Below are positions 1 through 64,000 of a stretch of DNA of 64,000 nucleotides, piece after piece (within the stretch, counting starts at the first letter, position 1; each line of letters begins with the position of its first letter). The stretch is taken from IMG/VR virus record IMGVR_UViG_3300044641_006950, positions 21,711 through 85,710 of that record; one strand, 5' to 3'. This DNA comes from a virus. The notes below the pieces were generated by a model. That model searched no databases and was not told the DNA's origin. It saw nothing but the letters and a program-made list of their open reading frames with translations. The position numbers and the translations under genes are program-made.

Positions 1-2710
1 CACCGTTAAAACCAGTTACTCCAACTCCAGATAAATTAGTAGAAGACTTGACATTTTTAATTAATACTCTATCGCCTTGAGTTAAATTATGTGGAAGTTC
101 AGTAATGACAGTTACTGTTCCACTTGATTCTGTGCATGTACTAATAAATCTATAATTTCTCTGGAAATTGTAATTACTAGTATCAATTGAACTCAATGAA
201 AAATCAGAATCAGTAATAGCTCCAGTAGTACTTGATTCTTGAATTACAAATCCGTCTTGTGGATCTTTACCATTAGGTGCTTCTTTTGGAATTACAATTC
301 TAACCTTATAAATTTTTTCATCTAAACTACGAGAATCTGCAATTCTGCTGAAGTAAGATACGCCTGTTCTGGGTTCTTCAAACCCTACAACACCAAGAGA
401 AGCAATAGAACTGTATATATCATTATCTCTTTCAACATATACAAACCAATTATTATGATTTGGGTCGAATTGAATTGGAGATCCTAATTGTCCAGCATCT
501 CTATCAGAAACTCTACTTTGAATTTTCAGTTGAGATCCACCATACATTTTTAATGAAACATTATTTTGTGCGTTAGTAAATGAAGATGCTAATTTAATTC
601 TAGTATTATCTACTACAATTGTGTAATATGTTTTATTTTCTGTTATGTTTTCTGGAAGGTCTCCAGTATCACTAATAATAATTATTTTTTCGCCATTTTG
701 TAATTTATGTGTTGTGGTAAATTGAATGGTATCGTAATTAGGTGCAGAGGTTAAACTTCCAACTACGTATTCTTTTACTGCAGAGTTAGTTCCACTCACA
801 GTAGATGAACCACCAGATACAAGTGTAGTATCTGTCATTAAAATTTTAGCGGATTTTATATCTCTATTAGGAAGTTCAAGATATAATTTATCTTCTTTTC
901 TTGCACCTACTCGATATCCTTGTATAAGATTTGGTGGAACATTATCTTGAGAATTAAATCCAAAAAGATATAAATGACTTGAAATTCCAACTGAAGTTGT
1001 TAATCCAACATCAATTGGAATCCAATCAATTTTTGACTCTGGAGATATAACTGATCTTGGAGTAATAATAGAAGTAATATAACCATAATCATCTTTACTA
1101 AATGCTTCTTTTTTAAATCCACTTGCAGATAAAGAAATTTGTCCAAAGTTTGAGTTAGAGTTGGTAATAGATTGGTCACCACCAGATTCTGCAACAAAAT
1201 GTCTATTAAATCCAATTGCAAAAACAGAAACTACCTGAATGACAGAATCATTAGAACATTTAATGTGTGAAGTTTCCCATCCTGTTCTATAAATTGCATC
1301 AGCATCCAAGTGATAAATGGTATCATTATCTGTAGACGAAGATCCAGATGAGAGAAGTGTCCCAAGAGTTTTTGTAACCGGAATTCCCGAATAAGTTCTC
1401 GTAATTGGATTATACTTTACAAAAGCCCTGTCATCTTTTTGAAGGGAAACTGCGGTGAATTGTGCGACAACCATGGAACGGAATCCAGACGCCTTGCTTC
1501 CATCGGCGTGCATTCCGTTCATACCATAAACAGAACGTAAAGAAATATTAAAGATATATGGTGAAGAACCTTTTACGGTATCAGTTTCAATAGTAACTGA
1601 CGCAGATCCACTTGGATTTGCATTAAGATCGCTTCTTACAAATGGTAAAAGATAAGTAAAACTCTTTGGTCCAATAACAGTTTGTACAGTCGTTGTTATA
1701 TTATAATCCTTAACATTTGCTCCTCTAATCTTAATAGGAGTTCCTGCAGTTAATTCGTGATCAGTAAGAGTATTTACTGTTACAATAGGACTTGGTGTTG
1801 CAGAGTCTCCAGAAAATAGACTAGATATGATAATTGGATCTGATCCAAATGCACCAACAATTTCCCATTCTGGACGTTCTTTGGAGAAAGCTTGTGGTGC
1901 TAATGGGAATTTTTGAGCAGCAGGAATTTGTCTTCCAGAACCTTCATTAAAGGCATTACTAATTTTTGCATAATACATATCCAAGTCAGTAATATCATAT
2001 CCAGTTGGTACATTGACACCATCCGCATATTCGAAACAAGTTAGTTTATGATGAGAAAATGTTGGGGTTGATTGATTTCCAGTACCGCTGGTAAAAATTC
2101 TATTATTAGTATAAACTAGTTCACTTTCACTTGCGTCAAAGAAAGAGAAATTCCAGAAGTAACAATTACCAGTAATTCTGAATATAGAAGATGATGGTAC
2201 ATCAGAATCTGTTGGGTTTGGAACGTATTTTGGTCTAATTTTAGTCTTTCTAAGGTCTAATCCTACAATAGAAGTTCCTCTTGGTAGAATAACACCACCA
2301 TTAACACTATTAAATTTATAAAGTATATTATCCTCTTGTGTTAAATCAAAATTAGATTCTAATGTTAATGTGAGTTCGTCACTTGCTGGTATTGTTACCG
2401 ATCCATCTGGAGCAACAGATTGTGCTAAAGCAGTGCCAATTTTTTTAATGCCATAACCAGGTCTATTGTCAATTACATGCTCACCTGGATATACTAAAAT
2501 TGTAGTTCTATCGTTCCTATCGTTGTTATTCCCAGCAACAAATGAAAATCTTGCAGACTCAAGAAGTGCTCTCTGAATAGTCTTAAAAGGTTTTGTAAGA
2601 GAGTTACCCTGATTGGTGATACTATCAGTTGCGTCAAGATCATTTGAATTAACATAAAGAATTCTACCTTCATAGTTCTTTATAAAGTTCTCTAACTTAT
2701 TAAGAGGCAT
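1..2710 (-). CDS. large virion structural protein, beta-helix type, 3' part outside window
   Basis: The frame is open from an ATG at 2710 to the left edge of the window, so the gene is at least 903 codons long and its C-terminus is missing. The N-terminus reads MPLNKLENFIKNYEGRILYV, followed by TKPFKTIQRALLESARF and a run of hydrophilic beta-rich segments. The phrase 'common ordering plus PGEH' (ILVYPGEHVID) resembles the start of right-handed beta-helix fibre proteins of cyanomyoviruses and is echoed in the 1495-residue protein at 9636 (IKVFPGVYVED). I infer a tail-fibre or baseplate-associated structural protein. A late-promoter-like ACTAAATA lies 33 bases upstream. The exact virion position is unknown. 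Confidence 0.7.
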   Translation of the reverse strand, partial: MPLNKLENFIKNYEGRILYVNSNDLDATDSITNQGNSLTKPFKTIQRALLESARFSFVAGNNNDRNDRTTILVYPGEHVIDNRPGYGIKKIGTALAQSVAPDGSVTIPASDELTLTLESNFDLTQEDNILYKFNSVNGGVILPRGTSIVGLDLRKTKIRPKYVPNPTDSDVPSSSIFRITGNCYFWNFSFFDASESELVYTNNRIFTSGTGNQSTPTFSHHKLTCFEYADGVNVPTGYDITDLDMYYAKISNAFNEGSGRQIPAAQKFPLAPQAFSKERPEWEIVGAFGSDPIIISSLFSGDSATPSPIVTVNTLTDHELTAGTPIKIRGANVKDYNITTTVQTVIGPKSFTYLLPFVRSDLNANPSGSASVTIETDTVKGSSPYIFNISLRSVYGMNGMHADGSKASGFRSMVVAQFTAVSLQKDDRAFVKYNPITRTYSGIPVTKTLGTLLSSGSSSTDNDTIYHLDADAIYRTGWETSHIKCSNDSVIQVVSVFAIGFNRHFVAESGGDQSITNSNSNFGQISLSASGFKKEAFSKDDYGYITSIITPRSVISPESKIDWIPIDVGLTTSVGISSHLYLFGFNSQDNVPPNLIQGYRVGARKEDKLYLELPNRDIKSAKILMTDTTLVSGGSSTVSGTNSAVKEYVVGSLTSAPNYDTIQFTTTHKLQNGEKIIIISDTGDLPENITENKTYYTIVVDNTRIKLASSFTNAQNNVSLKMYGGSQLKIQSRVSDRDAGQLGSPIQFDPNHNNWFVYVERDNDIYSSIASLGVVGFEEPRTGVSYFSRIADSRSLDEKIYKVRIVIPKEAPNGKDPQDGFVIQESSTTGAITDSDFSLSSIDTSNYNFQRNYRFISTCTESSGTVTVITELPHNLTQGDRVLIKNVKSSTNLSGVGVTGFNG

Positions 2711-2742
2711 TGGATTATATGAACAAAAATATTTCTATGTTT

Positions 2743-2750
2743 TATTTAGT
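2743..2750 (-). promoter_or_regulatory. T4-type late promoter, ACTAAATA
   Basis: Minus-strand ACTAAATA, about 33 bases upstream of the ATG at 2710. It matches the NNTAAATA motif seen before many structural genes in this window. Confidence 0.35.
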
Positions 2751-3051
2751 TCAGCAAATCCTCTTCGTCAAAAATGTAATAGTCTTCGTCTGGCATATCT
2801 TCAGGGTTTTCTAACTCAATTGGGAACAAACAAGGATGGCATTGTTCGTCAATTAAATAGAATGAAGATTTGTATAAATCTTCTGGTTCAAATGTTCTTT
2901 CTCTGTCCGCTGCCCTACAAAGATCGTGATCATACAAGTGTCCGTCTGGCATTTCATCAAAAGTAAAAGGAACATGATTTATGAAATACATTTTCACAAT
3001 CATACTGCCATTGTCATACCAACAGTATGCGTGATCGATACGATAAGACAT
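2746..3051 (-). CDS. hypothetical acidic protein, 101 aa
   Basis: The frame extends upstream to 3105, but that ATG lies inside the tRNA-Met gene, so the internal ATG at 3051 (MSYRIDHAYCWYDNG) is preferred. An AATAAATA late motif sits 21 bases upstream of it, which supports this start. The protein is rich in Asp and Glu, especially at the C-terminus (DEDYYIFDEEDLLN). I recognise no domain. Its place between a structural gene and the tRNA pair says little about its function. Confidence 0.55.
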   Translation of the reverse strand: MSYRIDHAYCWYDNGSMIVKMYFINHVPFTFDEMPDGHLYDHDLCRAADRERTFEPEDLYKSSFYLIDEQCHPCLFPIELENPEDMPDEDYYIFDEEDLLN

Positions 3052-3071
3052 AGGGATTTTCCCATATCTTA

Positions 3072-3079
3072 TATTTATT
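3072..3079 (-). promoter_or_regulatory. T4-type late promoter, AATAAATA
   Basis: Minus-strand AATAAATA lies immediately 3' of the tRNA-Met gene and 21 bases upstream of the ATG at 3051. It helps fix the start of that gene. Confidence 0.45.
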
Positions 3080-3082
3080 TTA

Positions 3083-3155
3083 TGCTCCTTGCGTGGATCG
3101 AACACGCCTCAGGCGAATTATGAGTTCGCTGCATTCACCAGATTGCTAAAGGAGC
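3083..3155 (-). tRNA. tRNA-Met (CAT)
   Basis: The minus strand folds as a 73-nt cloverleaf. The acceptor stem is GCTCCTT/AAGGAGC with discriminator A. The anticodon arm is GCGAA-CTCATAA-TTCGC, which places CAT at positions 34-36, and the T arm is GCGTG-TTCGATC-CACGC. No CCA is encoded. CAT could also mark an initiator tRNA or an Ile tRNA modified by TilS; sequence alone does not decide, and elongator Met is the default reading. It lies 2 bases from the next tRNA. Confidence 0.85.
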
Positions 3156-3157
3156 GA

Positions 3158-3229
3158 TGGGAATACTGGGAGTTGAACCCAGACTAAGCCCTTATAAGGA
3201 GCCCGCTCTAACCATTAAGCTATACTCCC
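3158..3229 (-). tRNA. tRNA-Ile (TAT)
   Basis: The minus strand folds as a 72-nt cloverleaf. The acceptor is GGGAGTA/TATTCCC with one G-T pair and discriminator A. The anticodon arm is GGCTC-CTTATAA-GGGCT with two G-T wobbles, and the T arm is CTGGG-TTCAACT-CCCAG. The loop CTTATAA puts TAT at 34-36, so it should read ATA, a codon that is frequent in this AT-rich genome and often rare in hosts. The wobble pairs make the call slightly less certain than for the Met tRNA. Confidence 0.75.
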
Positions 3230-3244
3230 AAAAAACCCCGTTTA

Positions 3245-3418
3245 TCAGGGTGCTTCGTTATTTAGTTCTGTGTGTATTCGTATGAGTTCGTCATCTGCGG
3301 GCATCATAACTGCTGCTTGCCCATTCTCGTTAATTATACCTAATTTTTCTCCATTCTCAACTCGTTCTATAAGTTCATCGAAACGTTCTTGAAATTCTTC
3401 CACGGTAAAAACTTCCAT
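3245..3418 (-). CDS. Phd/YefM-like antitoxin, 57 aa
   Basis: The protein begins MEVFTVEEFQERFDELIERV, continues ENGEKLGIINENGQAAVMMP and ends ELNNEAP. This is the fold signature of the Phd/YefM (prevent-host-death) family: a starting strand, a helix with EFQ..FDE...RVENGE, then a beta hairpin (LGIINENGQAAVMMP). Family members bind operator DNA through this N-terminal part and neutralise a toxin through a C-terminal tail. Here the tail is short. No RelE, YoeB or Doc toxin is visible next to it; the upstream neighbour is a 63-residue protein of unknown function. It is followed by a weak GC-rich hairpin with a T-run (about 3232-3247) and then the two tRNAs. Confidence 0.75.
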   Translation of the reverse strand: MEVFTVEEFQERFDELIERVENGEKLGIINENGQAAVMMPADDELIRIHTELNNEAP

Positions 3419-3421
3419 TTT

Positions 3422-3613
3422 TCAAAAAGGACTACTGTATGCAAGACAATCTTCGCTTACTTGAGTGCGTACCACTTCCAGTACATTCATAAACTGCTCA
3501 ACAGTTTCACACTCTACAACTCTTTCACCACCTTCACTTGAATAAAGATAAAATTTACGAGCAAGAGTATCAATGACACAACGTGACAGATATTCTTCAG
3601 TGTTGGAAGGCAT
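3422..3613 (-). CDS. hypothetical protein, 63 aa, in the antitoxin operon
   Basis: The ORF begins MPSNTEEYLSRCVIDTLARK and has a mixed alpha/beta look (FYLYSSEGG, VEQFMNVLEVV). It is the first gene after a consensus sigma-70 promoter and lies 3 bases upstream of the Phd-like gene, so the two should be co-transcribed. Its size and position would fit a toxin partner, but I see no toxin family motif. Alternatively it is a small early host-takeover protein. Confidence 0.6.
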   Translation of the reverse strand: MPSNTEEYLSRCVIDTLARKFYLYSSEGGERVVECETVEQFMNVLEVVRTQVSEDCLAYSSPF

Positions 3614-3638
3614 TCGGGATTTTTTTGATTACCCCGTC

Positions 3639-3667
3639 ATTATAGGGAGTCTTGACGATTCTGTCAA
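3639..3667 (-). promoter_or_regulatory. consensus sigma-70 promoter (TTGACA-17-TATAAT)
   Basis: On the minus strand TTGACA (3662-3667) and TATAAT (3639-3644) are separated by exactly 17 bases. Both hexamers match the bacterial housekeeping consensus perfectly. It reads into the 63-residue gene, the Phd-like gene and then the tRNAs. The -35 box overlaps the end of the gene at 3664, so this is an internal promoter that lets the small-gene island be expressed early, apart from late transcription. Confidence 0.8.
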
Positions 3668-5310
3668 GCGTATCCGAATCCTTCTTTGTCTGCATCGAAG
3701 TTTCTTAACACTTCCACATCACTTAATGCTTTTTTATAAATTCTAACAACTCCAATATTTCCAGAGAAATATTGACTTATGTGTGTGCCAGCATAACCAA
3801 TTTGCATTAAACCTGGTGTGGTAATTACGCTTAATCCAGCAGTTGTAGAGGAACTAGTAATACCAGAATTTACATAAATCCTACTATTTACATTTTTCTC
3901 ACGAACTGCAACGACATGATACCAAGTATCTAAAGATAATGTTATTCCAGCGTCAATGCTTCCACTATCACGAGATCCAAAATTAACCGTAAGACCTGAA
4001 CTCGGTTTATAAACTTGCAATCCTATTCCGTGAATAGAATTGATTCCAACAATAGCAGCACCTCCAGAAGTAGGTGAAGTTGACAGATTTGAGTCGCTTA
4101 ATACTTTAAACCAAGATTCAATACTATAAGAAGTATCTCCATCTGGTATTCCATTAACATCACTAATATAATCTTTATCGATTACAAAATATTGATTGGT
4201 GCCATTTAGATTGACCGAAGGAACTGTAATTCCTGTTGTTTGTTCAGAAAATCCAACGTAAGTTGGATTGTTAATTGCAACAGGAGAAGATCCTTCTTTG
4301 CTTAAATTTAAAAAACTACTTACAATTCCAACACCAGTTGTGTTTTGAACATAATAAGTAATACCATAATCTTTAGTTGCATTTAAATGAATAACTAAAT
4401 CTTCCGAAACTATATTATCCAAGTATTTTCTTATATTATTAATTTGACGAGTTAATTTCTTTTTAGCAGACTTGGCATTATTTTTTTGCCTATTAGCTCC
4501 CCAATCAACTATTTCCTCAGAAGTTTTATCTTCTTTTAAACTGTTAATTTCTGATATAAGAGAATTTCTTTTTGATCTTAAATCAACTAATTCTTGAGCA
4601 ATATTTACAATAGAAACTCCATATCCAGCACAGGTTTGTCGTTGAGCAGTTGTTAATAGTGGGAATGATAAGAAAATGTGTAAATTTGGATCTTCTGGGA
4701 TATAGTAATAATCCCCAACAGAACCTCCAGAATTGTTTTTATACGTGTTTTCAAATCCCTTTGTAAACAATGAAGGTTCTAATGGTTCTGTTTTTCTTTT
4801 AAATATTTTAGAAGCAGGTGCAGAATCTCGTGTTAAATTTGGATAATAAGTTACAGATGCAGAATCGTTGTAAATTGTTGATCCAATTCCACAGGCAATT
4901 CCCCCAATATTTCCAGCATCCCCTGGAAGATATGTGCAACCAGAAGATATTGCAGTATTTACTAATGATATAATTAATGATTTTTTGCTATTAATTTCTT
5001 GATTAAGATTATAAAATTGCTCGTCAAAAGGTCTAAGAATTTTTTTGTACTGTTTTATATTATCATCTATTTCATCAACAACACCTTTATATAATGAAGT
5101 TGGTGAAGTAAATGGTTTTGGATCATCTGCAGTCACCATATTCCAACTACCATTGGAATTTTGAGTTACATCTCTTTTTCTAACAACTTCTGGTAAAGTA
5201 GTATTAGTTTCTGCTAAAGTATCTCTATCTTGGTTATCATATTTTGTATATTGATTTTCTAAATTTTTTAATAAATTAAAAGCTGAAGCTTGATTTACGT
5301 CTACTGGCAT
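3664..5310 (-). CDS. structural protein with C-terminal LamG/ConA-like lectin domain
   Basis: The 548-residue protein has a helical, coiled-coil-prone N-terminal half (residues about 75-130 and 235-310) and a C-terminal laminin-G/concanavalin-A-like domain from about residue 375. The domain is recognisable by YSIESWFKV, TWYHVVAVREKN, the RIYVNSG strand and GNIGVVRIYKKALSDVEV near the end. Such LamG_3 domains bind carbohydrates or act as fibre tips in many marine phages. The neighbours are fibre and adhesin genes, so a virion adhesin role is inferred. A TCTAAATA late motif precedes the start by 25 bases. Confidence 0.7.
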   Translation of the reverse strand: MPVDVNQASAFNLLKNLENQYTKYDNQDRDTLAETNTTLPEVVRKRDVTQNSNGSWNMVTADDPKPFTSPTSLYKGVVDEIDDNIKQYKKILRPFDEQFYNLNQEINSKKSLIISLVNTAISSGCTYLPGDAGNIGGIACGIGSTIYNDSASVTYYPNLTRDSAPASKIFKRKTEPLEPSLFTKGFENTYKNNSGGSVGDYYYIPEDPNLHIFLSFPLLTTAQRQTCAGYGVSIVNIAQELVDLRSKRNSLISEINSLKEDKTSEEIVDWGANRQKNNAKSAKKKLTRQINNIRKYLDNIVSEDLVIHLNATKDYGITYYVQNTTGVGIVSSFLNLSKEGSSPVAINNPTYVGFSEQTTGITVPSVNLNGTNQYFVIDKDYISDVNGIPDGDTSYSIESWFKVLSDSNLSTSPTSGGAAIVGINSIHGIGLQVYKPSSGLTVNFGSRDSGSIDAGITLSLDTWYHVVAVREKNVNSRIYVNSGITSSSTTAGLSVITTPGLMQIGYAGTHISQYFSGNIGVVRIYKKALSDVEVLRNFDADKEGFGYA

Positions 5311-5335
5311 TATTTTCTCAAATCAAGATTTTAAA

Positions 5336-5343
5336 TATTTAGA
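5336..5343 (-). promoter_or_regulatory. T4-type late promoter, TCTAAATA
   Basis: Minus-strand TCTAAATA, 25 bases upstream of the ATG at 5310. Confidence 0.45.
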
Positions 5344-5380
5344 ATTAACTTTTTATAACTTTAAATTTATTTGGATAAAA

Positions 5381-6577
5381 TTAATATAATGCTTGGTTAA
5401 TTTCGTGAAGAAACCCATTACTAGAAAAACTACTACTAGTAGTAACATTTCTAGAAAGTGCGACAATTGTTGATTGATCTCTAAGCATTTTAATTCCAAT
5501 TCTTTTATTACCTCCAGAAACAGTTACATCTAAACTGGTTGACAATGTGGCAGATGATAATTGCCAAGCGGTTCCTAAATTATATTGTTGTATTCTATTA
5601 TTTGTTGTTGCAAATGTAAATAATTTTGTACCAGTAGAATTGAAAGTGAATGCATTTACCGAATAATCATTTGGAGTAACAGTGAGTGAAGAAGTATTTA
5701 AAGATAATACGTCAGTTCCAAGTCCAGTTCCAAATCCCAATCGCCATGCAGAGGATAAAGAACCTTGATAAATGATATCATTTGATAAGTAATAAAATAT
5801 GAGTCCATCAGGGTGCATAAAAGTATCTTTAATTCTATGTCCTGCAGCACCCGTTGGACCATTTGAAATATCGGAATCATCAATGGGAGTTGAAGAAGGA
5901 TTATCTCCATTCACATTAATCACAAAATATTGTGGCCATACTCCTGTTCCTCCATTTCCGGTAATTAATTGTCCAGGAACGGTAGTAGAAGAAATAAGAT
6001 TTGTTAGATCGAAAGCAAATCCTAGAGTCCAAAGATAAAAAATACTCCCATAATATGTACTAGTACCACTAAAATCTCTTCTTAATGTGCCAGCTCCGAA
6101 TAATCTTAACCCATCAGATCTAAACGTCATACCCTGCATATTGGGATAATAATTACTGCTATTGGTGGAGAGTCTCCAAAGTAACGATCTTTGTGCTAGT
6201 GAAACTGAGTTTAAATTTCCTGCTGTTCTGAGAGTTATCTCATTTACATCATAACCAGTAGATCCAAATGTATCACTACGTCCGCTTATGCCATATATAA
6301 CTCTATCATTTGGTCGTACTTCTAATCCAGATGGTTGCAATGAACTATAAGACAAATTATTTGTTGCAGAGGAGAAAAAAGATTGAAGATCTCCCTTATA
6401 ATATTGTTTAGTACCATTATCTTCTGGTCTAAAAACTCCAGATTTTCTAGTTCTTGTGGATGTAGAAGTTCTATTGGCAGTTAATCCTAGAGTGCTTTGC
6501 TCAAGTCCACTAACCCCAATTTTGGCAGTTCGATTAAAAATTGAACCAGAGGTATATCCAAGTAAACCTAATTTCAT
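5381..6577 (-). CDS. beta-propeller-like structural protein, 398 aa
   Basis: The protein contains several degenerate repeats with the pattern F-x-x-D/T-G-x-x-L/M-F followed by an aromatic-Trp segment. Examples are FRSDGLRLFGAGT, HPDGLIFYYLSND, FNSTGTKLFTFATTNN and LGTAWQLSSATLS. The same repeat type occurs in the 2375-residue protein at 51917 (YFKDDGTKMFILGDTGNDV, ALSTAWEVNTATF), so the two share a propeller-like module. It overlaps the next upstream gene by 4 bases (ATGA). I infer a receptor-contact or decorating domain on the virion. Confidence 0.6.
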   Translation of the reverse strand: MKLGLLGYTSGSIFNRTAKIGVSGLEQSTLGLTANRTSTSTRTRKSGVFRPEDNGTKQYYKGDLQSFFSSATNNLSYSSLQPSGLEVRPNDRVIYGISGRSDTFGSTGYDVNEITLRTAGNLNSVSLAQRSLLWRLSTNSSNYYPNMQGMTFRSDGLRLFGAGTLRRDFSGTSTYYGSIFYLWTLGFAFDLTNLISSTTVPGQLITGNGGTGVWPQYFVINVNGDNPSSTPIDDSDISNGPTGAAGHRIKDTFMHPDGLIFYYLSNDIIYQGSLSSAWRLGFGTGLGTDVLSLNTSSLTVTPNDYSVNAFTFNSTGTKLFTFATTNNRIQQYNLGTAWQLSSATLSTSLDVTVSGGNKRIGIKMLRDQSTIVALSRNVTTSSSFSSNGFLHEINQALY

Positions 6578-6951
6578 AATTGTTCAAAAATGTCTTCATA
6601 TGAAATAGTTACGGCAATATCATTTGCAACAGATGCCTGTGCCTTTATAGAACAGTTCTCTTGCAAATAAAAATATGTTTCTTTTGTTGATATAACCTGC
6701 GTAGAATCTGGTGGAACTTCAATAGTGTATGCTAGGTATATGTCTGATGCAGCACCGTTGTAATTTATTGCAATACTTATTGAAGCTGCAGTTATGCCGT
6801 CAATATTAGCCGCAAAAATACTATTAATTTTAAAAACTTTTCCACTATTTGCTAGATTTGATAATACTGTAGTTAAATTTGTTGTAGTTAAAGTAGTTCC
6901 TGTAGTATTACCAACAATAAAGCTTGGATTTCTGATATTTGGTGCTGTCAT
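6574..6951 (-). CDS. small beta-rich virion protein, paralogue family of about 120 aa
   Basis: The 125-residue protein starts MTAPNIRNPSFIVGNTTG and continues with alternating hydrophobic strands. It is clearly related to the 123-residue protein at 46822 (MAAPNIVNVSSIVGITT; both have ENxSIxAQAxxANxI near the C-terminus). Similar-sized beta proteins at 9287 and 51533 share the layout more distantly. In each case a fibre or adhesin gene is adjacent. A structural role as a fibre-base or decoration protein is inferred. Confidence 0.6.
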   Translation of the reverse strand: MTAPNIRNPSFIVGNTTGTTLTTTNLTTVLSNLANSGKVFKINSIFAANIDGITAASISIAINYNGAASDIYLAYTIEVPPDSTQVISTKETYFYLQENCSIKAQASVANDIAVTISYEDIFEQL

Positions 6952-6975
6952 TTTTCAAATAAATCTTATTAATTT

Positions 6976-6983
6976 TATTTATT
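6976..6983 (-). promoter_or_regulatory. T4-type late promoter, AATAAATA
   Basis: Minus-strand AATAAATA, 25 bases upstream of the ATG at 6951. Confidence 0.4.
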
Positions 6984-6993
6984 TGTTTATTTT

Positions 6994-9276
6994 TCAAAAT
7001 AACATAGCCAAAATAACTAAACTCACATCATCAGAACCTGCAGTTCCTTGGAGCCTTGTTCCCTGAAGACCTTGATTACCTTGAAGACCTTGAGTGCCTT
7101 GATTACTTAAACCTTGATTACCTTGAAGACCTTGGGTTCCTTGATGTCCTTGAAGACCTTGATTACCTTGAAGACCTTGATTACCTTGAAGACCTTGGGT
7201 TCCTTGATGTCCTTGAAGACCTTGATTACCTTGAAGACCTTGATTACCTTGAAGACCTTGAAGACCTTGATTACCTTGATGTCCTTGAAGACCTTGATTA
7301 CCTTGAAGACCTTGATTACCTTGAAGACCTTGATTACCTTGAAGACCTTGAGTACCTTGAAGACCTTGTGTTCCTTGAGTACCTTGAAGACCTTGATTAC
7401 CTTGAAGACCTTGATTACCTTGAAGACCTTGGCGACCTTGATTACTTAAACCTTGAAGACCTTGTGTTCCTTGATTTCCTTGAAGACCTTGCGTTCCCTG
7501 AGTTCCTTGATCTCCCTGAAGACCTTGAACCCCTTGATGTCCTTGAAGTCCTTGAGTGCCTTGATTACTTAAACCTTGAAGACCTTGGATTCCTTGATGT
7601 CCTTGAAGACCTTGATTACCTTGAAGACCTTGGCGACCTTGAAGACCTTGGCGACCTTGAAGACCTTGAGTACCTTGAAGACCCTGATTTCCCTGTAATC
7701 CTTGGTTTCCCTGAAGACCCTGATTTCCCTGTAATCCTTGGTTTCCCTGAAGACCTTGTGTTCCTTGAAGACCTTGAGCTCCCTGTAATCCTTGAAGTCC
7801 TTGAACACCTTGAAGTCCTTGAACACCTTGAAGTCCTTGAACACCTTGAAGTCCTTGAGTGCCTTGATCACCTTGAAGACCTTGATTGCCTTGAAGACCT
7901 TGATTGCCTTGAAGACCTTGAGTTCCCTGTAATCCTTGGTTCCCTTGAAGTCCTTGATTACCTTGAAGACCTTGATTGCCTTGAAGACCTTGAGTTCCCT
8001 GTAATCCTTGGTTCCCTTGAAGTCCTTGATTGCCTTGAAGACCTTGATTGCCTTGAAGACCTTGATTGCCTTGAAGACCTTGATTGCCTTGAAGACCTTG
8101 GGTTCCTTGATGTCCTTGAAGACCTTGATTTCCCTGTAATCCTTGAACCCCCTGTGTTCCTTGACTACCTAAAGAAGAAAATACATGCCAAGTACCAGTT
8201 CCACCTTCATCTTCATAAATTATATCTAAAATAGTATTTGAAATATCAATAATTAAATCTTCAGAATAACCCTCAATAGTGCTTCCATTTCTATCTAATG
8301 TTAGATTATTTACAAACCAATTTCCACCATCAGCTATTCTCACTATTGCTCCAGGTGGAGGACTAAGTGGTAACTTTAAGGTAAAAGATCCAGAAGTTGT
8401 ATCCGATATTACTTGACTACCATCTACTAATAAATCATTATCATTTAAAATAGTTTTTCTTACCCAAGAAGCTGGTTGTCCACCTATTCCCTGTGTTCCT
8501 TGAAGACCTTGTGTTCCTTGAGTACCTTGATCTCCCTGAAGACCTTGAGCACCCTGATCTCCCTCAGTTCCAGTTCCTCCTGCGAATCCTTGAAGACCTT
8601 GTGCTCCTTGAAGACCTTGAGTACCTTGAAGTCCTTGAGTGCCTTGAAGTCCTTGAAGACCTTGATTACTTAAACCTTGAAGTCCCTGATTACCTTGAAG
8701 ACCTTGGATTCCTTGATGTCCTTGAAGACCTTGATTGCCCTGAGACCCACCACCCTGAAGACCTTGAGTACCTTGAAAACCTTGAGTACCTTGAAGTCCT
8801 TGAGTACCTTGATTACTTAAACCTTGAAGACCTTGATTACCTTGAAGACCCTGATTTCCCTGCAATCCTTGGTTCCCCTGAAGTCCTTGGGTTCCTTGAG
8901 TACCTTGATCTCCCTGAAGACCTTGAGCACCCTGATCTCCCTCAGTTCCAGTTCCTCCTGAGAATCCTTGAAGACCCTGATTTCCCTGTAATCCTTGGTT
9001 TCCCTGAAGTCCTTGTGATCCTTGGAGACCTTTTAAATCAATTCCAGAACCTTCTTCAGAAATGGGCAACCAATATCTTTTTCCAACATGCCCATCAACA
9101 GCAGCCAAGATAAAAGTTTGACCAACTGGTTTTGGATTTACAGTAGTAGATGCAATACCAACTTTAGGATCACCTAAATCTGGTTCTGCTTGTTCTAATG
9201 ATAAAAACTCATATCTATCAGAAGTTATTCCAGTTTGATCAAATCTTCTTACTCTACCAGAATTATATTTTACCAT
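6994..9276 (-). CDS. collagen-like (Gly-X-Gln) tail-fibre protein, 760 aa
   Basis: After an N-terminal globular part (residues 1 to about 82) the protein is built of Gly-X-Gln triplets. One collagen block runs from about 82 to 262, a globular insert from about 262 to 370, and a long second block from about 370 to 745. X is mostly L, N, T, H, D, V, A or R, while the third position is almost always Gln. LSNQG interruptions break the triplet rhythm. The insert (SGSFTLKLPLSPPPG, RNGSTIEGYSEDLIIDI) matches the C-terminal domain of the protein at 51917. The chain ends in a hydrophobic tail (SLVILAMLF). Triple-helical phage fibres of this kind are known; Gln probably replaces Pro in stabilising the helix. 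Confidence 0.8.
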   Translation of the reverse strand: MVKYNSGRVRRFDQTGITSDRYEFLSLEQAEPDLGDPKVGIASTTVNPKPVGQTFILAAVDGHVGKRYWLPISEEGSGIDLKGLQGSQGLQGNQGLQGNQGLQGFSGGTGTEGDQGAQGLQGDQGTQGTQGLQGNQGLQGNQGLQGNQGLQGLSNQGTQGLQGTQGFQGTQGLQGGGSQGNQGLQGHQGIQGLQGNQGLQGLSNQGLQGLQGTQGLQGTQGLQGAQGLQGFAGGTGTEGDQGAQGLQGDQGTQGTQGLQGTQGIGGQPASWVRKTILNDNDLLVDGSQVISDTTSGSFTLKLPLSPPPGAIVRIADGGNWFVNNLTLDRNGSTIEGYSEDLIIDISNTILDIIYEDEGGTGTWHVFSSLGSQGTQGVQGLQGNQGLQGHQGTQGLQGNQGLQGNQGLQGNQGLQGNQGLQGNQGLQGTQGLQGNQGLQGNQGLQGNQGLQGTQGLQGNQGLQGNQGLQGDQGTQGLQGVQGLQGVQGLQGVQGLQGLQGAQGLQGTQGLQGNQGLQGNQGLQGNQGLQGNQGLQGTQGLQGRQGLQGRQGLQGNQGLQGHQGIQGLQGLSNQGTQGLQGHQGVQGLQGDQGTQGTQGLQGNQGTQGLQGLSNQGRQGLQGNQGLQGNQGLQGTQGTQGLQGTQGLQGNQGLQGNQGLQGNQGLQGHQGNQGLQGLQGNQGLQGNQGLQGHQGTQGLQGNQGLQGNQGLQGHQGTQGLQGNQGLSNQGTQGLQGNQGLQGTRLQGTAGSDDVSLVILAMLF
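7060..8165 (-). repeat. tandem 9/18-bp collagen-coding repeat
   Basis: Degenerate tandem units of 9 or 18 bases (minus strand CAAGGTNNT / CAAGGTAAT) encode Gly-X-Gln triplets. The array is long and internally near-identical, which makes it prone to slippage and recombination with the other collagen arrays in the window. Confidence 0.85.
8490..9035 (-). repeat. tandem collagen-coding repeat, N-terminal block
   Basis: This is the same 9/18-bp unit as in the neighbouring array. It contains a near-duplicate segment: GGTGTEGDQGAQGLQGDQGT is encoded twice, at about 8520-8580 and 8900-8960. Confidence 0.8.
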
Positions 9277-9286
9277 TTTATCTTTA

Positions 9287-9634
9287 TCACTGTTTTGCAG
9301 TTTCTAAAACACTTAATACTAAAGTTAAGGCGTTATTTTCACTCGCTTGAACTTTGAAAATATCATTAGTTTCTAAAACAAGTCTGCCGTCAGAAACTAT
9401 ATTATAACCGTCTTTTGGTGGTATTGGAACCTGAGCACTTAAACTAGTATCACTTGGAGACTCTGAAGTTCTAGAATGATATGCAGTTACTGATACAATA
9501 CCCGAAGAAGTATTTGATACTTGAGATAAAATAATAATCGATGCTACTCCAGCGGGACATGTATATATTCCAACATTTGCGGTTGTTAAATTATATCTTA
9601 TTGTTCTAAATTTATTAAGTGCAACTACTGCCAT
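9287..9634 (-). CDS. small beta-rich virion protein, 115 aa
   Basis: It starts MAVVALNKFRTIRYNLTTAN and has regular beta strands (VASIIILSQVSNTSSGIVSVTAYH) and a C-terminal strand (ALTLVLSVLETAKQ). It is placed between two collagen-like fibre genes and resembles in size and layout the proteins at 6574, 46822 and 51533. The upstream stop and this start are 1 base apart from the gene at 9636, so translation is probably coupled. An accessory fibre protein is inferred. Confidence 0.6.
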   Translation of the reverse strand: MAVVALNKFRTIRYNLTTANVGIYTCPAGVASIIILSQVSNTSSGIVSVTAYHSRTSESPSDTSLSAQVPIPPKDGYNIVSDGRLVLETNDIFKVQASENNALTLVLSVLETAKQ

Positions 9635-9635
9635 T

Positions 9636-12600
9636 TTATATTCCTAATGCAATAATTAAAGGTGTTACTGTATTTAACAAACTTTGATTGAACGCTCTTC
9701 CACTGATTGTTCCCGTAAGCTGATTTATAGTTACGTCTGGTCCGATTCTAAAGTTTCCAGATTGATTTGTACCAGTAAATATAATTTTACCACCATCTAA
9801 CATTACAAATTCATTTTCTGGAATTGTAACACCACCTAAAGAAGGTTTTGCAGTATTAATATCAATTCCGCTACCAACCCACTCTAAAGAAATTGTAGTT
9901 GCAAGTTGTAAACTTAATCTTGAAAAATAAACAGTAGTTCCAGTACTGACTGTATTATTTAGATTCTGTTGTAAAACTACAGTAGAAATTCCAGACACTG
10001 GCAATGAAGCACTTTCTATTCCATAAAAAATTGGGTATAGAGTTGTTGTAAATGCGAGACCAACTCCACCATTATGATTAATGGAGTATCCTGGATTCAT
10101 TAGATATTGGGAACCAGTATTATTAACGTCTATTGAAATAATCGTTCCATTATTAGAAACATTCACAGAAGCTTCTGCAGTAAGTCCATTTTCTCCTGTC
10201 GGATTTGAAAATACAATGGTTGGGGGATTTGTTGGCGAATATCCAGAACCATTATTTGTAACTTGAATTGATTGAACCTGATAATATAGTTTATCAAAAT
10301 ATATTGCCTGACCATCATACGGACGATTATTTCCAACCCCAGAAATTACAACCGTATCTGAATTATCACTATCAAATATTACTTCATTTACTACATTTCC
10401 AGTATAACGATAAATTGATCTAGATTCTGCATCACCGACTCCATTAGAAACTAAACCTTTATTTCCAAAAGAACAATTTGAGTTTGTAATATCACATTGT
10501 CCACCACCAGAAGTCCAGTGCCCTATATCATTACATATCGTGAAAATTGAAACTAACTGAGCATAAGCGCCGTTTGTAATTGAAACGCCAATTCCACCCT
10601 GATTATATTGAGTATAAGAGTCAACGGACATGGATCCTGTGACACCAAAATCATCCAAATCTCCAGGTTCTGCGTGAAATCCGTCAACTTTCAGTCCAAT
10701 ACTATTTGGTATAAAGTTTGTACAGTTTCTTACATAAGGGCCTTGTGTGATATTTCCAACCCCAGGAGAGTAAGTTGTCAATCCAATTTTACTTAAGGAC
10801 CAATTATTTCCAGTTTGACCGTCATAATCTGACGGATATGTTGTATTAATTCCAGAACCAGATAATCCATCTCTGATAATCGTAGTGACAACACCGACAC
10901 AAGTATGGACTGCAGAAAGAACATTAGAACAATTTAATAAATTATAATTTGTTGCTCCATCAGATTGAATACTTAAATCTCTTATTTGAGTATTCACACT
11001 TTGATGATTTCCAGTCCATAAAACATTATTAATACACGAGAAGGCAATTCCAATCGCATATTTTAAAGTATCAATTGTTGCGTCTTTAACACTATAACCA
11101 TTCGTATCTGTTCCAGTAATATGAAGAAGAGTTGCACCATTATAATAAGACTTTCCAGCACCAACACATTTTGAATTTCCACCTCTTGTAATGTCATGAC
11201 AGACTGCTCTGAACACATCTTTTACATCATCTTTACAATCATTTGGATTTCCTGTTGGGACAACAAACGCTGGATTTTTATAATTTGTACTTGTTAAATA
11301 TCCAACTGCTTCGGAAGCAATGAAATCTAGATTCATACGAATCATTCTTGCGCCGTCAAAAAATCTATCAGAAGAAACTCCTGCCAACGGTTGGAAAGCA
11401 ACAATTGCCGCACCATTAGTTGATTCTGGACCAACAAAACTTAAATCTGTTAAATGACAACCATTATTAACATAGAACAAATCTAATCCAGAATTTTGTG
11501 GAGTAATCATACAATTTCTAAGTTCTGTTCCTTCAACAGAAACTGTTTTTTGTAAGATTACTGGATTATCTTCAACATATACACCTGGAAAAACTTTAAT
11601 CGTATCGCCAGAACTTGCAATTCCTGCTGCATTTTTAATCGTTCTTTTTGGATGATTTTCTGCTAGTCCAGTGTTACTATCATTTCCAGTTTGAGAAACA
11701 TAAATGGTTTTTCCAATTGGTTTATAAGAGGTTATTGATACTTTACCTTTACCATTAGTTGGATTAAGATCAATGCCTATTCCAGAAACTAATTGAGTTA
11801 CAATTCCAACTAATCCAGATCCATCACCAAGATAATTTGTAGCAGTTGCAGTTCCAACAACAGTTAATGAAGTGTTTGAATATGGACTAGAAGTTCCTAC
11901 TCCAAGACTACCAGATGAAGGTATGAATGTTAATTTTTCCGAAGAAGTGAATATTGTTGATATAGATCCACTACTTTGTGTTAAAAATCCAACATATTTT
12001 ATTTCATTACTTGTAAGGTCATTAAAAATTTTATCGAATCCTGCTCCCTGAGTTCCTTGTTGTCCCTGTAATCCTTGGTTCCCCTGAAGACCTTGGGTTC
12101 CTTGATGTCCTTGAAGACCTTGATTACCTTGAAGACCTTGATTACCTTGATTACCTTGAAGACCTTGAGTACCTTGAAGTCCTTGAGTACCTTGAAGACC
12201 TTGAGTGCCTTGAAGACCTTGAGTGCCTTGAAGACCTTGAGTGCCTTGAAGACCTTGAGTACCTTGAAGTCCTTGAGTACCTTGAAGACCTTGAGTGCCT
12301 TGAAGACCTTGAGTGCCTTGATCACCTTGAAGTCCTTGGAGACCTTGTGTTCCTTGATTACTTAAACCTTGAAGACCTTGAGTACCTTGAAGACCTTGAG
12401 TGCCTTGAAGACCTTGGGTTCCTTGATTACTTAAACCTTGAAGACCTTGAGTGCCTTGAAGACCTTGAGTACCTTGAAGTCCTTGAGTACCTTGAAGACC
12501 TTGTGTTCCTTGATTACTTAAACCTTGAAGACCTTGATTACCTTGAAGACCTTGAGTACCTTGAAGTCCTTGAGTACCTTGAAGACCTTGTGTTCCTTGA

Positions 12601-14123
12601 TTACTTAAACCTTGAAGACCTTGATTACCTTGAAGACCTTGATTACCTTGAAGTCCTTGAAGACCTTGATTACCTTGAAGACCTTGAGTACCTTGATCAC
12701 CCTGAAGACCTTGTGTTCCCTGAGTTCCTTGATCACCCTGAAGACCCTGATTTCCTTGTAATCCTTGAGTACCTTGATGTCCTTGTAATCCTTGATTTCC
12801 TTGTAATCCTTGGTTCCCCTGAAGACCCTGATTTCCTTGTAATCCTTGGTTCCCCTGAAGACCCTGATTTCCTTGCAATCCTTGAGTACCTTGATTACCT
12901 TGAAGACCTTGGGTTCCTTGATGTCCTTGAAGACCTTGATTACCTTGAAGACCTTGATGTCCTTGAAGACCTTGGGTTCCTTGAGTACCTTGATCTCCCT
13001 GAAGACCTTGTGTTCCTTGAGTGCCTTGATCTCCCTGCAATCCTTGGTTTCCCTGAAGACCTTGAGTTCCTTGATGTCCTTGAAGACCTTGATTACCTTG
13101 AGTTCCTTGATCTCCTTGAAGACCTTGATTGCCTTGAAGACCTTGGGTTCCTTGATGTCCTTGAAGACCTTGATTACCTTGAAGACCTTGATTACCTTGA
13201 AGACCTTGGGTTCCTTGATGTCCTTGAAGACCTTGATTACCTTGAAGACCTTGAGTACCTTGTGCCCCTTGAAGACCTTGGGTTCCTTGTGCCCCTTGAG
13301 TACCTTGAAAATTACTTAAAGATCCTTGAAGACCCTGTGCCCCTTGAGTACCTTGAAAATTACTTAAAGATCCTTGAAGACCCTGAAGTCCTTGATTTCC
13401 TTGAAGTCCTTGATTTCCTTGAAGTCCTTGATTTCCTTGAAGTCCTTGATTTCCTTGAAGTCCTTGACGACCTTGAGTTCCCTGTAATCCTTGGTTCCCT
13501 TGAAGTCCTTGATTACCTTGAAGACCTTGATTACCTTGAAGACCTTGATTACCTTGAAGACCTTGATTACCTTGAAGACCTTGGGTTCCCTGTAATCCTT
13601 GGTTCCCTTGAAGACCTTGAGTACCTTGAAAATTACTTAAAGATCCTTGAAGACCCTGAAGTCCTTGATTTCCTTGAAGTCCTTGATTTCCTTGAAGTCC
13701 TTGAGTACCTTGAGTTCCTTGAAAATTACTTAAAGATCCTTGAAGACTCTGTGCCCCTTGAGATCCTTGGCGTCCTTGTGCTCCTTGGAGTCCTTGTGTT
13801 CCTTGAAAATTACTTAAAGGTCCTTGAGTTCCTTGAAAATTACTTAAAGATCCTTGAAGTCCTTGAGACACCTGTAAACCACCACCTCCTCCACCACCAG
13901 AGAAAAGAGTGCCATTTTGATAAAGACTACCAGAAAAATTAATGTCTCCACCAACATCTAAATTATAACGTGGAAGAGTAGATCCAATACCAACAGATCC
14001 GCCAACACCAGTAATAGAAGTTCCACCAATACTAATAGTACCACCAACACTAATTGTGTTGACTTCTAAGTCATTAATTTCCTCAGGTGGTCTATCTGTA
14101 TAATAGATTCTAATTCTGGTCAT
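9636..14123 (-). CDS. collagen-like fibre protein with C-terminal beta-helix, 1495 aa
   Basis: The N-terminal 80 residues (MTRIRIYYTDRPPEEINDLE, then short GG-I-S-I-GG repeats and a SGGGGGGGLQ linker) lead into Gly-X-Gln triplets from about 84 to 693, with SLSNFQG and LSNQG interruptions. The rest is globular. GKTIYVSQTGNDSNTGLAEN followed by IKVFPGVYVEDNP is the start of a pectate-lyase-like right-handed beta-helix, as found in cyanophage fibre proteins; the Cys-rich middle (NDCKDDVKDVFRAVCHDITR) is part of it. The last residues are hydrophobic (TPLIIALGI). The 4-base overlap with 14120 suggests coupled translation. Confidence 0.8.
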   Translation of the reverse strand: MTRIRIYYTDRPPEEINDLEVNTISVGGTISIGGTSITGVGGSVGIGSTLPRYNLDVGGDINFSGSLYQNGTLFSGGGGGGGLQVSQGLQGSLSNFQGTQGPLSNFQGTQGLQGAQGRQGSQGAQSLQGSLSNFQGTQGTQGLQGNQGLQGNQGLQGLQGSLSNFQGTQGLQGNQGLQGTQGLQGNQGLQGNQGLQGNQGLQGNQGLQGNQGLQGTQGRQGLQGNQGLQGNQGLQGNQGLQGNQGLQGLQGSLSNFQGTQGAQGLQGSLSNFQGTQGAQGTQGLQGAQGTQGLQGNQGLQGHQGTQGLQGNQGLQGNQGLQGHQGTQGLQGNQGLQGDQGTQGNQGLQGHQGTQGLQGNQGLQGDQGTQGTQGLQGDQGTQGTQGLQGHQGLQGNQGLQGHQGTQGLQGNQGTQGLQGNQGLQGNQGLQGNQGLQGNQGLQGNQGLQGHQGTQGLQGNQGLQGDQGTQGTQGLQGDQGTQGLQGNQGLQGLQGNQGLQGNQGLQGLSNQGTQGLQGTQGLQGTQGLQGNQGLQGLSNQGTQGLQGTQGLQGTQGLQGTQGLQGLSNQGTQGLQGTQGLQGTQGLQGLSNQGTQGLQGLQGDQGTQGLQGTQGLQGTQGLQGTQGLQGTQGLQGTQGLQGTQGLQGTQGLQGTQGLQGNQGNQGLQGNQGLQGHQGTQGLQGNQGLQGQQGTQGAGFDKIFNDLTSNEIKYVGFLTQSSGSISTIFTSSEKLTFIPSSGSLGVGTSSPYSNTSLTVVGTATATNYLGDGSGLVGIVTQLVSGIGIDLNPTNGKGKVSITSYKPIGKTIYVSQTGNDSNTGLAENHPKRTIKNAAGIASSGDTIKVFPGVYVEDNPVILQKTVSVEGTELRNCMITPQNSGLDLFYVNNGCHLTDLSFVGPESTNGAAIVAFQPLAGVSSDRFFDGARMIRMNLDFIASEAVGYLTSTNYKNPAFVVPTGNPNDCKDDVKDVFRAVCHDITRGGNSKCVGAGKSYYNGATLLHITGTDTNGYSVKDATIDTLKYAIGIAFSCINNVLWTGNHQSVNTQIRDLSIQSDGATNYNLLNCSNVLSAVHTCVGVVTTIIRDGLSGSGINTTYPSDYDGQTGNNWSLSKIGLTTYSPGVGNITQGPYVRNCTNFIPNSIGLKVDGFHAEPGDLDDFGVTGSMSVDSYTQYNQGGIGVSITNGAYAQLVSIFTICNDIGHWTSGGGQCDITNSNCSFGNKGLVSNGVGDAESRSIYRYTGNVVNEVIFDSDNSDTVVISGVGNNRPYDGQAIYFDKLYYQVQSIQVTNNGSGYSPTNPPTIVFSNPTGENGLTAEASVNVSNNGTIISIDVNNTGSQYLMNPGYSINHNGGVGLAFTTTLYPIFYGIESASLPVSGISTVVLQQNLNNTVSTGTTVYFSRLSLQLATTISLEWVGSGIDINTAKPSLGGVTIPENEFVMLDGGKIIFTGTNQSGNFRIGPDVTINQLTGTISGRAFNQSLLNTVTPLIIALGI
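12045..13870 (-). repeat. long tandem collagen-coding repeat
   Basis: About 1.8 kb of 9/18-bp units encode Gly-X-Gln. A recurring 15-base interruption (minus strand AAGTAATCAAGG and variants) encodes LSNQG, and a longer one encodes SLSNFQG. Several multi-unit blocks occur twice or three times within the array. Confidence 0.85.
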
Positions 14124-15016
14124 TTATTGTTTCTCCTGTCGTAGTTCCATCCTGCAAGAGAGTATTCGCTATTATCTCCTGGGTAATCATTGGGAGTTTT
14201 CCCTTCATATTCAACAATTAATTTTTCACCTAAACGATCTGCCCAAACTTGATAATAACAATTAATGGCAGTTCCATTTCCAGATTTAATTCTTATTCTT
14301 TTTCCCCATTCAATTGATTCTACAATTAAATCTTGACTATGCCCAATTTGTGTCAAATTAACGCTGATAGTTTCTGGATCAATTAAACCTTCCCAGTAGT
14401 CTGGCAATTCAATAACATTTTTTCCTTGTAATTTTCCTCTTATATAAATTGCAGATTCTGGACCTTCTACACAAATGTGTCTCAATCTATGATTAGGTTT
14501 ATTTGGGTGAGGAATATCAAATCCTTTTTTACTATTGATAGCAGTTGCTAAATCTGCACCAATTCCGTCAATAAAAACAAATCCACTAATTGTGGTTATT
14601 TCACTATTAATGGTAGTTGCTGGAGCAGTAATTTCATTCGATCCAGCTGCTGTGATTGAATTATCTCCACCAGAAGTTACTGAAAATGAAGCTCCAAGAA
14701 AAGAATTATCTGTGCATATTGATTTAAATGAAACACCATCACACAAAGTAGTTCCATCATGAACAACTGCACCTTTTACATTATGAAATCCAAAAGTATC
14801 TGATATTCCATATACTGTCAAACTAACTGGAGCCGTAGGACCTGGTTTAATAGTAACAGATGAAAAATCCATTCCAGTATGTCCCATGCCAAAATATGCT
14901 TGGTATATACTTGCAGTTCCTGGTTGCCTAAAAACTTGAGGTAATTCTAAGGAAGTACCAAATAATCCGTGAATAACGTCTAGTAAACCTGCGCCTGCTC
15001 CATCTGAAGATGCCAT
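14120..15016 (-). CDS. fibre or baseplate protein with 'VEGPE' C-terminal domain, 298 aa
   Basis: The N-terminal half is a beta-rich shaft (TAPVSLTVYG, ITAAGSNEITAPATTINSEI). From about residue 185 it has HICVEGPESAIYIRGKLQGK and ELPDYWEGLIDPETISVNL, a module common near the ends of T4-like cyanophage fibre proteins (VEGPExxxYxRGxL...LPxYWxxLxDPxxIxV). The function of this module is not firmly known; it may be a trimeric tip or foldon. The gene ends 4 bases into the collagen gene and begins 11 bases after the spike-like gene, so it may connect spike and fibres. Confidence 0.65.
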   Translation of the reverse strand: MASSDGAGAGLLDVIHGLFGTSLELPQVFRQPGTASIYQAYFGMGHTGMDFSSVTIKPGPTAPVSLTVYGISDTFGFHNVKGAVVHDGTTLCDGVSFKSICTDNSFLGASFSVTSGGDNSITAAGSNEITAPATTINSEITTISGFVFIDGIGADLATAINSKKGFDIPHPNKPNHRLRHICVEGPESAIYIRGKLQGKNVIELPDYWEGLIDPETISVNLTQIGHSQDLIVESIEWGKRIRIKSGNGTAINCYYQVWADRLGEKLIVEYEGKTPNDYPGDNSEYSLAGWNYDRRNNK

Positions 15017-15027
15017 ATAATTTCTCC

Positions 15028-15612
15028 TTACTTACATGAATTAGATAGTCCTTGCAATATTGATCCCCAATTTCCAGCAAGGACACTAGAAATTAAACTT
15101 CCAGTAGAAGCAACTCCACCGTCAATCACTTTACCTGCATTTTTTATAAAAGCTGGTGACGATATTGTGACTCCACCTTCACCATGAATGCAAACATTTT
15201 TACCTCCAGCTAATTTTATTTGATCACCAGTGGCAAGTATTATTTGACCATTTGCAGAAGCTAAAATATTACCAGATCCAGACGGGCCGCTTGTCTCTAT
15301 GTAAATATTTTTTGCTTTTAATCTAATGCTTCCGTTTTCGGCAATTAATGCAATATCTCCATTTTTTGCACAAATAGATCGTGCTATTCCACCATTTTCT
15401 TCAGGATCTGTTTGATGTCCACAAGTCTCATAATTACTACGCATTATATGTTCAACTTTATTTCCACTTTTACCATACACCACTTGAGAATCAGCAGAGG
15501 TGATGATTGTTAAATCTCTACCATCGTCGATTGATTCTGGTCCAATGGGCCCACAATGCATAAAACAATGCGAGTTATTTGCAATAGTATAGTCTGGGGC
15601 TGACTGTGGCAT
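15028..15612 (-). CDS. baseplate central spike-like protein (VgrG/gp5 C-terminal type)
   Basis: The start is taken as ATG 15612 (MPQSAPDYTIANNSH), which overlaps the upstream stop as TAATG; a TTG start 15 bases earlier is less likely. From about residue 90 the protein consists of short regular strands of about 8-10 residues (GDIALIAENGSIRLKAKNIY, GNILASANGQIILATGDQIK), the pattern of the three-stranded beta-prism of T4 gp5 C-terminal and VgrG spikes. Conserved Cys and His near the N-terminus (HCFMHCG, ETCGH) might bind metal. Position in the hub operon supports a needle role. Confidence 0.65.
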   Translation of the reverse strand: MPQSAPDYTIANNSHCFMHCGPIGPESIDDGRDLTIITSADSQVVYGKSGNKVEHIMRSNYETCGHQTDPEENGGIARSICAKNGDIALIAENGSIRLKAKNIYIETSGPSGSGNILASANGQIILATGDQIKLAGGKNVCIHGEGGVTISSPAFIKNAGKVIDGGVASTGSLISSVLAGNWGSILQGLSNSCK

Positions 15613-18600
15613 TATCTGGAAACGCAATCTATAATTCGTACAAGTTTAGATGGATCAACTGATTCTAAATTTTTATCACGTAAAAATTGATCTAATGGAA
15701 TAAATTCCAAATTTACTCGCAATTTAGCACCTAAACCTTCTCTACTATTTATTTGCAATTCTGGTATTCTTGTAAATCCATATCCTGGATTTACTACAGT
15801 AACTCCGCCAATAGAACCAGATGGAGTGATTATTGGTTTCAAAATTGCGCCCCCAGGGGCAGTTATTGTTGTTCCTGCTGGATATCCGCTTCCAGGAGCA
15901 ATTACGAGAACTGAACCAATTACAGCTATTGCTGGCGTTCCAGGAGGACTGAGGGAGGTATCCTTTATAGTTATTGAACCACTTGTTGCTTGATAGAAAG
16001 AATCTTTTAAATCTCTTTTTATAACTAATTGGAATTCTTCCGTTCCCTCTGTTAAAGCATCATTGGAAATAGTTTTACTTATAGTTCCTTTATTGCTTGT
16101 AATTGTAAATGATCCACTTAAAATAAGGTCAGTAAAATCGGAGGCAGTAACAGATCCTGCCAAAGGTATTATTTGATAATAAAATATACCATTATCTGCT
16201 GGATCTGTTGTAGTTACATCAAAATCTATCGTATCTCCCTCATTGGCAAGTCTTGTACTTGGAGTACATGTAAACTTAGATAAAGCTCCTGGAGCAATAG
16301 GAGTAGAAGATGTATCATTTATTATTATTCCTCCACTAGTTGCAACAAATGCAGATAGTAATGGATCTCTTTTTATGAGTAAGTTAAATTGTTCTACTCC
16401 TTCAGTAAGCAAGTCATTGGAAATAGTTTTACTTATAGTTCCTCTATTTCCCGCAATTGTAAATGATCCTGTTAAAGTATTATCACTAAAATCTGAGTCA
16501 GTTACTGATCCAGATATAGAAATTATTTCATAATAAAAAGTTCCATTGTCTGCGGGATCAGTATTAGTAACTGTAAAATTCACAGTATCACCTTCATTAA
16601 CAATTGTTGCACTTGGAGTACAAACAAAGGGATTTGCGATAGGAGGAACTGGACCTGGAGCTGGTGCTGCTGGTCCTGGACCTGGCGCTGCTGGTCCGGG
16701 AGGTGCTGGTGTGGGGCTAACTGTTATAGAAATCTTATCAGTATCTGTTTTAGCACCTGAAGCATCTGGATTAGTTGCAATTAATTCATATTCAATGGTA
16801 GCATCTCCTCCAGCAGGAAATGGAATATCTGAAGGCATAACAAAACTCAATGTTCCGTCTTCCGGAATAGAAGAATATCCTACCAAAGGAGCTTTAAATC
16901 CTGTTGCAGATAATGAAGCAAATTTAGCATCAGTGGTTTCCCAGGTTATGTTTACAACTTGCCCAACAGAAAGTTTTGTTGGATTTGCATCAAATCTATC
17001 TATAGTTGGTGTATTTGTATTTAATACTGGAGGTACGTTTTTAAATCCACTAGCCGCAAAAGGTTTGTTAACAGTAAGAATAAAATCTTTTGTAACTGTA
17101 TAAGGAGTTGAACTTGGTTGATTATTAGTAGCGGTTATAGTATATGTAATTGTTGTTTGATCTTTTCCTACTGGAAATGTAGGGTTTACAAGAATGCTTG
17201 CATTTCCAACTAATGGAATATTATTAAATCCTGGTACATTTAAAGAAGCAGACGTAGCATTTAGTATGGACCAAGATAAGGTAATTGTATTATTTGTATC
17301 AACTGGATTTGGAGATCCAGTAAAAACTTGAATTACTGGGGATCCATTAGATGAGGAATTACTATAATTACTTCCAGGATTGTTTAAACCAATACTACAA
17401 ACTGATCTTTTTCTCTTTGATGATTTTGCCTTTTTCTTTGAATTTGGAGAAGTATTATAGGTCTCAAAAAATCCATGATTGGTGGAAAGAATATAATCAT
17501 CCCAATCATCACCACCTTTTTCAATAACTACAGATGTGTTAGATAAAGATCCACTGGATGATATTTTAGCAACTTTTTCATTTCCGACGTATAATTTTCC
17601 AGATCCAGAAGATATTGAAAGAGGTCCATAAATTTTTCCAGGAACTAAACTAACTGATCTTTGTATCCGGTTTCCAGGAAATCCAGGACCAGTCAAAGTT
17701 TGCTTCGTTGTTTTTGAAATTGGTAAATCTACAGAATATCCGACTTCACTTCCAGTTGTAGTAAATATAACATTTATTGGAGCAGTGCTTGTAGTAGTTG
17801 TTGTTGGTGCTGGAGGTGGCGTAGAGTATGAGGCAAAAAACCCTCCGTTTGTTGAAATAACATAATCATTCCAATCGTCACCACCTGTCTCAACCACAAT
17901 GCTTGTGTTCGTTAATGATCCACTATTGATAACTCCAGCAACAACTTGATCCCCAACATACAATGTTCCAGGATCACCTGTTTTAACAATTGGTCCATAA
18001 ATTTCACCAGCTTTTAAATTCATAGATATTTGCACTGGAACATTATCTGCTGAGGGATATGGGAGAGGTGGAATTTTAGCTCCACTAATTGTAGTTCCAG
18101 GAATACTAACTGAATATACAAATAATGCTGATTTGGTCAAAGTAAATGTTACAACAACTGTTCCTACAGAATCAATTGGAGTTGCAGAAGTTAAATCTAA
18201 ATAAATTCCTGCACCATTCCATCCAGTAACAACTGTTGAAGATTTAGCACTTATTAAATTTAAGTAAATGCCAGGACCACGATATCCACTAACAACAGAA
18301 GACTTAGATGTTGAAGACGGTGGGCACAATATGGCAGTTGCACTTGCATTAATCCCACAACCACCTGGATCAACTATAGAAACAAAAGGAGGGGAGGTAT
18401 AACCAGATCCACCATCTAATAAATTAACTCCAATAACTTCTCCAATTGCATTCACAACTGCATTTGCAGCTGCTCCTGATCCACCTCCACCAAATATAAC
18501 AACTTGAGGCAATCCACATTTAAACGTTCCAGTATAACATGCTCCAGGGGATTGTGATGTGTTTGAATCTGGACCAAAAAAGTCTGCTAACCATTCTTCT

Positions 18601-19493
18601 GCTTTTGTCGTTGCAGTATCAACAAAACCAGTAGGAGAAGCTGTAAATTTTGAAAAGTTTGCAATTGCAGAAGGAGTTGGTCCTCCCCAAATACTTGCTT
18701 TAAAGTTTTTTACCTCTGGACATTCTGGGCGAGCACAGAAAAATGCTTCATATCCAAGAATTTTATTAATAATACTATCTACTTGTCCAACAATACTTAA
18801 AGCTTGTCCTAAAACATCATTTAATTGATTTAAAAATGGTTGAATAGAATCTTCAATGTCAGATGAAAGTCTATTCAACATTGCATTTAAGTAATTTTCA
18901 ACTGCACATAATGGTGTTTGAATGATTTGTCCGACTAATGCATATAAAAAGTCTCCAACAAAATCAACTAATCCATCAATAATATCGTCAAAAGAACATG
19001 CAAGTTGCTCTATTATTTGTTGTAAAAGACCTTCTTTTATTTGTCTTGTTCTAGGAGTTAAAAGAGACTCTAATGCTTTGTCAATTAACTCCCTAATTTT
19101 ATTTAATATCCAGTTTCTAACTCTTTGAATTAAAGTTTTTAAAATTGCTGCAATTGCTTCGGATACTTTGGATATTTCTGCAGCAACATTTTGGATCATA
19201 TTAATTGATCCTCTAATATAAGTACTACTATATTGCTGTATGCCTCTTAAAAAAGTAAAAAAGTTGTTTAAATTTACACTTAATTCTCCAAGTGTTCCTT
19301 CTCCACAAGGATCACCTAAATTCCATTCATATTCTGAAAGAATTTTAAACTGTTCATATGAAGCAGTTGTATAATAATGCTGGGTTTTTCCATAAAAAGT
19401 TTCGTCTATCTTGACATTAAAATCAATCCCACTTAGATCTTTCCAATAATTTGGAAGATCTGAATTAAGTGCATTTGGGATTAATTCTGCCAT
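15612..19493 (-). CDS. large baseplate-region structural protein with Calx-beta-like repeats, 1293 aa
   Basis: Residues 1 to about 260 are largely helical with amphipathic stretches (LKTLIQRVRNWILNKIRELI). The middle holds two copies of a module with VPGKIYGPL...KLYVGNEKVAKI...NTSVVIEKGGDDWDDYILST. Ig-like strands follow (FTGSPNPVDTNNTITLSWSI; FDANPTKLSVGQVVNITWET). Two Calx-beta-like repeats lie at about 950-1060 and 1075-1180 (NEGDTVNFTV...TEGVEQFNLLI; NEGDTIDFDV...TEGTEEFQLVI). The TEGxExFxLxI motif is typical of Calx-beta. A Pro-rich linker precedes them. It lies between the spike-like and OB-fold genes, so a hub-attached scaffold or short fibre is inferred. Confidence 0.65.
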   Translation of the reverse strand: MAELIPNALNSDLPNYWKDLSGIDFNVKIDETFYGKTQHYYTTASYEQFKILSEYEWNLGDPCGEGTLGELSVNLNNFFTFLRGIQQYSSTYIRGSINMIQNVAAEISKVSEAIAAILKTLIQRVRNWILNKIRELIDKALESLLTPRTRQIKEGLLQQIIEQLACSFDDIIDGLVDFVGDFLYALVGQIIQTPLCAVENYLNAMLNRLSSDIEDSIQPFLNQLNDVLGQALSIVGQVDSIINKILGYEAFFCARPECPEVKNFKASIWGGPTPSAIANFSKFTASPTGFVDTATTKAEEWLADFFGPDSNTSQSPGACYTGTFKCGLPQVVIFGGGGSGAAANAVVNAIGEVIGVNLLDGGSGYTSPPFVSIVDPGGCGINASATAILCPPSSTSKSSVVSGYRGPGIYLNLISAKSSTVVTGWNGAGIYLDLTSATPIDSVGTVVVTFTLTKSALFVYSVSIPGTTISGAKIPPLPYPSADNVPVQISMNLKAGEIYGPIVKTGDPGTLYVGDQVVAGVINSGSLTNTSIVVETGGDDWNDYVISTNGGFFASYSTPPPAPTTTTTSTAPINVIFTTTGSEVGYSVDLPISKTTKQTLTGPGFPGNRIQRSVSLVPGKIYGPLSISSGSGKLYVGNEKVAKISSSGSLSNTSVVIEKGGDDWDDYILSTNHGFFETYNTSPNSKKKAKSSKRKRSVCSIGLNNPGSNYSNSSSNGSPVIQVFTGSPNPVDTNNTITLSWSILNATSASLNVPGFNNIPLVGNASILVNPTFPVGKDQTTITYTITATNNQPSSTPYTVTKDFILTVNKPFAASGFKNVPPVLNTNTPTIDRFDANPTKLSVGQVVNITWETTDAKFASLSATGFKAPLVGYSSIPEDGTLSFVMPSDIPFPAGGDATIEYELIATNPDASGAKTDTDKISITVSPTPAPPGPAAPGPGPAAPAPGPVPPIANPFVCTPSATIVNEGDTVNFTVTNTDPADNGTFYYEIISISGSVTDSDFSDNTLTGSFTIAGNRGTISKTISNDLLTEGVEQFNLLIKRDPLLSAFVATSGGIIINDTSSTPIAPGALSKFTCTPSTRLANEGDTIDFDVTTTDPADNGIFYYQIIPLAGSVTASDFTDLILSGSFTITSNKGTISKTISNDALTEGTEEFQLVIKRDLKDSFYQATSGSITIKDTSLSPPGTPAIAVIGSVLVIAPGSGYPAGTTITAPGGAILKPIITPSGSIGGVTVVNPGYGFTRIPELQINSREGLGAKLRVNLEFIPLDQFLRDKNLESVDPSKLVRIIDCVSR

Positions 19494-19495
19494 AA

Positions 19496-19984
19496 TTACT
19501 TACCAGGAAATAAATTTTCAGGTGGAACAAGAGGTTTATCGGAAGGTTTTTGACCAGAAGCTAAATGATATGGTTGCGCTACTATTGAACCCCAATATGA
19601 TAATGTTGTTTTAAACTCTGTACTTTTTTGAGATTGTTGATCAGAAAGGGTGCATTCATATCCAGGATTAGATCTTCCAATTACACCTATAATTAAAGGT
19701 CTTTCACAATCGTCATCTAGAAAAATACCAACTACCCATTCACCACCTATAATAGCGGTTGATCCTCTATTTAGTGTACCTTGGGAAGAGGGTTTTAAAA
19801 TAATTGCCCAAGGGAGATCTTCATCTGGAAGAATATTACCCTCCATTGGATGATATCCAACTATTCTAACTTGAACTCTGTCTCCCCATTTTATAGATTC
19901 CGTTTTATTATCAGTCTGTCCCAATGGAACCTGACCAATCCACCATCTTGGGGGGTTTTTACCAAAAAATCCTGGTTTAAACAT
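19496..19984 (-). CDS. 5: baseplate hub gp5 OB-fold domain protein
   Basis: The 162-residue protein contains WWIGQVPLGQ, WGDRVQVRIVGYHPMEGN, EDLPWAIILKPSSQG and GEWVVGIFLDDDCERPLIIG. This matches the N-terminal OB-fold of T4 gp5 (WFVGVVED..GRVRVRVVGLHP..LPWM.V..P..G..V.G.FLD......VLG), which sits on the gp27 ring. T4 gp5 also carries a lysozyme and a beta-helix spike in the same chain (575 residues); both are absent here, and a spike-like protein is encoded separately at 15028. It directly follows the gp27-like gene in the transcript. Confidence 0.85.
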   Translation of the reverse strand: MFKPGFFGKNPPRWWIGQVPLGQTDNKTESIKWGDRVQVRIVGYHPMEGNILPDEDLPWAIILKPSSQGTLNRGSTAIIGGEWVVGIFLDDDCERPLIIGVIGRSNPGYECTLSDQQSQKSTEFKTTLSYWGSIVAQPYHLASGQKPSDKPLVPPENLFPGK

Positions 19985-19989
19985 TATTT

Positions 19990-21297
19990 TTATATTTTCC
20001 CTCCACTTGTATATATTCCATATGTATCTCGAACTAAAGTAAGTGAAGTAAAAGATCTATTTGGATCAAAATTATGACACAAATGAAGAATTAAATATTT
20101 TCCACTTTGAGATTCATCTATTGATCCAGAATTTTTACTGCTCGGTGTTATCTTTTCAAATTCACAGTTAATTACATTTCCTGCTTTTAAATTAGGATTG
20201 CATGGTACAATGACATTTAAAACTTGACTTATTGTAATATTATATTTCATAGCAGAAACTGCAAGATACTGACGAGGATCATTATTAAGTTTTGTACTTA
20301 ATTCCTTTTCCATATTACCAGTATCTAAAATAAAATGATTAGTTCTACTAAACACTTTTTTATCAGAAGTTGGATATAAATTTGAAGAATATTCTTGATT
20401 TCCACCAAGAACCTTGATTCCAGATCCACTTATATTTGTAAATATCTCTTCATATTTTCCTGTAGAAAGATCTAGAAAAATATTTTTTGATCTTAATGTT
20501 CCAGATCTCAGCAAATCAAGAAGATTTTGATCTTTTACAAATTGTGGTTGAGTTAAAATTCTATAATCATTATCGTCATTATCCAAACTTGCATTTCCAA
20601 CATTATAATATTGATAAGTTTCAACTGCAGGAGAAGAAACTAAACTATCAATTGATCTAAAATTGAATCCTTCTTGAGTTTCCCAAAAAAAGTATCCAGC
20701 ACTTCCATCTATTGGTATTGATTTTGGACACAATGATATTATAACGTCAAATGCTCTTCTTGAATTTCCACTAAATGCATTTGAATTTTTTGTCGTTTCT
20801 ATTTGAGATATTTTAGTAGAAGGAATTTTTAAATCATTAGTAATTATTTGTTTTACGGAATCTGATATGCTATTGTAATATTTGGAGTAAATATTAGTAT
20901 TTTCATTATCAATCGCATATTTTGAAACTAAATTCAATGTAACAACTTGTCTGGTAGATTCTTGTGCTGGAGATGGTTTAGAATTTATTATCAATGGATA
21001 AGAAGTAAAATCTAAATTGCCAAGTTTGCTTTCTATTTTAAAAGAAACTTCTTCATCTCCACTTCCTCTTACTGGTAATGAAGATACTATTGTTCCATAT
21101 CTTTCTTGAGTATCATATTTTTTTTCTGCCTGCAATGCATTTCCAGAATCTACAAAAACTATTTTTGCAGTTATATGTGGAGAAAGTAAACTCTCATAGT
21201 AACTAAAACTAACCGTCCTACCTTCTAAGGAAACTTCTTTACCATTTTTATTAATTTTAATTTCAGAATATCTGGAAGATTTTGAAGCATTTAACAT
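19990..21297 (-). CDS. 27: baseplate hub protein, gp27-like
   Basis: The 435-residue protein starts with a tube-like beta domain (SEIKINKNGKEVSLEGRTVS, HITAKIVFVDSGNA). It has a middle region typical of hub proteins that unwrap a four-domain gp27 fold (RRAFDVIISLCPKSIPIDGS, YFFWETQEGFNFRSID). It ends with an OB-like stretch (NPNLKAGNVINCEFEK, SGKYLILHLCHNFD). This is the pattern of T4 gp27 and related GpD/gp44 hub proteins. It lies 5 bases upstream of the gp5 OB-fold gene, as expected for partners in one complex. It should form the trimeric adaptor under the tail tube. Confidence 0.8.
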   Translation of the reverse strand: MLNASKSSRYSEIKINKNGKEVSLEGRTVSFSYYESLLSPHITAKIVFVDSGNALQAEKKYDTQERYGTIVSSLPVRGSGDEEVSFKIESKLGNLDFTSYPLIINSKPSPAQESTRQVVTLNLVSKYAIDNENTNIYSKYYNSISDSVKQIITNDLKIPSTKISQIETTKNSNAFSGNSRRAFDVIISLCPKSIPIDGSAGYFFWETQEGFNFRSIDSLVSSPAVETYQYYNVGNASLDNDDNDYRILTQPQFVKDQNLLDLLRSGTLRSKNIFLDLSTGKYEEIFTNISGSGIKVLGGNQEYSSNLYPTSDKKVFSRTNHFILDTGNMEKELSTKLNNDPRQYLAVSAMKYNITISQVLNVIVPCNPNLKAGNVINCEFEKITPSSKNSGSIDESQSGKYLILHLCHNFDPNRSFTSLTLVRDTYGIYTSGGKI

Positions 21298-21298
21298 T

Positions 21299-23791
21299 TT
21301 ATACTAAACCCCTTGCTACTAAAGATTCTGGATTATATGATACTGTATTTGAAGAAGATATAGTTTTTTGAACAACTGGATATGGCATTGGTATTGGTTG
21401 TCCAGGAAGATAAATTGGTTGCTGAGCAATCAAAATATTAGAAGATCCATCTTCCTCTTCCATTTGCAAATTATTTCTTTCAAGTTGTTTTACATCAAAT
21501 GGAACAGAAGAACTAGAAATTAAATTGCTATTTTTCTTTGCTTTCTCAAGTCTATTATAAAACTCATCCTTTGTTATTGGTTTTCCACTATCATCAAAAT
21601 ATTTGTCTTCTGGCATTCCGAATACATTTGTTCCTCGTATGTAAGTTCCAACCCCATCTATATTTACTGATTTTTTACTTCCAGGTTTAGACTGAATTAC
21701 TGTTTTTAACTTATCTAATTCTTGTTGTTTAACTGTTGATACTATTTTTGGTTTTTGTTGCTGTGGTTGTGTTATTCCTCCTCCACGATAATCAAAATGC
21801 CAAGGTTCTTTTTGTGAAAAATTCATTCCAGAATTATACCAACCATATTTAAGACAATTTTTTTGTGCCCAAGGAATTCCATCTCTAAGATCAATAGCAA
21901 TTCCTCTTTCATGATCGGATGAACCAGGAGGAGCTGCCAGATTTCCCAATCCTCTTATGAATAAATCATAAAGATATGCTTGGACACTACTATCTCTCCA
22001 AGCAGACTCTAAACTAATATTTACACCTTCTTTTTTAGCATCTGCTTTCATTCTCTTATATGCAGCAGCAGCATCTGGTCTTAATCTAAACTCACCTTCG
22101 ACAACAACAGTTTTATCTTTTGATATTATATCACCCTTTTGCTTTGGTGGTGGTGCAGTTGGTGTTACAGTTCCTCTGACTTGTTTGTTAACAACAGCTG
22201 GTTGTAATTTTCCTTGTCTAAACTTTTCAATTTGCGCTCCACCAGGCTCAAATCCAAAAATATGACCATCTCTTTTAACTTCAGTGTCATTTGCTAATTG
22301 ATCATACTTTATATTTTCGCTTGTTGTTGCTCTAAAACTGTCTCTTGGTCCAACAAATGTTCTTGCAGAAGATTGTCTACTAGAATCCAATAAAGCAGAA
22401 GATACTGTTTCTAACTGTTTTTTATTTTTCCCATTTTTTTCAACAAACTCCACCGCAGATTTTTTATCAACTATTTTTCCCCAAGCAGATGGTCCACCAT
22501 AATTGCTCACGGGAGTATATTGACCAGGATCTAAAAGAGCAGTTCTTATACTACCACCAGTTTTCCAAGGATCACCAGGTGCGGCAACTCTATTATATGT
22601 TGCTTGTGCAACATCAGCAGCTCCTTGTGGACTTGATCTTTCAAATAAAGCAACGGTAGATAGTAACCAAAAATCTGGACTATCACTTGAAACACTTACT
22701 TCACCCTGATAATCTCCGCCACTAGGACCACCACCGCCGCCGCCACCTCCACCACCTTTTGTATCCTTATCTCCTTTTAATGATTTTAATTGTCTAAATT
22801 TTTCAATCAAACCTTCAAAAAGATTATTATTATCTTTTTGAACTTTTATGTCAGTTAATTTATTTACAGTATTTGATTTAAATTTTTCAAAAGATTCTGT
22901 GGATTTTATTGCCTTTCTCCCACTTGGTGTTCCTCCAGGTTTACTGAATGGTGATTTTTTAGTTTGAGAAGAAACTTTTCCTCGTGATTTTACATTTGAA
23001 GAAACTGGTTGAACTGTTCCTCCTTTTGCAAAAGACTGAATTGGTAGTGCAGGTGGAGCTACAGGTGATGGTAAAGAAGGTGCAGGAGTTGGTGCTCTTG
23101 GACCAGAATTAAACCTAGAAATATTCTGCTGTCCTTGTTTAATAACTTGAGAAACTGATCTTCCTTGTTTAACAGATGCTTTTCCTCCACCAGCAACAAA
23201 ACTAGAATAATTAGGACTATTTACAGTTGGAGGTGGAGGTCCCATAATGGCATTCCCAACTAGACCTATTAATCCATTTTCAATATTAGTAAGAAGAGAA
23301 TCAATATTATTAATTAATCCTTCAATTTCGTTTCTATTTCTTGCCACAAATTTATATGTTGGTTCTGCTATCATTTGAACAACTTCAATAAGTTTAGATA
23401 ATCCAATTCCAACATTATTAATCGTTTCTTTTATTCCAGTTATAATCCATGGATTATCACCAAAAAACTTCTGCAATCCTTTAATAATTCTTGGAAGATT
23501 GCTAATTAACAATCCTATTAAAACAACACCAAAAAATTCTTTAATTTTATCAAAAATACTAATAGGTGCGCTAAGTAATCTTGATTTTGCAAATTCAATT
23601 GCTGTTGATAATCTTGACGGTTTTTTTTCTATGTTTTGCTCTTTTTCTGCTCTTTTTTGTTTTATTAATTCATTTCTTGCAAAAGAAGATTGATCTAATC
23701 TAAGTTTCTTTAAACTCTTATTATAAGAGAATAAAGTACTTCGAATATTAGTAACGTTTAATTTTAGTTTTTTAACTGATTTTAAGTCCAT
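21299..23791 (-). CDS. tail/hub protein with SleB-like and VanY-like peptidoglycan hydrolase domains, 830 aa
   Basis: Residues 1-60 are a basic coiled coil. A hydrophobic segment lies at about 78-105 (FFGVVLIGLLISNLP). A Pro/Ser-rich linker (about 180-300) and a run of ten Gly (about 346-355) follow. Residues 370-515 look like a SleB-type cell wall hydrolase (LLSTVALFERSSPQGAADVA..NRV ... GQYTPV ... HIFGF), with Glu383 as candidate catalytic acid. Residues 565-670 are VanY/LAS-type: SAWRDSSVQ, SSDHERGIAID (SxHxxGxAxD zinc motif) and EPWHFDY. It would cut peptidoglycan in two ways during entry. It shares N-terminal layout with the 757-residue neighbour. Confidence 0.8.
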   Translation of the reverse strand: MDLKSVKKLKLNVTNIRSTLFSYNKSLKKLRLDQSSFARNELIKQKRAEKEQNIEKKPSRLSTAIEFAKSRLLSAPISIFDKIKEFFGVVLIGLLISNLPRIIKGLQKFFGDNPWIITGIKETINNVGIGLSKLIEVVQMIAEPTYKFVARNRNEIEGLINNIDSLLTNIENGLIGLVGNAIMGPPPPTVNSPNYSSFVAGGGKASVKQGRSVSQVIKQGQQNISRFNSGPRAPTPAPSLPSPVAPPALPIQSFAKGGTVQPVSSNVKSRGKVSSQTKKSPFSKPGGTPSGRKAIKSTESFEKFKSNTVNKLTDIKVQKDNNNLFEGLIEKFRQLKSLKGDKDTKGGGGGGGGGGPSGGDYQGEVSVSSDSPDFWLLSTVALFERSSPQGAADVAQATYNRVAAPGDPWKTGGSIRTALLDPGQYTPVSNYGGPSAWGKIVDKKSAVEFVEKNGKNKKQLETVSSALLDSSRQSSARTFVGPRDSFRATTSENIKYDQLANDTEVKRDGHIFGFEPGGAQIEKFRQGKLQPAVVNKQVRGTVTPTAPPPKQKGDIISKDKTVVVEGEFRLRPDAAAAYKRMKADAKKEGVNISLESAWRDSSVQAYLYDLFIRGLGNLAAPPGSSDHERGIAIDLRDGIPWAQKNCLKYGWYNSGMNFSQKEPWHFDYRGGGITQPQQQKPKIVSTVKQQELDKLKTVIQSKPGSKKSVNIDGVGTYIRGTNVFGMPEDKYFDDSGKPITKDEFYNRLEKAKKNSNLISSSSVPFDVKQLERNNLQMEEEDGSSNILIAQQPIYLPGQPIPMPYPVVQKTISSSNTVSYNPESLVARGLV

Positions 23792-23792
23792 A

Positions 23793-26066
23793 TTAAGTTA
23801 TCATACCGTATTCATATGGAGTCCAAGATACATAAAAATTGTTAGGATCAAAGGAAGATATTGAAGGAACGTCTGTTGCAGAACCACTAGAAGGATCTGG
23901 CATAGAACCTTTCATATTATTTTGTACATTCCCTGCCAAATTAATTGGTGGCATTTGGAATGGTAAAATATTAGTTTTCTTAACTGGTTTTTTAAAAGTT
24001 TCTGGAGATATTTGCTTTGATTTTGCAGTAACAAATTTATTTACAGTTTGATCAACATTTATAAAAGATTGTTCCTGTGATTTATAAGGTATAACTTGAA
24101 GTGGCTGAGGTTTTACTGGTTCTAATGGTGTTTGTGGAGGGGTTGGTTGGAAAACTGTAGGAATTCTTGGTGTTGGTTTTGTAGAAGGTTCTTGTGATTG
24201 TCTGGATTCTCCTGTAGGTTGAGTATTGGTTGGGGAAGGAGAAGGTGAAGAAGAAGGAGAAGGAGTTGATGGAGAAGTAGTTGGTGAAGGTAAAGGGGAA
24301 TCTTTACTTACTGGTTCAATTAATTCGTTTAATCTAGAATCTCCTGGCGGAATATCAGATGGTCCTTCCTTTCCAGTTCCTTCTTGTGCTGGAATATTAC
24401 CAGTTTTTCCTGGACCAAAAATACTTGAATTGTTTTTTAATTCTTTAACTTTTTCTTTTTGAATTAAACCTTTTAATTCTTTATTAAAAGCATCTAGTAA
24501 TTTATTAAATTTTTCAGTAGTTGAAAGTTGAGAAAAATTATTTCTTTCTTGTAGGTCAATAGCAGACTGAAATGCCTGCCACATTCTACCAGCGTTATCA
24601 TTAATATCTTTCAATAGTGGTCTGAATAACATTGCAGCAGAAGTACGAATAACCTCTTCACCAGGAGCAAGCATAGTTGGAACACTATCTACATTTCCAG
24701 ATCCTGGACCACCCACTGTTCCTCCTTGGGAGAAAGTTGGTAATAATGAACAAGTATCACACTTTTTCTTTGGTGCTTCTTTTGGTATTGTTCCACCTTT
24801 TGACGCAGCAACTGCCATGCCGCGTCTTGTCATTACCTGAATTAATTTTGGTAATATCCTTAATAGATTTCCTACGGCAAGGGGGTCACCAAATGGAACT
24901 GGTCCGTCTAGAAAAGTTAATAAAGCAGATGTTTTTAGAATTACTTGAATTTCCGGATCATTTGATAATGATCTAACTTGATCCCATGTTTTTGATAGTT
25001 GCTGAGAACTTTGTGCGGGAGTTGATCCTGCTGCCTGCTGGGCCGCTTGCACGTTTGTTGCAGAATAACCACCAGCAGGAGCACCTTGCCTTGATTGACG
25101 ATATTGTTGTTGTAATGTTGGTCTTTGAGTTGTAGGTGGTACTACTGGCGGAACAGCAGGTATTGGAGTTGGAGGTGCTGGAACAAGTAATCCTTTTGCT
25201 ACATTTTTAATATGATTTGTTAATTGCTGATTAGCAATAAATGCTGCGATTGAAGCAGCAACAAATCTAGCAGAGAAAGCAGGATTTCCCATGCACTGTA
25301 GTAATGGTCTACAAGGATCACCTCCTCCACCGCCACCAGGACCACTAGTTTTTTTACTTTTATTAAGAAGATCCCAACCTTTCCTTAATAAATCAACACC
25401 TTTTTTAAGACCACTTACAACTCGATAAACTTTATATAAAAATCCTAATAATTTACCAAGAACTAATACTCTAACAATCCATCTCCAGTGCTCTGCAATA
25501 AAACTGAAAAATTTTCCTACTTTTTCACGATTTTTTGGATCTTGTAACCATTTCCAAGCACTATTAACGAGTATTCCAGTAAGAAGAATACTAAAAAATT
25601 CAAGTATTTTACTAAATATAGATCTTGCTGGTGCAGTTACTTTACTAAAAGCTTTTCCAATTATTTGATTAATTTTATTTGGTTCTTCAATACTCTGTTC
25701 TTTTGCTCCTATTCTTCTTTTTTTAGCGGAAGCTTTTGACGCAGCGAGTGCTTGTTTCTTTTCTGCTTCTATTGATGAAAAATATGAGAAAAGTTGTTTT
25801 TGTACTCCTTCTAAAACTCTATTTGTTATTGTTAAAGTAGAATTTATAATTCCATCATTTTTTGTAGATTGTTCTACTTTAGTTTGCAATAACTCAGTTT
25901 GAGCAACAATATTTTGTTGCTTTGGTTGAAGAAATCTAAAAGGTGATATTTTAAATTTCTGCTCTACTTGTTGAGAAACGTTGGAAAACACAGAAGAAGA
26001 AACTGTCTTCTTCCCCATTTTAGGTACTGATGGTGCTTTAAAAAATGGTTGTTTTCCTATTGCCAC
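23793..26066 (-). CDS. tail tape-measure candidate, 757 aa
   Basis: The start is a GTG at 26066, placed right after the stop of the upstream small ORF. The protein has a coiled-coil N-terminus (about 60-130), then hydrophobic segments at about 145-170 (ILEFFSILLTGILVNSAW) and 190-215 (WIVRVLVLGKLLGFLYKVY), a Gly-rich linker, a hydrophobic alanine-rich segment (ARFVAASIAAFIANQQ) and a Pro/Ser/Thr-rich C-terminal third. Long size, coiled coil, membrane-like segments and position just after the gp26 chaperone pair fit a tape-measure protein, but no direct homology to T4 gp29 is visible. A hub component without ruler function is the alternative. Confidence 0.5.
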   Translation of the reverse strand: MAIGKQPFFKAPSVPKMGKKTVSSSVFSNVSQQVEQKFKISPFRFLQPKQQNIVAQTELLQTKVEQSTKNDGIINSTLTITNRVLEGVQKQLFSYFSSIEAEKKQALAASKASAKKRRIGAKEQSIEEPNKINQIIGKAFSKVTAPARSIFSKILEFFSILLTGILVNSAWKWLQDPKNREKVGKFFSFIAEHWRWIVRVLVLGKLLGFLYKVYRVVSGLKKGVDLLRKGWDLLNKSKKTSGPGGGGGGDPCRPLLQCMGNPAFSARFVAASIAAFIANQQLTNHIKNVAKGLLVPAPPTPIPAVPPVVPPTTQRPTLQQQYRQSRQGAPAGGYSATNVQAAQQAAGSTPAQSSQQLSKTWDQVRSLSNDPEIQVILKTSALLTFLDGPVPFGDPLAVGNLLRILPKLIQVMTRRGMAVAASKGGTIPKEAPKKKCDTCSLLPTFSQGGTVGGPGSGNVDSVPTMLAPGEEVIRTSAAMLFRPLLKDINDNAGRMWQAFQSAIDLQERNNFSQLSTTEKFNKLLDAFNKELKGLIQKEKVKELKNNSSIFGPGKTGNIPAQEGTGKEGPSDIPPGDSRLNELIEPVSKDSPLPSPTTSPSTPSPSSSPSPSPTNTQPTGESRQSQEPSTKPTPRIPTVFQPTPPQTPLEPVKPQPLQVIPYKSQEQSFINVDQTVNKFVTAKSKQISPETFKKPVKKTNILPFQMPPINLAGNVQNNMKGSMPDPSSGSATDVPSISSFDPNNFYVSWTPYEYGMIT

Positions 26067-26237
26067 TTACTGCCTCTGCTTTGCGTTTTCTTCTTCAATA
26101 TATTGTTGAAGGAGAGATACATAAACTTCTCTTTCCCAAGGAATCATGTTATCAAGTTCTGTCAAAGAGTATTTATGATGCTGCATCAAGGAAAAATTAA
26201 TTCTATAATATGCCTCAAGACTAGTATGAGACATCAT
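26067..26237 (-). CDS. small -1-frame ORF after gp26, tail-assembly-chaperone extension (GT-like)
   Basis: Tandem ATGs at 26237 and 26234 open a frame of 55-56 residues (MSHTSLEAYYRINFSLMQHH ... LDNMIPWEREVYVSLLQQYI). It lies in the -1 frame of gp26 and is open upstream through the U UUU UUC heptamer at 26243-26249. The segment IPWEREVYV is typical of the C-terminal parts of tail assembly chaperones made by -1 frameshifting. It could be translated alone (ATG ATG overlapping the gp26 stop) or as a gp26 fusion. The stop is followed at once by the GTG of the tape-measure candidate. Confidence 0.75.
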   Translation of the reverse strand: MMSHTSLEAYYRINFSLMQHHKYSLTELDNMIPWEREVYVSLLQQYIEEENAKQRQ

Positions 26238-26959
26238 TAGCTGAAAAAACTTGCTAACCCTTCCAATACGATTTCATTGTCCTTTTTAGTTTTGGGATTT
26301 TTAATTACTACCTTATGAGTTAACTTTGGCATAGTTGTAAAGAAAGATTCAATTTCTTTAAACTGTTTGGTATTCATTTGCTCTACAAATTCTACCAATT
26401 CTTTCTTGGTACAATCAGAAGCCGACCAACACTCCTCTGGTGTATATACCATATCAATGCAAGAAACAATCATATTCAAAGATTTATCTACATCAATATT
26501 AGATTCTTGAAATTCAAAATTATTTTCAACAAATTGTTCCAATGAAGGATACTTCATCTTCATTGACAATTCATCGTCTATCTTAATGATATTAGAATGA
26601 TTTTTTTCTTTGTGAACTTTAATCGTATCTAAATCAATTTCAGTAGATACTTGTGTTTCTCCATCGTCTGGACAGGTTACATTAACTTCTATTTTTTCAC
26701 CAATTGATTTTGCTCTAACGTTTAAGAAAATGTATTCAATATCAAAAGTTGCAAGTTCTGATATACTTATACCTTTTGTTTGAATACATTCGCTTAGTAT
26801 CTGGACAATAGAATCTGTGATTGATTTCATATCTTCAGATTCTAATGCCATGATTAGAATTTTTTCTTCTCTTACCAAAAAAGGACGATATTTAATCTTT
26901 TTTCCAGTAGAGGGAATTTCCAACTCATAAGTTGGTGTTGTAATTTTTGGTAAAGGCAT
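26237..26959 (-). CDS. 26: baseplate hub assembly chaperone gp26 (T4 gp26/gp51 family)
   Basis: The 240-residue protein starts MPLPKITTPTYELEIPSTGK followed by KIKYRPFLVREEKILIMALE, the hallmark of the T4 gp26/gp51 baseplate family (STGKKIKFRPFxVKEEKxLLxAxE). A conserved middle contains VRAKSIGEKIEVNVTCPDDG. Family members are assembly chaperones of the hub rather than abundant virion parts. The last sense codons AGT TTT TTC AGC before TAA carry a slippery site that leads into the -1-frame ORF at 26067. A CATAAATA late motif lies 27 bases upstream. Confidence 0.85.
   Translation of the reverse strand: MPLPKITTPTYELEIPSTGKKIKYRPFLVREEKILIMALESEDMKSITDSIVQILSECIQTKGISISELATFDIEYIFLNVRAKSIGEKIEVNVTCPDDGETQVSTEIDLDTIKVHKEKNHSNIIKIDDELSMKMKYPSLEQFVENNFEFQESNIDVDKSLNMIVSCIDMVYTPEECWSASDCTKKELVEFVEQMNTKQFKEIESFFTTMPKLTHKVVIKNPKTKKDNEIVLEGLASFFS
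26243..26249 (-). other. candidate programmed -1 frameshift site (T TTT TTC)
   Basis: Read on the minus strand and in the gp26 frame the bases are T TTT TTC, a canonical X XXY YYZ heptamer, two codons before the gp26 TAA. A slip of one base back gives CAG CTA ATG ATG TCT and the frame stays open for 58 codons. No strong downstream stem was found by eye. Confidence 0.7.
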
Positions 26960-26985
26960 AATTTCCTACACAAATCAGTTGCAAT

Positions 26986-26993
26986 TATTTATG
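26986..26993 (-). promoter_or_regulatory. T4-type late promoter, CATAAATA
   Basis: Minus-strand CATAAATA, 27 bases upstream of gp26, overlapping the end of gp54. Confidence 0.45.
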
Positions 26994-27831
26994 GTACTGG
27001 TGGTAAAGCATATTTAGTCTGATATACCGTATTGCTTACTGTTTTAGTAATAACATCTCCAGCAATGATAAGTTGAACTGTCCAAGTTCCATCAGAATTT
27101 TTAAGAGCACCACCAACAACTGGCGGTCCTGCAATTTCTCTATACAATCTATAACGATCATAATTCATTGTTACCGTTACTTTCATAACTTCTGCTTCAC
27201 CATAAGTAACAGGAATAGAGGCAATAGATTTTGGAAATGCATTAATTAATTGATATGTTATATTTGTGGTTCCTTCAACATCCCAGTTATTTTCAAACTT
27301 TTTAATATAAACTCCAGATTGATTTTTATAAAATTTTGGATAATTAAATCTTCTATAATAAGGATTAATATTATTATCGTATAAACTTGGTTCATCTGGA
27401 ACAGGATCTCCAGTTGATGGATCCTTTTTGCTATTTCCTCCAGAAACATAATCCATCCATGCCTCAAAAAATGTTAAAACATAATAGTTACTATCAACAT
27501 AAAAACTAAAATCAATATCGGTATTAATTCTAGTATGTGCAAATTCTTGAGCAACTCCCATAAAATTATCTTTTACTTCTGCAGTTGCATAAGTAGAGGC
27601 AGGAAGATTTGCGTCAAAACACAATAAAGAAAGTTTTTTCTTAAATGTTGCAGTCCAATCAATTCCATAATACAAAGTGGTATTTTTTAGGTGTTCTAAA
27701 AAAGGTGTTGTAGAACCACTAGTTCCCCATCCATTTTCAATAAAAACTTGAAATTGATTAGTTCTCGCAACGTTGCCAAATTGCTCTCTACCACTTAGCA
27801 TTGTGAGAGCATTAATTGACGGGATTGGCAT
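26989..27831 (-). CDS. 54: baseplate tail-tube initiator, gp54-like
   Basis: The 280-residue protein has the tail-tube fold signature shared by T4 gp19, gp48 and gp54. It has an N-terminal segment RTNQFQVFIENGW, a central FAHTRINTDIDFSFYVDSNYY, and near the end ITYQLINAFPKSI...YGEAEVMKVTVTMNYDRY (the NAFPKSI...AExxxxTVTxxYDxY motif). It is too long for the tube subunit gp19 (about 163 residues) and lies in the hub region, so the gp54 initiator is the best assignment. It is transcribed divergently from gp4, with back-to-back late motifs between them. Confidence 0.7.
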   Translation of the reverse strand: MPIPSINALTMLSGREQFGNVARTNQFQVFIENGWGTSGSTTPFLEHLKNTTLYYGIDWTATFKKKLSLLCFDANLPASTYATAEVKDNFMGVAQEFAHTRINTDIDFSFYVDSNYYVLTFFEAWMDYVSGGNSKKDPSTGDPVPDEPSLYDNNINPYYRRFNYPKFYKNQSGVYIKKFENNWDVEGTTNITYQLINAFPKSIASIPVTYGEAEVMKVTVTMNYDRYRLYREIAGPPVVGGALKNSDGTWTVQLIIAGDVITKTVSNTVYQTKYALPPVP

Positions 27832-27832
27832 T

Positions 27833-27840
27833 TCTAAATA
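27833..27840 (+). promoter_or_regulatory. T4-type late promoter, TCTAAATA, plus strand
   Basis: TCTAAATA, 29 bases upstream of the gp4 ATG at 27870. It lies just before the start of the divergent gp54 gene. Confidence 0.45.
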
Positions 27841-27862
27841 CCTAATATTGGTCTATTAATGT

Positions 27863-27870
27863 TATTTAGA
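27863..27870 (-). promoter_or_regulatory. T4-type late promoter, TCTAAATA, minus strand
   Basis: Minus-strand TCTAAATA, 31 bases upstream of gp54. It overlaps the first base of gp4, which makes a divergent pair with the motif at 27833. Confidence 0.45.
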
Positions 27871-28307
27871 TGTCATATAAAGGAAAATATAAACCAACAT
27901 ATCCCAACAAATACGCTGGAGATCCCACAAATATTATATACAGATCTTTGTGGGAAAGAAAATTCATGGTCTATTGTGACACAAATGAAAATGTTTTAGA
28001 ATGGTCTAATGAAGAAATGTTTGTTTGGTATAGATCTCCATTAGACAATAAACCTCATAGGTATTTTCCAGATTTTCTTATTAAAGTAAAAGAAGAAAAT
28101 AGTTCAATTAAAAAGTATATGATTGAGATTAAACCAAAAAAGCAAATGACTCCTCCACCAAAACCAAAAAGACAAACAAAAGGATACTTATATGAAGTTT
28201 ATGAATATGCAAAAAATCAAGCAAAATGGGAAGCGGCAAAAGACTGGTGTTTAGATCGTGGATACGAATTTAAAGTTTTAACCGAAAATGAATTAGGTAT
28301 TAAATAA
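27870..28307 (+). CDS. 4: head completion protein gp4
   Basis: The 145-residue protein begins MSYKGKYKPTYPNKYAGDPT and continues IIYRSLWERKFMVYCDTNEN, the conserved start of T4 gp4 (also called gp50/65 type head completion). The body (HRYFPDFLIKV, YMIEIKPKKQ) has the PD-(D/E)xK-like nuclease arrangement: Asp in PDF, then ExK in EIKPK. In T4 it is needed to finish filled heads before tail joining. It is the first gene of the only plus-strand block, and its stop overlaps the next start by one base. Confidence 0.85.
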   Translation: MSYKGKYKPTYPNKYAGDPTNIIYRSLWERKFMVYCDTNENVLEWSNEEMFVWYRSPLDNKPHRYFPDFLIKVKEENSSIKKYMIEIKPKKQMTPPPKPKRQTKGYLYEVYEYAKNQAKWEAAKDWCLDRGYEFKVLTENELGIK

Positions 28308-28702
28308 TGCCAAGAAAAACTTTAAAAGAAAGAAATAATCCAACTGACGATAAAAACAATCGTCTTCGTAAAAATTATGACGATCTAATTGGCACTGAAG
28401 ATCCTGATGATATAATGTTAAGTTTATTAGAAGTCCTTAAAGAAACAACAACAAGTCCAAGTGTAGGAAAATTTTACACGTTTGTATATCGCCCCAAAAC
28501 TTCAAACATTAGATATGACGAATATCCACTAGTTGCAATTACTGAATTGTTTCAATGGGGATTTAAAGGAATTAATTTTCATTGGGGGGGACATAGACAA
28601 TATACATGGAACGAAATAATTGGTCCTTTGCATATAATTTATCCAGAAGAACTAAAAGACGCACAAGCTCTTCCTTTTAAAAAAATCAGACTAAATAATT
28701 AA
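28307..28702 (+). CDS. conserved cyanophage hypothetical protein, 131 aa
   Basis: It begins MPRKTLKERNNPTDDKNNRL and contains FYTFVYRPKTSNIRYDEYPL and a compact WGFKGINFHWGGHRQYTWNE. The RPKT..YD.YPL...GFNFHW pattern is what I associate with a small virion or assembly protein kept next to gp4/gp48/gp53 in cyanophages, but I cannot name a function. Start and stop are well defined by TAATG coupling to gp4 and a clear ribosome binding site before the following gp48. Confidence 0.65.
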   Translation: MPRKTLKERNNPTDDKNNRLRKNYDDLIGTEDPDDIMLSLLEVLKETTTSPSVGKFYTFVYRPKTSNIRYDEYPLVAITELFQWGFKGINFHWGGHRQYTWNEIIGPLHIIYPEELKDAQALPFKKIRLNN

Positions 28703-28711
28703 AAAAGGATA

Positions 28712-29662
28712 ATGACTACTGTTCTAAGATATCCTTACGAAGCAATAACCGAAACAACAGATTATTTGCAAATTGCAATTAAAAAATACGTTGCTGGAGG
28801 ATTACCTACACTAACAAGTCCTAGTTCTAGAAGAAGAATAGGAAAAGCGACAGATGTTGGAGCAACTGCTTCGTCTGTAGCAGAATTAGTTGATGACGGA
28901 ATTATTTTATTGCCTATGCCTTCAAATATTCAAGATAGTAATTCTGTTGGATATGGTGACGATACTATAAATTCTTATGCAGCAGCAGCAGCAGGATTGG
29001 TTAGTAAGACTATAAATGAAGGAAACATTATAGCTCCAGAAAAATTAGTCGATCAAATAGGAGCAAATGCTGGTCTTACATTAAATACTCTTATTGAAGA
29101 TGATGATGCAAGATTAGCAGTTAACAGATATTTTGCCTCTCAAGCGGTAAATGTTTTTGGTGCAAATGTTTCACCGGATCAAATATTAGCAAGATCGGTA
29201 GGTAGAATATTTAATCCAAATATGGAGTTACTTTTTAACAATGTAACTCTTAGATCTTTTAGATTTTCTTTTAAAATGACTCCAAGAGATGAAAATGAAT
29301 CTCTTCAAATAAAATCTATCATAAGATCTTTTAAAAGAAATATGGCACCAAAAGTTTATGCTGCATTTTTAGAAACTCCAAATATTTTTGAACTTACTTA
29401 TAGAAAAGGAAATACTGATCATCCATTTTTAAATAAATTTAAAGAATGTGCTTTAACTGATATGGGTGTAAACTACACTGGTGAAAATGTTTATGCAACT
29501 TATGCAGATGGAACTCCAATCTCTATAATTATGGATTTGACATTTAAAGAACTATCTCCAATTTATGATAGTGATTATAACGATGAAGCAACAGATAAAC
29601 CAATTTCTGGAACAGACTTAACGTATAAGAGGTCTGGTGGAACAAAAGGAGTAGGATACTAA
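28712..29662 (+). CDS. 48: baseplate tail-tube cap, gp48-like
   Basis: The 316-residue protein has the core GRIFNPNMELLFNNVTLRSF followed by RFSFKMTPRDENESLQIKSI and IRSFKRNMAPKVY, the typical centre of cyanophage gp48. The N-terminal part is Ala-rich and helical (SYAAAAAGLVSKTI). The later YTGENVYATYADGTPISIIM is the conserved tube-like sheet. gp48 caps the hub and, with gp54, starts tail-tube polymerisation. A ribosome binding site AAAGGAT lies upstream. It is followed by gp53 after 1 base. Confidence 0.8.
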   Translation: MTTVLRYPYEAITETTDYLQIAIKKYVAGGLPTLTSPSSRRRIGKATDVGATASSVAELVDDGIILLPMPSNIQDSNSVGYGDDTINSYAAAAAGLVSKTINEGNIIAPEKLVDQIGANAGLTLNTLIEDDDARLAVNRYFASQAVNVFGANVSPDQILARSVGRIFNPNMELLFNNVTLRSFRFSFKMTPRDENESLQIKSIIRSFKRNMAPKVYAAFLETPNIFELTYRKGNTDHPFLNKFKECALTDMGVNYTGENVYATYADGTPISIIMDLTFKELSPIYDSDYNDEATDKPISGTDLTYKRSGGTKGVGY

Positions 29663-29663
29663 A

Positions 29664-30365
29664 ATGGGATACTTCAGAGAACTTCCAGATTTAGAATATC
29701 TCTCACCTTTATCTGATAGAAATTCTTCTTCAGAATATATTACTGTAAAAAATATATTTAAAAGAGTTAAAATTAGAGAAGATATTCAAAACTATATAAC
29801 TGCATTTAACAAGTATATAATCAGAGACGGAGATCGTCCAGATAATGTTGCAGAAGAATTATATGGAGATTCTGATCTTGATTGGGTGGTTTTAATTAGT
29901 GCAGATATTCGCAATATTCGGGATCAATGGCCTTTATCAGACAAGGATATTTTTCTTTACGCTGAAAAAATTTATGGCAATTCTTTAAATGATGCCAGAT
30001 TCTATGAGACAATAGAAGTAAAAGATTCTAAAGGTAGATTAATTTTACCAGAAAAATTAATTGTAGATAAAAACTTCAAATCTCCAAGACCATCGACTGA
30101 TATTGAACCAAATACTTCTTATGTGAAATTTTATGATAGTGGATTAAAAACAATCATAACAAAATATAATGTTACCACTTTAGTTACAAACTATGAGCAT
30201 GAAGTTAGAAAAAATGACGATAAAAGAAATATATTTGTTTTGAGAAGAGAATATCTACAACAATTTTTAAATGATAGTAGAAAATTAATGTTATATTCCG
30301 ATTCAACTCAATATGTTGATGATAGATTAAAAAGAGCAGATAATATTAGAATTAAATCACCATAA
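29664..30365 (+). CDS. 53: baseplate wedge protein gp53
   Basis: The 233-residue protein starts MGYFRELPDLEYLSPLSDRN and has FKRVKIREDIQNYITAFNKY followed by GDRPDNVAEELYGDSDLDWV and DQWPLS. DGxRPDxxAxxxYGDxxLDWVxL and the WPLS segment are hallmarks of gp53. T4 gp53 is a LysM-like wedge protein that fixes neighbouring wedges. It ends the plus-strand block and overlaps the tail of the convergent Mom-like gene by 9 bases; no terminator is evident there. Confidence 0.85.
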   Translation: MGYFRELPDLEYLSPLSDRNSSSEYITVKNIFKRVKIREDIQNYITAFNKYIIRDGDRPDNVAEELYGDSDLDWVVLISADIRNIRDQWPLSDKDIFLYAEKIYGNSLNDARFYETIEVKDSKGRLILPEKLIVDKNFKSPRPSTDIEPNTSYVKFYDSGLKTIITKYNVTTLVTNYEHEVRKNDDKRNIFVLRREYLQQFLNDSRKLMLYSDSTQYVDDRLKRADNIRIKSP

Positions 30366-30944
30366 GAGTTCTAGATTCTTATCAAAAACCATCACATATC
30401 GGTGCTTGCGGGAGCGGTCTTTCCATTCTCCTTCAGCACCTTTAATTTTGCCTCTAGAGTGTTTAGTTCCGTCTGCATAGTAGAAATCTTTTTTTGCGTC
30501 TGTGAGTCCACAATACTTAAAGTTACAAGCGCGATAGATTGTACCATTATGGAAATCACTATCAGCGTAAGAGATGATTGCTTTAACTTCAGTATCCTTC
30601 CGTAACTGTCTAATCGATCTTGAAATAAACCAAGAAGTGATATTATACTCGTTTCCTTGAGTTTCGGGGTGGATGCAAAGTCGTGAAAGTTCAAATAATC
30701 CTTCTTGCTCATTTCTTTCTAATCCAAATGCTCCTTGTGCTACTTCAGGTACTGGAAGTCCAGTAAAAATACAAACACCCAACAATCCACCAATGTTTAG
30801 GGGTGAAAACTCATTCTTCTTAAAGAGACCGTAGTTATAACCAGACTTAAATCCCTTAGAAAAATCTTTTAGATAATGATAAGTTAGTAGAAGTTCTTCT
30901 GCCTGCTTTTTTGCGATACGGTCAATATAATAGTCAGATTTCAT
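30357..30944 (-). CDS. Mom-like GNAT-fold protein (DNA modification candidate)
   Basis: The 195-residue protein has YHYLKDFSKG, LLGVCIFTGLP, GLFELSRLCIHPE, NITSWFISRSIRQLRK, AIISYADSDFHNGTIYRACN and FKYCG. The order ELSRL, then the S-x-x-x-S helix, then YADxxxxxGTIYxAxNFxYxG matches the Mom family. Mu Mom converts adenine in DNA to N6-(methylcarbamoyl)adenine and so protects against restriction; it has a GNAT-like fold. I infer a DNA-protecting base modification role, but a different acyl-transfer target is possible. It starts at the T-run of the gp32 terminator and is convergent with gp53. Confidence 0.65.
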   Translation of the reverse strand: MKSDYYIDRIAKKQAEELLLTYHYLKDFSKGFKSGYNYGLFKKNEFSPLNIGGLLGVCIFTGLPVPEVAQGAFGLERNEQEGLFELSRLCIHPETQGNEYNITSWFISRSIRQLRKDTEVKAIISYADSDFHNGTIYRACNFKYCGLTDAKKDFYYADGTKHSRGKIKGAEGEWKDRSRKHRYVMVFDKNLELLW

Positions 30945-30971
30945 AAAAAAAGGGGAGACCGTTGCCTCCCC
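30944..30971 (-). terminator. factor-independent terminator after gp32
   Basis: The minus strand has GGGGAG (30966-30971) paired with CTCCCC (30952-30957), an 8-nt loop and then a run of seven T. It lies 18 bases past the gp32 stop and touches the start codon of the Mom-like gene, so that gene may depend on readthrough. Confidence 0.8.
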
Positions 30972-30988
30972 AGTATTATAGCAGATAA

Positions 30989-31909
30989 TCAGTCTTCTGC
31001 CAAGCGAGCGAAGTAGGAAAGTGCATCATCATCCTCATTATCTTCTACGGGTGCAGTAGCACGACGGGTAGGTTGAAGATTGTTAAGTTCTGCACGAAGA
31101 TCATCATCAAGTTCTTTTGTAGAACCACGATAATCATCTTCATCTTCAACTTCTTCAGCAATACGTGTATTCTTGGTTCCAAGGACAGAACTAAGACGCT
31201 TTTTCAGTTCCTCATAAGTCTTGAATTCACTAGGAGACATGAAATCTGCGAGAGAATACTGCTTCTTCCAGATTGCTTCCATTGCGTCATCATCATCAAG
31301 AAGAGCACTTTGAGAAGCAAATTCACTGGAATCATAGTTACGATAACCAGCAACGTTCTTTGCCTTCAGTTTGAAGTTAGCACCTTGCCAGAAGTCAAAG
31401 GGATCAATGGGAGATTCATCTTCAAACTCAGGTTGCATTGCTTCGGTAATCTTATCAAAGATTTTCTTACCGTACTTGAAGAGGAACACCTTACCCTCAT
31501 TGGAAGGATTAGCAGGATCCTTTACCACATAGATGTTAGACACATAGGTCAGTTTGCGCTTCTGCTTACGAGCAACTTCTTTACCAGCATCAGTACCATT
31601 GTTCCAGAGACCAGAGTTGTGCTCACAGACGGGACACTTTTGATTGATACTTGTCAGGCAGTTGTCAATCAACCAACCACCAGGACCTTGGAATGCGTGA
31701 GAATAAACCTTCACAAAAGGAAGATCTTCTCCATCGGGAGCAGGAAGGAATCGGATTACTGCATATCCATTCCCACTCTTATCACAGTCTAACTTCCATA
31801 CACGTTCGTCGGAAGAACTGCCAGAACTATTCATTTTTTCGACTTCTTTCACCAGTTTTTCGGTGAGAGAACCAAGTTTAGATTGCTTTTTAAGATCGGC
31901 AAATGCCAT
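30989..31909 (-). CDS. 32: single-stranded DNA-binding protein gp32
   Basis: The 306-residue protein has the gp32 plan. A basic N-terminal segment (about 1-25) mediates self-interaction. A core has CDKSGNGYAVIRFLPAPDGE, FVKVYSHAFQGPGGWLID and zinc ligands in KCPVCEHNSGLW. The C-terminus is acidic (EVEDEDDYRG, EDNEDDDALSYFARLAED) and contacts replication partners. It coats ssDNA in replication, recombination and repair and loads gp59. It has its own sigma-70-type promoter, a good ribosome binding site (GAGGT) and a terminator. Its leader carries a direct repeat that may serve autoregulation as in T4. Confidence 0.93.
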   Translation of the reverse strand: MAFADLKKQSKLGSLTEKLVKEVEKMNSSGSSSDERVWKLDCDKSGNGYAVIRFLPAPDGEDLPFVKVYSHAFQGPGGWLIDNCLTSINQKCPVCEHNSGLWNNGTDAGKEVARKQKRKLTYVSNIYVVKDPANPSNEGKVFLFKYGKKIFDKITEAMQPEFEDESPIDPFDFWQGANFKLKAKNVAGYRNYDSSEFASQSALLDDDDAMEAIWKKQYSLADFMSPSEFKTYEELKKRLSSVLGTKNTRIAEEVEDEDDYRGSTKELDDDLRAELNNLQPTRRATAPVEDNEDDDALSYFARLAED

Positions 31910-31917
31910 TTAGATAC

Positions 31918-31953
31918 CTCGGATAGTTTGGATTCGGGGGATTACTCGGATAG
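31918..31953 (-). repeat. direct repeat in the gp32 leader
   Basis: The 9-mer CTATCCGAG (minus strand) occurs twice, at 31945-31953 and 31918-31926. The second copy covers the ribosome binding site region of gp32. AATCC blocks are also repeated nearby. T4 gp32 binds its own leader to repress translation, so this is a plausible operator. Confidence 0.45.
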
Positions 31954-31980
31954 TATAACAGGATTTGGGGGATCAGTCAA
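31952..31980 (-). promoter_or_regulatory. 32: sigma-70 promoter of gp32 (TTGACT-17-TATACT)
   Basis: Minus-strand TTGACT (31975-31980) and TATACT (31952-31957) have a 17-base spacer, about 40 bases upstream of the gp32 ATG. Confidence 0.75.
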
Positions 31981-32302
31981 GGTACTTCTTGAGGGATTCA
32001 ATTGTTTTTGTCATACTAGTGAATAAAACTTGCATATCAGTTTCAGGGGAAAATCCCATGATTGCAACTGATTTGCGTAGATTCTCTTTCATCTCAACCG
32101 CTTTAGGGTCGTCTGAGAGAGATAACCTAGTATACATCACTCTCTGCTTTTCTAGCAAGAGGGACAGTTTTTCAATGTGTTCCAGTTTGTCTTCACGGGG
32201 CATTATACCGAAAGTGAGAATACTTCCGTAAATCTGTTCTTGTAACTTGTTAATTTCTTTCAGTTCTTCTTGAATAATATCAGAATCAAAAAAGTTACTC
32301 AT
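31973..32302 (-). CDS. DUF1825 family protein, cyanobacterial type
   Basis: The 109-residue protein reads MSNFFDSDIIQEELKEINKL, then PREDKLEHIEKLSLLLEKQR, MYTRLSLSDDPKAVEMKEN and a terminal TKTIESLKKYLD. This is the DUF1825 family, which is nearly universal in cyanobacteria and present in many cyanophages, and has no known function. All-helical secondary structure is expected. It lies between gp59 and gp32, so it is probably made with the replication genes. It is most likely a host-derived gene that was taken up by cyanophages long ago. Confidence 0.85.
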   Translation of the reverse strand: MSNFFDSDIIQEELKEINKLQEQIYGSILTFGIMPREDKLEHIEKLSLLLEKQRVMYTRLSLSDDPKAVEMKENLRKSVAIMGFSPETDMQVLFTSMTKTIESLKKYLD

Positions 32303-32891
32303 TTACAATTTCCCGTAAAATGCGTTTAAATTGGAATACGTCTATATTTAGAAAAGGAGAATATTTTTTGATTTTTAAACTTACGGTTTCCCATACTGGG
32401 TCAAGAAGATTTTTATCAAAATCTGTTGAGAAATGGAATATTTTTTCGTAGATAGTTAAAGTTTCTAACGACAACTTCCCGCTTAGAAATCTTTTGAGAA
32501 CTGGTGGATGTCCTTTGGAACAGTTCAAGACATCCTCTAATTTGATCTCCGAGAACAATTCGTTGCTTTGCTCTTTGAACAAGTAAGTCAAACTCTGTTG
32601 TCTCCGCATCCAATCTGCGTAAGTCCTTTCTCCAGAATTGATAATTTCTCCAATCCATATTTGATTTACGCTAGTAGATTCTACAAAGTTTGCAACCAAG
32701 AAATTAACAATTTCTTCGTCCTTATACTTGCGACTTGTTTTTTCAAACCAGTATTTGTCACGACGCTTGTTGAACGAAGTGATACTGGCACGAGTCTTAG
32801 CACCATATTTAAAGAAGTCGTATTTTGGATTTGTAAAATGATTTTTGAGTGACAAATAATGTTGATAAGTTTCAAAAGGAGTCACAATCAT
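32295..32891 (-). CDS. 59: helicase loader gp59
   Basis: The 198-residue helical protein (T4 gp59 has 217) shares the motif KYDFFKYGAKTRASITSFNK followed by RRDKYWFEKTSRKYKDEEIV and the ensuing FLVANFVE...WIGEI. gp59 binds gp32-coated forks and loads the gp41 helicase; it also blocks the polymerase until loading. Its start overlaps the gp33 stop (ATGA), and its own end overlaps the DUF1825 start by 8 bases, so the cluster gp33-gp59-DUF1825-gp32 is a compact unit. Confidence 0.85.
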   Translation of the reverse strand: MIVTPFETYQHYLSLKNHFTNPKYDFFKYGAKTRASITSFNKRRDKYWFEKTSRKYKDEEIVNFLVANFVESTSVNQIWIGEIINSGERTYADWMRRQQSLTYLFKEQSNELFSEIKLEDVLNCSKGHPPVLKRFLSGKLSLETLTIYEKIFHFSTDFDKNLLDPVWETVSLKIKKYSPFLNIDVFQFKRILREIVNE

Positions 32892-33148
32892 AAAGGCAAT
32901 TTAGCACGCGATGTTTTTTTCATAAAGTTAAGACGAGTTGCGTCCCACTTTAACCTTTCTTTTAAAGGTTTTGAAATAAGTTTTGCAACAGACTCCACAT
33001 CAAGAGTGTTAAGTTCGCAGTAATGAACTATAGCGTCAATGTAATTAATATTTTCTTCAGACACTATTTTTTCAATTTCTAGTGCAAATTTTGAAGGCGT
33101 TAAAAACTTATTATCTATTGCTTGTTCTAATTCTTTATTATGTTCCAT
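32888..33148 (-). CDS. 33: late transcription coactivator gp33
   Basis: The frame extends to 33247 but would then overlap the exonuclease gene by over 100 bases. The ATG at 33148 (MEHNKELEQAIDNKFLTPSK, 86 residues) is preferred. The body ALEIEKIVSEENINYIDAIV followed by HYCELNTLDVESVAKLISKP fits T4 gp33 (EKMVEEFGMSYLEATTAFLEEN...FAKFI). gp33 joins the sliding clamp to host RNA polymerase at late promoters; the NNTAAATA motifs in this window are its presumed targets. The Lys-rich C-terminus differs from T4. Confidence 0.75.
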   Translation of the reverse strand: MEHNKELEQAIDNKFLTPSKFALEIEKIVSEENINYIDAIVHYCELNTLDVESVAKLISKPLKERLKWDATRLNFMKKTSRAKLPL

Positions 33149-33815
33149 ATGATTCCAATTTATCTCTAACAAACTCTCTAATATATTGGGTGAGTAGTTT
33201 GATGTACTTTGATTTGTCTCTTTCTTCATAAACGACGCATTCTCCATTTTCGCAAGCCATAATAATTACAAGTTTTTTTACGGGAATTTCAGTAAGTTCA
33301 TAGAACATACATGCATAAGCAACACACTGAACAAAATAATGTTCAATCCATTCCCGTGGTTTTGGTTTTTTAGATGTTTTAAAGTCTATTATTGCTAATT
33401 CACCGTCAAACTCTGCAATACAATCTACAGTTCCTGCTACTCCAAGAATTTTGCTGTATAAGGAACTTTCAAGAGCATAAACATTATTTATACGATTTAA
33501 ATCTGGTTTAGAAATTTTAAACAAAAATTCTGACAGTGGTTGAACATCTGGTAAATTTTCATTCTTAAGGTGGTGTTCTACCAAAGTATGCATATCAGTA
33601 CCACGACTAGTTGCTTGTTTGGTAATTTTATTTGCTTCTTCCTCACCCACTTTTTTACGCCAGTTAGCAAAAAACTGGCGATTTTTATGACTGGTTACTG
33701 AAGTAATTGAAACAAGCCTAAGTAGTTGTTCAAGATCTGGTACTTTATAATAACGAACACCGTCTATAGTCTCCCTCTCAAGTTGAGGTAAATTCAAATC
33801 AATATGTTTAAACAT
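33138..33815 (-). CDS. RecB-like PD-(D/E)xK exonuclease
   Basis: The 225-residue protein has GTVDCIAEFDGELAIIDFKT followed by SKK, a clear RecB/Cas4-type nuclease core (G.VD......IIDFKT, metal ligands Asp and Asp with the catalytic Lys). ATSRGTDMHTLVEHHL upstream provides the conserved His helix, and YFVQCVAYACMFYEL the QxxxYA motif. Cyanophage homologues are annotated as exonucleases and are thought to degrade DNA or process recombination ends. It starts as TAATG on the phoH stop and ends 11 bases inside gp33. Confidence 0.85.
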   Translation of the reverse strand: MFKHIDLNLPQLERETIDGVRYYKVPDLEQLLRLVSITSVTSHKNRQFFANWRKKVGEEEANKITKQATSRGTDMHTLVEHHLKNENLPDVQPLSEFLFKISKPDLNRINNVYALESSLYSKILGVAGTVDCIAEFDGELAIIDFKTSKKPKPREWIEHYFVQCVAYACMFYELTEIPVKKLVIIMACENGECVVYEERDKSKYIKLLTQYIREFVRDKLESYGT

Positions 33816-34570
33816 TAAAATCCCGACTCAATTTTTGCAATAATGTATTCCTTAACAAATCCAGAACGTACAATATCATCTACACCAAATTCAATAATGT
33901 CGATTGAAGGCATAGATCTTAAAACTTTCATAAAATCAATAATTCCATTTCGCTCATTAGTTTTTTGCAAATCTGATTGAGTGGCATCACCACAGAAACA
34001 AATTTTGCTATTTTCACCAACACGAGTAATTATACTATCAAGTTCATGAAAATTCAAATTTTGAAATTCGTCTACAATAATAATTGCATTATCTAAGGTT
34101 GTTCCACGAAGAAAAGAAGTTGACCAAAATTTAATTGTTTCTTGCGATTTAAGATTTCCATAAAGCATTTCAAATTCTGCATCAGAAGGCATTTGGAACA
34201 TATATTTCACCATATTCTTATAAGGAATTTGGTAAATATCTGCCTTATCGTCGTGTGTTCCGGGAAGGAATCCAATCTCTCTTGTAGCAACTAATGAACG
34301 AACCAAATAAACTTTTTCATATGGGGTCCTTTCATCAAGAACATCCATTAAAGCATTGTAAAGAGTAATGAATGTTTTTCCTGTTCCTGCACAACCGTAT
34401 GCAACTAAATGTTTTCCTTGAGAATATGAATCAAAAAGACGTTTTTGATTCTCTGTAAGAGGATCAATATCAATCAACATATCATTATTGATTGGTTTTT
34501 TTCTTCTCATTTGCTTGGCAGTCATACCAATTCCAATTGGAGATTCGTTCTTTCTCTTTCTAGTTGCCAT
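33815..34570 (-). CDS. phoH: PhoH-like P-loop ATPase
   Basis: The 251-residue protein has a Walker A GCAGTGKT at 59-66, a Walker B IIIVDE at 163-168 and the PhoH segment FLPGTHDDKADIYQIPYKNM. A basic N-terminal tail precedes the ATPase core. PhoH is very common in cyanophages and is used as a marker gene. In hosts it belongs to the phosphate-starvation regulon; its molecular role, probably RNA related, is unsettled. It is preceded by the 82-residue gene at 34577, with 6 bases between, and shares the late motif at 34849. Confidence 0.93.
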   Translation of the reverse strand: MATRKRKNESPIGIGMTAKQMRRKKPINNDMLIDIDPLTENQKRLFDSYSQGKHLVAYGCAGTGKTFITLYNALMDVLDERTPYEKVYLVRSLVATREIGFLPGTHDDKADIYQIPYKNMVKYMFQMPSDAEFEMLYGNLKSQETIKFWSTSFLRGTTLDNAIIIVDEFQNLNFHELDSIITRVGENSKICFCGDATQSDLQKTNERNGIIDFMKVLRSMPSIDIIEFGVDDIVRSGFVKEYIIAKIESGF

Positions 34571-34576
34571 ATTTTA

Positions 34577-34825
34577 TTAGAGTTTTTTTACGGTTGATTT
34601 TGGTGCTTTACTTGCTTTTGCAAGAACATCATTCCACCCAGGATGTTTGTTGACAAGTTTATCTCTCCACTCACCAACTTCTCCAGGAGAAGGGCAAGTA
34701 GAAGGATCCGACCAGTCACGAATCCATTCCGGATTATCTATTTTCCACTGATCCCAGACGTGGATACTCATTTCCACTTGTTTCTGTTCGCCAGTTTTTG
34801 TATTCACTATGGGGTATATAGGCAT
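34577..34825 (-). CDS. conserved cyanophage small protein, 82 aa
   Basis: It starts MPIYPIVNTKTGEQKQVEMS and is Trp-rich (HVWDQWKIDNPEWIRDWSDP). The MPxYxxxNxxTGE opening is shared with FmdB-type zinc-ribbon proteins of cyanophages, but the cysteine knuckles are absent (one Cys only), so metal binding is unlikely. The second half is helical (VLAKASKAPKSTVKKL). It is next to phoH in the same transcript. Its function is unknown. Confidence 0.7.
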   Translation of the reverse strand: MPIYPIVNTKTGEQKQVEMSIHVWDQWKIDNPEWIRDWSDPSTCPSPGEVGEWRDKLVNKHPGWNDVLAKASKAPKSTVKKL

Positions 34826-34848
34826 AAAGTTATAAATTCAAGATAATT

Positions 34849-34856
34849 TATTTATC
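34849..34856 (-). promoter_or_regulatory. T4-type late promoter, GATAAATA
   Basis: Minus-strand GATAAATA, 23 bases upstream of the ATG at 34825. It overlaps the end of thyX. Confidence 0.45.
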
Positions 34857-35607
34857 AGGGACTCAACCGTGCTCTATGAAGACGCTTCTCTTCATAATAC
34901 TTCCAAATATTTGGTGCCCAATTTTGGAGGTGTGGAACAAACTGTTCGCATAATGCTTGAATTTCTAGTTGTGCGTCCATTTTTGCTCGCAAATCCATAA
35001 TGTGAAGAACAGAGCGTAAATTAAAAGAAACCACAAAGTTCTGACGAATTGCTTGTGCAAGATAGTCCCTAATGTGCTCTTCACACATTCCTTTTTCGTA
35101 TTTTGTTGCATAACGCTTACAACCCTCTACAATCCAGTTAAGTTCGTCTTGATAATCTTCCTGAGTCCAATCATACTTCTTACCATAACGATTAGTATAG
35201 AAACCTGGAGGACGAACAAAGAAGACATCTTCTGGTTTCAATTCACCACTTGCCACTTTGATCACACGTTTTCCAGTATAACGTTGCGATTGAACATCAA
35301 AACTTACACCTACTCTATGAGTCCTTGCTTGCATTGCAACGTTATGAACGTACCCAGAAACTGAAAAAGTAATCGCAGGGTGTTCTAGCGGTCCCCAGTG
35401 CCCTTTCTCATTACTTAACAAACGCTCTACAACCCATTCACCACACTCATTTGTATTAGGAGTTGTTTGCGTATGAATTGGCGTTTCTGAATAATCACAT
35501 TTACCTGCCTGATAAATTACCTTTTCAGGTTCAGAATAACATTGAAGCATTACTACTTCAAGATTTTTATCAAGTTCAAGAAGATCTTTTGCTTTAATAG
35601 GTTTCAT
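34855..35607 (-). CDS. thyX: flavin-dependent thymidylate synthase ThyX
   Basis: The 250-residue protein has the ThyX signature RxHRxxSxxxxSxR: R95-T-H97-R98 ... S107-Q-R109 within QARTHRVGVSFDVQSQRY. It also has SVSGYVHNVAMQ and the C-terminal LRSVLHIMDLR. It makes dTMP from dUMP with FAD, NADPH and methylenetetrahydrofolate, without producing dihydrofolate. This supplies thymidine for phage DNA when host pools are limiting. Its ATG overlaps the stop of the upstream 55-residue gene (ATGA). Confidence 0.93.
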   Translation of the reverse strand: MKPIKAKDLLELDKNLEVVMLQCYSEPEKVIYQAGKCDYSETPIHTQTTPNTNECGEWVVERLLSNEKGHWGPLEHPAITFSVSGYVHNVAMQARTHRVGVSFDVQSQRYTGKRVIKVASGELKPEDVFFVRPPGFYTNRYGKKYDWTQEDYQDELNWIVEGCKRYATKYEKGMCEEHIRDYLAQAIRQNFVVSFNLRSVLHIMDLRAKMDAQLEIQALCEQFVPHLQNWAPNIWKYYEEKRLHRARLSP

Positions 35608-35771
35608 TTCTTTCCAAATCCTTTTGATGTTTTTGCTTCAAGTTCTGCAAGTTCTTCCTTTACCACTCGCAATTGTTTTTTCATATCTATCAGTTGCTCA
35701 GCAGAATAAAGGTGCTCTTGTTTGGTTAATTTCTCAAGCAACTTTACTAGTTCTTGTGCTCTATTGGTCAT
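35604..35771 (-). CDS. small coiled-coil protein, 55 aa
   Basis: It starts MTNRAQELVKLLEKLTKQEH and continues YSAEQLIDMKKQLRVVKEEL, ending GFGKK. Heptad-like spacing of Leu suggests a helical hairpin or coiled coil. It is coupled to thyX by ATGA and overlaps the upstream gene by 11 bases. The function is unknown. Confidence 0.65.
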   Translation of the reverse strand: MTNRAQELVKLLEKLTKQEHLYSAEQLIDMKKQLRVVKEELAELEAKTSKGFGKK

Positions 35772-35937
35772 CTAAATCAGAATCCTCAAAAATTTCGTCG
35801 TAATCTAAAATTGGTCTTTTTCTTACTTCTGGTTCTGTATATTTGTAAACAGTTTTATCAGAATAAACCTCTGCTTTGAGAGAATCAACCAAGAGTTCAA
35901 GATTACGGACAATCAGTTTTAGTTTGTCTCTGTCCAT
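35761..35937 (-). CDS. small acidic protein, 58 aa
   Basis: It starts MDRDKLKLIVRNLELLVDSL, continues KAEVYSDKTVYKYTEP and ends with an acidic tail DYDEIFEDSDLDDQ. The arrangement of a basic-amphipathic helix with an acidic tail is common among small cyanophage proteins. It heads the thyX transcript, about 30 bases after the terminator of the gene at 36002. No function can be assigned. Confidence 0.65.
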   Translation of the reverse strand: MDRDKLKLIVRNLELLVDSLKAEVYSDKTVYKYTEPEVRKRPILDYDEIFEDSDLDDQ

Positions 35938-35966
35938 AAGTTATTATTCTCTTCAGGTATTTTAAC

Positions 35967-35993
35967 ATAAAAAAATGAGGGGATCAAGTCCCC
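35967..35993 (-). terminator. factor-independent terminator
   Basis: On the minus strand GGGGA (35989-35993) pairs with TCCCC (35979-35983), with a 5-nt loop, followed by a T-run. It ends the transcript of the gene at 36002. Confidence 0.7.
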
Positions 35994-36001
35994 CCAATAT
36001 A

Positions 36002-36685
36002 CTATTGAACTCCGTAGGTGCCATCAGATCGTTTAACTACTGGTTTAACGCCAGTGCTTTGAGTAAGTCTTTCATTTTTAAATTGTGTTTGAAGAGATCT
36101 CATTGCTTGATAGTCTTGTCCAGCTTGTGCTCTAATTGCTGGGTCAGGTGAATCTGATGCTAGTTGACCTGCACGTTCAATAGAACCAGGATAAGGATTA
36201 TTTCTATCGTCAGTATATCCTCTAGCAGTCAGACTAGGAACTGTTGGTTTCTGTGATGGTTTCTCTACGACTGGTGGAGTTGGTTTTGTTGGAGGTTGTA
36301 TTTTTTGTCCTGATTGTGGTTTTATTGGTTGTGTAGGTGGTTTTGGTACTGGTTTTGGTGCTGGTTTCGGTGCTCCACCACCACTTACATTAGCACTTAA
36401 TGATCCAAAAGCACCTTTTCTAATTGTTGAAGTACTTGCTGCTTGTCCAGGATTTTCTATAGCTTTAGTTATACCTTGATTTATTTTATCGCCTTGACCA
36501 GATACAGTCCCCCTACCCAAAGTTCCTGTTGCAGAAACCTGAGTCCCTCCAGGTCTTCCACCTTGAACAGAACCAGTAACTGCTGTAGATCCTGGAAGTC
36601 CACTACTTCCGAGTCTTTTAGTAAACATTAAATTAGCACCAGTCTGTTGCTCTAAAATATAAACAAATTCTTTATAGGTCCTCAT
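36002..36685 (-). CDS. Pro/Gln-rich virion-associated protein, 227 aa
   Basis: The frame runs up to 36730, but that would include a terminator hairpin; the ATG at 36685 (MRTYKEFVYILEQQTGANLM) is preferred and has a CATAAATA late motif 20 bases upstream. The MRTYKEFxxxLE opening resembles the short N-terminal leader (MKTFxEF...E) found on many T4-like capsid and internal proteins. The rest is low complexity: Gly/Ser/Thr-rich, then a PKPAPKPVPKPPTQPIKP stretch, then a helical end. I infer an internal head or structural protein. Confidence 0.6.
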   Translation of the reverse strand: MRTYKEFVYILEQQTGANLMFTKRLGSSGLPGSTAVTGSVQGGRPGGTQVSATGTLGRGTVSGQGDKINQGITKAIENPGQAASTSTIRKGAFGSLSANVSGGGAPKPAPKPVPKPPTQPIKPQSGQKIQPPTKPTPPVVEKPSQKPTVPSLTARGYTDDRNNPYPGSIERAGQLASDSPDPAIRAQAGQDYQAMRSLQTQFKNERLTQSTGVKPVVKRSDGTYGVQ

Positions 36686-36704
36686 TATTCTTGATCTTTT
36701 TAGA

Positions 36705-36712
36705 TATTTATG
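36705..36712 (-). promoter_or_regulatory. T4-type late promoter, CATAAATA
   Basis: Minus-strand CATAAATA, 19 bases upstream of the ATG at 36685, directly after the terminator at 36713. Confidence 0.5.
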
Positions 36713-36739
36713 AAAAAAGGAGGGAATCAACCCTCCTTT
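36713..36739 (-). terminator. factor-independent terminator
   Basis: On the minus strand AAAGGAGGG (36731-36739) pairs perfectly with CCCTCCTTT (36716-36724) around a 6-nt loop, followed by T residues. It closes the transcript of the two small genes at 36743-36972. Confidence 0.85.
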
Positions 36740-36742
36740 ATA

Positions 36743-36844
36743 TCAAGCAACTTGAGGTTGCTTTGCCATATTCAGTTGTGCAATTTTGAGAAGGGTTTCC
36801 TTCTTTGCTTTTTTCTTTAAGTAACGAACGAAGTAAGTGTTCAT
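36743..36844 (-). CDS. small basic protein, 33 aa
   Basis: The sequence is MNTYFVRYLKKKAKKETLLK followed by IAQLNMAKQPQVA. A very strong ribosome binding site (AAAGGAGGGG) lies upstream, the start overlaps the DUF4278 stop (ATGA), and the terminator follows at once. The amphipathic basic helix might bind nucleic acid or a host protein. The function is unknown. Confidence 0.7.
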   Translation of the reverse strand: MNTYFVRYLKKKAKKETLLKIAQLNMAKQPQVA

Positions 36845-36972
36845 TTGTGCCCCTCCTTTACAAACTTAACACCGCGATAGGTTTCGTTGTATTGTTGAGG
36901 TTGTTGCTGCGCTTGCTCTTGCTTACGCACTTCGGTGTCATATTCAACACCACGATATACTACTTTTGACAT
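36841..36972 (-). CDS. DUF4278-like small protein, 43 aa
   Basis: The sequence has KVVYRGVEYDTEV at the start and NETYRGVKFVKEG near the end, the paired YRGVxY/YRGVxF elements of DUF4278, a small family found in cyanobacteria and their phages. The middle is Gln-rich. A clean AAGGAG ribosome binding site precedes it. It is the first gene behind the sigma-70 promoter at 37108 and a structured leader of about 130 bases. Confidence 0.75.
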   Translation of the reverse strand: MSKVVYRGVEYDTEVRKQEQAQQQPQQYNETYRGVKFVKEGHK

Positions 36973-37004
36973 TAGGGTTCTCCTTAATGGTTTAGGTTAA
37001 AGAG

Positions 37005-37072
37005 CGTTCCTTCAGTCGGCGTTTGCGTTCGCTATTTGCAAATAGCGAATGAACGATCCGTTCCGCGTCGGC
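37005..37072 (-). repeat. 22-bp perfect palindrome flanked by direct repeats in a leader
   Basis: A perfect 22-bp palindrome lies at 37028-37049 (arm TTCGCTATT, centre TGCA). It is flanked by two copies each of CGTTCC (37005-37010, 37059-37064) and GTCGGC (37015-37020, 37067-37072). The segment is GC-rich compared with its surroundings and falls in the leader between the promoter at 37108 and the DUF4278 gene. It could be an RNA hairpin or a dimeric-protein site; no T-run follows, so it is not a normal terminator. Confidence 0.75.
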
Positions 37073-37107
37073 TTACTTCCGTCTGATTTCCAGATGAACG
37101 TAAGGTC

Positions 37108-37136
37108 ATTATAGACCTATTGCATTTATATAGCAA
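37108..37136 (-). promoter_or_regulatory. sigma-70 promoter (TTGCTA-17-TATAAT)
   Basis: Minus-strand TTGCTA (37131-37136) and TATAAT (37108-37113) have a 17-base spacer. It reads into the two small genes at 36743-36972. An inverted repeat TTGTAA-N6-TTACAA (about 37143-37160) lies just upstream. Confidence 0.7.
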
Positions 37137-37239
37137 GGTTTAATTGTAATATTTGTTACAATTTTATAAAATCTTAGGGGATTGAAATTTTTGCCGAAAA
37201 TTTTTCCCCCTATCCGGAAAACTAAAAGTGAATTTTGTT

Positions 37240-37566
37240 TTAACGTTCAATATAACTTAAAGTGTGACGTGAAGAGTTAAGTTGTTCAATAATAATATCA
37301 CATCCAATTTTAGGATTGCAATCTCCACAGGTATACACATCACAAGCAGCTTTACCTTCTTCTGGCCAGGTATGAATACTAATGTGACTCTCGGACAATA
37401 AACAAATTACCGTTACACCTTGGGGATCAAACTTCTTAAAAATAGTTTGACAAACAGTTGCTCCACTGGCAATCGCAGCGTTTTCTAATAGATCAATAAG
37501 AAAATGCTCATCGTTTAAATGAACGAATGAGCATTCATAAAGATTAAGAAGATAATGCTTACCCAT
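37240..37566 (-). CDS. speD: S-adenosylmethionine decarboxylase proenzyme
   Basis: The start is the ATG at 37566 (MGKHYLLNLYECSFVHLNDE, 108 residues); the longer frame overlaps the upstream gene. The motif SESHISIHTWPEEG holds the self-cleavage site between Glu59 and Ser60, where Ser becomes the pyruvoyl group; His65 and Cys80 (DVYTCG) are the expected catalytic residues. The enzyme makes decarboxylated SAM for spermidine synthesis. Phage speD is widespread in cyanophages and may adjust polyamines for DNA packaging or photosystem function. Confidence 0.92.
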   Translation of the reverse strand: MGKHYLLNLYECSFVHLNDEHFLIDLLENAAIASGATVCQTIFKKFDPQGVTVICLLSESHISIHTWPEEGKAACDVYTCGDCNPKIGCDIIIEQLNSSRHTLSYIER

Positions 37567-37567
37567 T

Positions 37568-37942
37568 CTATTTTCTTTTTTTCTTCTCTGGCGCTCGGTA
37601 TCCCCAAATTTTTGGGTTTGTCCTACCATAACCAAAATCGATTTTTTGAATTACACTAGGACCAAATTTATCATAATAAAGATCAAAAATTTTGGATCTT
37701 GTTCCTCTACAAAGATCCAAATATTCTTTACTATCAACCATATACCAAATTAAGTATGCGTCATTAGGAAAAGAAGAATCTTTTGCTTGTTCAATTGTAG
37801 TTTTTTCTAATAAAATTTGACAACCATATCTGGGAGGTAAATTTTGTTTTTCTTCTGGAGTCCATTCCATGGATATTTCAGTTCCTCCCATTTGAGCAGA
37901 TTTAATTACATTCTCCAATTTATTCACGAACGCCCACCCCAT
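37568..37942 (-). CDS. conserved cyanophage hypothetical protein, 124 aa
   Basis: It starts MGWAFVNKLENVIKSAQMGG and contains MEWTPEEKQNLPPRYGCQIL, IWYMVDSKEYLDLCRGTRSK and KFGPSVIQKIDFGYGRTNPK. It is a compact alpha/beta protein with several conserved-looking aromatic residues, and no domain I can name. It is sandwiched between the DUF6433-like gene (19-base overlap) and speD (1 base apart). Confidence 0.65.
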   Translation of the reverse strand: MGWAFVNKLENVIKSAQMGGTEISMEWTPEEKQNLPPRYGCQILLEKTTIEQAKDSSFPNDAYLIWYMVDSKEYLDLCRGTRSKIFDLYYDKFGPSVIQKIDFGYGRTNPKIWGYRAPEKKKRK

Positions 37943-38517
37943 TTAATGTCGGGATAAGCTTCAGAGACAAGTTCTTTAGTTATTTTATATTTATTTTGAA
38001 GTTTTTTATCTTTTACAAGACAAAGAATTTCCGATTCAAGAGGATGAAGTCCTTGAAGGATATTAATAAACATAGTTTCTCTACGAAGAGAACTTAAAGT
38101 ATCATTTCCACCCTTAATAAAATTATAAAACATTTTATATTCTTTACGTATTGTAGAATATCCTTGATCTGTTGCTCCTAAAGATGAGCTGCCAAGTTCA
38201 TTCATTTTAGATACAGCATCATTAATTTTTTCACTTAATGTTCCACTAAATGAATTTTGCTCACCTACACTCGAATATGGAACCTCTCCAGGAGGAAGTA
38301 CTGAAATAATAGTATCATCAAAATTCCAAATAAAAACAGCCTTTATTGAAGGGTGCTCATACTTTTTCAAAATTTCTAATTTTTTTGCATTTGATCTTTG
38401 TTTCGAAATTAAGTTAAAAATTTCAAACAAAAAAGGATTTGCTGGTAGATTTTGTAGTTGAGATTCAACTGTTTTTGTTGTGTTATTCTTCGTCTTCTGT
38501 TGCGTCGTCGTTGTCAT
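37924..38517 (-). CDS. DUF6433-like cyanophage protein
   Basis: The ATG at 38517 (MTTTTQQKTKNNTTKTVESQ) is preferred to one 24 bases upstream. The core NPFLFEIFNLISKQRSNAKK and EILKKYEHPSIKAVFIWNFD, plus VPYSSVGEQNS and RRETMFINILQGLHPLESEI, correspond to a T4-like cyanophage family I know as DUF6433. The second half resembles phage proteins with FxxxLEGLHPxEAE...VKDKKLxxxYKIT. The function is unknown. It overlaps the membrane-protein gene by 35 bases. Confidence 0.7.
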   Translation of the reverse strand: MTTTTQQKTKNNTTKTVESQLQNLPANPFLFEIFNLISKQRSNAKKLEILKKYEHPSIKAVFIWNFDDTIISVLPPGEVPYSSVGEQNSFSGTLSEKINDAVSKMNELGSSSLGATDQGYSTIRKEYKMFYNFIKGGNDTLSSLRRETMFINILQGLHPLESEILCLVKDKKLQNKYKITKELVSEAYPDIKWGGRS

Positions 38518-38710
38518 AATAGTTCTCAAAATTAAATGCAATTACCTCGTCAGGTATTAAATTACCTTGCGAATCAAACATTTCGGGATGAGGTCTAGGA
38601 ATTTCCCGATAGTTCATCATATATTCCCTTGCTACCCAACCACTTATAATGCCCACTATAAAAAATAAAACTGTTAGAAATGAACCGAAAACTAAACTAA
38701 CTGCTAACAT
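38483..38710 (-). CDS. small single-pass membrane protein, 75 aa
   Basis: Residues 3-25 (AVSLVFGSFLTVLFFIVGII) form one transmembrane helix, followed by GWVAREYMMNYREIPRPHPE and an acidic cytoplasmic tail (NYYDNDDATEDEE). An AGGT ribosome binding site is followed by an A-rich spacer. A role in host membrane modification or lysis timing is possible but not shown. Confidence 0.7.
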   Translation of the reverse strand: MLAVSLVFGSFLTVLFFIVGIISGWVAREYMMNYREIPRPHPEMFDSQGNLIPDEVIAFNFENYYDNDDATEDEE

Positions 38711-38948
38711 TTTTTTTACCTCGGGAAACTACTTTTCTTTTCCTAGATTTAAAGGAAAATTCAAAATAAACGGTTACTTCCCGATTGAGAAAGCAAACCA
38801 TTTTTTCAAAAATAATATGAAATGGTTGAGTTTGCTTTCTTTTACCTCCATTAAGAATAAATTCAACACCACGGTTTCTGTGGTTTTCTTTTTTATTTAG
38901 GTTATGATTTAATGATTTGTTGTTCCTTGAGGAATTTGATTGTGTCAA
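38697..38948 (-). CDS. doubtful basic ORF between grx and the membrane protein
   Basis: The 83-residue frame overlaps the end of the glutaredoxin gene by 47 bases. Only the second part (GVEFILNGGKRKQTQPFHII ... VTVYFEFSFKSRKRKVV) looks protein-like, with alternating polar and aromatic residues. The region is otherwise free of genes. A later non-ATG start is possible. It could be spurious. Confidence 0.3.
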   Translation of the reverse strand: MTQSNSSRNNKSLNHNLNKKENHRNRGVEFILNGGKRKQTQPFHIIFEKMVCFLNREVTVYFEFSFKSRKRKVVSRGKKNVSS

Positions 38949-39144
38949 CTGATCCTCCTATTTTTTTATCGTTACAAACAACTTGTGGAAACGTAGATCC
39001 CTCTCCAAATTCTGCGTAAAATTCTTCTCTACTAAAATCTTCGTCAAGAGTATAAGTAACGTATTTTTGTTTTGTCAATTCTAACACGTTTTTAACTTTA
39101 TCGCAATATGGGCAGCCTTGTTTTGAATAAATTGTAAAATTCAT
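38902..39144 (-). CDS. grx: glutaredoxin
   Basis: The 80-residue protein has the active site CPYC at residues 11-14 (IYSKQGCPYCDKV), the cis-Pro segment TFPQVV and the GG-S-x-D glutathione-binding motif (KIGGSVDTIKF). It reduces disulfides with glutathione; in phages it usually serves ribonucleotide reductase. No reductase gene lies in this window. The length equals that of T4 NrdC-type and bacterial Grx3 proteins. Confidence 0.93.
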   Translation of the reverse strand: MNFTIYSKQGCPYCDKVKNVLELTKQKYVTYTLDEDFSREEFYAEFGEGSTFPQVVCNDKKIGGSVDTIKFLKEQQIIKS

Positions 39145-39149
39145 AATTG

Positions 39150-39905
39150 TTAAAATCCTAAATGTTTTCTACGAATAAATTTTAAATCATATGAAGTATC
39201 AGAAATCGAAACATTGGGATTATTAAATGGAAACTTATATGGGTTACTAATATGCCATGGAGAATCGTCAATATCTGGATTATATCCCCATTTATTAACA
39301 ATATAATACATATTAGATTCATTTGAATATGAAAGTCTTTTTTCTAAAGACCTTTCTTTCCTCCAAGTTTGACTTCCTTCATTATTAATTCTATTGTGTC
39401 CTATTTTAACTTTAGAGATTGGAATTTTTTTACTTTTTAATCTAAAAAAATAATCAACATCTTCACAGTAAGCAGGATAAAAATTTTCGTCAAATAAACC
39501 ACACTCTTGGATAAGAGTATCTCTGATTGCAAACCACTCCCAACTTTTTTCATAATTTAAAAATTTAATATTAGGATCTTGCATTTTTTCAAAGACCTCC
39601 ATAAGAAGTCCTGGAGAAAAAGAAATATCATGAGAACAAATAATCCAATATGGACATGTCATATAACATTTTATGATTAAATTCCAAGATCCAGAACAAC
39701 CAAGATTTGAAGGTAAATGAGAAACTTTTATCTTGTTTATATATTTGTGACTTTTTTTAGATATTTCATCTAATTCTTGATCAATTTCTCCTCTACCATT
39801 ATTGTTAATAATAAACAAATGATTTACAGGATAATCAATACTTTCAATCAATTTTTCAAGGAGATAAACTCCATTAACAATAGGAACACCAATAACTGGT
39901 ATCAT
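39150..39905 (-). CDS. family 2 type glycosyltransferase
   Basis: The 251-residue protein begins MIPVIGVPIVNGVYLLEKLI, then LFIINNNG and NLGCSGSWNLIIKC, the nucleotide-sugar site of a GT-A fold. ICSHDISFSPGLL takes the place of the DxD region (HDI), and FDENFYPAYCEDVDYFFRLK holds the typical ED acceptor/catalytic motif of family 2 enzymes. The C-terminal part (YYIVNKWGYNPDID) is also usual. It overlaps the 710-residue glycosyltransferase by 4 bases. Substrate is unknown; virion fibre proteins or host surface glycans are possibilities. Confidence 0.75.
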   Translation of the reverse strand: MIPVIGVPIVNGVYLLEKLIESIDYPVNHLFIINNNGRGEIDQELDEISKKSHKYINKIKVSHLPSNLGCSGSWNLIIKCYMTCPYWIICSHDISFSPGLLMEVFEKMQDPNIKFLNYEKSWEWFAIRDTLIQECGLFDENFYPAYCEDVDYFFRLKSKKIPISKVKIGHNRINNEGSQTWRKERSLEKRLSYSNESNMYYIVNKWGYNPDIDDSPWHISNPYKFPFNNPNVSISDTSYDLKFIRRKHLGF

Positions 39906-42022
39906 ACCTCAACACCCATCTTAGCAAGATTATTGATCAGAATATCCTTATCTTTTTCGGAAACTGTATATTCTTTTAAAATATTTAGAAGTAAAGATCT
40001 AGATTCTTCAACTTTACCCCACCACCATCCAGAAACACCCTTTGCAAATAAAATTCCCTGTTTACCAGGATATTCAACATCGGTTTTTAATGGTGGAAGA
40101 TTAAAATCACAATGAATTAATGCAAGTTCGGCAGTTGAATAACAATCTTGCCACCACTCACGCTTTTGAGCAAATCTTGCCAGTAAGAAATATGCTTCTG
40201 GGCGACTTGGTAAAAACATTTGTGCTTGCCATAATAATGATCTTGCACTACCGTCTCTTGTACCTTGTTTATCATAACAATAAGATGCACGAATTAATGC
40301 CTCATATGCAAGAGTAGGATCAGAGTTTGTTGCTCTTTCAGCGCACCTTAGAAAATATGAGAGAGCTGGGGCAGTGTGTCCTTGATTTTCATACCAAACT
40401 CCAAGATTAAAATTATGATCTGGATTTTCTGTATCTAAAGAATATGCTTCCAAAAGATTTTCAAGTTCTGTTTTTTCAGCAAGAGAACTAATTTTGTTTT
40501 TAGATTTCCAATATTCTAATACAGATTTACTTGCATGATAATGATTTCTTTTTTGTCCGACATTAACGTCATTATCTTGTTCTTTTGTAAATGTAGATTC
40601 TAATTCAACTTCTTCTACAAAAAGAGGAACAGTATAACATTTACCCAAAGTAGTAAATAATATATTTTCAATTAAAGGCATCACATTAGAATTAGGTATC
40701 TCTAAAAAGTAAACATCACCTTTAATATAATTGTCTATTATTTTTTTAGCATAATCCCTTGTTATGATATAGGCGGTAGCACTCCAATCGTCCCAATATC
40801 TTTCTCTTACTTTAAAGTTCCCAAAGTCTTCCCGAATAGTAACCAACTGAACAACATCCCAATCATTAGGGAGATTTTTTATAAATTCTTCCCAAGTAAA
40901 GTCCCAGTATTGAACGGTCTCTAAACTAAGATCATCCTCACAAAAAAATGCATATTCGTCTTCAGTTTCATCATACCATTTTTTAATTGCTTTCAAATGA
41001 GAAACACAACAACCTGCAGTGCCAGAATTTAATTGGAAAAGATATTTTCCGACAACAGTATCATTAGATTCTGAAAATCTTTTTGAAATTACTGGAGTAA
41101 TCTTTATTCCATATTCTAAAAATTGATTTTTAATATTTTTTTGCCTTTCTGCACTTTCCTCCAAAGTCATAAAATATGCTTTGGGGAATTTATTTAACTT
41201 ATTATTTAAATTTTTTGAAGCAATATAAAATTGATCCGTAACTTTTTCTAAATTCCAAACAATATCAGATTTAAAATAATAACTTGCAATTTCGGACAAA
41301 GATTTCTGTCGATTTATTTCAATGTGCTGTTGAGCAAGAACATACTCAATTTGCCATTCAAGTTCATCACCTTTATAGTAAGAAGAAAGCATATTGCGAA
41401 CATTCATTTCTAAGTTCTTATCCGTATGATAAGCTTCAAAATTTTCTAGTCTTTTTTTATCAGGATGAGGAATATGAATAATATTATGATTATATTCTAC
41501 TTTATGTTTTTTTAATCCAAGAAGTTCTAAACGATGAGATATTTCGTCATCCTCATAAGCATAATATTGAGTATGAATTTCATTAAAACCACCTACTTTT
41601 AAATAATTTTCTCTACTAATGTAAAGAAGACCTCTTAAATATTTAAAATATGGACTTGAATTAATTTCTACTTGCTCATAATCATTCTGTCCACACAAAA
41701 AAGATTCATTATCAATCTTGTAATGTTCAAAAAAATTAAAGTAAGGATTTAAAATATAATCAGTGTCTACCTTAAGTATATAATCCCCAGTTGCAACATT
41801 GGCAGCAAGGTTTAATGGTTGTGGTTGATTAAAATAAGTTTGATTAGGAACATTAATGACTTTAATTCTTTCGTCCCAATCAGTTAATTCCCTAAGAGAT
41901 TCGTCAGAACTCCAATCAACAATAATAATCTCTGTTATTTCTTTAAATAACAACCAAGAGGAAAGAGAAATTTTAAGTGGTGCATTTCTATTTTTACATG
42001 CACAAATTAGTGAAACATTCAT
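39902..42022 (-). CDS. multidomain glycosyltransferase: GT2 + GT25 + TPR
   Basis: The ATG at 42022 overlaps the fucosyltransferase stop (ATGA); a start 12 bases upstream is possible. Residues 1 to about 200 are a GT2-like domain (SLICACKNRNAPLKISLSSW, IIIVDWSSDE, KVDTDYIL, YEDDEISHRLELLG). Residues about 285-450 match family 25 (AYFMTLEESAERQKNIKNQF, GTAGCCVSHLKAIKKW, FFCEDDLSLE). The last 190 residues hold TPR-like helical repeats (NFNLGVWYENQGHTAPALSY). GT25 includes bacterial LPS galactosyltransferases and the animal collagen galactosyltransferases, which is notable beside collagen-like fibre genes. Confidence 0.75.
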   Translation of the reverse strand: MNVSLICACKNRNAPLKISLSSWLLFKEITEIIIVDWSSDESLRELTDWDERIKVINVPNQTYFNQPQPLNLAANVATGDYILKVDTDYILNPYFNFFEHYKIDNESFLCGQNDYEQVEINSSPYFKYLRGLLYISRENYLKVGGFNEIHTQYYAYEDDEISHRLELLGLKKHKVEYNHNIIHIPHPDKKRLENFEAYHTDKNLEMNVRNMLSSYYKGDELEWQIEYVLAQQHIEINRQKSLSEIASYYFKSDIVWNLEKVTDQFYIASKNLNNKLNKFPKAYFMTLEESAERQKNIKNQFLEYGIKITPVISKRFSESNDTVVGKYLFQLNSGTAGCCVSHLKAIKKWYDETEDEYAFFCEDDLSLETVQYWDFTWEEFIKNLPNDWDVVQLVTIREDFGNFKVRERYWDDWSATAYIITRDYAKKIIDNYIKGDVYFLEIPNSNVMPLIENILFTTLGKCYTVPLFVEEVELESTFTKEQDNDVNVGQKRNHYHASKSVLEYWKSKNKISSLAEKTELENLLEAYSLDTENPDHNFNLGVWYENQGHTAPALSYFLRCAERATNSDPTLAYEALIRASYCYDKQGTRDGSARSLLWQAQMFLPSRPEAYFLLARFAQKREWWQDCYSTAELALIHCDFNLPPLKTDVEYPGKQGILFAKGVSGWWWGKVEESRSLLLNILKEYTVSEKDKDILINNLAKMGVEV

Positions 42023-42858
42023 ATTAAAATCCATTCATCAGGACAAACATCTTTTGATTCCCAAACAGTACCATCTTCATATGGATTCCAAGTAAGTTGC
42101 GATATTTCATGCCATTCTTTAGTATTATGGACATAATCAGTATACCATTTTTTTGGAGCAATAACTTTGTTACTGTCCGATAACCAAGCGCCCCACCAAG
42201 CAAAGGTACTGTTTGAGATTATATGGTATTTACACATGGTCATCATACACAAATCTACAAAATGACTTGAAGACTGTGAAAAAGAAAATCTAGATCCGTG
42301 AAAAATACTTAGCCTCATACAAGTTTCAACATCGTCAGAAAAAATTATTACTGGTAAATCTCTATCAAAACAAGATAAAGATTTTTTATAATAATCAAGA
42401 TCAAGATTTTTCATAATGTCATGACCTGTGCTGTCTGTCATTCTAATGTGCAATGAAATAACTTCATTATCAATACTTAATTGATTAAAACATTGTCTTG
42501 AAGTATTAAAAATATCTTTTTTAAAAGTATAATGCTTTTTGATAGTATCTTTTATATGTGTAAAATATTTTTCCGTTTGAAAAAATCCTAGTATATCAAC
42601 ATTTCCTGGACATTGATCAAAAAATTTTTTATCAAAAGAATGAATCTTTGGAGATATTCTTTCAAATGAAGACCAATCTGATATTTTTGTACTAAAATTG
42701 TCCAATTCAAAACACTTATATAGTTCTATATGATCTGTTAAATTTGGTGGAAGTGTGTAATCATAATTATTGTGATTTGCTATTCCTAAAAGAGTAGCAT
42801 ATTGAAACATTTGATTTCCAAGTCTACCTAAATGTCCAAGATAATTAAATGTTAACAT
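42019..42858 (-). CDS. GT11 alpha-1,2-fucosyltransferase-like
   Basis: The 279-residue protein has LGRLGNQMFQYATLLG at the start (family motif GGxGNQMFQYA), a HIRMTDSTG motif where family members have HxRxxDY (GDP-fucose contact), and NSTFAWWGAWLS near residue 220. These are the three landmarks of GT11. It would transfer fucose from GDP-fucose to a galactose. The gene overlaps the methyltransferase-like gene by 14 bases and the GT25 gene by 4, which indicates an operon. Confidence 0.85.
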   Translation of the reverse strand: MLTFNYLGHLGRLGNQMFQYATLLGIANHNNYDYTLPPNLTDHIELYKCFELDNFSTKISDWSSFERISPKIHSFDKKFFDQCPGNVDILGFFQTEKYFTHIKDTIKKHYTFKKDIFNTSRQCFNQLSIDNEVISLHIRMTDSTGHDIMKNLDLDYYKKSLSCFDRDLPVIIFSDDVETCMRLSIFHGSRFSFSQSSSHFVDLCMMTMCKYHIISNSTFAWWGAWLSDSNKVIAPKKWYTDYVHNTKEWHEISQLTWNPYEDGTVWESKDVCPDEWILI

Positions 42859-43411
42859 TTTTTTCTATCAAAATAGCCAAAATATCATCCCTAATAAAGT
42901 AGAAAAGACTATGGTTTTTGAAACATGATATTACATTTTTCAGAGTAACTTCTGACCAGTCCTCTACCATGTTAGTTCCAAAGAGTCTATAGTCATCGAT
43001 CAGTATAACAGCTTTATTTGATTTGTATGTACTGTCTATAATTGAACACTCGTCAAGTAGTGGACAATCTTTTTCACCTCTGGCAGTATCAAAAGAAGAC
43101 CAGTGACCATCTAACCAAAAAACTACACGTTCATTAGAATTTAGACTTTGTAAAATATCTGACAATAAATTTTCAGTAGCCCCCAAATGATTTACTACAT
43201 TAGTGTAGTTTTGTTCTTTTTTAATAGAGTCAAAAAAGTTATAATAATTTTCAGACAACTCAATTGTATGGAGAACTTTAAAAGAAGAAATCAAATTCAT
43301 TATAGTTGTCCCTCCTTTAGTTCCGGATTCTATAAAAACTTCATAATCATTTTGATCTTCAGTTAAATTTTTCAAAAAAGAGATTACTATTTCAGATGTT
43401 AGTGATGCCAT
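42845..43411 (-). CDS. class I methyltransferase-like protein, 188 aa
   Basis: It contains YEVFIESGTKGGTTIMNLIS, where E-S-G-T-K-G-G resembles the SAM-binding ETGTxxGxS loop, then LHTIELSENYYNFF (acidic ribose contact), a middle VVFWLDGHWSSF (DGH as in macrocin-type enzymes) and ECSIIDSTYKSNKAVILIDD. This is the pattern of small Rossmann methyltransferases found in polysaccharide clusters. The target may be a sugar made by the neighbouring enzymes. The C-terminus is unremarkable. Confidence 0.65.
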   Translation of the reverse strand: MASLTSEIVISFLKNLTEDQNDYEVFIESGTKGGTTIMNLISSFKVLHTIELSENYYNFFDSIKKEQNYTNVVNHLGATENLLSDILQSLNSNERVVFWLDGHWSSFDTARGEKDCPLLDECSIIDSTYKSNKAVILIDDYRLFGTNMVEDWSEVTLKNVISCFKNHSLFYFIRDDILAILIEKNVNI

Positions 43412-43413
43412 AA

Positions 43414-44391
43414 TTATTCAAGTATATAATTAGAAACAAATTTTTTATTAACTTTCAAAAGATAAGCAGCATTATCCTGGAAACCAAATGTAATTAGATA
43501 GTCATCACCATATTCGCACATACCAACGGCAAATTCAATCTCTGCTTCTAAGAAAGAAAACCTTCTTGAAACTTTTACAATATTCCAATCTTTATCCCAA
43601 ACAATAAATCTGTGGCGGTAAGTACCGTCCTTTCTGCCTGCGGGACTTCTGGTGAGAAAAGTTTCATGATTTAAAGCAAGACGATATTCACCAAAAGGAA
43701 TAACCTGAGATCCTCCACGAAGATCAATACACCCTAGATCTGTCCATTCTTTTATAACAACCTGAGTTGTCTGACCAGTGTGAATATCATATTTAACAAC
43801 TTCTGTACCATTCGTCCATTTAACAAAATGATATGGCATATCAAGAATTGGCATCCAATTCTTTTCACAATAAGAACTGTTATCTCCTGGAGTTGGAATA
43901 CGGTGTTGACTTAGTTCTTTAACCACGCCATCTACAATTTCAATCTCACAAAGTTCCATTCTTCCCGTGCCAATGGTATCAAGATCCCTTCTCACACCAC
44001 ACGTATAAAGTTTACCTTCCCATCTAAAAATACGAGCATCTTCTAATCCAACAAACTCCCAAAGTTCTTTATCGGGATGTTTAGAAGTATCAATATGAGT
44101 ATGCCATTTAAGTCTCAGATTTTCATCCAGTTCACCAATTACATTCCATGTACGCAAACGCATATCATTTTCTGGGTGAATATAAACTAGTGGCCCCCAG
44201 TGGTGCTCAAATGTTTTTTTCTCAGAATGATAAAGTGTGTAATTGATATTTCTAAGATTGACAATGAGTTTACCATTATCATTATAAATTGATGGATTTG
44301 TTATTGCAGGTCCCTTTAAATCTGTTGAAGGAATAATAAGTGGATGAATAGATCCCCCATTTTCCAACGCAAGTTTTACAAAATTACTCAT
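43414..44391 (-). CDS. GH130-like five-bladed propeller glycosidase/phosphorylase
   Basis: The 325-residue protein has NPSIYNDNGKLIVNLRNINY, WEFVGLEDARIFRWEGKLYT, NWMPILDMPYHFVKW, LRGGSQVIPFGEYRLALNHE and RHRFIVWDKDWNIVKVSRRF. GLEDxR and the ordering of N-P, E-K-N-W and GGS-Q segments match GH130-type propellers, which act on mannosides by phosphorolysis or hydrolysis. The general-acid Asp of GLEDAR is present. Its place in a glycosyltransferase cassette suggests trimming or turnover of a glycan, or a lectin-like use of the fold. Confidence 0.65.
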   Translation of the reverse strand: MSNFVKLALENGGSIHPLIIPSTDLKGPAITNPSIYNDNGKLIVNLRNINYTLYHSEKKTFEHHWGPLVYIHPENDMRLRTWNVIGELDENLRLKWHTHIDTSKHPDKELWEFVGLEDARIFRWEGKLYTCGVRRDLDTIGTGRMELCEIEIVDGVVKELSQHRIPTPGDNSSYCEKNWMPILDMPYHFVKWTNGTEVVKYDIHTGQTTQVVIKEWTDLGCIDLRGGSQVIPFGEYRLALNHETFLTRSPAGRKDGTYRHRFIVWDKDWNIVKVSRRFSFLEAEIEFAVGMCEYGDDYLITFGFQDNAAYLLKVNKKFVSNYILE

Positions 44392-44413
44392 ACTTATTAC
44401 AACTTTAAAATTA

Positions 44414-44827
44414 TTATACCATATTTTGTGCGGGATTTTCTCTTTGTTTAAAATCCCAACTTAAATTAGTTTCATTCCATTCATAATAATAAAAATTTTC
44501 TTTTTGTTCCTCTGTAATTTCTGGTTGAGAAACTGGTGCTTCCCATTCATATGTATCGGTATTTAAAATCCAAGAAGAGTATGGTTGTGGATTCAAAAAT
44601 ACATCATATTCTTCATTATAAGTCATTCCAGGACTAGCATAACGACATCTAAAATTATTATTATATGAAGTTTGTTTCCATTTAGTATTTGCCCCAAATA
44701 ATTTTTTACAAAATGCTATTCCAATTTCTTCTACTTCCACACCATTTAAATCAGAAGTATCTTGGTTGGATACTACGATTGTTTGTTTTACGATATTGTT
44801 TTCATCTAATTCAGAAAAATGTGCCAT
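44414..44827 (-). CDS. virion-associated small protein, 137 aa, paralogue of 49071
   Basis: It starts MAHFSELDENNIVKQTIVVS and contains WKQTSYNNNFRCRYASPGMT, then NPQPYSSWILNTDTYEWEAP and YYYEWNETNLSWDF. The paralogue at 49071 shares all of these blocks. The family (MAHFAxLDxNNxVxxVxVxxN ... WxQTSYNxxFRxxYAxxGxxYD ... PQPYPSWxLNxxTxxWExPxP) is widespread in marine phages beside fibre genes and probably mediates fibre assembly or forms a tip. It lies 20 bases downstream of a glycine-rich adhesin gene. Confidence 0.65.
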   Translation of the reverse strand: MAHFSELDENNIVKQTIVVSNQDTSDLNGVEVEEIGIAFCKKLFGANTKWKQTSYNNNFRCRYASPGMTYNEEYDVFLNPQPYSSWILNTDTYEWEAPVSQPEITEEQKENFYYYEWNETNLSWDFKQRENPAQNMV

Positions 44828-44851
44828 AACTGTATGAAATTATTTTTTTAA

Positions 44852-45844
44852 TTATGTATATGCTTTATAACGAAGTATAACAATTCCAGATCCACCAGAA
44901 CCGCCAGTGCCACCAGTAGGAGAAGCACCACCACCACCACCGCCGCCGCCAGTGTTGGTTGTTCCTGAAGTTCCATTTCTAATCCCTGCAGTTGCACTTG
45001 ATCTTCCACCAGCACCTCCTCCACCAGCACCACCAGTTGATGGCGTTGTAACAGGAGTTGGAGAAGCGCCACCACCACCACCACCGCCAAAAAATCTACC
45101 AGGGGTAGGACCAGGGGTTCCGTAAGAAGGTGGAATACCAGAATCTCCTAAAAATGCTGCTCTACCAACTCCACCAGGACCAGCAAGATTTCCAGGACCA
45201 GGTGAAGTTCCAGAACCACCAGCACCACCAGCACCCCCACCACCACCTGATGCAAATGAAAAAATAGCACAGTATCCACCAGGAGTTCCTTGATCCCCTG
45301 TTCCATTTCCACCATGAAATAAAGAGGTTCCTCCTCCTCCACCTCCACCAGAACCACCAGGTCTTCCAGAATTTGGGGCAGGAAAAACTCCACCAGTTCC
45401 ACCACCTATTACAACATTGACATTTGGCTGGTTTGAAATGGAAGATGGGGTTCCGTCTGTAGATTGTGCGCCACCACCACCCACAGAAATAGTATAAGAT
45501 CCAGGAGAAAGTAAAACAGTTCCTTCAGAAACTCCACCAGCACCACCACCACCACCAGTTGTGTCAGTAAATGAACCATTTCCAGTAGCACCCCCTGCAC
45601 CACCAGCAACAATCATATAATCTACATAAATTTCACCATTAGAAATCGTAAGTGGTCCTGTGGCAGTAAAAATATTATACTTATATCCATTTCCAGGTGT
45701 TAATACTGTTCCACCTGCAATAACTGCTTTACTTACCCATTTATTTTTTCTAAGTAAAAAAGATTGAGAAGATAGATTAAAAAATCCACCGTCAGAATAT
45801 GTACTAACACCAAATCCGATTCTATTTCCAAGATGCTTTGACAT
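44852..45844 (-). CDS. glycine-rich adhesin-like protein, 330 aa
   Basis: After an N-terminal part (MSKHLGNRIGFGVSTYSDGG) it has GYKYNIFTATGPLTISNGEI, VDYMIVAGGAGGATGNG and YTISVGGGGAQSTDG, followed by long runs of Gly broken by short linkers, and a terminal GGSGGSGIVILRYK. This is the Gly-rich domain seen in marine phage fibres. It recalls the polyglycine-II sandwich of T4-type gp38 adhesins, though homology is not proven. Related proteins lie at 45857 and 49478. Confidence 0.7.
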   Translation of the reverse strand: MSKHLGNRIGFGVSTYSDGGFFNLSSQSFLLRKNKWVSKAVIAGGTVLTPGNGYKYNIFTATGPLTISNGEIYVDYMIVAGGAGGATGNGSFTDTTGGGGGAGGVSEGTVLLSPGSYTISVGGGGAQSTDGTPSSISNQPNVNVVIGGGTGGVFPAPNSGRPGGSGGGGGGGTSLFHGGNGTGDQGTPGGYCAIFSFASGGGGGAGGAGGSGTSPGPGNLAGPGGVGRAAFLGDSGIPPSYGTPGPTPGRFFGGGGGGGASPTPVTTPSTGGAGGGGAGGRSSATAGIRNGTSGTTNTGGGGGGGGASPTGGTGGSGGSGIVILRYKAYT

Positions 45845-45856
45845 ATAATTTACCTA

Positions 45857-46816
45857 TTAAGAATATAAGTATCTGAAAATTACAATTCCAGAACCACCCG
45901 ATCCACCAGATCCACCACCTTCTCCTCCACCACCTCCAGATCCAGTATTAATTTTTCCAGGAGATCCAGAATCGTCTGCTCCTCCTCCATTTCCACCACC
46001 ACCAGATCCACCAAGTGATGGAGTAGTATAACCATCATCTCCACCACCACCTCCTCCACCGGCAAACCAACGTCCAGCAGTAGGTCCAGGCATCCCATAG
46101 GCACCAGGTAATCCAGTATCACCACTAAAAGCAGTTTTCCCTGCACCACCTGCACCACCGGCACCAGGAGGTGCAGCTCCCAAACCTGGCGATCCAGAAG
46201 AACCGGCACCTCCACCTCCTCCACCTGCATTCGCTTCTGGATTAAACGCACTACCGCCGGTCCCGCCAGGATTACCTTGCGGACCACCAAGTAGTGCAGG
46301 TATTGATGGGGAGTTTCCTGCTCCGCCGGAGTAATTTATTGGTGCATTCCCAGCGCCGCCGCCACCAGATCCACCAGGAGAACCACTACCAGTACCGCTC
46401 CCCCCACCACCTCTTTGAGAGGTTATAGAAGTAAATAGAGGAGGTCCTACAATAGAAGAATTAGATTCAGAACCACCAATGGTAATTGTATATCTTCCTG
46501 GTCCAATGGTAGTTGTGGTACTTACGAATCCTCCTGCTCCACCTCCACCTCCACTTTCAAAACTGGGACCAGGAGATCCACTTCCACCACCAGCAATTAC
46601 AAGATACTGAACAGAACCACCACTATTTACAGTTAATGTTCCAGTGCTTGTAAAAACATGATATCTATATCCATTTCCTGGAATATGGGGAGTTCCTCCT
46701 TCTATATCAATTCTATTCCAAATATTTGTTTTTATAAGAACTTGCTGAGATAAACTATTAAAAAATCCACCATTATCTGGGGATTTTCCAATAAAGTTTC
46801 CAATATTTCTAGTCAT
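45857..46816 (-). CDS. glycine-rich adhesin-like protein, 319 aa
   Basis: It is a paralogue of the 330-residue neighbour. It starts MTRNIGNFIGKSPDNGGFFN, has GYRYHVFTSTGTLTVNSGGS, VQYLVIAGGGSGSPGPS and YTITIGGSESNSS, then long Gly-rich runs and GGSGIVIFRYLYS at the end. The shared ends and different Gly-rich centres suggest duplication followed by fast change in the exposed loops, as expected for receptor-binding parts. Confidence 0.7.
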   Translation of the reverse strand: MTRNIGNFIGKSPDNGGFFNSLSQQVLIKTNIWNRIDIEGGTPHIPGNGYRYHVFTSTGTLTVNSGGSVQYLVIAGGGSGSPGPSFESGGGGGAGGFVSTTTTIGPGRYTITIGGSESNSSIVGPPLFTSITSQRGGGGSGTGSGSPGGSGGGGAGNAPINYSGGAGNSPSIPALLGGPQGNPGGTGGSAFNPEANAGGGGGGAGSSGSPGLGAAPPGAGGAGGAGKTAFSGDTGLPGAYGMPGPTAGRWFAGGGGGGGDDGYTTPSLGGSGGGGNGGGADDSGSPGKINTGSGGGGGEGGGSGGSGGSGIVIFRYLYS

Positions 46817-46821
46817 TTTTA

Positions 46822-47193
46822 TTAACTAATAGTCTCATAAGAAGCAAGAATATCAATTGAATTTGCAGTTCCTGCCTGTGCTGCTATTGATCTATTTTCT
46901 TCAATATAAAGAGGTGTATCTTTTCCAATTAATGCGAGTGTAGATCCAGCAGGAACTGAAATTGTAGTCCCGATTGAAACGGAAGTTCCTGCTCCTGCTG
47001 CTTGACTAAAATAATCAACAGTAATATTTGCAGAAGTTCCAGTAGTATTAGAAGCAAGTAATGTATTGACCTTATATACCGAATTACTAGACTCAGGATT
47101 AGAAATTATTACAGACCAACCTGTACTAATATTAGCAACAAAAGTTGTAATACCTACAATAGAAGAAACATTAACAATGTTTGGTGCTGCCAT
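46822..47193 (-). CDS. small beta-rich virion protein, 123 aa
   Basis: It starts MAAPNIVNVSSIVGITTFVA and ends EENRSIAAQAGTANSIDILA followed by SYETIS. It is a close paralogue of the protein at 6574. Its AP-N-I start and ENxSIxAQA motif are shared. It lies between a mini-collagen and a glycine-rich adhesin. A TATAAATA late motif sits 19 bases upstream. Confidence 0.6.
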   Translation of the reverse strand: MAAPNIVNVSSIVGITTFVANISTGWSVIISNPESSNSVYKVNTLLASNTTGTSANITVDYFSQAAGAGTSVSIGTTISVPAGSTLALIGKDTPLYIEENRSIAAQAGTANSIDILASYETIS

Positions 47194-47212
47194 TTACTTT
47201 CAGTTTTTCAGA

Positions 47213-47220
47213 TATTTATA
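47213..47220 (-). promoter_or_regulatory. T4-type late promoter, TATAAATA
   Basis: Minus-strand exact T4 late consensus TATAAATA, 19 bases upstream of the ATG at 47193. A second GATAAATA overlaps it upstream. Confidence 0.6.
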
Positions 47221-47221
47221 T

Positions 47222-47431
47222 TTATCCAGGTGTCAACCAAGCAAGCATTGAAAGACCTTTAGCATTTTTAGCAAGTGTTGCCTGTGTTCCTTGTCCCACT
47301 AATTCACCTGTAATTCCTTGAGCACCTTGGTGACTTCCAATAACACCCTGAGTTCCTTGAAAACTACGCCCCTGAACACCTTGAGTCCCTTGAGTTTGAG
47401 TTGATAAAAAAGTACTTAATGAAGTTGGCAT
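47222..47431 (-). CDS. mini-collagen-like protein, 69 aa (copy 1)
   Basis: It starts MPTSLSTFLSTQTQGTQGVQ, has a short stretch of Gly-X-Gln triplets with interruptions (GRSFQGTQGVIGSHQGAQG), and ends with a hydrophobic tail KGLSMLAWLTPG. It is a tandem paralogue of the next gene (same MPTSLS-FL start). Such short chains may form trimeric fibre stubs or bind the ends of the long collagen fibres. Confidence 0.65.
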   Translation of the reverse strand: MPTSLSTFLSTQTQGTQGVQGRSFQGTQGVIGSHQGAQGITGELVGQGTQATLAKNAKGLSMLAWLTPG

Positions 47432-47437
47432 TTTATT

Positions 47438-47647
47438 TTAAGAAGGAGACAAGTAAGAAAGTATGGCAAGTCCAATTTCAGAACGACCTTGAAGACCCTG
47501 AACACCTTGTGTACTAAATGATCCTCCAACACCTTGAATCCCCTGACCTCCTTGAAGACCTTGAGATCCCTGAGAAGCAATTGCTCCTTGAACACCTTGA
47601 AGTCCATTATAAGTAGTTCCTAAAAATGACGATAAACTGGTTGGCAT
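47438..47647 (-). CDS. mini-collagen-like protein, 69 aa (copy 2)
   Basis: It starts MPTSLSSFLGTTYNGLQGVQ, has interrupted Gly-X-Gln triplets (GSQGLQGGQGIQG) and ends GLAILSYLSPS. The same length and ends as the gene at 47222 show a tandem duplication. It lies directly downstream of the two 2OG-Fe(II) oxygenase genes in the same orientation. Confidence 0.65.
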   Translation of the reverse strand: MPTSLSSFLGTTYNGLQGVQGAIASQGSQGLQGGQGIQGVGGSFSTQGVQGLQGRSEIGLAILSYLSPS

Positions 47648-47666
47648 TTTATATCACATTTTTTAC

Positions 47667-47674
47667 TATTTATT
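47667..47674 (-). promoter_or_regulatory. T4-type late promoter, AATAAATA
   Basis: Minus-strand AATAAATA, 19 bases upstream of the mini-collagen ATG at 47647, at the end of the oxygenase gene. Confidence 0.45.
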
Positions 47675-48392
47675 ACCTTGCCATATCATTCGCACACTGC
47701 ACTCTTTGTCCATCAGCAAGAACATAATGAAAAAAGATTTGATGATAATAAAGTCCTTCTTTTTCTACTCTTTTACCATACCAAGTTCTTGTATGTTCAG
47801 TAGGCATAGGATCTCGCCAATGAGGTCTTTCACATCCCTTATAGACCATTCCATCACCAGCATTTAGAATTACTGAGCGATTTTCTCCTCTTTTTGAGAT
47901 GATTGTTTTCTTTTTATCCGCATAAGTATCTGGAGTTTTGATCCAAATGGGCCAAGGTTCCTCAAGATTTGTACTAATATGAGTTGTTACAGAAATTTCA
48001 CAAGCATCACGATCTGCGTGTCTTGTTAGTTCTTGTCCTGGAAAATAAAAACGATCATAATAATAAGTATTATAAAGTTTTCTTCCCAATTCTTTTTCTA
48101 ATTTAATTCGAATACCAGAATGAATTGAACGATATTGTGGGTGCCAATAGCAAGCAAGAGATCCCTCTACCTGCATTTCAAGTTCGTGATAGGTAAATTG
48201 ATCTAATTTTTTACCCCAATAATTAATCTGTCCTCTTTCTTCTGGAACTGGACGATAAAGTTCTTTTGAATCCCACAGATTCTTAATTACCAAATATCCA
48301 TTCTTTTCAAAGAACTCATTATTGGTCTTCGAAGTTCCTGTATTTAATCTTTCTTGGTAGAAGAGTTGTTCTTCTGTCATTTGTTCTGCCAT
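47673..48392 (-). CDS. 2OG-Fe(II) oxygenase-like protein, 239 aa
   Basis: The sequence has YYYDRFYFPGQELTRHADRD, in which HAD gives the iron ligands His and Asp of the HxD motif, then CEISVTTHIS, and later GDGMVYKGCERPHWRDPM and YYHQIFFHYVLAD, where a distal His and a basic residue for 2-oxoglutarate are expected. It fits the double-stranded beta-helix oxygenases common in cyanophages. The substrate is unknown; proteins, DNA bases or sugars are possible. It overlaps no gene but is 1 base from the second oxygenase. Confidence 0.75.
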   Translation of the reverse strand: MAEQMTEEQLFYQERLNTGTSKTNNEFFEKNGYLVIKNLWDSKELYRPVPEERGQINYWGKKLDQFTYHELEMQVEGSLACYWHPQYRSIHSGIRIKLEKELGRKLYNTYYYDRFYFPGQELTRHADRDACEISVTTHISTNLEEPWPIWIKTPDTYADKKKTIISKRGENRSVILNAGDGMVYKGCERPHWRDPMPTEHTRTWYGKRVEKEGLYYHQIFFHYVLADGQRVQCANDMAR

Positions 48393-48393
48393 T

Positions 48394-49014
48394 TCAGGAC
48401 CACCTCTTACCGCATACCCACCCGACCAAACTCTTACGAGTTCCTTTAGTTACTTTAAGAACACGATGTTGAGTTCTTGAGTCAAAAACAATTACAGTTC
48501 CTCTTTTTCTTGGAGCAAAATAAGACTTACCATCCTCTGCAAGAAGTTGAAGATTTCCACCCTCATAATCATCTGGATCTGAAAGTTGAACCACAAATGA
48601 AAGTTTTCTTACAAGTTCTAGATTCTCATTTAGATAGTCTTGTGCTCTTCCTTCGTGATGATTTCCAACAGATACTGGTTTATATTGACCGGCAATACCG
48701 GCATCATTATGCCAACCATAAAACTCACCAACTCCATATTGAGTGAATTGCATACTCTCCCCATCAATATTTCTTATATCATATAAAAAATTCTCACGAT
48801 TTGCTCTTTCAACATAATGCCAAACAAATCCAGCAGTCCAATGAGTTGTTGGAACCCAGGCATTTTTTGAATTTCTTTTATCACGATTGAGAGCATCTCC
48901 CATTAGTCTGGAGTCTCCCATTTGTTGTTGAAAATTATCCGTTAAGTCTTCTTCAATTGTTTCTATGATTTTTGGATTTAACTCAGTTTGATACCATATT
49001 GATTGGAATGCCAA
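48394..49014 (-). CDS. prolyl-4-hydroxylase-like 2OG-Fe(II) oxygenase, 206 aa
   Basis: The start codon is TTG at 49014, supported by an AAGGAG ribosome binding site about 8 bases upstream; there is no earlier ATG. FTQYGVGEFYGWHNDAG carries the HxD iron motif, VRKLSFVVQLSDPDDYEGGN is the conserved strand, and GTVIVFDSRTQHRVLKVTKG with TRKSLVGWV gives the distal His and the Arg/Lys that binds 2-oxoglutarate. This is the PKHD/P4H pattern. It hydroxylates protein side chains in known family members. Confidence 0.85.
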   Translation of the reverse strand: MAFQSIWYQTELNPKIIETIEEDLTDNFQQQMGDSRLMGDALNRDKRNSKNAWVPTTHWTAGFVWHYVERANRENFLYDIRNIDGESMQFTQYGVGEFYGWHNDAGIAGQYKPVSVGNHHEGRAQDYLNENLELVRKLSFVVQLSDPDDYEGGNLQLLAEDGKSYFAPRKRGTVIVFDSRTQHRVLKVTKGTRKSLVGWVCGKRWS

Positions 49015-49070
49015 ATTTCAATCTCCTTATAATTTATTCATCACCATTATATATCACTTTTATAAAAACC

Positions 49071-49463
49071 TCAAGTTGCAGTCTTTAATTCCCATTCTTG
49101 AGTTTCTTCATTCCACTCATAATAACTTCCAGATTCTCTTTGTTCCTCTGTAAGTTCTGGTTCAGGTATTGGAGGTTCCCATTCATAAGTTTCAGTATTT
49201 AAAGACCAAGAAGGATAGGGTTGAGGAAGTAAAAATACATCGTGTTGATTATCATAAACCATTCCAGTACCAGCATAACGACATCTAAAATTACTGTTAT
49301 ATGAAGTTTGTAACCAATTTGTTAAAGGTCCGTGAACTGATTTGAGAAACTGTATTCCTACTTCTTCACTTTCATTTCCATTTTCGTCAAGAATATCTTC
49401 GTTTCTTACAACGGATACTCTTAAGACTTTATTATCATAACCAATCTGTGCAAAGTGTGCCAT
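49071..49463 (-). CDS. virion-associated small protein, 130 aa, paralogue of 44414
   Basis: It starts MAHFAQIGYDNKVLRVSVVR and contains WLQTSYNSNFRCRYAGTGMV, PQPYPSWSLNTETYEWEPPI and GSYYEWNEETQEWEL. It matches the protein at 44414 block by block. Each paralogue lies directly downstream of a glycine-rich adhesin gene, which suggests that each serves its own adhesin. Confidence 0.65.
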   Translation of the reverse strand: MAHFAQIGYDNKVLRVSVVRNEDILDENGNESEEVGIQFLKSVHGPLTNWLQTSYNSNFRCRYAGTGMVYDNQHDVFLLPQPYPSWSLNTETYEWEPPIPEPELTEEQRESGSYYEWNEETQEWELKTAT

Positions 49464-49477
49464 ATAATTTTACCTCC

Positions 49478-51529
49478 TTATTCTGGATATTGAATAATAA
49501 CAATGCCAGGACCGCCAGATCCCCCTATTGCGGTGGATTCTTCAGCACCTCCACCTCCACCACCACCAGTGTTGGTGGTTCCATCTACACCATTAACGGG
49601 ATGACCATCTGGAGCTCCTGGAATGCTTCCACCCCTACCTCCTCCACCTGCTCCTCCTGAAGTACCGTTTCCAGGATTACCTCCACCACCTCCACCTCCA
49701 GCAAAATATCTATATATTGCAGTTGGTGTAAGTGGTCCTGGAGTTCCATAAGCAGATGGAGACAAAACAGAATACCAACCTCCGTTAGTTGGGGTTGAGG
49801 GGGTGCTTGCAGCACCACCACCAAGTCCACCGTTGGGGGCCCCTGCACCAGGCGTAGAAGCTCCTGGATTTCCTTGAATTAGTGGACTTGGAGAAGCACT
49901 TCCACCATTAACGGTATAAAATGGTGGAGGTGCTCCGTTAGTCCCACAAGCACCTCCACCAGATCCACCAGCACCACCTGCAATTCTTGCTCCGGGTGGG
50001 GATGGATTAACATGTACAATGGATCCACCACCTCCTCCACCACCATATGCAATAATCTGTAATGCTCCTGGATTTCCTATTGTTGTATTTTGACCAGGAG
50101 ATCCGGATTGTGGTAGAGGATTTGCACTATTACCGCCAGCACCGCCAGTTCCAATACCAATTGGATAAGTTGCAACACCCACAGGATATTGTTCTCCTGC
50201 TCTTACCGAATAACCTGGGTTCCAAGGATATGCCTCTGGAATTACAAGTGGTGTTGTTGTGGAATTATGAATGGAAGACACAAAACCACCGGCACCACCA
50301 CCACCTCCAATATAAGAACCGCCTCCTCCACCACCACCAACAGCAAGATAATCAATCCATTGAAGTGTTGGGTCAGTAACAGTAAAATCTCCAGGAGAAG
50401 TAAAAATATGTCTCCATACACCAGGATGTTCTGGATGAGTACTTGGTTCTACTGTTCCACCAGTTGCTCTTGTGTAAGGTGCATTTTTTTTGTATCTTAT
50501 GCAAACAATTCCAGAACCACCATTAAATCCTGGAGATGTTGTTTGACCAATTCCACCATGACCAGTATTATCAGTAGCATTAAGTTGTGGTGAAGAATTA
50601 GATGGTGGAGGCCATGCTCTTCCTCCAGCAGATAATCCACCTCCAGAATTTCCAGAATAAGTGCTCCCTTCCGCTACATCATTGTACCAAACTGGATAAT
50701 TTGTTGATGGAATTGCTTTCCCAATAATAGGAATTGGAAATTGAGGAACGAGTCTTCCTGGTCCACCATAACCTCTGGGAACAAAAGGTGGACCAGCTGG
50801 ATCACCATTTGCTTCATGCCCACCTGCACCACCTGCTCCACCGCCACCGCCACCAATAGCCGGGGGGCTACTGTTGGGCATTGATGATGGAGCGCCTGGA
50901 TATCCCTGTCTTGGTATAGTTTCAGGAGTATTTCCTGTTCCTCCAGATCTACCACCTGTGGGTGGGGCACTGAAAGCTCCACCACCAGATCCTCCAGGAT
51001 CCCCGAGCGCCTGCGAACTTATTAGAGGGAAAGGTCCATTACCTCCACCACCCCCACCTCCTTCGGCAGTTAATCCAAATGCTGCGGAATTAACTCCGTG
51101 TCTTGATGCCGATGGATTATTAGGTCCATTAGATGCACCACCGCCACCAATAGAAATTGAATAAGATCCTGGAGCATTAGAAACACCAATATTACCAAAT
51201 AACATCCCACCGGCACCCCCTCCACCGCCGGGAATAGTGCCGCCAGATCCCGCACCACCCGCCCCGCCGCCTGCAACAATCATATAATCAACACTATCAA
51301 TTACCGCAGGAGGACGATTAACTGCAAAGGTTCCATCACCAGTGAAGATATGATAAATGTATCCATCACCACCGTCAATAATGGTTCCACCAGTTGCATA
51401 ATTTCCTAAACCGGGGGCATTTTCAAAAGTATAAAACTCGCGGTTCTTACCACTTGCATTATATCTTGTTGCTGGTGGTCCCGGTGACCAATTCTTTGAA
51501 CCAATAGAATTTACACTTTTACCTGCCAT
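49478..51529 (-). CDS. double glycine-rich adhesin-like protein, 683 aa
   Basis: The protein contains the glycine-rich adhesin unit twice. Unit one runs to about residue 345 (GYIYHIFTGDGTFAVNRPPA, VDYMIVAGGGAGG ... GGSGIVCIRYKKNA) and unit two runs from about 360 to the end (GVWRHIFTSPGDFTVTDPTL, IDYLAVGGGGGGG ... GGSGGPGIVIIQYPE). It looks like an in-frame fusion of two genes of the 44852/45857 type. Long poly-Gly runs fit a polyglycine-II type tip. Confidence 0.75.
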   Translation of the reverse strand: MAGKSVNSIGSKNWSPGPPATRYNASGKNREFYTFENAPGLGNYATGGTIIDGGDGYIYHIFTGDGTFAVNRPPAVIDSVDYMIVAGGGAGGAGSGGTIPGGGGGAGGMLFGNIGVSNAPGSYSISIGGGGASNGPNNPSASRHGVNSAAFGLTAEGGGGGGGNGPFPLISSQALGDPGGSGGGAFSAPPTGGRSGGTGNTPETIPRQGYPGAPSSMPNSSPPAIGGGGGGAGGAGGHEANGDPAGPPFVPRGYGGPGRLVPQFPIPIIGKAIPSTNYPVWYNDVAEGSTYSGNSGGGLSAGGRAWPPPSNSSPQLNATDNTGHGGIGQTTSPGFNGGSGIVCIRYKKNAPYTRATGGTVEPSTHPEHPGVWRHIFTSPGDFTVTDPTLQWIDYLAVGGGGGGGSYIGGGGGAGGFVSSIHNSTTTPLVIPEAYPWNPGYSVRAGEQYPVGVATYPIGIGTGGAGGNSANPLPQSGSPGQNTTIGNPGALQIIAYGGGGGGGSIVHVNPSPPGARIAGGAGGSGGGACGTNGAPPPFYTVNGGSASPSPLIQGNPGASTPGAGAPNGGLGGGAASTPSTPTNGGWYSVLSPSAYGTPGPLTPTAIYRYFAGGGGGGGNPGNGTSGGAGGGGRGGSIPGAPDGHPVNGVDGTTNTGGGGGGGAEESTAIGGSGGPGIVIIQYPE

Positions 51530-51532
51530 TTA

Positions 51533-51892
51533 TCAAGCCTCCTTATCGCCAAGAATTAAAACATTGATTGCATCTGTGGTACTTGAGTTATAAACTTGAA
51601 CCGTATCATTATCACTTGCTAATGTAATAGGATATGCAAGTTCGAAGAAATAAGTATCTGTTGGTTGAATAGAAAGTTGTGCAAGTTGATTAATAGAACT
51701 TGCAGTCCCAGGAGAACCACTAGAAACAGGAACAATATGAATTTTTATAGTGCTTGAATTTATCGTATCAATATTATGACAGATTATTGAACGAATATAA
51801 CAAGTTTTTGCAGAACCTACAGTCAAAACAGTTGCAGTAGTTCCAAGTGCAACTCTTGTGACCGTTCCTAATCCTACCTTTGCAAGTGCCAT
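51533..51892 (-). CDS. small beta-rich virion protein, 119 aa
   Basis: It starts MALAKVGLGTVTRVALGTTA and has TCYIRSIICHNIDTINSSTI and the C-terminal NDTVQVYNSSTTDAINVLIL. It has the size and strand layout of the proteins at 6574, 9287 and 46822. It stands between the giant collagen-like gene and the double adhesin. A TATAAATA late motif lies 21 bases upstream. Confidence 0.6.
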   Translation of the reverse strand: MALAKVGLGTVTRVALGTTATVLTVGSAKTCYIRSIICHNIDTINSSTIKIHIVPVSSGSPGTASSINQLAQLSIQPTDTYFFELAYPITLASDNDTVQVYNSSTTDAINVLILGDKEA

Positions 51893-51913
51893 TATATCCC
51901 TATAGTTTTTGAA

Positions 51914-51921
51914 TATTTATA
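51914..51921 (-). promoter_or_regulatory. T4-type late promoter, TATAAATA
   Basis: Minus-strand exact TATAAATA, 21 bases upstream of the ATG at 51892. It overlaps the last codons of the giant collagen gene. Confidence 0.6.
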
Positions 51922-54900
51922 GTGCAAATAACATAATCTCTAAAATATCACCAGTTCCACCACCACTTGTACTAGATCCAGTAGTACCTTGAGCGCCCGC
52001 TGGACCAGCATAAGAATAAACTTGCCATGTAGAACCATTATAAACAAACTCAACTATAATTCCCTTAATATCTAATACAAAATCATCACTCAATCCTTCA
52101 ATTGTACTTCCATTTCTAGCGACTGTTAAATTATTAGTAAACCAATCGTTGTCATCACCAATACGAATATAATCACCAGAAGATGGAGATGCTGGTAAAG
52201 TAATAGTAAAAGATCCACCAGAGGTATTGGCGAGTATTTGGTCTTTTGCAACAGCAGTGTAATTTGCAGTTTTTACTGTCCATGGAATAGGAGTTCCAAT
52301 AAGTCCCTGAAGTCCTTGCCTTCCTTGATTACCTTGAAGTCCTTGAGTGCCTTGCAATCCTTGATTACCTTGAAGTCCTTGAGTGCCTTGCCTTCCTTGA
52401 TTACCTTGAAGTCCTTGAGTGCCTTGCAATCCTTGATTACCTTGAAGTCCTTGAGTGCCTTGCAATCCTTGATTACCTTGAAGTCCTTGAGCACCTTGAG
52501 TACCCTGAAGACCTTGAGTACCTTGAGTTCCTTGATCTCCCTGAAGTCCTTGAAGACCTTGAAGTCCTTGATTACCTTGAAGTCCTTGAGTACCTTGAGT
52601 TCCTTGATCTCCCTGAAGTCCTTGAAGACCTTGAAGTCCTTGATTACCTTGAAGTCCTTGAGTACCCTGAGTTCCTTGATCTCCCTGAAGTCCTTGAGTA
52701 CCCTGAGTTCCTTGATCTCCCTGAAGACCTTGAACCCCTTGATTACTTAATCCCTGAAGTCCTTGAGTACCCTGAGTTCCTTGATCTCCCTGAAGTCCTT
52801 GAAGACCTTGAAGTCCTTGATTACCTTGAAGACCTTGAGCACCTTGAAGTCCTTGATTGCCTTGATTACCTTGAAGACCTTGAGTTCCCTGGTGTCCTTG
52901 AAGACCTTGATTGCCTTGAAGTCCTTGAAGACCTTGAGTACCTTGAAGTCCTTGATTACCTTGGAGTCCTTGATTACCTTGGAGTCCTTGAGTACCCTGC
53001 AGTCCTTGAGTACCTTGAAGACCTTGAGTACCTTGAAGACCTTGAGTACCTTGAAGTCCCTGAAGTCCTTGTGTACCTTGAAGTCCTTGATTGCCTTGAA
53101 GTCCTTGAGTACCTTGAAGTCCCTGAAGTCCTTGTGTACCTTGAAGTCCTGCCGCAAATGGAGGAGTCCAACTTACTCCAATACCAGCACCAACAACAGT
53201 TAAAACAGATCCCGCAGCACCTACATTTCCATAATAATCTTTAAGGGCAGAACGAACTCTTATATTTCCATTTACGTCTAAAGGATCTGATGGATTTGTA
53301 GTTCCTATTCCAGTATTACCAGAAACATAAGCACCACCAGTAACTTGAAGTCTTTGTGATGCGGTTCCTGTTGATGTAGCAGTGCCGACTAATACTGCTC
53401 CACTATTGTTAAAGAAAGTATTTCCTGCTTCGTCAATTTTTATTTTTGTTGTGGTTCCTGTTGTATCGGCAATTGAAATACTTGTTCCAGTTAGATAGTT
53501 AGAATCAAGTATAAATGTTGTCTGAATACCAGATGGAGAACTTCTACTGAATCTTAATTTTCCAGTAAAACGATTGCTTTGGACTTCAATATCATCTCCA
53601 GTATTATCATTGGTAATAATATCAAAGGCAGCATTAACACCATCAACAAGTGTTCCAAGTCTTAATGCTGTTGCCTTTACACCTGTGGTATTTGGAGAGA
53701 ACCAAGGAGTTCCACGAACATCAAGAACTGCTGATGCAATTGAAGTTCCGATACCAACTCTTTGAGTACTGTTATCAACTTCAAACCAAGTAACTCCACC
53801 ATTCAAACCTTCAAAAGTTTGAATTTGTTCAGCACTTCTAGTAAATTTAAATAAATTACCACCACCACTTCCAACATCACTTAGTGCTTGCCAATAAAAC
53901 TCTTGGTTATTAACACCAACATTCCAATTTCTATTATTTGCGGATGCATCAGATTCTGCAAATCTTATAATTGGAGTATTACTTTGTAAATGTAAAGGTC
54001 CTAATGGATTTGTGGTTCCGATACCAACTGAACCATCAGCACTAACAACAAAAGGAGTTGCATCGGGATTAGCAGAATCTTCAACTACCAGAGCATTACC
54101 AGAACCAAGTTGAGTAATGCGAACCATATCACTTGATGTGGTTCCAGAGAACAATCCAGCAATACTTGTGGTTGTTGGAACTACATTTAAAGTTGCTCCT
54201 GGATTTGTGATTCCAATACCAAGACTAGTTGGTGATGGAATGAAGACTGTACTTGCAGCACCAGCAACAGCAGAACCAACAGTGATTAAAGTTCTGGAAC
54301 CAGAAGCACCACCAGTTGCAATATTAACAGTTTTTCCTACTCCAGAAGCATTAGCACCAGTAGCAATATTTAAAATATGACCAGAAGCAGACTGGTCTAT
54401 TGTTATAGTTCCAGTTTGTGAAGCACCACCAACAATTAATGTTCCTGAAGTTTGTCCACTTGCCAGAGTGATGTTGGTAGTAGTATTACCACTAAGAAGT
54501 GTCGCAGCAACGTTTCCTGTAGTTATTGTTCCACCAGAAACTGTAAGGTTACTACTTGTTGCAACAGCACCATCAATTTGGAGTGATTCCTTAACTGTAA
54601 CTGGTCTGCTAAAATGAGCAGTATCAGTTACATAAAGACGATTTTTTAATCTTGCTTCATTATTAATGATGACCGAAGACCTTGTGGAAATACCAGAAGA
54701 TGCAAATTCAAGTGAAGGAACATCAGTATTGTATTGATAAACAGTATTATTACTATCACCAACTACATATGCCTTTGATTGGTCTTCTTGATAAAATATT
54801 CCATTTGGAGTAAGATCTTGGAAACCAACATAAACATTATCATAAAATACTGCAGTACTTAAGTCCCAAGGAGTAGATAAATCAAATCTTGCAACTAAAT

Positions 54901-57900
54901 CACGGGCTGAATCCGTAATATACATCTTGATTCCAGTATCATTAAAATCAATACCCGTTGGAGCAGTCAGAGTCAGTGGAAGATTTTGAGTATTTGTCGC
55001 GCCAATCAAAAGTGTATGATTAAGAGTTACAGTTGAATCAATTTCCCAGGCAGTAGAAACTGTATATTCATAAACCGCATCACCAGTGGAACCAACCACA
55101 TACATCTTAGTTCCATCATCTTTAAAATAAAGTCCTTGTGGTCCAGTATCATTTGCTCCTACATTAAAGTTTTTAACAGTGGTTCCAGCACCAGCAACAG
55201 TATCGGTAGTAACTCCAACAAGAGACCAAGGATTGCTTAATGTATAAGAATAAACTCTATCACCAGTTGGAGAAACCCCAGTTTGACCACAGATATACAT
55301 TCTGGTTCCATCTGGTTTAAAATATAAACCTGTTGGAAAAGTTTCTTGTCCCCCAACAACAAAGTTAGTTGTAAATGTTGCAGTATTTACTTCCCAAGCA
55401 GTAGAAAGTGCATATTCATTTACATCATTTCCAGTATCACCAAGAATAAACATCTTGGTTCCATCATCTTTGAAGTAAATGTCTGTTGGTGCAGTATCTT
55501 GTCCACCAACTGCAAGACTTATACCACCATACTCCCAAGAGTTAATATCAACAACAGAGTAAATAGTGTTTACAGTAGAAGCATCAGTTCTACCAATTGA
55601 GATTGTTCCACGAACATCAAGTGCTGATTGTGGAGATGATGTTTTTATGCCAACATTACCATTCAATCTGTAAATATCATCTCCAGTCCCAGCAGACCAT
55701 CTTGATGCTACAAATGGACTTCCATTTTGATAGAATGTTCCACTAAAATCAATATCTCCTGCTACATTTAGTTTATTATCTAAGACATTGATAGCACCTG
55801 CAGCAAGTCTTACACCATTTGGAACTTGGTCAGTACCAACACCTACAGCATAATTAAATAACCACGCATCAGTATTGAGTCCAGTCAAAGTACCAGACTT
55901 CAACCACATAATCTGCTTATATGTGGATGGAATATCATCAGTACCAAGACCAGCACTAATATTAAATAATGGACTTCCTTCAGTTGATGCAACAGCAATA
56001 CCACCGTGATTTGCGGTATTATCATTAGAAATAACAATACCACCAGCAGTCGTAGCAAGACCAACAATGATATCTTTATCATTTACCACTAATGTAGTGG
56101 CGGCAATTAGAACACTAGTACCGCCAATTGTTACATTACCACCAACATAAAGATTAGTGCCGTCAAAAGTCAGGTTTCCAGAACCAGTTGGATTATTAGA
56201 TCCGTCTTTATAAACAATTTGATTTGCAGAACCTGCTATAGGGCCTGTTAGACCTTGAGTACCTTGAAGACCTTGATTTCCTTGAAGACCTTGAATCCCT
56301 TGATTACTTAAACCTTGAAGACCTTGAGTACCTTGAGTTCCTTGATCTCCTTGAAGACCTTGAGTACCTTGATCTCCCTGAAGACCTTGATCACCTTGAA
56401 GACCTTGATCACCTTGAAGACCTTGTGTTCCTTGAGTACCTTGATGTCCTTGGAGACCTTGATTTCCTTGAAGACCTTGTGTTCCTTGAGTACCTTGAAG
56501 ACCTTGTGTTCCTTGAGTACCTTGATCTCCCTGAAGACCTTGAACCCCTTGATTACTTAAACCTTGAAGACCTTGTGTTCCTTGATTTCCTTGAAGACCT
56601 TGAAATCCTTGAGATCCACCACCCTGAAGACCTTGAACTCCCTGATCTCCTAGATCACCAGTTCTCGAAAAAGATATAATTACATCTGAAATTGGATCTC
56701 CAATTTCAGATGGTGGTTGAGAGGTTGTAATTCCGGAAACATAACTACAATTAAAAATTATGTAATTTGGATATATTGACCCAGATTCACTTGGACTAAT
56801 AGAAAAAATTACATAATGTTGATAATTATTTAAATCTTTAACTGAAAAATATCCTTTATGGTCTGAAGTTGAATCATCTATAGTTTCAAGAAAAGTAGAT
56901 AATCCAACATTATAAAAATCACTCTTAGAAATTATTAATTTAGTACATAAACTAAAATTAGAATTGTTAAATTTAATATGACCAGGATCTGGTTCAGTTT
57001 CTGAAATTGATAGGTCAAAAGTGTATCTGAATGCTGAAGAACTGTAAGATCCAAATATACCTTGAATTCCATCTGCCCCTTGAGTACCTTGATCTCCCTG
57101 AAGACCTTGAGTACCTTGAAGTCCTTGAGTTCCTTGAGTACCTTGTGTTCCTTGATTACTTAAACCTTGAAGACCTTGAGTACCTTGAAGACCTTGAGTG
57201 CCTTGAAGACCTTGGGTTCCTTGATTACTTAAACCTTGAAGACCTTGAGTACCTTGAAGACCTTGAGTGCCTTGAAGACCTTGGGTTCCTTGATTACTTA
57301 AACCTTGAAGACCTTGAGTACCTTGAAGACCTTGAGTGCCTTGATCTCCTTGAAGTCCTTGAACACCTTGATTACTTAAACCTTGAAGACCTTGTGTTCC
57401 TTGAGTACCTTGATCTCCCTGAAGACCTTGAGTACCTTGAAGACCTTGTGTTCCTTGAGTACCTTGAAGACCTTGTGTTCCTTGAGTACCTTGATCTCCC
57501 TGAAGACCTTGAACCCCTTGATTACTTAAACCTTGAAGACCTTGTGTTCCTTGATTTCCTTGAAGACCTTGCGTTCCTTGAGTACCTTGATCTCCCTGAA
57601 GACCTTGAACCCCTTGATTACTTAATCCCTGAAGACCTTGAGTACCTTGAAGACCTTGAGCGCCTTGATCTCCTTGAAGTCCTTGAACACCTTGATTACT
57701 TAAACCTTGAAGACCTTGAGTACCTTGAGTTCCTTGATCTCCTTGAAGACCTTGAGTACCTTGATCTCCCTGAAGACCTTGATCACCTTGAAGACCTTGT
57801 GTTCCTTGAGTACCTTGATGTCCTTGGAGACCTTGATTTCCTTGAAGACCTTGTGTTCCTTGAGTACCTTGATCTCCCTGAAGACCTTGAGTACCTTGTG

Positions 57901-59044
57901 TTCCTTGATTACTTAAACCTTGAAGACCTTGTGTTCCCTGAGTTCCTTGATCTCCCTGAAGACCTTGAACACCTTGATTACTTAATCCCTGAAGACCTTG
58001 TGTGCCTTGAAGACCTTGAGTACCTTGATGTCCTTGGAGACCTTGATTTCCTTGAAGACCTTGCGTTCCCTGGTGTCCTTGAAGACCTTGATTACCTTGA
58101 AGACCAGTATCACCAATATCACCAGTTCTTGCAAAAGTAAGTACTATAAGATCATCATTATTTAATGAAGAAACAGATCCACTTAAATATGTTATAGGGA
58201 CACTGAAATACTCGCTATATTCAGTACTTAACCCAACTATAGAGAATAAAGAAGATAAATTAGATCCTTCTGGTTTTATACTAAAATGACCTTTAATATT
58301 GGAAGTAGAATCGTCAATAGTTCTAATAAAAGTAGTTAAATCAGTTGAATTTGAATCTATCTTACTAATATAAAGGTAAGAAGCAGAATTTAACTGTACA
58401 GTATTAAATCCTACATTCCCACTTCCAGGGTCTTCGTCTATAACACTAGTATTATAGTACAAATACTCAAAAGAAGCTCCACCAAAAGACCCCTCAGCAC
58501 CCTGAAGTCCTACTGCTCCCGAACTTCCAGCAAATCCTTGTAATCCTTGAGTGCCTTGAACACCTTGATTACTTAAACCTTGATTACCCTGAAGACCCTG
58601 AAGACCTTGAAATCCTTGAGCACCCCTTTCACCCTGTAAACCTTGAACACCTTGGTTACTTAAACCTTGAAGACCTTGTGTTCCTTGAAGACCTTGAGTT
58701 CCTTGATCTCCCTGAAGACCTTGAACCCCTTGATTACTTAATCCCTGAAGACCTTGAGTTCCTTGTGTTCCTTGATTGCCTTGAAGACCTTGATTACCTT
58801 GAAGACCTTGAGCACCTTGAGTTCCCTGGTGTCCTTGAAGTCCTTGATTGCCCTGAAGTCCTTGAGATCCTTGAAAATTACTTAAAGATCCTTGAACACC
58901 TTGATTACTTAAACCTTGAAGACCTTGAGTACCTTGTGATCCATAAATGCTAGATACTACCTTAATACCATTTCCTTCTCCGGATTCTAATCTAATCCGT
59001 GTATTATCTCCTTCTCCAGTTCCCAATCTAACTCTAATAGACAT
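51917..59044 (-). CDS. giant collagen-like fibre protein, 2375 aa
   Basis: Domains in order: N-terminal peptide 1-35; Gly-X-Gln collagen about 35-170; globular domain about 180-305 (IRTIDDSTSNIKGHFSI); collagen about 310-655; a second related globular domain about 670-795 (LETIDDSTSDHKGYFSV); collagen about 798-935; fibre body about 935-1960 with a propeller-like repeat region (about 1160-1430, YFKDDGTKMFILGDTGNDV) and repeated GIGTTNPxxxL segments; collagen about 1965-2250; a C-terminal domain shared with the insert of the 760-residue protein; and a hydrophobic end (DILEIMLFAL). It is probably a long trimeric side fibre. A TATAAATA motif lies 58 bases upstream. Confidence 0.85.
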   Translation of the reverse strand: MSIRVRLGTGEGDNTRIRLESGEGNGIKVVSSIYGSQGTQGLQGLSNQGVQGSLSNFQGSQGLQGNQGLQGHQGTQGAQGLQGNQGLQGNQGTQGTQGLQGLSNQGVQGLQGDQGTQGLQGTQGLQGLSNQGVQGLQGERGAQGFQGLQGLQGNQGLSNQGVQGTQGLQGFAGSSGAVGLQGAEGSFGGASFEYLYYNTSVIDEDPGSGNVGFNTVQLNSASYLYISKIDSNSTDLTTFIRTIDDSTSNIKGHFSIKPEGSNLSSLFSIVGLSTEYSEYFSVPITYLSGSVSSLNNDDLIVLTFARTGDIGDTGLQGNQGLQGHQGTQGLQGNQGLQGHQGTQGLQGTQGLQGLSNQGVQGLQGDQGTQGTQGLQGLSNQGTQGTQGLQGDQGTQGTQGLQGNQGLQGHQGTQGTQGLQGDQGLQGDQGTQGLQGDQGTQGTQGLQGLSNQGVQGLQGDQGAQGLQGTQGLQGLSNQGVQGLQGDQGTQGTQGLQGNQGTQGLQGLSNQGVQGLQGDQGTQGTQGLQGTQGTQGLQGTQGLQGDQGTQGTQGLQGLSNQGVQGLQGDQGTQGLQGTQGLQGLSNQGTQGLQGTQGLQGTQGLQGLSNQGTQGLQGTQGLQGTQGLQGLSNQGTQGTQGTQGLQGTQGLQGDQGTQGADGIQGIFGSYSSSAFRYTFDLSISETEPDPGHIKFNNSNFSLCTKLIISKSDFYNVGLSTFLETIDDSTSDHKGYFSVKDLNNYQHYVIFSISPSESGSIYPNYIIFNCSYVSGITTSQPPSEIGDPISDVIISFSRTGDLGDQGVQGLQGGGSQGFQGLQGNQGTQGLQGLSNQGVQGLQGDQGTQGTQGLQGTQGTQGLQGNQGLQGHQGTQGTQGLQGDQGLQGDQGLQGDQGTQGLQGDQGTQGTQGLQGLSNQGIQGLQGNQGLQGTQGLTGPIAGSANQIVYKDGSNNPTGSGNLTFDGTNLYVGGNVTIGGTSVLIAATTLVVNDKDIIVGLATTAGGIVISNDNTANHGGIAVASTEGSPLFNISAGLGTDDIPSTYKQIMWLKSGTLTGLNTDAWLFNYAVGVGTDQVPNGVRLAAGAINVLDNKLNVAGDIDFSGTFYQNGSPFVASRWSAGTGDDIYRLNGNVGIKTSSPQSALDVRGTISIGRTDASTVNTIYSVVDINSWEYGGISLAVGGQDTAPTDIYFKDDGTKMFILGDTGNDVNEYALSTAWEVNTATFTTNFVVGGQETFPTGLYFKPDGTRMYICGQTGVSPTGDRVYSYTLSNPWSLVGVTTDTVAGAGTTVKNFNVGANDTGPQGLYFKDDGTKMYVVGSTGDAVYEYTVSTAWEIDSTVTLNHTLLIGATNTQNLPLTLTAPTGIDFNDTGIKMYITDSARDLVARFDLSTPWDLSTAVFYDNVYVGFQDLTPNGIFYQEDQSKAYVVGDSNNTVYQYNTDVPSLEFASSGISTRSSVIINNEARLKNRLYVTDTAHFSRPVTVKESLQIDGAVATSSNLTVSGGTITTGNVAATLLSGNTTTNITLASGQTSGTLIVGGASQTGTITIDQSASGHILNIATGANASGVGKTVNIATGGASGSRTLITVGSAVAGAASTVFIPSPTSLGIGITNPGATLNVVPTTTSIAGLFSGTTSSDMVRITQLGSGNALVVEDSANPDATPFVVSADGSVGIGTTNPLGPLHLQSNTPIIRFAESDASANNRNWNVGVNNQEFYWQALSDVGSGGGNLFKFTRSAEQIQTFEGLNGGVTWFEVDNSTQRVGIGTSIASAVLDVRGTPWFSPNTTGVKATALRLGTLVDGVNAAFDIITNDNTGDDIEVQSNRFTGKLRFSRSSPSGIQTTFILDSNYLTGTSISIADTTGTTTKIKIDEAGNTFFNNSGAVLVGTATSTGTASQRLQVTGGAYVSGNTGIGTTNPSDPLDVNGNIRVRSALKDYYGNVGAAGSVLTVVGAGIGVSWTPPFAAGLQGTQGLQGLQGTQGLQGNQGLQGTQGLQGLQGTQGLQGTQGLQGTQGLQGTQGLQGNQGLQGNQGLQGTQGLQGLQGNQGLQGHQGTQGLQGNQGNQGLQGAQGLQGNQGLQGLQGLQGDQGTQGTQGLQGLSNQGVQGLQGDQGTQGTQGLQGDQGTQGTQGLQGNQGLQGLQGLQGDQGTQGTQGLQGNQGLQGLQGLQGDQGTQGTQGLQGTQGAQGLQGNQGLQGTQGLQGNQGLQGTQGLQGNQGRQGTQGLQGNQGLQGTQGLQGNQGRQGLQGLIGTPIPWTVKTANYTAVAKDQILANTSGGSFTITLPASPSSGDYIRIGDDNDWFTNNLTVARNGSTIEGLSDDFVLDIKGIIVEFVYNGSTWQVYSYAGPAGAQGTTGSSTSGGGTGDILEIMLFAL
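52300..53155 (-). repeat. tandem collagen-coding repeat (C-terminal block)
   Basis: The 9/18-bp units encode Gly-X-Gln. Blocks such as the one for GLQGLQGDQGTQGTQG recur several times nearly identically. Confidence 0.8.
56245..56660 (-). repeat. tandem collagen-coding repeat (third block)
   Basis: Degenerate 9/18-bp units encode the collagen segment before the fibre body. Parts are near-identical to 57700-57900. Confidence 0.8.
57065..58110 (-). repeat. tandem collagen-coding repeat (second block)
   Basis: About 1 kb of 9/18-bp units carries many LSNQG interruptions at fairly regular spacing of roughly 30-40 residues. Confidence 0.8.
58530..58945 (-). repeat. tandem collagen-coding repeat (first block)
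   Basis: This is the N-terminal collagen array of the giant fibre gene. It includes one SLSNFQG and several LSNQG interruptions. Confidence 0.8.
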
Positions 59045-59102
59045 TATAGTCCTCTAAAATATAAAAAACTTTAATGATCTTAATCAAAGATCTACTTTTT
59101 TA

Positions 59103-59110
59103 TATTTATA
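59103..59110 (-). promoter_or_regulatory. T4-type late promoter, TATAAATA
   Basis: Minus-strand exact TATAAATA, 58 bases upstream of the giant collagen gene. A 6-bp hairpin (59076-59081 with 59087-59092) and a T6 run lie in the leader between them. Confidence 0.55.
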
Positions 59111-59137
59111 AAGTGATTTTATACTCTATTTTTTGTC

Positions 59138-59338
59138 TTATTTATTTTGTTTATTTTGTTTTTTAGAACATGCATTTCTTGCCCAAGCACGACTTAAACT
59201 ATTTACATAAGAACAAGATTTTTGTTTTTTTCCACAATGAGGACAAACAGCATCGGGAGGATCTGAAATATATCCGTCAGGAGTATACATCTTTTTATTT
59301 TTTTGATTTTCTGCTTGTTTTCGTTTACGGTAATTCAA
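59138..59338 (-). CDS. small putative zinc-binding protein, 66 aa
   Basis: The sequence starts MNYRKRKQAENQKNKKMYTP and has a CPHCGKKQKSC knuckle, with a second Cys in AWARNACSKK. It is strongly basic at both ends. A treble-clef or HNH-like zinc site is possible, but too little is present to name a family. It follows the GT47-like gene by 3 bases. Confidence 0.5.
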   Translation of the reverse strand: MNYRKRKQAENQKNKKMYTPDGYISDPPDAVCPHCGKKQKSCSYVNSLSRAWARNACSKKQNKQNK

Positions 59339-59341
59339 AAC

Positions 59342-60343
59342 TTATTGGTAGCAAACTATAGAGATTGGTTTAGTAATATTATTTTCTTTATTTTTTAATT
59401 CTTCAATGATATTGGGAGACGCAATTACTTCGTTAAGTAGTGCTTCTTTTACCCTAACTTGAATATTATTTAACATTCTTTTCCACCAAAAAATATTTTC
59501 TTCTTGCATACTTTGTAAAATATCAAATTGAAATTGAACTTGCTGACATTTTTGAGTTGCTTCTTCCCAACTTTGGGCATAAATCCAAGGTGGTTTTTCT
59601 TCAAAAAAATTAAAAGTCCAATCAATTTCTTCTTCTGGACCAACAATAACAGGAATTGCTCCAGATATTGTAGCCTCATAATTTCTAAAACAATCCAAAG
59701 AAAAATTTCCCCTCCCACAAGGAACAAATATTGATTCTGAGTATAAATCAAAAACCTCACTTGTTGGCATATAAGCATTACAAACTACAATATTTTTCCA
59801 CATAGACCAAAAAGAATTTATCATTTCCCTTCTATCATTTTTAAGAACTCCAACCCAAGACCAAGTATATTTTCTTTCTGAAATTGGTTTTAAAGTTTTT
59901 TTACGATCATAAAATTGATTTACATATCCTAAAGGAATTGGAAATAAGTTATCACTGTAAGAGTAAAGTTGAGTTTCATGCCTATGCTGTTTTAAAAATA
60001 AATTACAAAAATTTGCCAATAAATTATGAATTTCATTATGTTCATGAAAACATTCATCTGCTAATTGTATTATAATTTTTGGTTTACACTTTAAAACTAA
60101 ATTTTTAACTTGTTCATACGTTGGTGGAAATCCAAAATGACTGTATCGTGTTGGATCGGCACAATTATAAACAAGAACATCATAGTCTTTATTTAACTGA
60201 TTTTCGCCACCAACTAAAATATAATCACAATCAATATGTTTATAATTTGCAAAAATATCATTTAGAATATACTCATGATTATTTACTGGAGAATCAACTC
60301 CATAAAACAAAATAGATAATTTATATTCTACAATATGATTCAT
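59342..60343 (-). CDS. exostosin/GT47-like glycosyltransferase
   Basis: The 333-residue protein has IQLADECFHEHNEIHNLLAN, PIPLGYVNQFYDRKKTLKPI, YTWSWVGVLKNDRREMINSF and a C-terminal SIFVPCGRGNFSLDCFRNYE with ATISGAIPVIVG. The last segment (FxPxGxG..SxRxxExIxxGxIPVIV) is the nucleotide-sugar binding part of the exostosin family. It should transfer a sugar to a glycan. It lies apart from the main glycan cassette, on the other side of the giant fibre gene. Confidence 0.75.
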   Translation of the reverse strand: MNHIVEYKLSILFYGVDSPVNNHEYILNDIFANYKHIDCDYILVGGENQLNKDYDVLVYNCADPTRYSHFGFPPTYEQVKNLVLKCKPKIIIQLADECFHEHNEIHNLLANFCNLFLKQHRHETQLYSYSDNLFPIPLGYVNQFYDRKKTLKPISERKYTWSWVGVLKNDRREMINSFWSMWKNIVVCNAYMPTSEVFDLYSESIFVPCGRGNFSLDCFRNYEATISGAIPVIVGPEEEIDWTFNFFEEKPPWIYAQSWEEATQKCQQVQFQFDILQSMQEENIFWWKRMLNNIQVRVKEALLNEVIASPNIIEELKNKENNITKPISIVCYQ

Positions 60344-60612
60344 ACAATTACAGGTTCACCATAACCTTCATTAAGTCTAATTCTTTCTGGATTAATTTGA
60401 TTTACTTGTCCAGCAGGTAATCCAATCTGCCCAGGAAGTTGCTTATCAGTAGTAGAAGAAATATCAATCACCTGATCCATAAGAAAACGATGACGACTGT
60501 AAGACCGATTATGCGGATCGAAACTCACCATCATAAGTGCGTCATTAATATCTCCACAATGTGCGATGACTCTTCCAGTTCTATTGTCTGTTACGTTCCA
60601 ATATTCGTTCAT
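60340..60612 (-). CDS. conserved hypothetical protein, 90 aa
   Basis: It starts MNEYWNVTDNRTGRVIAHCG and has DINDALMMVSFDPHNRSYSR, then a Gln/Pro-rich tail (QIGLPAGQVNQINPERIRLN). The first half looks like a small alpha/beta domain and the tail is unstructured. It overlaps the GT47-like gene by 4 bases. The function is unknown. Confidence 0.6.
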   Translation of the reverse strand: MNEYWNVTDNRTGRVIAHCGDINDALMMVSFDPHNRSYSRHRFLMDQVIDISSTTDKQLPGQIGLPAGQVNQINPERIRLNEGYGEPVIV

Positions 60613-60721
60613 TATTTAAGTCCTTTTCTTTATTATAAGATACTTTGGCAGGTCTGTAAAGGTTGGGCCAAGTATCACGAATGATTTCTGCCAGTTTATA
60701 TGGAGTTGTTGAATTTATCAT
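60581..60721 (-). CDS. small hypothetical protein, 46 aa
   Basis: The ATG at 60721 overlaps the HNH gene stop (ATGA). The product reads MINSTTPYKLAEIIRDTWPN followed by LYRPAKVSYNKEKDLNNERI. It ends 32 bases inside the next gene in another frame. The overlap at the start is the main support; the sequence itself is not diagnostic. Confidence 0.45.
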   Translation of the reverse strand: MINSTTPYKLAEIIRDTWPNLYRPAKVSYNKEKDLNNERILERNRQ

Positions 60722-61089
60722 GAAGCATTATTCCTTCTTGGACGATAACTGTAAAGATTTGTTGGTAATGGAGGTTTCATCCAGTCTTCTATTTTATTCA
60801 AACTATCTTCATTATAAAAGTCTTGTTGGACATACCATAACTTCCAATACTCATGACCTTTAGATTGATTACAAGAATGGCAACAGCATACTACATTTCT
60901 TGTAATATCTAAACCACCTTTTGATTGTGGAACAACGTGATCTAATGTTAAATTTTCTTCGGAGTTACAGTAAGCACATTTATGACTCCAACTTTCTTTT
61001 ATCTGCTTTCTCCATAATCGTTTTGCTTCAGATGAACTTGTTGTCTGTAAATTGAACAAGTAGTCTTGAGGCGACTGGAGAATATTCAT
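60718..61089 (-). CDS. HNH endonuclease, 123 aa
   Basis: The ATG at 61089 (MNILQSPQDYLFNLQTTSSS) is chosen because an AATAAATA late motif precedes it by 20 bases and longer frames run into the phosphoesterase gene. CAYCNSEENLTLDHVVPQSK followed by GGLDITRNVVCCCHSCNQSK is a textbook HNH nuclease with zinc-binding CxxC pairs and the catalytic DH. Free-standing HNH enzymes in phages are often homing endonucleases. It lies between the phosphoesterase and small hypothetical genes. Confidence 0.85.
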   Translation of the reverse strand: MNILQSPQDYLFNLQTTSSSEAKRLWRKQIKESWSHKCAYCNSEENLTLDHVVPQSKGGLDITRNVVCCCHSCNQSKGHEYWKLWYVQQDFYNEDSLNKIEDWMKPPLPTNLYSYRPRRNNAS

Positions 61090-61109
61090 AAGTACTTGCA
61101 ACTTATGAA

Positions 61110-61117
61110 TATTTATT
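61110..61117 (-). promoter_or_regulatory. T4-type late promoter, AATAAATA
   Basis: Minus-strand AATAAATA, 20 bases upstream of the HNH ATG at 61089, just past the phosphoesterase stop. Confidence 0.45.
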
Positions 61118-61130
61118 TCATAGATCTTGG

Positions 61131-61835
61131 TCAGTATTTTTCCAATGCATACATTCCATTTTTCTCCACAATCGCAGAGCAAGTATCCACAAAATCTCCA
61201 CAGCACATATACAGAATTTTATTAAAATACCGTATATTTGCCGAATGAATATGACCACATATTACACCATCATACTTCTTATCTCTTTGAGCACAATAAG
61301 AAGCAATATCAGTCTCATACTGATTGATATAATTCTTACCACGCACACTATTCTTTAAGAAATACACCAAAGAGAATCGGAAGAATCTTTCCAACCACAA
61401 ACTCAGGGGTGTAATAATCTCATATCCTTTGTTGAAAATGAGTTGTTTCCAAGACCCAGAAGAATACTCAGAATACTTATCTCCGTGAATACAAAGAAAC
61501 TTATTTCCCTTTGAGTCTTTATGTGTATACTCATCTACCATTTGAAAGTTCTCGTGCTCAAAGTTCGTGTAACGACGAATCTGTCCTTCATGATTTCCAA
61601 GTATATAAACGATTTCTGTCCCCTTCTTTGCAAGGTTTAGAATCTGATGAACGCATTCTGTATGTTCTTTTGCCCAACGAGTATTATATTTTTCCATACA
61701 GTAGATGTCTATAATATCACCTACCATCACTAACTTTTTAGTTTTGAGTTCTTTCAGAAACTTCAGAAACTTTTCACTATTACATCTAGGTGTTCCTAAA
61801 TGTATATCAGAAATGAAAACTGTATCGTAAGTCAT
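61131..61835 (-). CDS. calcineurin-like metallophosphoesterase
   Basis: The ATG at 61835 (MTYDTVFISDIHLGTPRCNS) is preferred to an upstream TTG. Motifs in order: SDIHLG, GDIIDIY, GNHEGQ, CIHGDKY and GHIHSAN, the full set of metal ligands of the calcineurin fold. The length of 234 residues and arrangement resemble UDP-2,3-diacylglucosamine hydrolases (LpxH type) and related cyanophage enzymes. The substrate is unknown; a nucleotide or phospholipid-like phosphodiester is possible. Confidence 0.85.
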   Translation of the reverse strand: MTYDTVFISDIHLGTPRCNSEKFLKFLKELKTKKLVMVGDIIDIYCMEKYNTRWAKEHTECVHQILNLAKKGTEIVYILGNHEGQIRRYTNFEHENFQMVDEYTHKDSKGNKFLCIHGDKYSEYSSGSWKQLIFNKGYEIITPLSLWLERFFRFSLVYFLKNSVRGKNYINQYETDIASYCAQRDKKYDGVICGHIHSANIRYFNKILYMCCGDFVDTCSAIVEKNGMYALEKY

Positions 61836-61837
61836 AA

Positions 61838-61999
61838 TCAAAATCTTTTGGGAGTATATTCCATTCCTTCTAGAAGTGTATCTAACATTGATCCATATTC
61901 TTTAAATCTTCTATCTCCTGCGACGAAACATCTTTGTCTCATCCATAATGCATCTGCAAGAAGTTTAATTTGTTCTTCTGAAAGTTCTAGGTTTTTCAT
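61838..61999 (-). CDS. small helical protein, 53 aa
   Basis: It reads MKNLELSEEQIKLLADALWM, then RQRCFVAGDRRFKEYGSMLD and TLLEGMEYTPKRF. It is predicted all-helical, similar to small cyanophage proteins with LSEEQxxLLxxALxxR. Its stop is 3 bases from the phosphoesterase start. The function is unknown. Confidence 0.6.
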   Translation of the reverse strand: MKNLELSEEQIKLLADALWMRQRCFVAGDRRFKEYGSMLDTLLEGMEYTPKRF

Positions 62000-62024
62000 T
62001 AGTAAGAAATAACTGTTTTATGTA

Positions 62025-62105
62025 TTAGAGATCTTGTGTAATGGACAATATAAACATAATGATACCAAAGAGTTGAAATAGAAAAAGAATTAAAAGAAAT
62101 GACAT
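62025..62105 (-). CDS. possible 26-residue membrane peptide
   Basis: The ATG at 62105 opens MSFLLILFLFQLFGIIMFIL followed by SITQDL, one strongly hydrophobic helix. It begins in the T-run of the psbD terminator and lacks a strong ribosome binding site, so expression is doubtful. Small single-helix peptides of photosystems have this look, but no specific family is recognised. Confidence 0.3.
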   Translation of the reverse strand: MSFLLILFLFQLFGIIMFILSITQDL

Positions 62106-62131
62106 AAAAAAAGGAGTTCTTGTAGAACTCC
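62106..62131 (-). terminator. factor-independent terminator after psbD
   Basis: On the minus strand GGAGTTCT (62124-62131) pairs with AGAACTCC (62113-62120), with a 3-nt loop, followed by seven T. It lies about 10 bases past the psbD stop. Confidence 0.9.
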
Positions 62132-62141
62132 CTTATTTATT

Positions 62142-63203
62142 TTAGAGTGCGTTGCCTCTCGGTAGAACTTCCTCGGGAAAGACAAATCGTTCCCCTGGCT
62201 GATCAACAGGTGCCATCCACGCTCTTAACCCCTCATTAAGAAGTATATTTTTTGTGTAAAATGTCTCAAATTCCGGGTCTTCAGCAGCACGAATCTCCTG
62301 ACTTACAAAATCGTAAGCACGTAGATTAAGGGCAAGACCAATGATACCAATGCTGGAAGTCCAAAGACCCATGACAGGAACAAATAGCATGAAGAAATGC
62401 AACCAACGCTTGTTACTAAAAGCAATACCAAATATCTGTGACCAGAATCGGTTTGCAGTAACCATTGAATACGTTTCTTCTTCCTGTGTAGGTTCAAATG
62501 CTTTGAAAGTGTTTGATTGATCACTGTCTTCATAAAGTGTGTTTTCTACAGTTGCTCCGTGAATCGCACAGAGTAGTGCTCCTCCCAGTATACCAGCAAC
62601 TCCCATCATATGGAAGGGGTTGAGAGTCCAGTTATGGAAACCCTGAAGAAACAGAAGGAACCTGAAGATTGCTGCGACACCAAAGGAGGGAGCAAAGAAC
62701 CAGCTGGATTGACCCAGTGGATACATTAGAAATACTGAAACAAATACGGCAATAGGACCAGAGAATGCGATTGCGTTGTAAGGACGGATACCTACCAAAC
62801 GAGCAATCTCAAACTGACGAAGCATGAATCCGATTAGAGCGAAAGCCCCGTGGAGTGCCACAAAAGGCCAGAGTCCCCCAAGTTGGAACCACCTGACGAT
62901 ATCCCCCTGAGCTTCAGGACCCCAGAGAAGAAGAAGAGAATGACCCATAGCGTCTGCTGGGGTGCTTACCGCAGACGTTAAAAAATTGCAACCTTCCAAA
63001 TAACTGGAAGCAATACCGTGTGTATACCAACTTGTAACAAATGTCGTTCCAGTTAACCATCCACCAAGAGCAAGATAGGCACAAGGAAAGAGCAATAAAC
63101 CACTCCATCCAACGAACACAAACCTATCACGCTTCAACCAATCATCAAGTAAATCAAACCAACCTTTTTGTTGGTTCGGCAGTGAAAGAGTAGAAGAAGT
63201 CAT
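62142..63203 (-). CDS. psbD: photosystem II D2 protein
   Basis: The product begins [20 protein letters not shown], with an in-frame ATG 9 bases upstream as alternative; GGAGG lies between them. It has five transmembrane helices, the segments [80 protein letters not shown] and the typical end [10 protein letters not shown]. The non-heme iron and chlorophyll His residues lie in these helices. D2 pairs with D1 in the PSII reaction centre. Phage copies keep photosynthesis running during infection. A sigma-70 promoter and terminator frame it as its own unit. Confidence 0.97.
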
Positions 63204-63229
63204 AACCTCCATTATCGTTTCTCATATTT

Positions 63230-63258
63230 AGTTTACAATACTTTACAAAATAGGTCAA
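63230..63258 (-). promoter_or_regulatory. psbD: sigma-70 promoter of psbD (TTGACC-17-TAAACT)
   Basis: Minus-strand TTGACC (63253-63258) and TAAACT (63230-63235) with 17 bases between, 27 bases upstream of the psbD start. It lies between the endonuclease gene and psbD, so psbD can be made early by host polymerase. Confidence 0.65.
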
Positions 63259-63271
63259 TAGGAATTTCTAC

Positions 63272-63847
63272 TCATCTATATCGTGCATCAATAGTTTTAT
63301 CTGGGTCAAGTCCTTTTGATATTCTATATTGTCTCCATCTTTCCTTTGTTGCTTCACTTCTATTTCTTTTTGCCTCTTCGCTAATATTATGCGGACCAGA
63401 TGCTCTCTTATTACCTTTACCTGCCTCACTTATTTTCTTCTTCGTCTCATCACTCAATTTTTTACCAACCATATAAGTATTACCTTCTAAACTCTTTGAT
63501 ATTTTTGCCTTATGCTCTTCACTCAACTTCATACCAGTTCTAAACTGTCTCAACTTTTCTTTACTCTCTTCTGTATGCTTCAATTTACCTTTATGTGATT
63601 GACTAATTTTTTGTTTGGTTTCTTCTGTATGAACTCTTCCAGTTGGGTCCATCAGCAACCTTACGATTTCTTCTTTACCAATGGTTCCTTCTAAACCTTT
63701 CCAAGCACAATAATCTTTGATATTACCATATTGCTCCCATAACTTTCTGTGTGCCTCTGCGTGTTCTTCCACAGTCAGTTCAATAAGATTTGATGGGTCG
63801 TCAGTTCCACCCATATGTCTTGGAACAATATGATGTTTATGTTTCAT
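63272..63847 (-). CDS. HNH homing endonuclease with NUMOD3-type repeats
   Basis: The 191-residue protein starts MKHKHHIVPRHMGGTDDPSN, followed by LIELTVEEHAEAHRKLWEQY: an HNH core (HHIVPRHMGG...NLIELT...EHAEAH). The rest is a series of NUMOD3-like helical DNA-binding repeats (HTEETKQKISQSHKGK, HTEESKEKLRQFRTG, LSEEHKAKISKSLEG, LSDETKKKISEAGKG, ISEEAKRNRSEATKE). It sits between psbA and psbD, a known site for free-standing homing endonucleases in marine cyanophages. A TATAAATA late motif precedes it by 26 bases. Confidence 0.85.
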   Translation of the reverse strand: MKHKHHIVPRHMGGTDDPSNLIELTVEEHAEAHRKLWEQYGNIKDYCAWKGLEGTIGKEEIVRLLMDPTGRVHTEETKQKISQSHKGKLKHTEESKEKLRQFRTGMKLSEEHKAKISKSLEGNTYMVGKKLSDETKKKISEAGKGNKRASGPHNISEEAKRNRSEATKERWRQYRISKGLDPDKTIDARYR

Positions 63848-63873
63848 TCTTACTGCTGCTGTCTCTACTACAT

Positions 63874-63881
63874 TATTTATA
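63874..63881 (-). promoter_or_regulatory. T4-type late promoter, TATAAATA
   Basis: Minus-strand exact TATAAATA, 26 bases upstream of the homing endonuclease gene and just downstream of the psbA terminator. Confidence 0.55.
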
Positions 63882-63892
63882 CATTATAGCAT

Positions 63893-63918
63893 AAAAAAAG
63901 AGACCCGTGAGGGTCTCT
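63893..63918 (-). terminator. factor-independent terminator after psbA
   Basis: On the minus strand AGAGACCC (63911-63918) pairs with GGGTCTCT (63899-63906), with a 4-nt loop, followed by a T-run. It lies 7 bases past the psbA stop. Confidence 0.9.
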
Positions 63919-63925
63919 AATTTTA

Positions 63926-64000
63926 TTAACCGATTGCGGGAGCAGTAAGAGCAACTGGGGTTGCTTCTGCTGCTGCAAGGTCAAGTGGGAAGTTGTGCTT
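63926..64000 (-). CDS. psbA: photosystem II D1 protein, C-terminal end only
   Basis: The last 24 codons read KHNFPLDLAAAEATPVALTA followed by PAIG and TAA. HNFPLDLAA(A)E is the conserved D1 C-terminal processing region; CtpA cuts after the Ala of LDLAA to expose the carboxylate that binds the manganese cluster. The rest lies outside the window, so an intron cannot be assessed. Confidence 0.95.
   Translation of the reverse strand, partial: KHNFPLDLAAAEATPVALTAPAIG

Follow-up and report, generated by a model that had tools for sequence, protein, structure and literature searches.

Does the gp26 gene of this virus end at its stop codon only, or would some ribosomes leave its frame just before the stop and run on into the small reading frame that follows, making a second product? 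We addressed this question in a window of 64,000 nucleotides, taken from an 85.7-kb virus record; among named viruses, Synechococcus and Prochlorococcus myoviruses are the closest to it at the DNA level. The sequence comparisons described below make it very probable that a -1 frameshift at the end of gp26 yields a gp26-gp51 fusion, which would be a second, longer tail assembly chaperone.

The gp26 end and the overlapping -1 frame

The gp26 gene lies on the minus strand (26237..26959), as do its slip site and flanking elements, the gp51 ORF and the genes for the 757-aa and 830-aa proteins described below. Its product of 240 aa, the candidate short form (TAC-N or G-like), matches PF12322 (T4_baseplate, E 2.4e-71) and the baseplate hub family phrog_150 (E 2.6e-77), and it is the single PF12322 gene in the virus record. 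The gene before it encodes a tail tube-like protein (26989-27831; Phage_TTP_2, E 5.9e-18). Direct reading confirmed that the 3' end of gp26 is AGT TTT TTC AGC TAA, as the first-pass annotation had noticed, with a slippery heptamer T TTT TTC (26243..26249) in gp26 phase and the 0-frame stop TAA at 26237..26239. The X XXY YYZ phase is the right one for a -1 slip.

In the -1 frame the sequence reads FFQLMMSHTSLEAYYRINF...IPWEREVYVSLLQQYIEEENAKQRQ, which gives 60 residues from the slip codons onwards (26067..26248). The first-pass annotation had described this frame as 58 codons reaching the GTG of a long downstream protein. The length holds when it is counted after the slip codons; the GTG (26064-26066) adjoins the -1 frame stop TAA (26067-26069) and is not included in it. 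The extension, which would be the gp51 or T-like domain, matches the baseplate hub assembly catalyst family phrog_634 (E 7.8e-28) and the C-terminal part of phrog_150. The latter match was a first hint that both parts are fused in some phages. The usual annotation in relatives is a separate gene, gp51. The window allows this as well, since its junction carries TAATGATG (ATGATG), and an ATG-started ORF of 56 aa can be read at 26067..26237. An Rfam scan of positions 25900-26500 gave no match above chance, and an NCBIfam search gave no useful matches.

The window is AT-rich, and its 50 genes contain 164 X XXY YYZ heptamers in phase, of which 15 have the form T TTT TTN. Among these 164, the heptamer at the gp26 end is the only one that opens a -1 frame of more than 23 codons.

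Conservation of the probable slip site

The first-pass annotation had proposed aligning the locus across cyanomyoviruses and asking whether heptamer, phase and -1 ORF are kept. The heptamer was in phase in 79/79 close homologues, in which the codons on either side, the gp26 stop and the surroundings of the ATG varied. We then considered a broad set of 353 loci, the window among them, which came from six further viral-contig scans and from isolates and was searched in all six frames with profiles of the gp26 and gp51 domains. Searches for related loci with Stenotrophomonas and Vibrio queries contributed two close loci each only. The gp51 domain lay in the -1 frame of gp26 in 347/347 same-strand loci, and T TTT TT[C/T] was present in 327 of them, the run ending in C in 92% of loci. 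The remaining six loci of the broad set were two T4-type loci with another arrangement (RB49 and CF1) and four with no detectable domain. Keeping of the heptamer in 79/79 close and 327/347 broad homologues removes a chance origin.

Two outcomes had been named beforehand as refuting the idea. A small ORF in another frame was found in none of the 347 same-strand loci. Loss of the heptamer with the ORFs kept was not general; it was seen in the 20 loci without heptamer. Two of these are Ackermannviridae isolates and the other 18 are contigs that a search with one of the two isolates brought up; even in these 20 loci the -1 frame was kept.

To place these counts on a phylogeny, we used a tree of 196 non-redundant loci drawn from the heptamer-bearing loci, so that only the 20 Ackermannviridae-type loci were left out. 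Parsimony on this tree gave 0 changes at the six T positions of the run, two of which are wobble positions, compared with 28-91 changes at wobble positions up to 42 nt upstream of the heptamer. The residue preceding Phe-Phe was S, D, N, A or G, and the third base of its codon was T in every case. Probability figures from such codon choice treat loci as independent, and the tree-based count is the fairer measure. On the 3' side of the heptamer the most variable positions were mostly third positions of the -1 frame. Third-position variability thus changes frame at the heptamer, which implies that the selected coding frame switches there, upstream of any gp51 ATG. The 0-frame stop was TAA, TAG or TGA in relatives and stood 3, 6, 9 or 27 nt past the second slip codon; in Mosig it was displaced by several codons with the heptamer retained. 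An in-phase slippery motif precedes the 0-frame stop, and it is conserved beyond protein constraint.

Candidate stimulators and gp51 start codons

Upstream of the slip site, relatives carried a GGAGG-like element (GGAGG in most) that ends about 8-9 nt before the heptamer. The Glu codon at this Shine-Dalgarno (SD)-like element was GAG in 117/143 cases, compared with 30% elsewhere, and the pairing energy with the anti-SD averaged -6.2 kcal/mol, compared with -4.3 kcal/mol after synonymous recoding. A review places SD stimulation of -1 frameshifting at a spacing of 9-14 nt (PMC5009743). Enrichment was found even in loci without a start codon (57% vs 25%), and the element is therefore not merely a gp51 initiation signal. 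The copy in the window (26258..26264) is a weaker variant, GGAAGGG, with GAA as the Glu codon.

Downstream of the heptamer, a 38-nt segment had a mean minimum free energy across loci of -7.87 kcal/mol, compared with -2.93 kcal/mol under synonymous recoding, and 40-nt windows compared with dinucleotide shuffles gave a mean z of -2.6. The hairpin was weaker in the start-less group (-4.81 vs -2.24). In the window the candidate 3' stimulator (26210..26234) is an 8-bp hairpin, ATGTCTCA and TGAGGCAT around a 9-nt loop, and its 42-nt segment had a z of -1.52, below the family average strength. We also tried a single consensus stem. Its register, i+j=54, had a mean longest run of 4.58 compared with 3.08 in the synonymous null, and was common to only part of the loci, with at least 6 pairs in only 29%. 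We therefore claim no one consensus stem, and the hairpin claim rests on energy relative to the synonymous and dinucleotide nulls. At family level, an SD-like element upstream and structure downstream thus accompany the slip site, and both are weaker in the window.

These elements also bear on where slippage would take place. RNA polymerase is known to slip on long T runs, with U7 mentioned (PMC4066793), and the junction could in principle arise by transcriptional slippage on the T run instead of ribosomal slippage. However, the codon phase is conserved and a C closes the run in 92% of loci, and the SD-like element and hairpin suit ribosomal slippage. We consider slippage by the polymerase extremely unlikely.

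Another explanation is that gp51 forms a separate gene, translated from an ATG of its own when ribosomes terminate at the gp26 stop and reinitiate, with coupling of the usual kind and no fusion. The TAATGATG at the window junction fits this, as does an ATG near the junction in 107/196 loci; a further 21/196 had GTG or TTG only. However, ATG, GTG and TTG were all absent between the heptamer and the gp51 core in 68/196 loci, and the fusion is therefore the sole plausible product there. Moreover, coupling does not need frozen wobble bases at the slip site. Also against it, the -1 coding constraint begins upstream of the ATG, and the SD-like enrichment remains without any start codon. We rejected the model of coupling alone on account of the start-less loci and the frozen wobble bases, and regard it as highly improbable.

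It is also conceivable that both products are made, the fusion by frameshifting and, in ATG-bearing lineages, free gp51 in addition. This is compatible with the frameshift reading, and a Met near the junction was frequent across one large section of the set and missing from other sections. Against it, free T is not known to be required in lambda, and we regard a second, free product as possible but rather unlikely.

The state of public annotation can be set beside these counts. In S-CAM1 (L081) there is only a TTG, inside the domain, and gp51 is unannotated. Frameshifting would account for gp51 being missing or mis-started in many cyanophage annotations. In S-CAM3 (L354, 1537-1671) and Mosig (L082, 2549-2683), public gp51 was annotated from internal codons, which truncates the conserved domain. 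Outside the cyanophages, the distant Desulfovibrio phage 7757 (L094) has one gene with the domain in the -1 frame, T TTT TTC and no start codon before the domain.

Heptamer, phase and -1 ORF are conserved, and roughly one lineage in three has lost the start codons; together these findings strongly support the -1 frameshift, and with it the parallel to lambda G/GT drawn in the first-pass annotation. Several points speak against it: the ATGATG of the window allows an independent gp51, the SD-like element and hairpin of the window are below family average, the Ackermannviridae-type loci have no heptamer, and the PDB match of a gp26 model to the HK97 chaperone is weak. In the mechanism that we propose, gp26 and the small gp51 ORF would form one tail assembly chaperone gene. 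Most ribosomes would halt at the gp26 stop and release the short form (G-like, TAC-N). A fraction would slip by -1 on T TTT TTC, where the tRNA-Phe in the P and A sites could re-pair on TTT TTT, aided by the upstream SD-like element and the downstream hairpin, and would go on to make the gp26-gp51 fusion (GT-like, TAC-NC). If the roles are as in lambda, the short form may wrap the tape measure protein, and the extension may bring in tail tube subunits. Slippage in infected cells, the slippage rate and the chaperone action are all points that we infer. For S-PM2, the junction peptide of the fusion is predicted to span SFF-RISMFYNNLENYYR.

Related chaperone systems and neighbouring genes

Vladimirov, Gautam and Davidson (2022, Virology 566:9-15) are said to have given T4 genes 26 and 51 roles as tail assembly chaperones, and reportedly found frameshifting conserved in several T4-like groups. 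Two later papers refer to this work. According to the PRFect paper, some T4-like phages do without frameshifting and have two chaperone genes, a short one and a long, fused one (PMC10274946, citing Vladimirov, Gautam and Davidson 2022), and the Adele paper credits Vladimirov 2022 with poly-T slip sites in T4-like TAC-N genes (PMC12846349). Those chaperones reportedly belong to the same gene family as gp26 of the window; the two citing papers credit them with poly-T -1 slip sites and with short and long copies in some phages. The kind of system that we describe is therefore already known, since T4-like chaperones and poly-T signals are credited to that work. Details that may be new are the gp51 loci without a start codon, the stimulators in dnaX-like layout and a tetramer variant.

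In the T4-type phages RB49 and CF1, gp26 and gp51 each matched PF12322 (E 1e-43 to 3e-62), and their gp51 consists of this gp26-like part followed by the C-terminal domain found in the -1 frame of the window. The domains are thus the same as in the window; they are carried there by two separate, divergent genes, whereas the window has one frameshifted gene. Of the phages checked, all 12 with the same-strand -1 arrangement had a single PF12322 gene, whereas RB49 and CF1 had two each, as expected if phages obtain the long form through a frameshift or, alternatively, from a second gene. In the window, the short form likewise has PF12322 and the long form would have PF12322 plus the gp51 C-terminal domain. 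In Citrobacter phage CF1 (L091, 2620-3783), the gene at the gp27 position is labelled 'tape measure chaperone'; this label looks shifted by one gene from gp51, because of the gene order and the PF12322 result.

The Ackermannviridae-type gp26 homologues (L087, L259-L276 and L089) carry a gp51-like domain in the -1 frame and no X XXY YYZ heptamer. Their gp26 ends, near-invariant ATT TTC ATT TAA in 19 loci and CTT TTT CGC TAA in one, hold a U_UUY tetramer. Heptamer frameshift, tetramer frameshift and duplicated genes would form a natural series in which to study how phages maintain the ratio of short to long chaperone. On balance, we favour the view that for a large share of the marine T4-like phages 'gp51' would not be a gene and would represent just the C-terminal half of what frameshifting yields. 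Its production would be driven by a full dnaX-like cassette, consisting of the SD-like element, T TTT TTC and the hairpin, and Ackermannviridae-type phages would arrive at the equivalent -1 fusion through the tetramer, with no heptamer.

Lambda G/GT also uses a -1 frameshift (PMC5009743). Lambda and the conserved frameshift of Xu, Hendrix and Duda 2004 have a short chaperone and a -1 fusion ahead of the tape measure gene; the same arrangement is proposed for the window, where the gene that follows is a candidate tape measure gene. The window differs from lambda in its heptamer, T TTT TTC, and in the larger gp26 (240 aa) with PF12322, and the likeness observed is one of layout. With the -1 cassette of Escherichia coli dnaX it shares the layout of upstream SD-like element, heptamer and downstream stem-loop; dnaX has another heptamer, and its shift gives a shorter product, whereas that of gp26 would give a longer one. 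An AlphaFold2 model of gp26 (pLDDT 84) matched other gp26 proteins in a viral structure library. Compared with the PDB, it gave a weak, non-significant match to 2ob9_B, the tail assembly chaperone of HK97 (E 2.7, prob 0.51, 61 columns), the only one with prob >0.5 among the PDB matches listed; a search of the PDB with the gp26 sequence gave no match.

Directly after gp51 comes the gene for the 757-aa protein (23793..26066). It has a DSVPTMLAPGE motif and a match of about 50 residues to the tape measure protein (TMP) family phrog_25241 (E 3.7e-7). In the TMP-family comparison, the proteins at the same position in S-PM2, phiM12 and ValKK3 matched TMP families in part, and those of P-SSM2 and S-SRM01 gave no match. 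Position and the weak family match make it plausible that the 757-aa protein is the tape measure, as the first-pass annotation had supposed. Next to it, an 830-aa protein (21299-23791) has a VanY-type D-Ala-D-Ala carboxypeptidase domain (Pfam E 5.8e-13) and is possibly a tail-borne peptidoglycan hydrolase. A TMP-family match covers the same part of this protein as the VanY-type domain, and the protein may also serve in the hub or as the tape.
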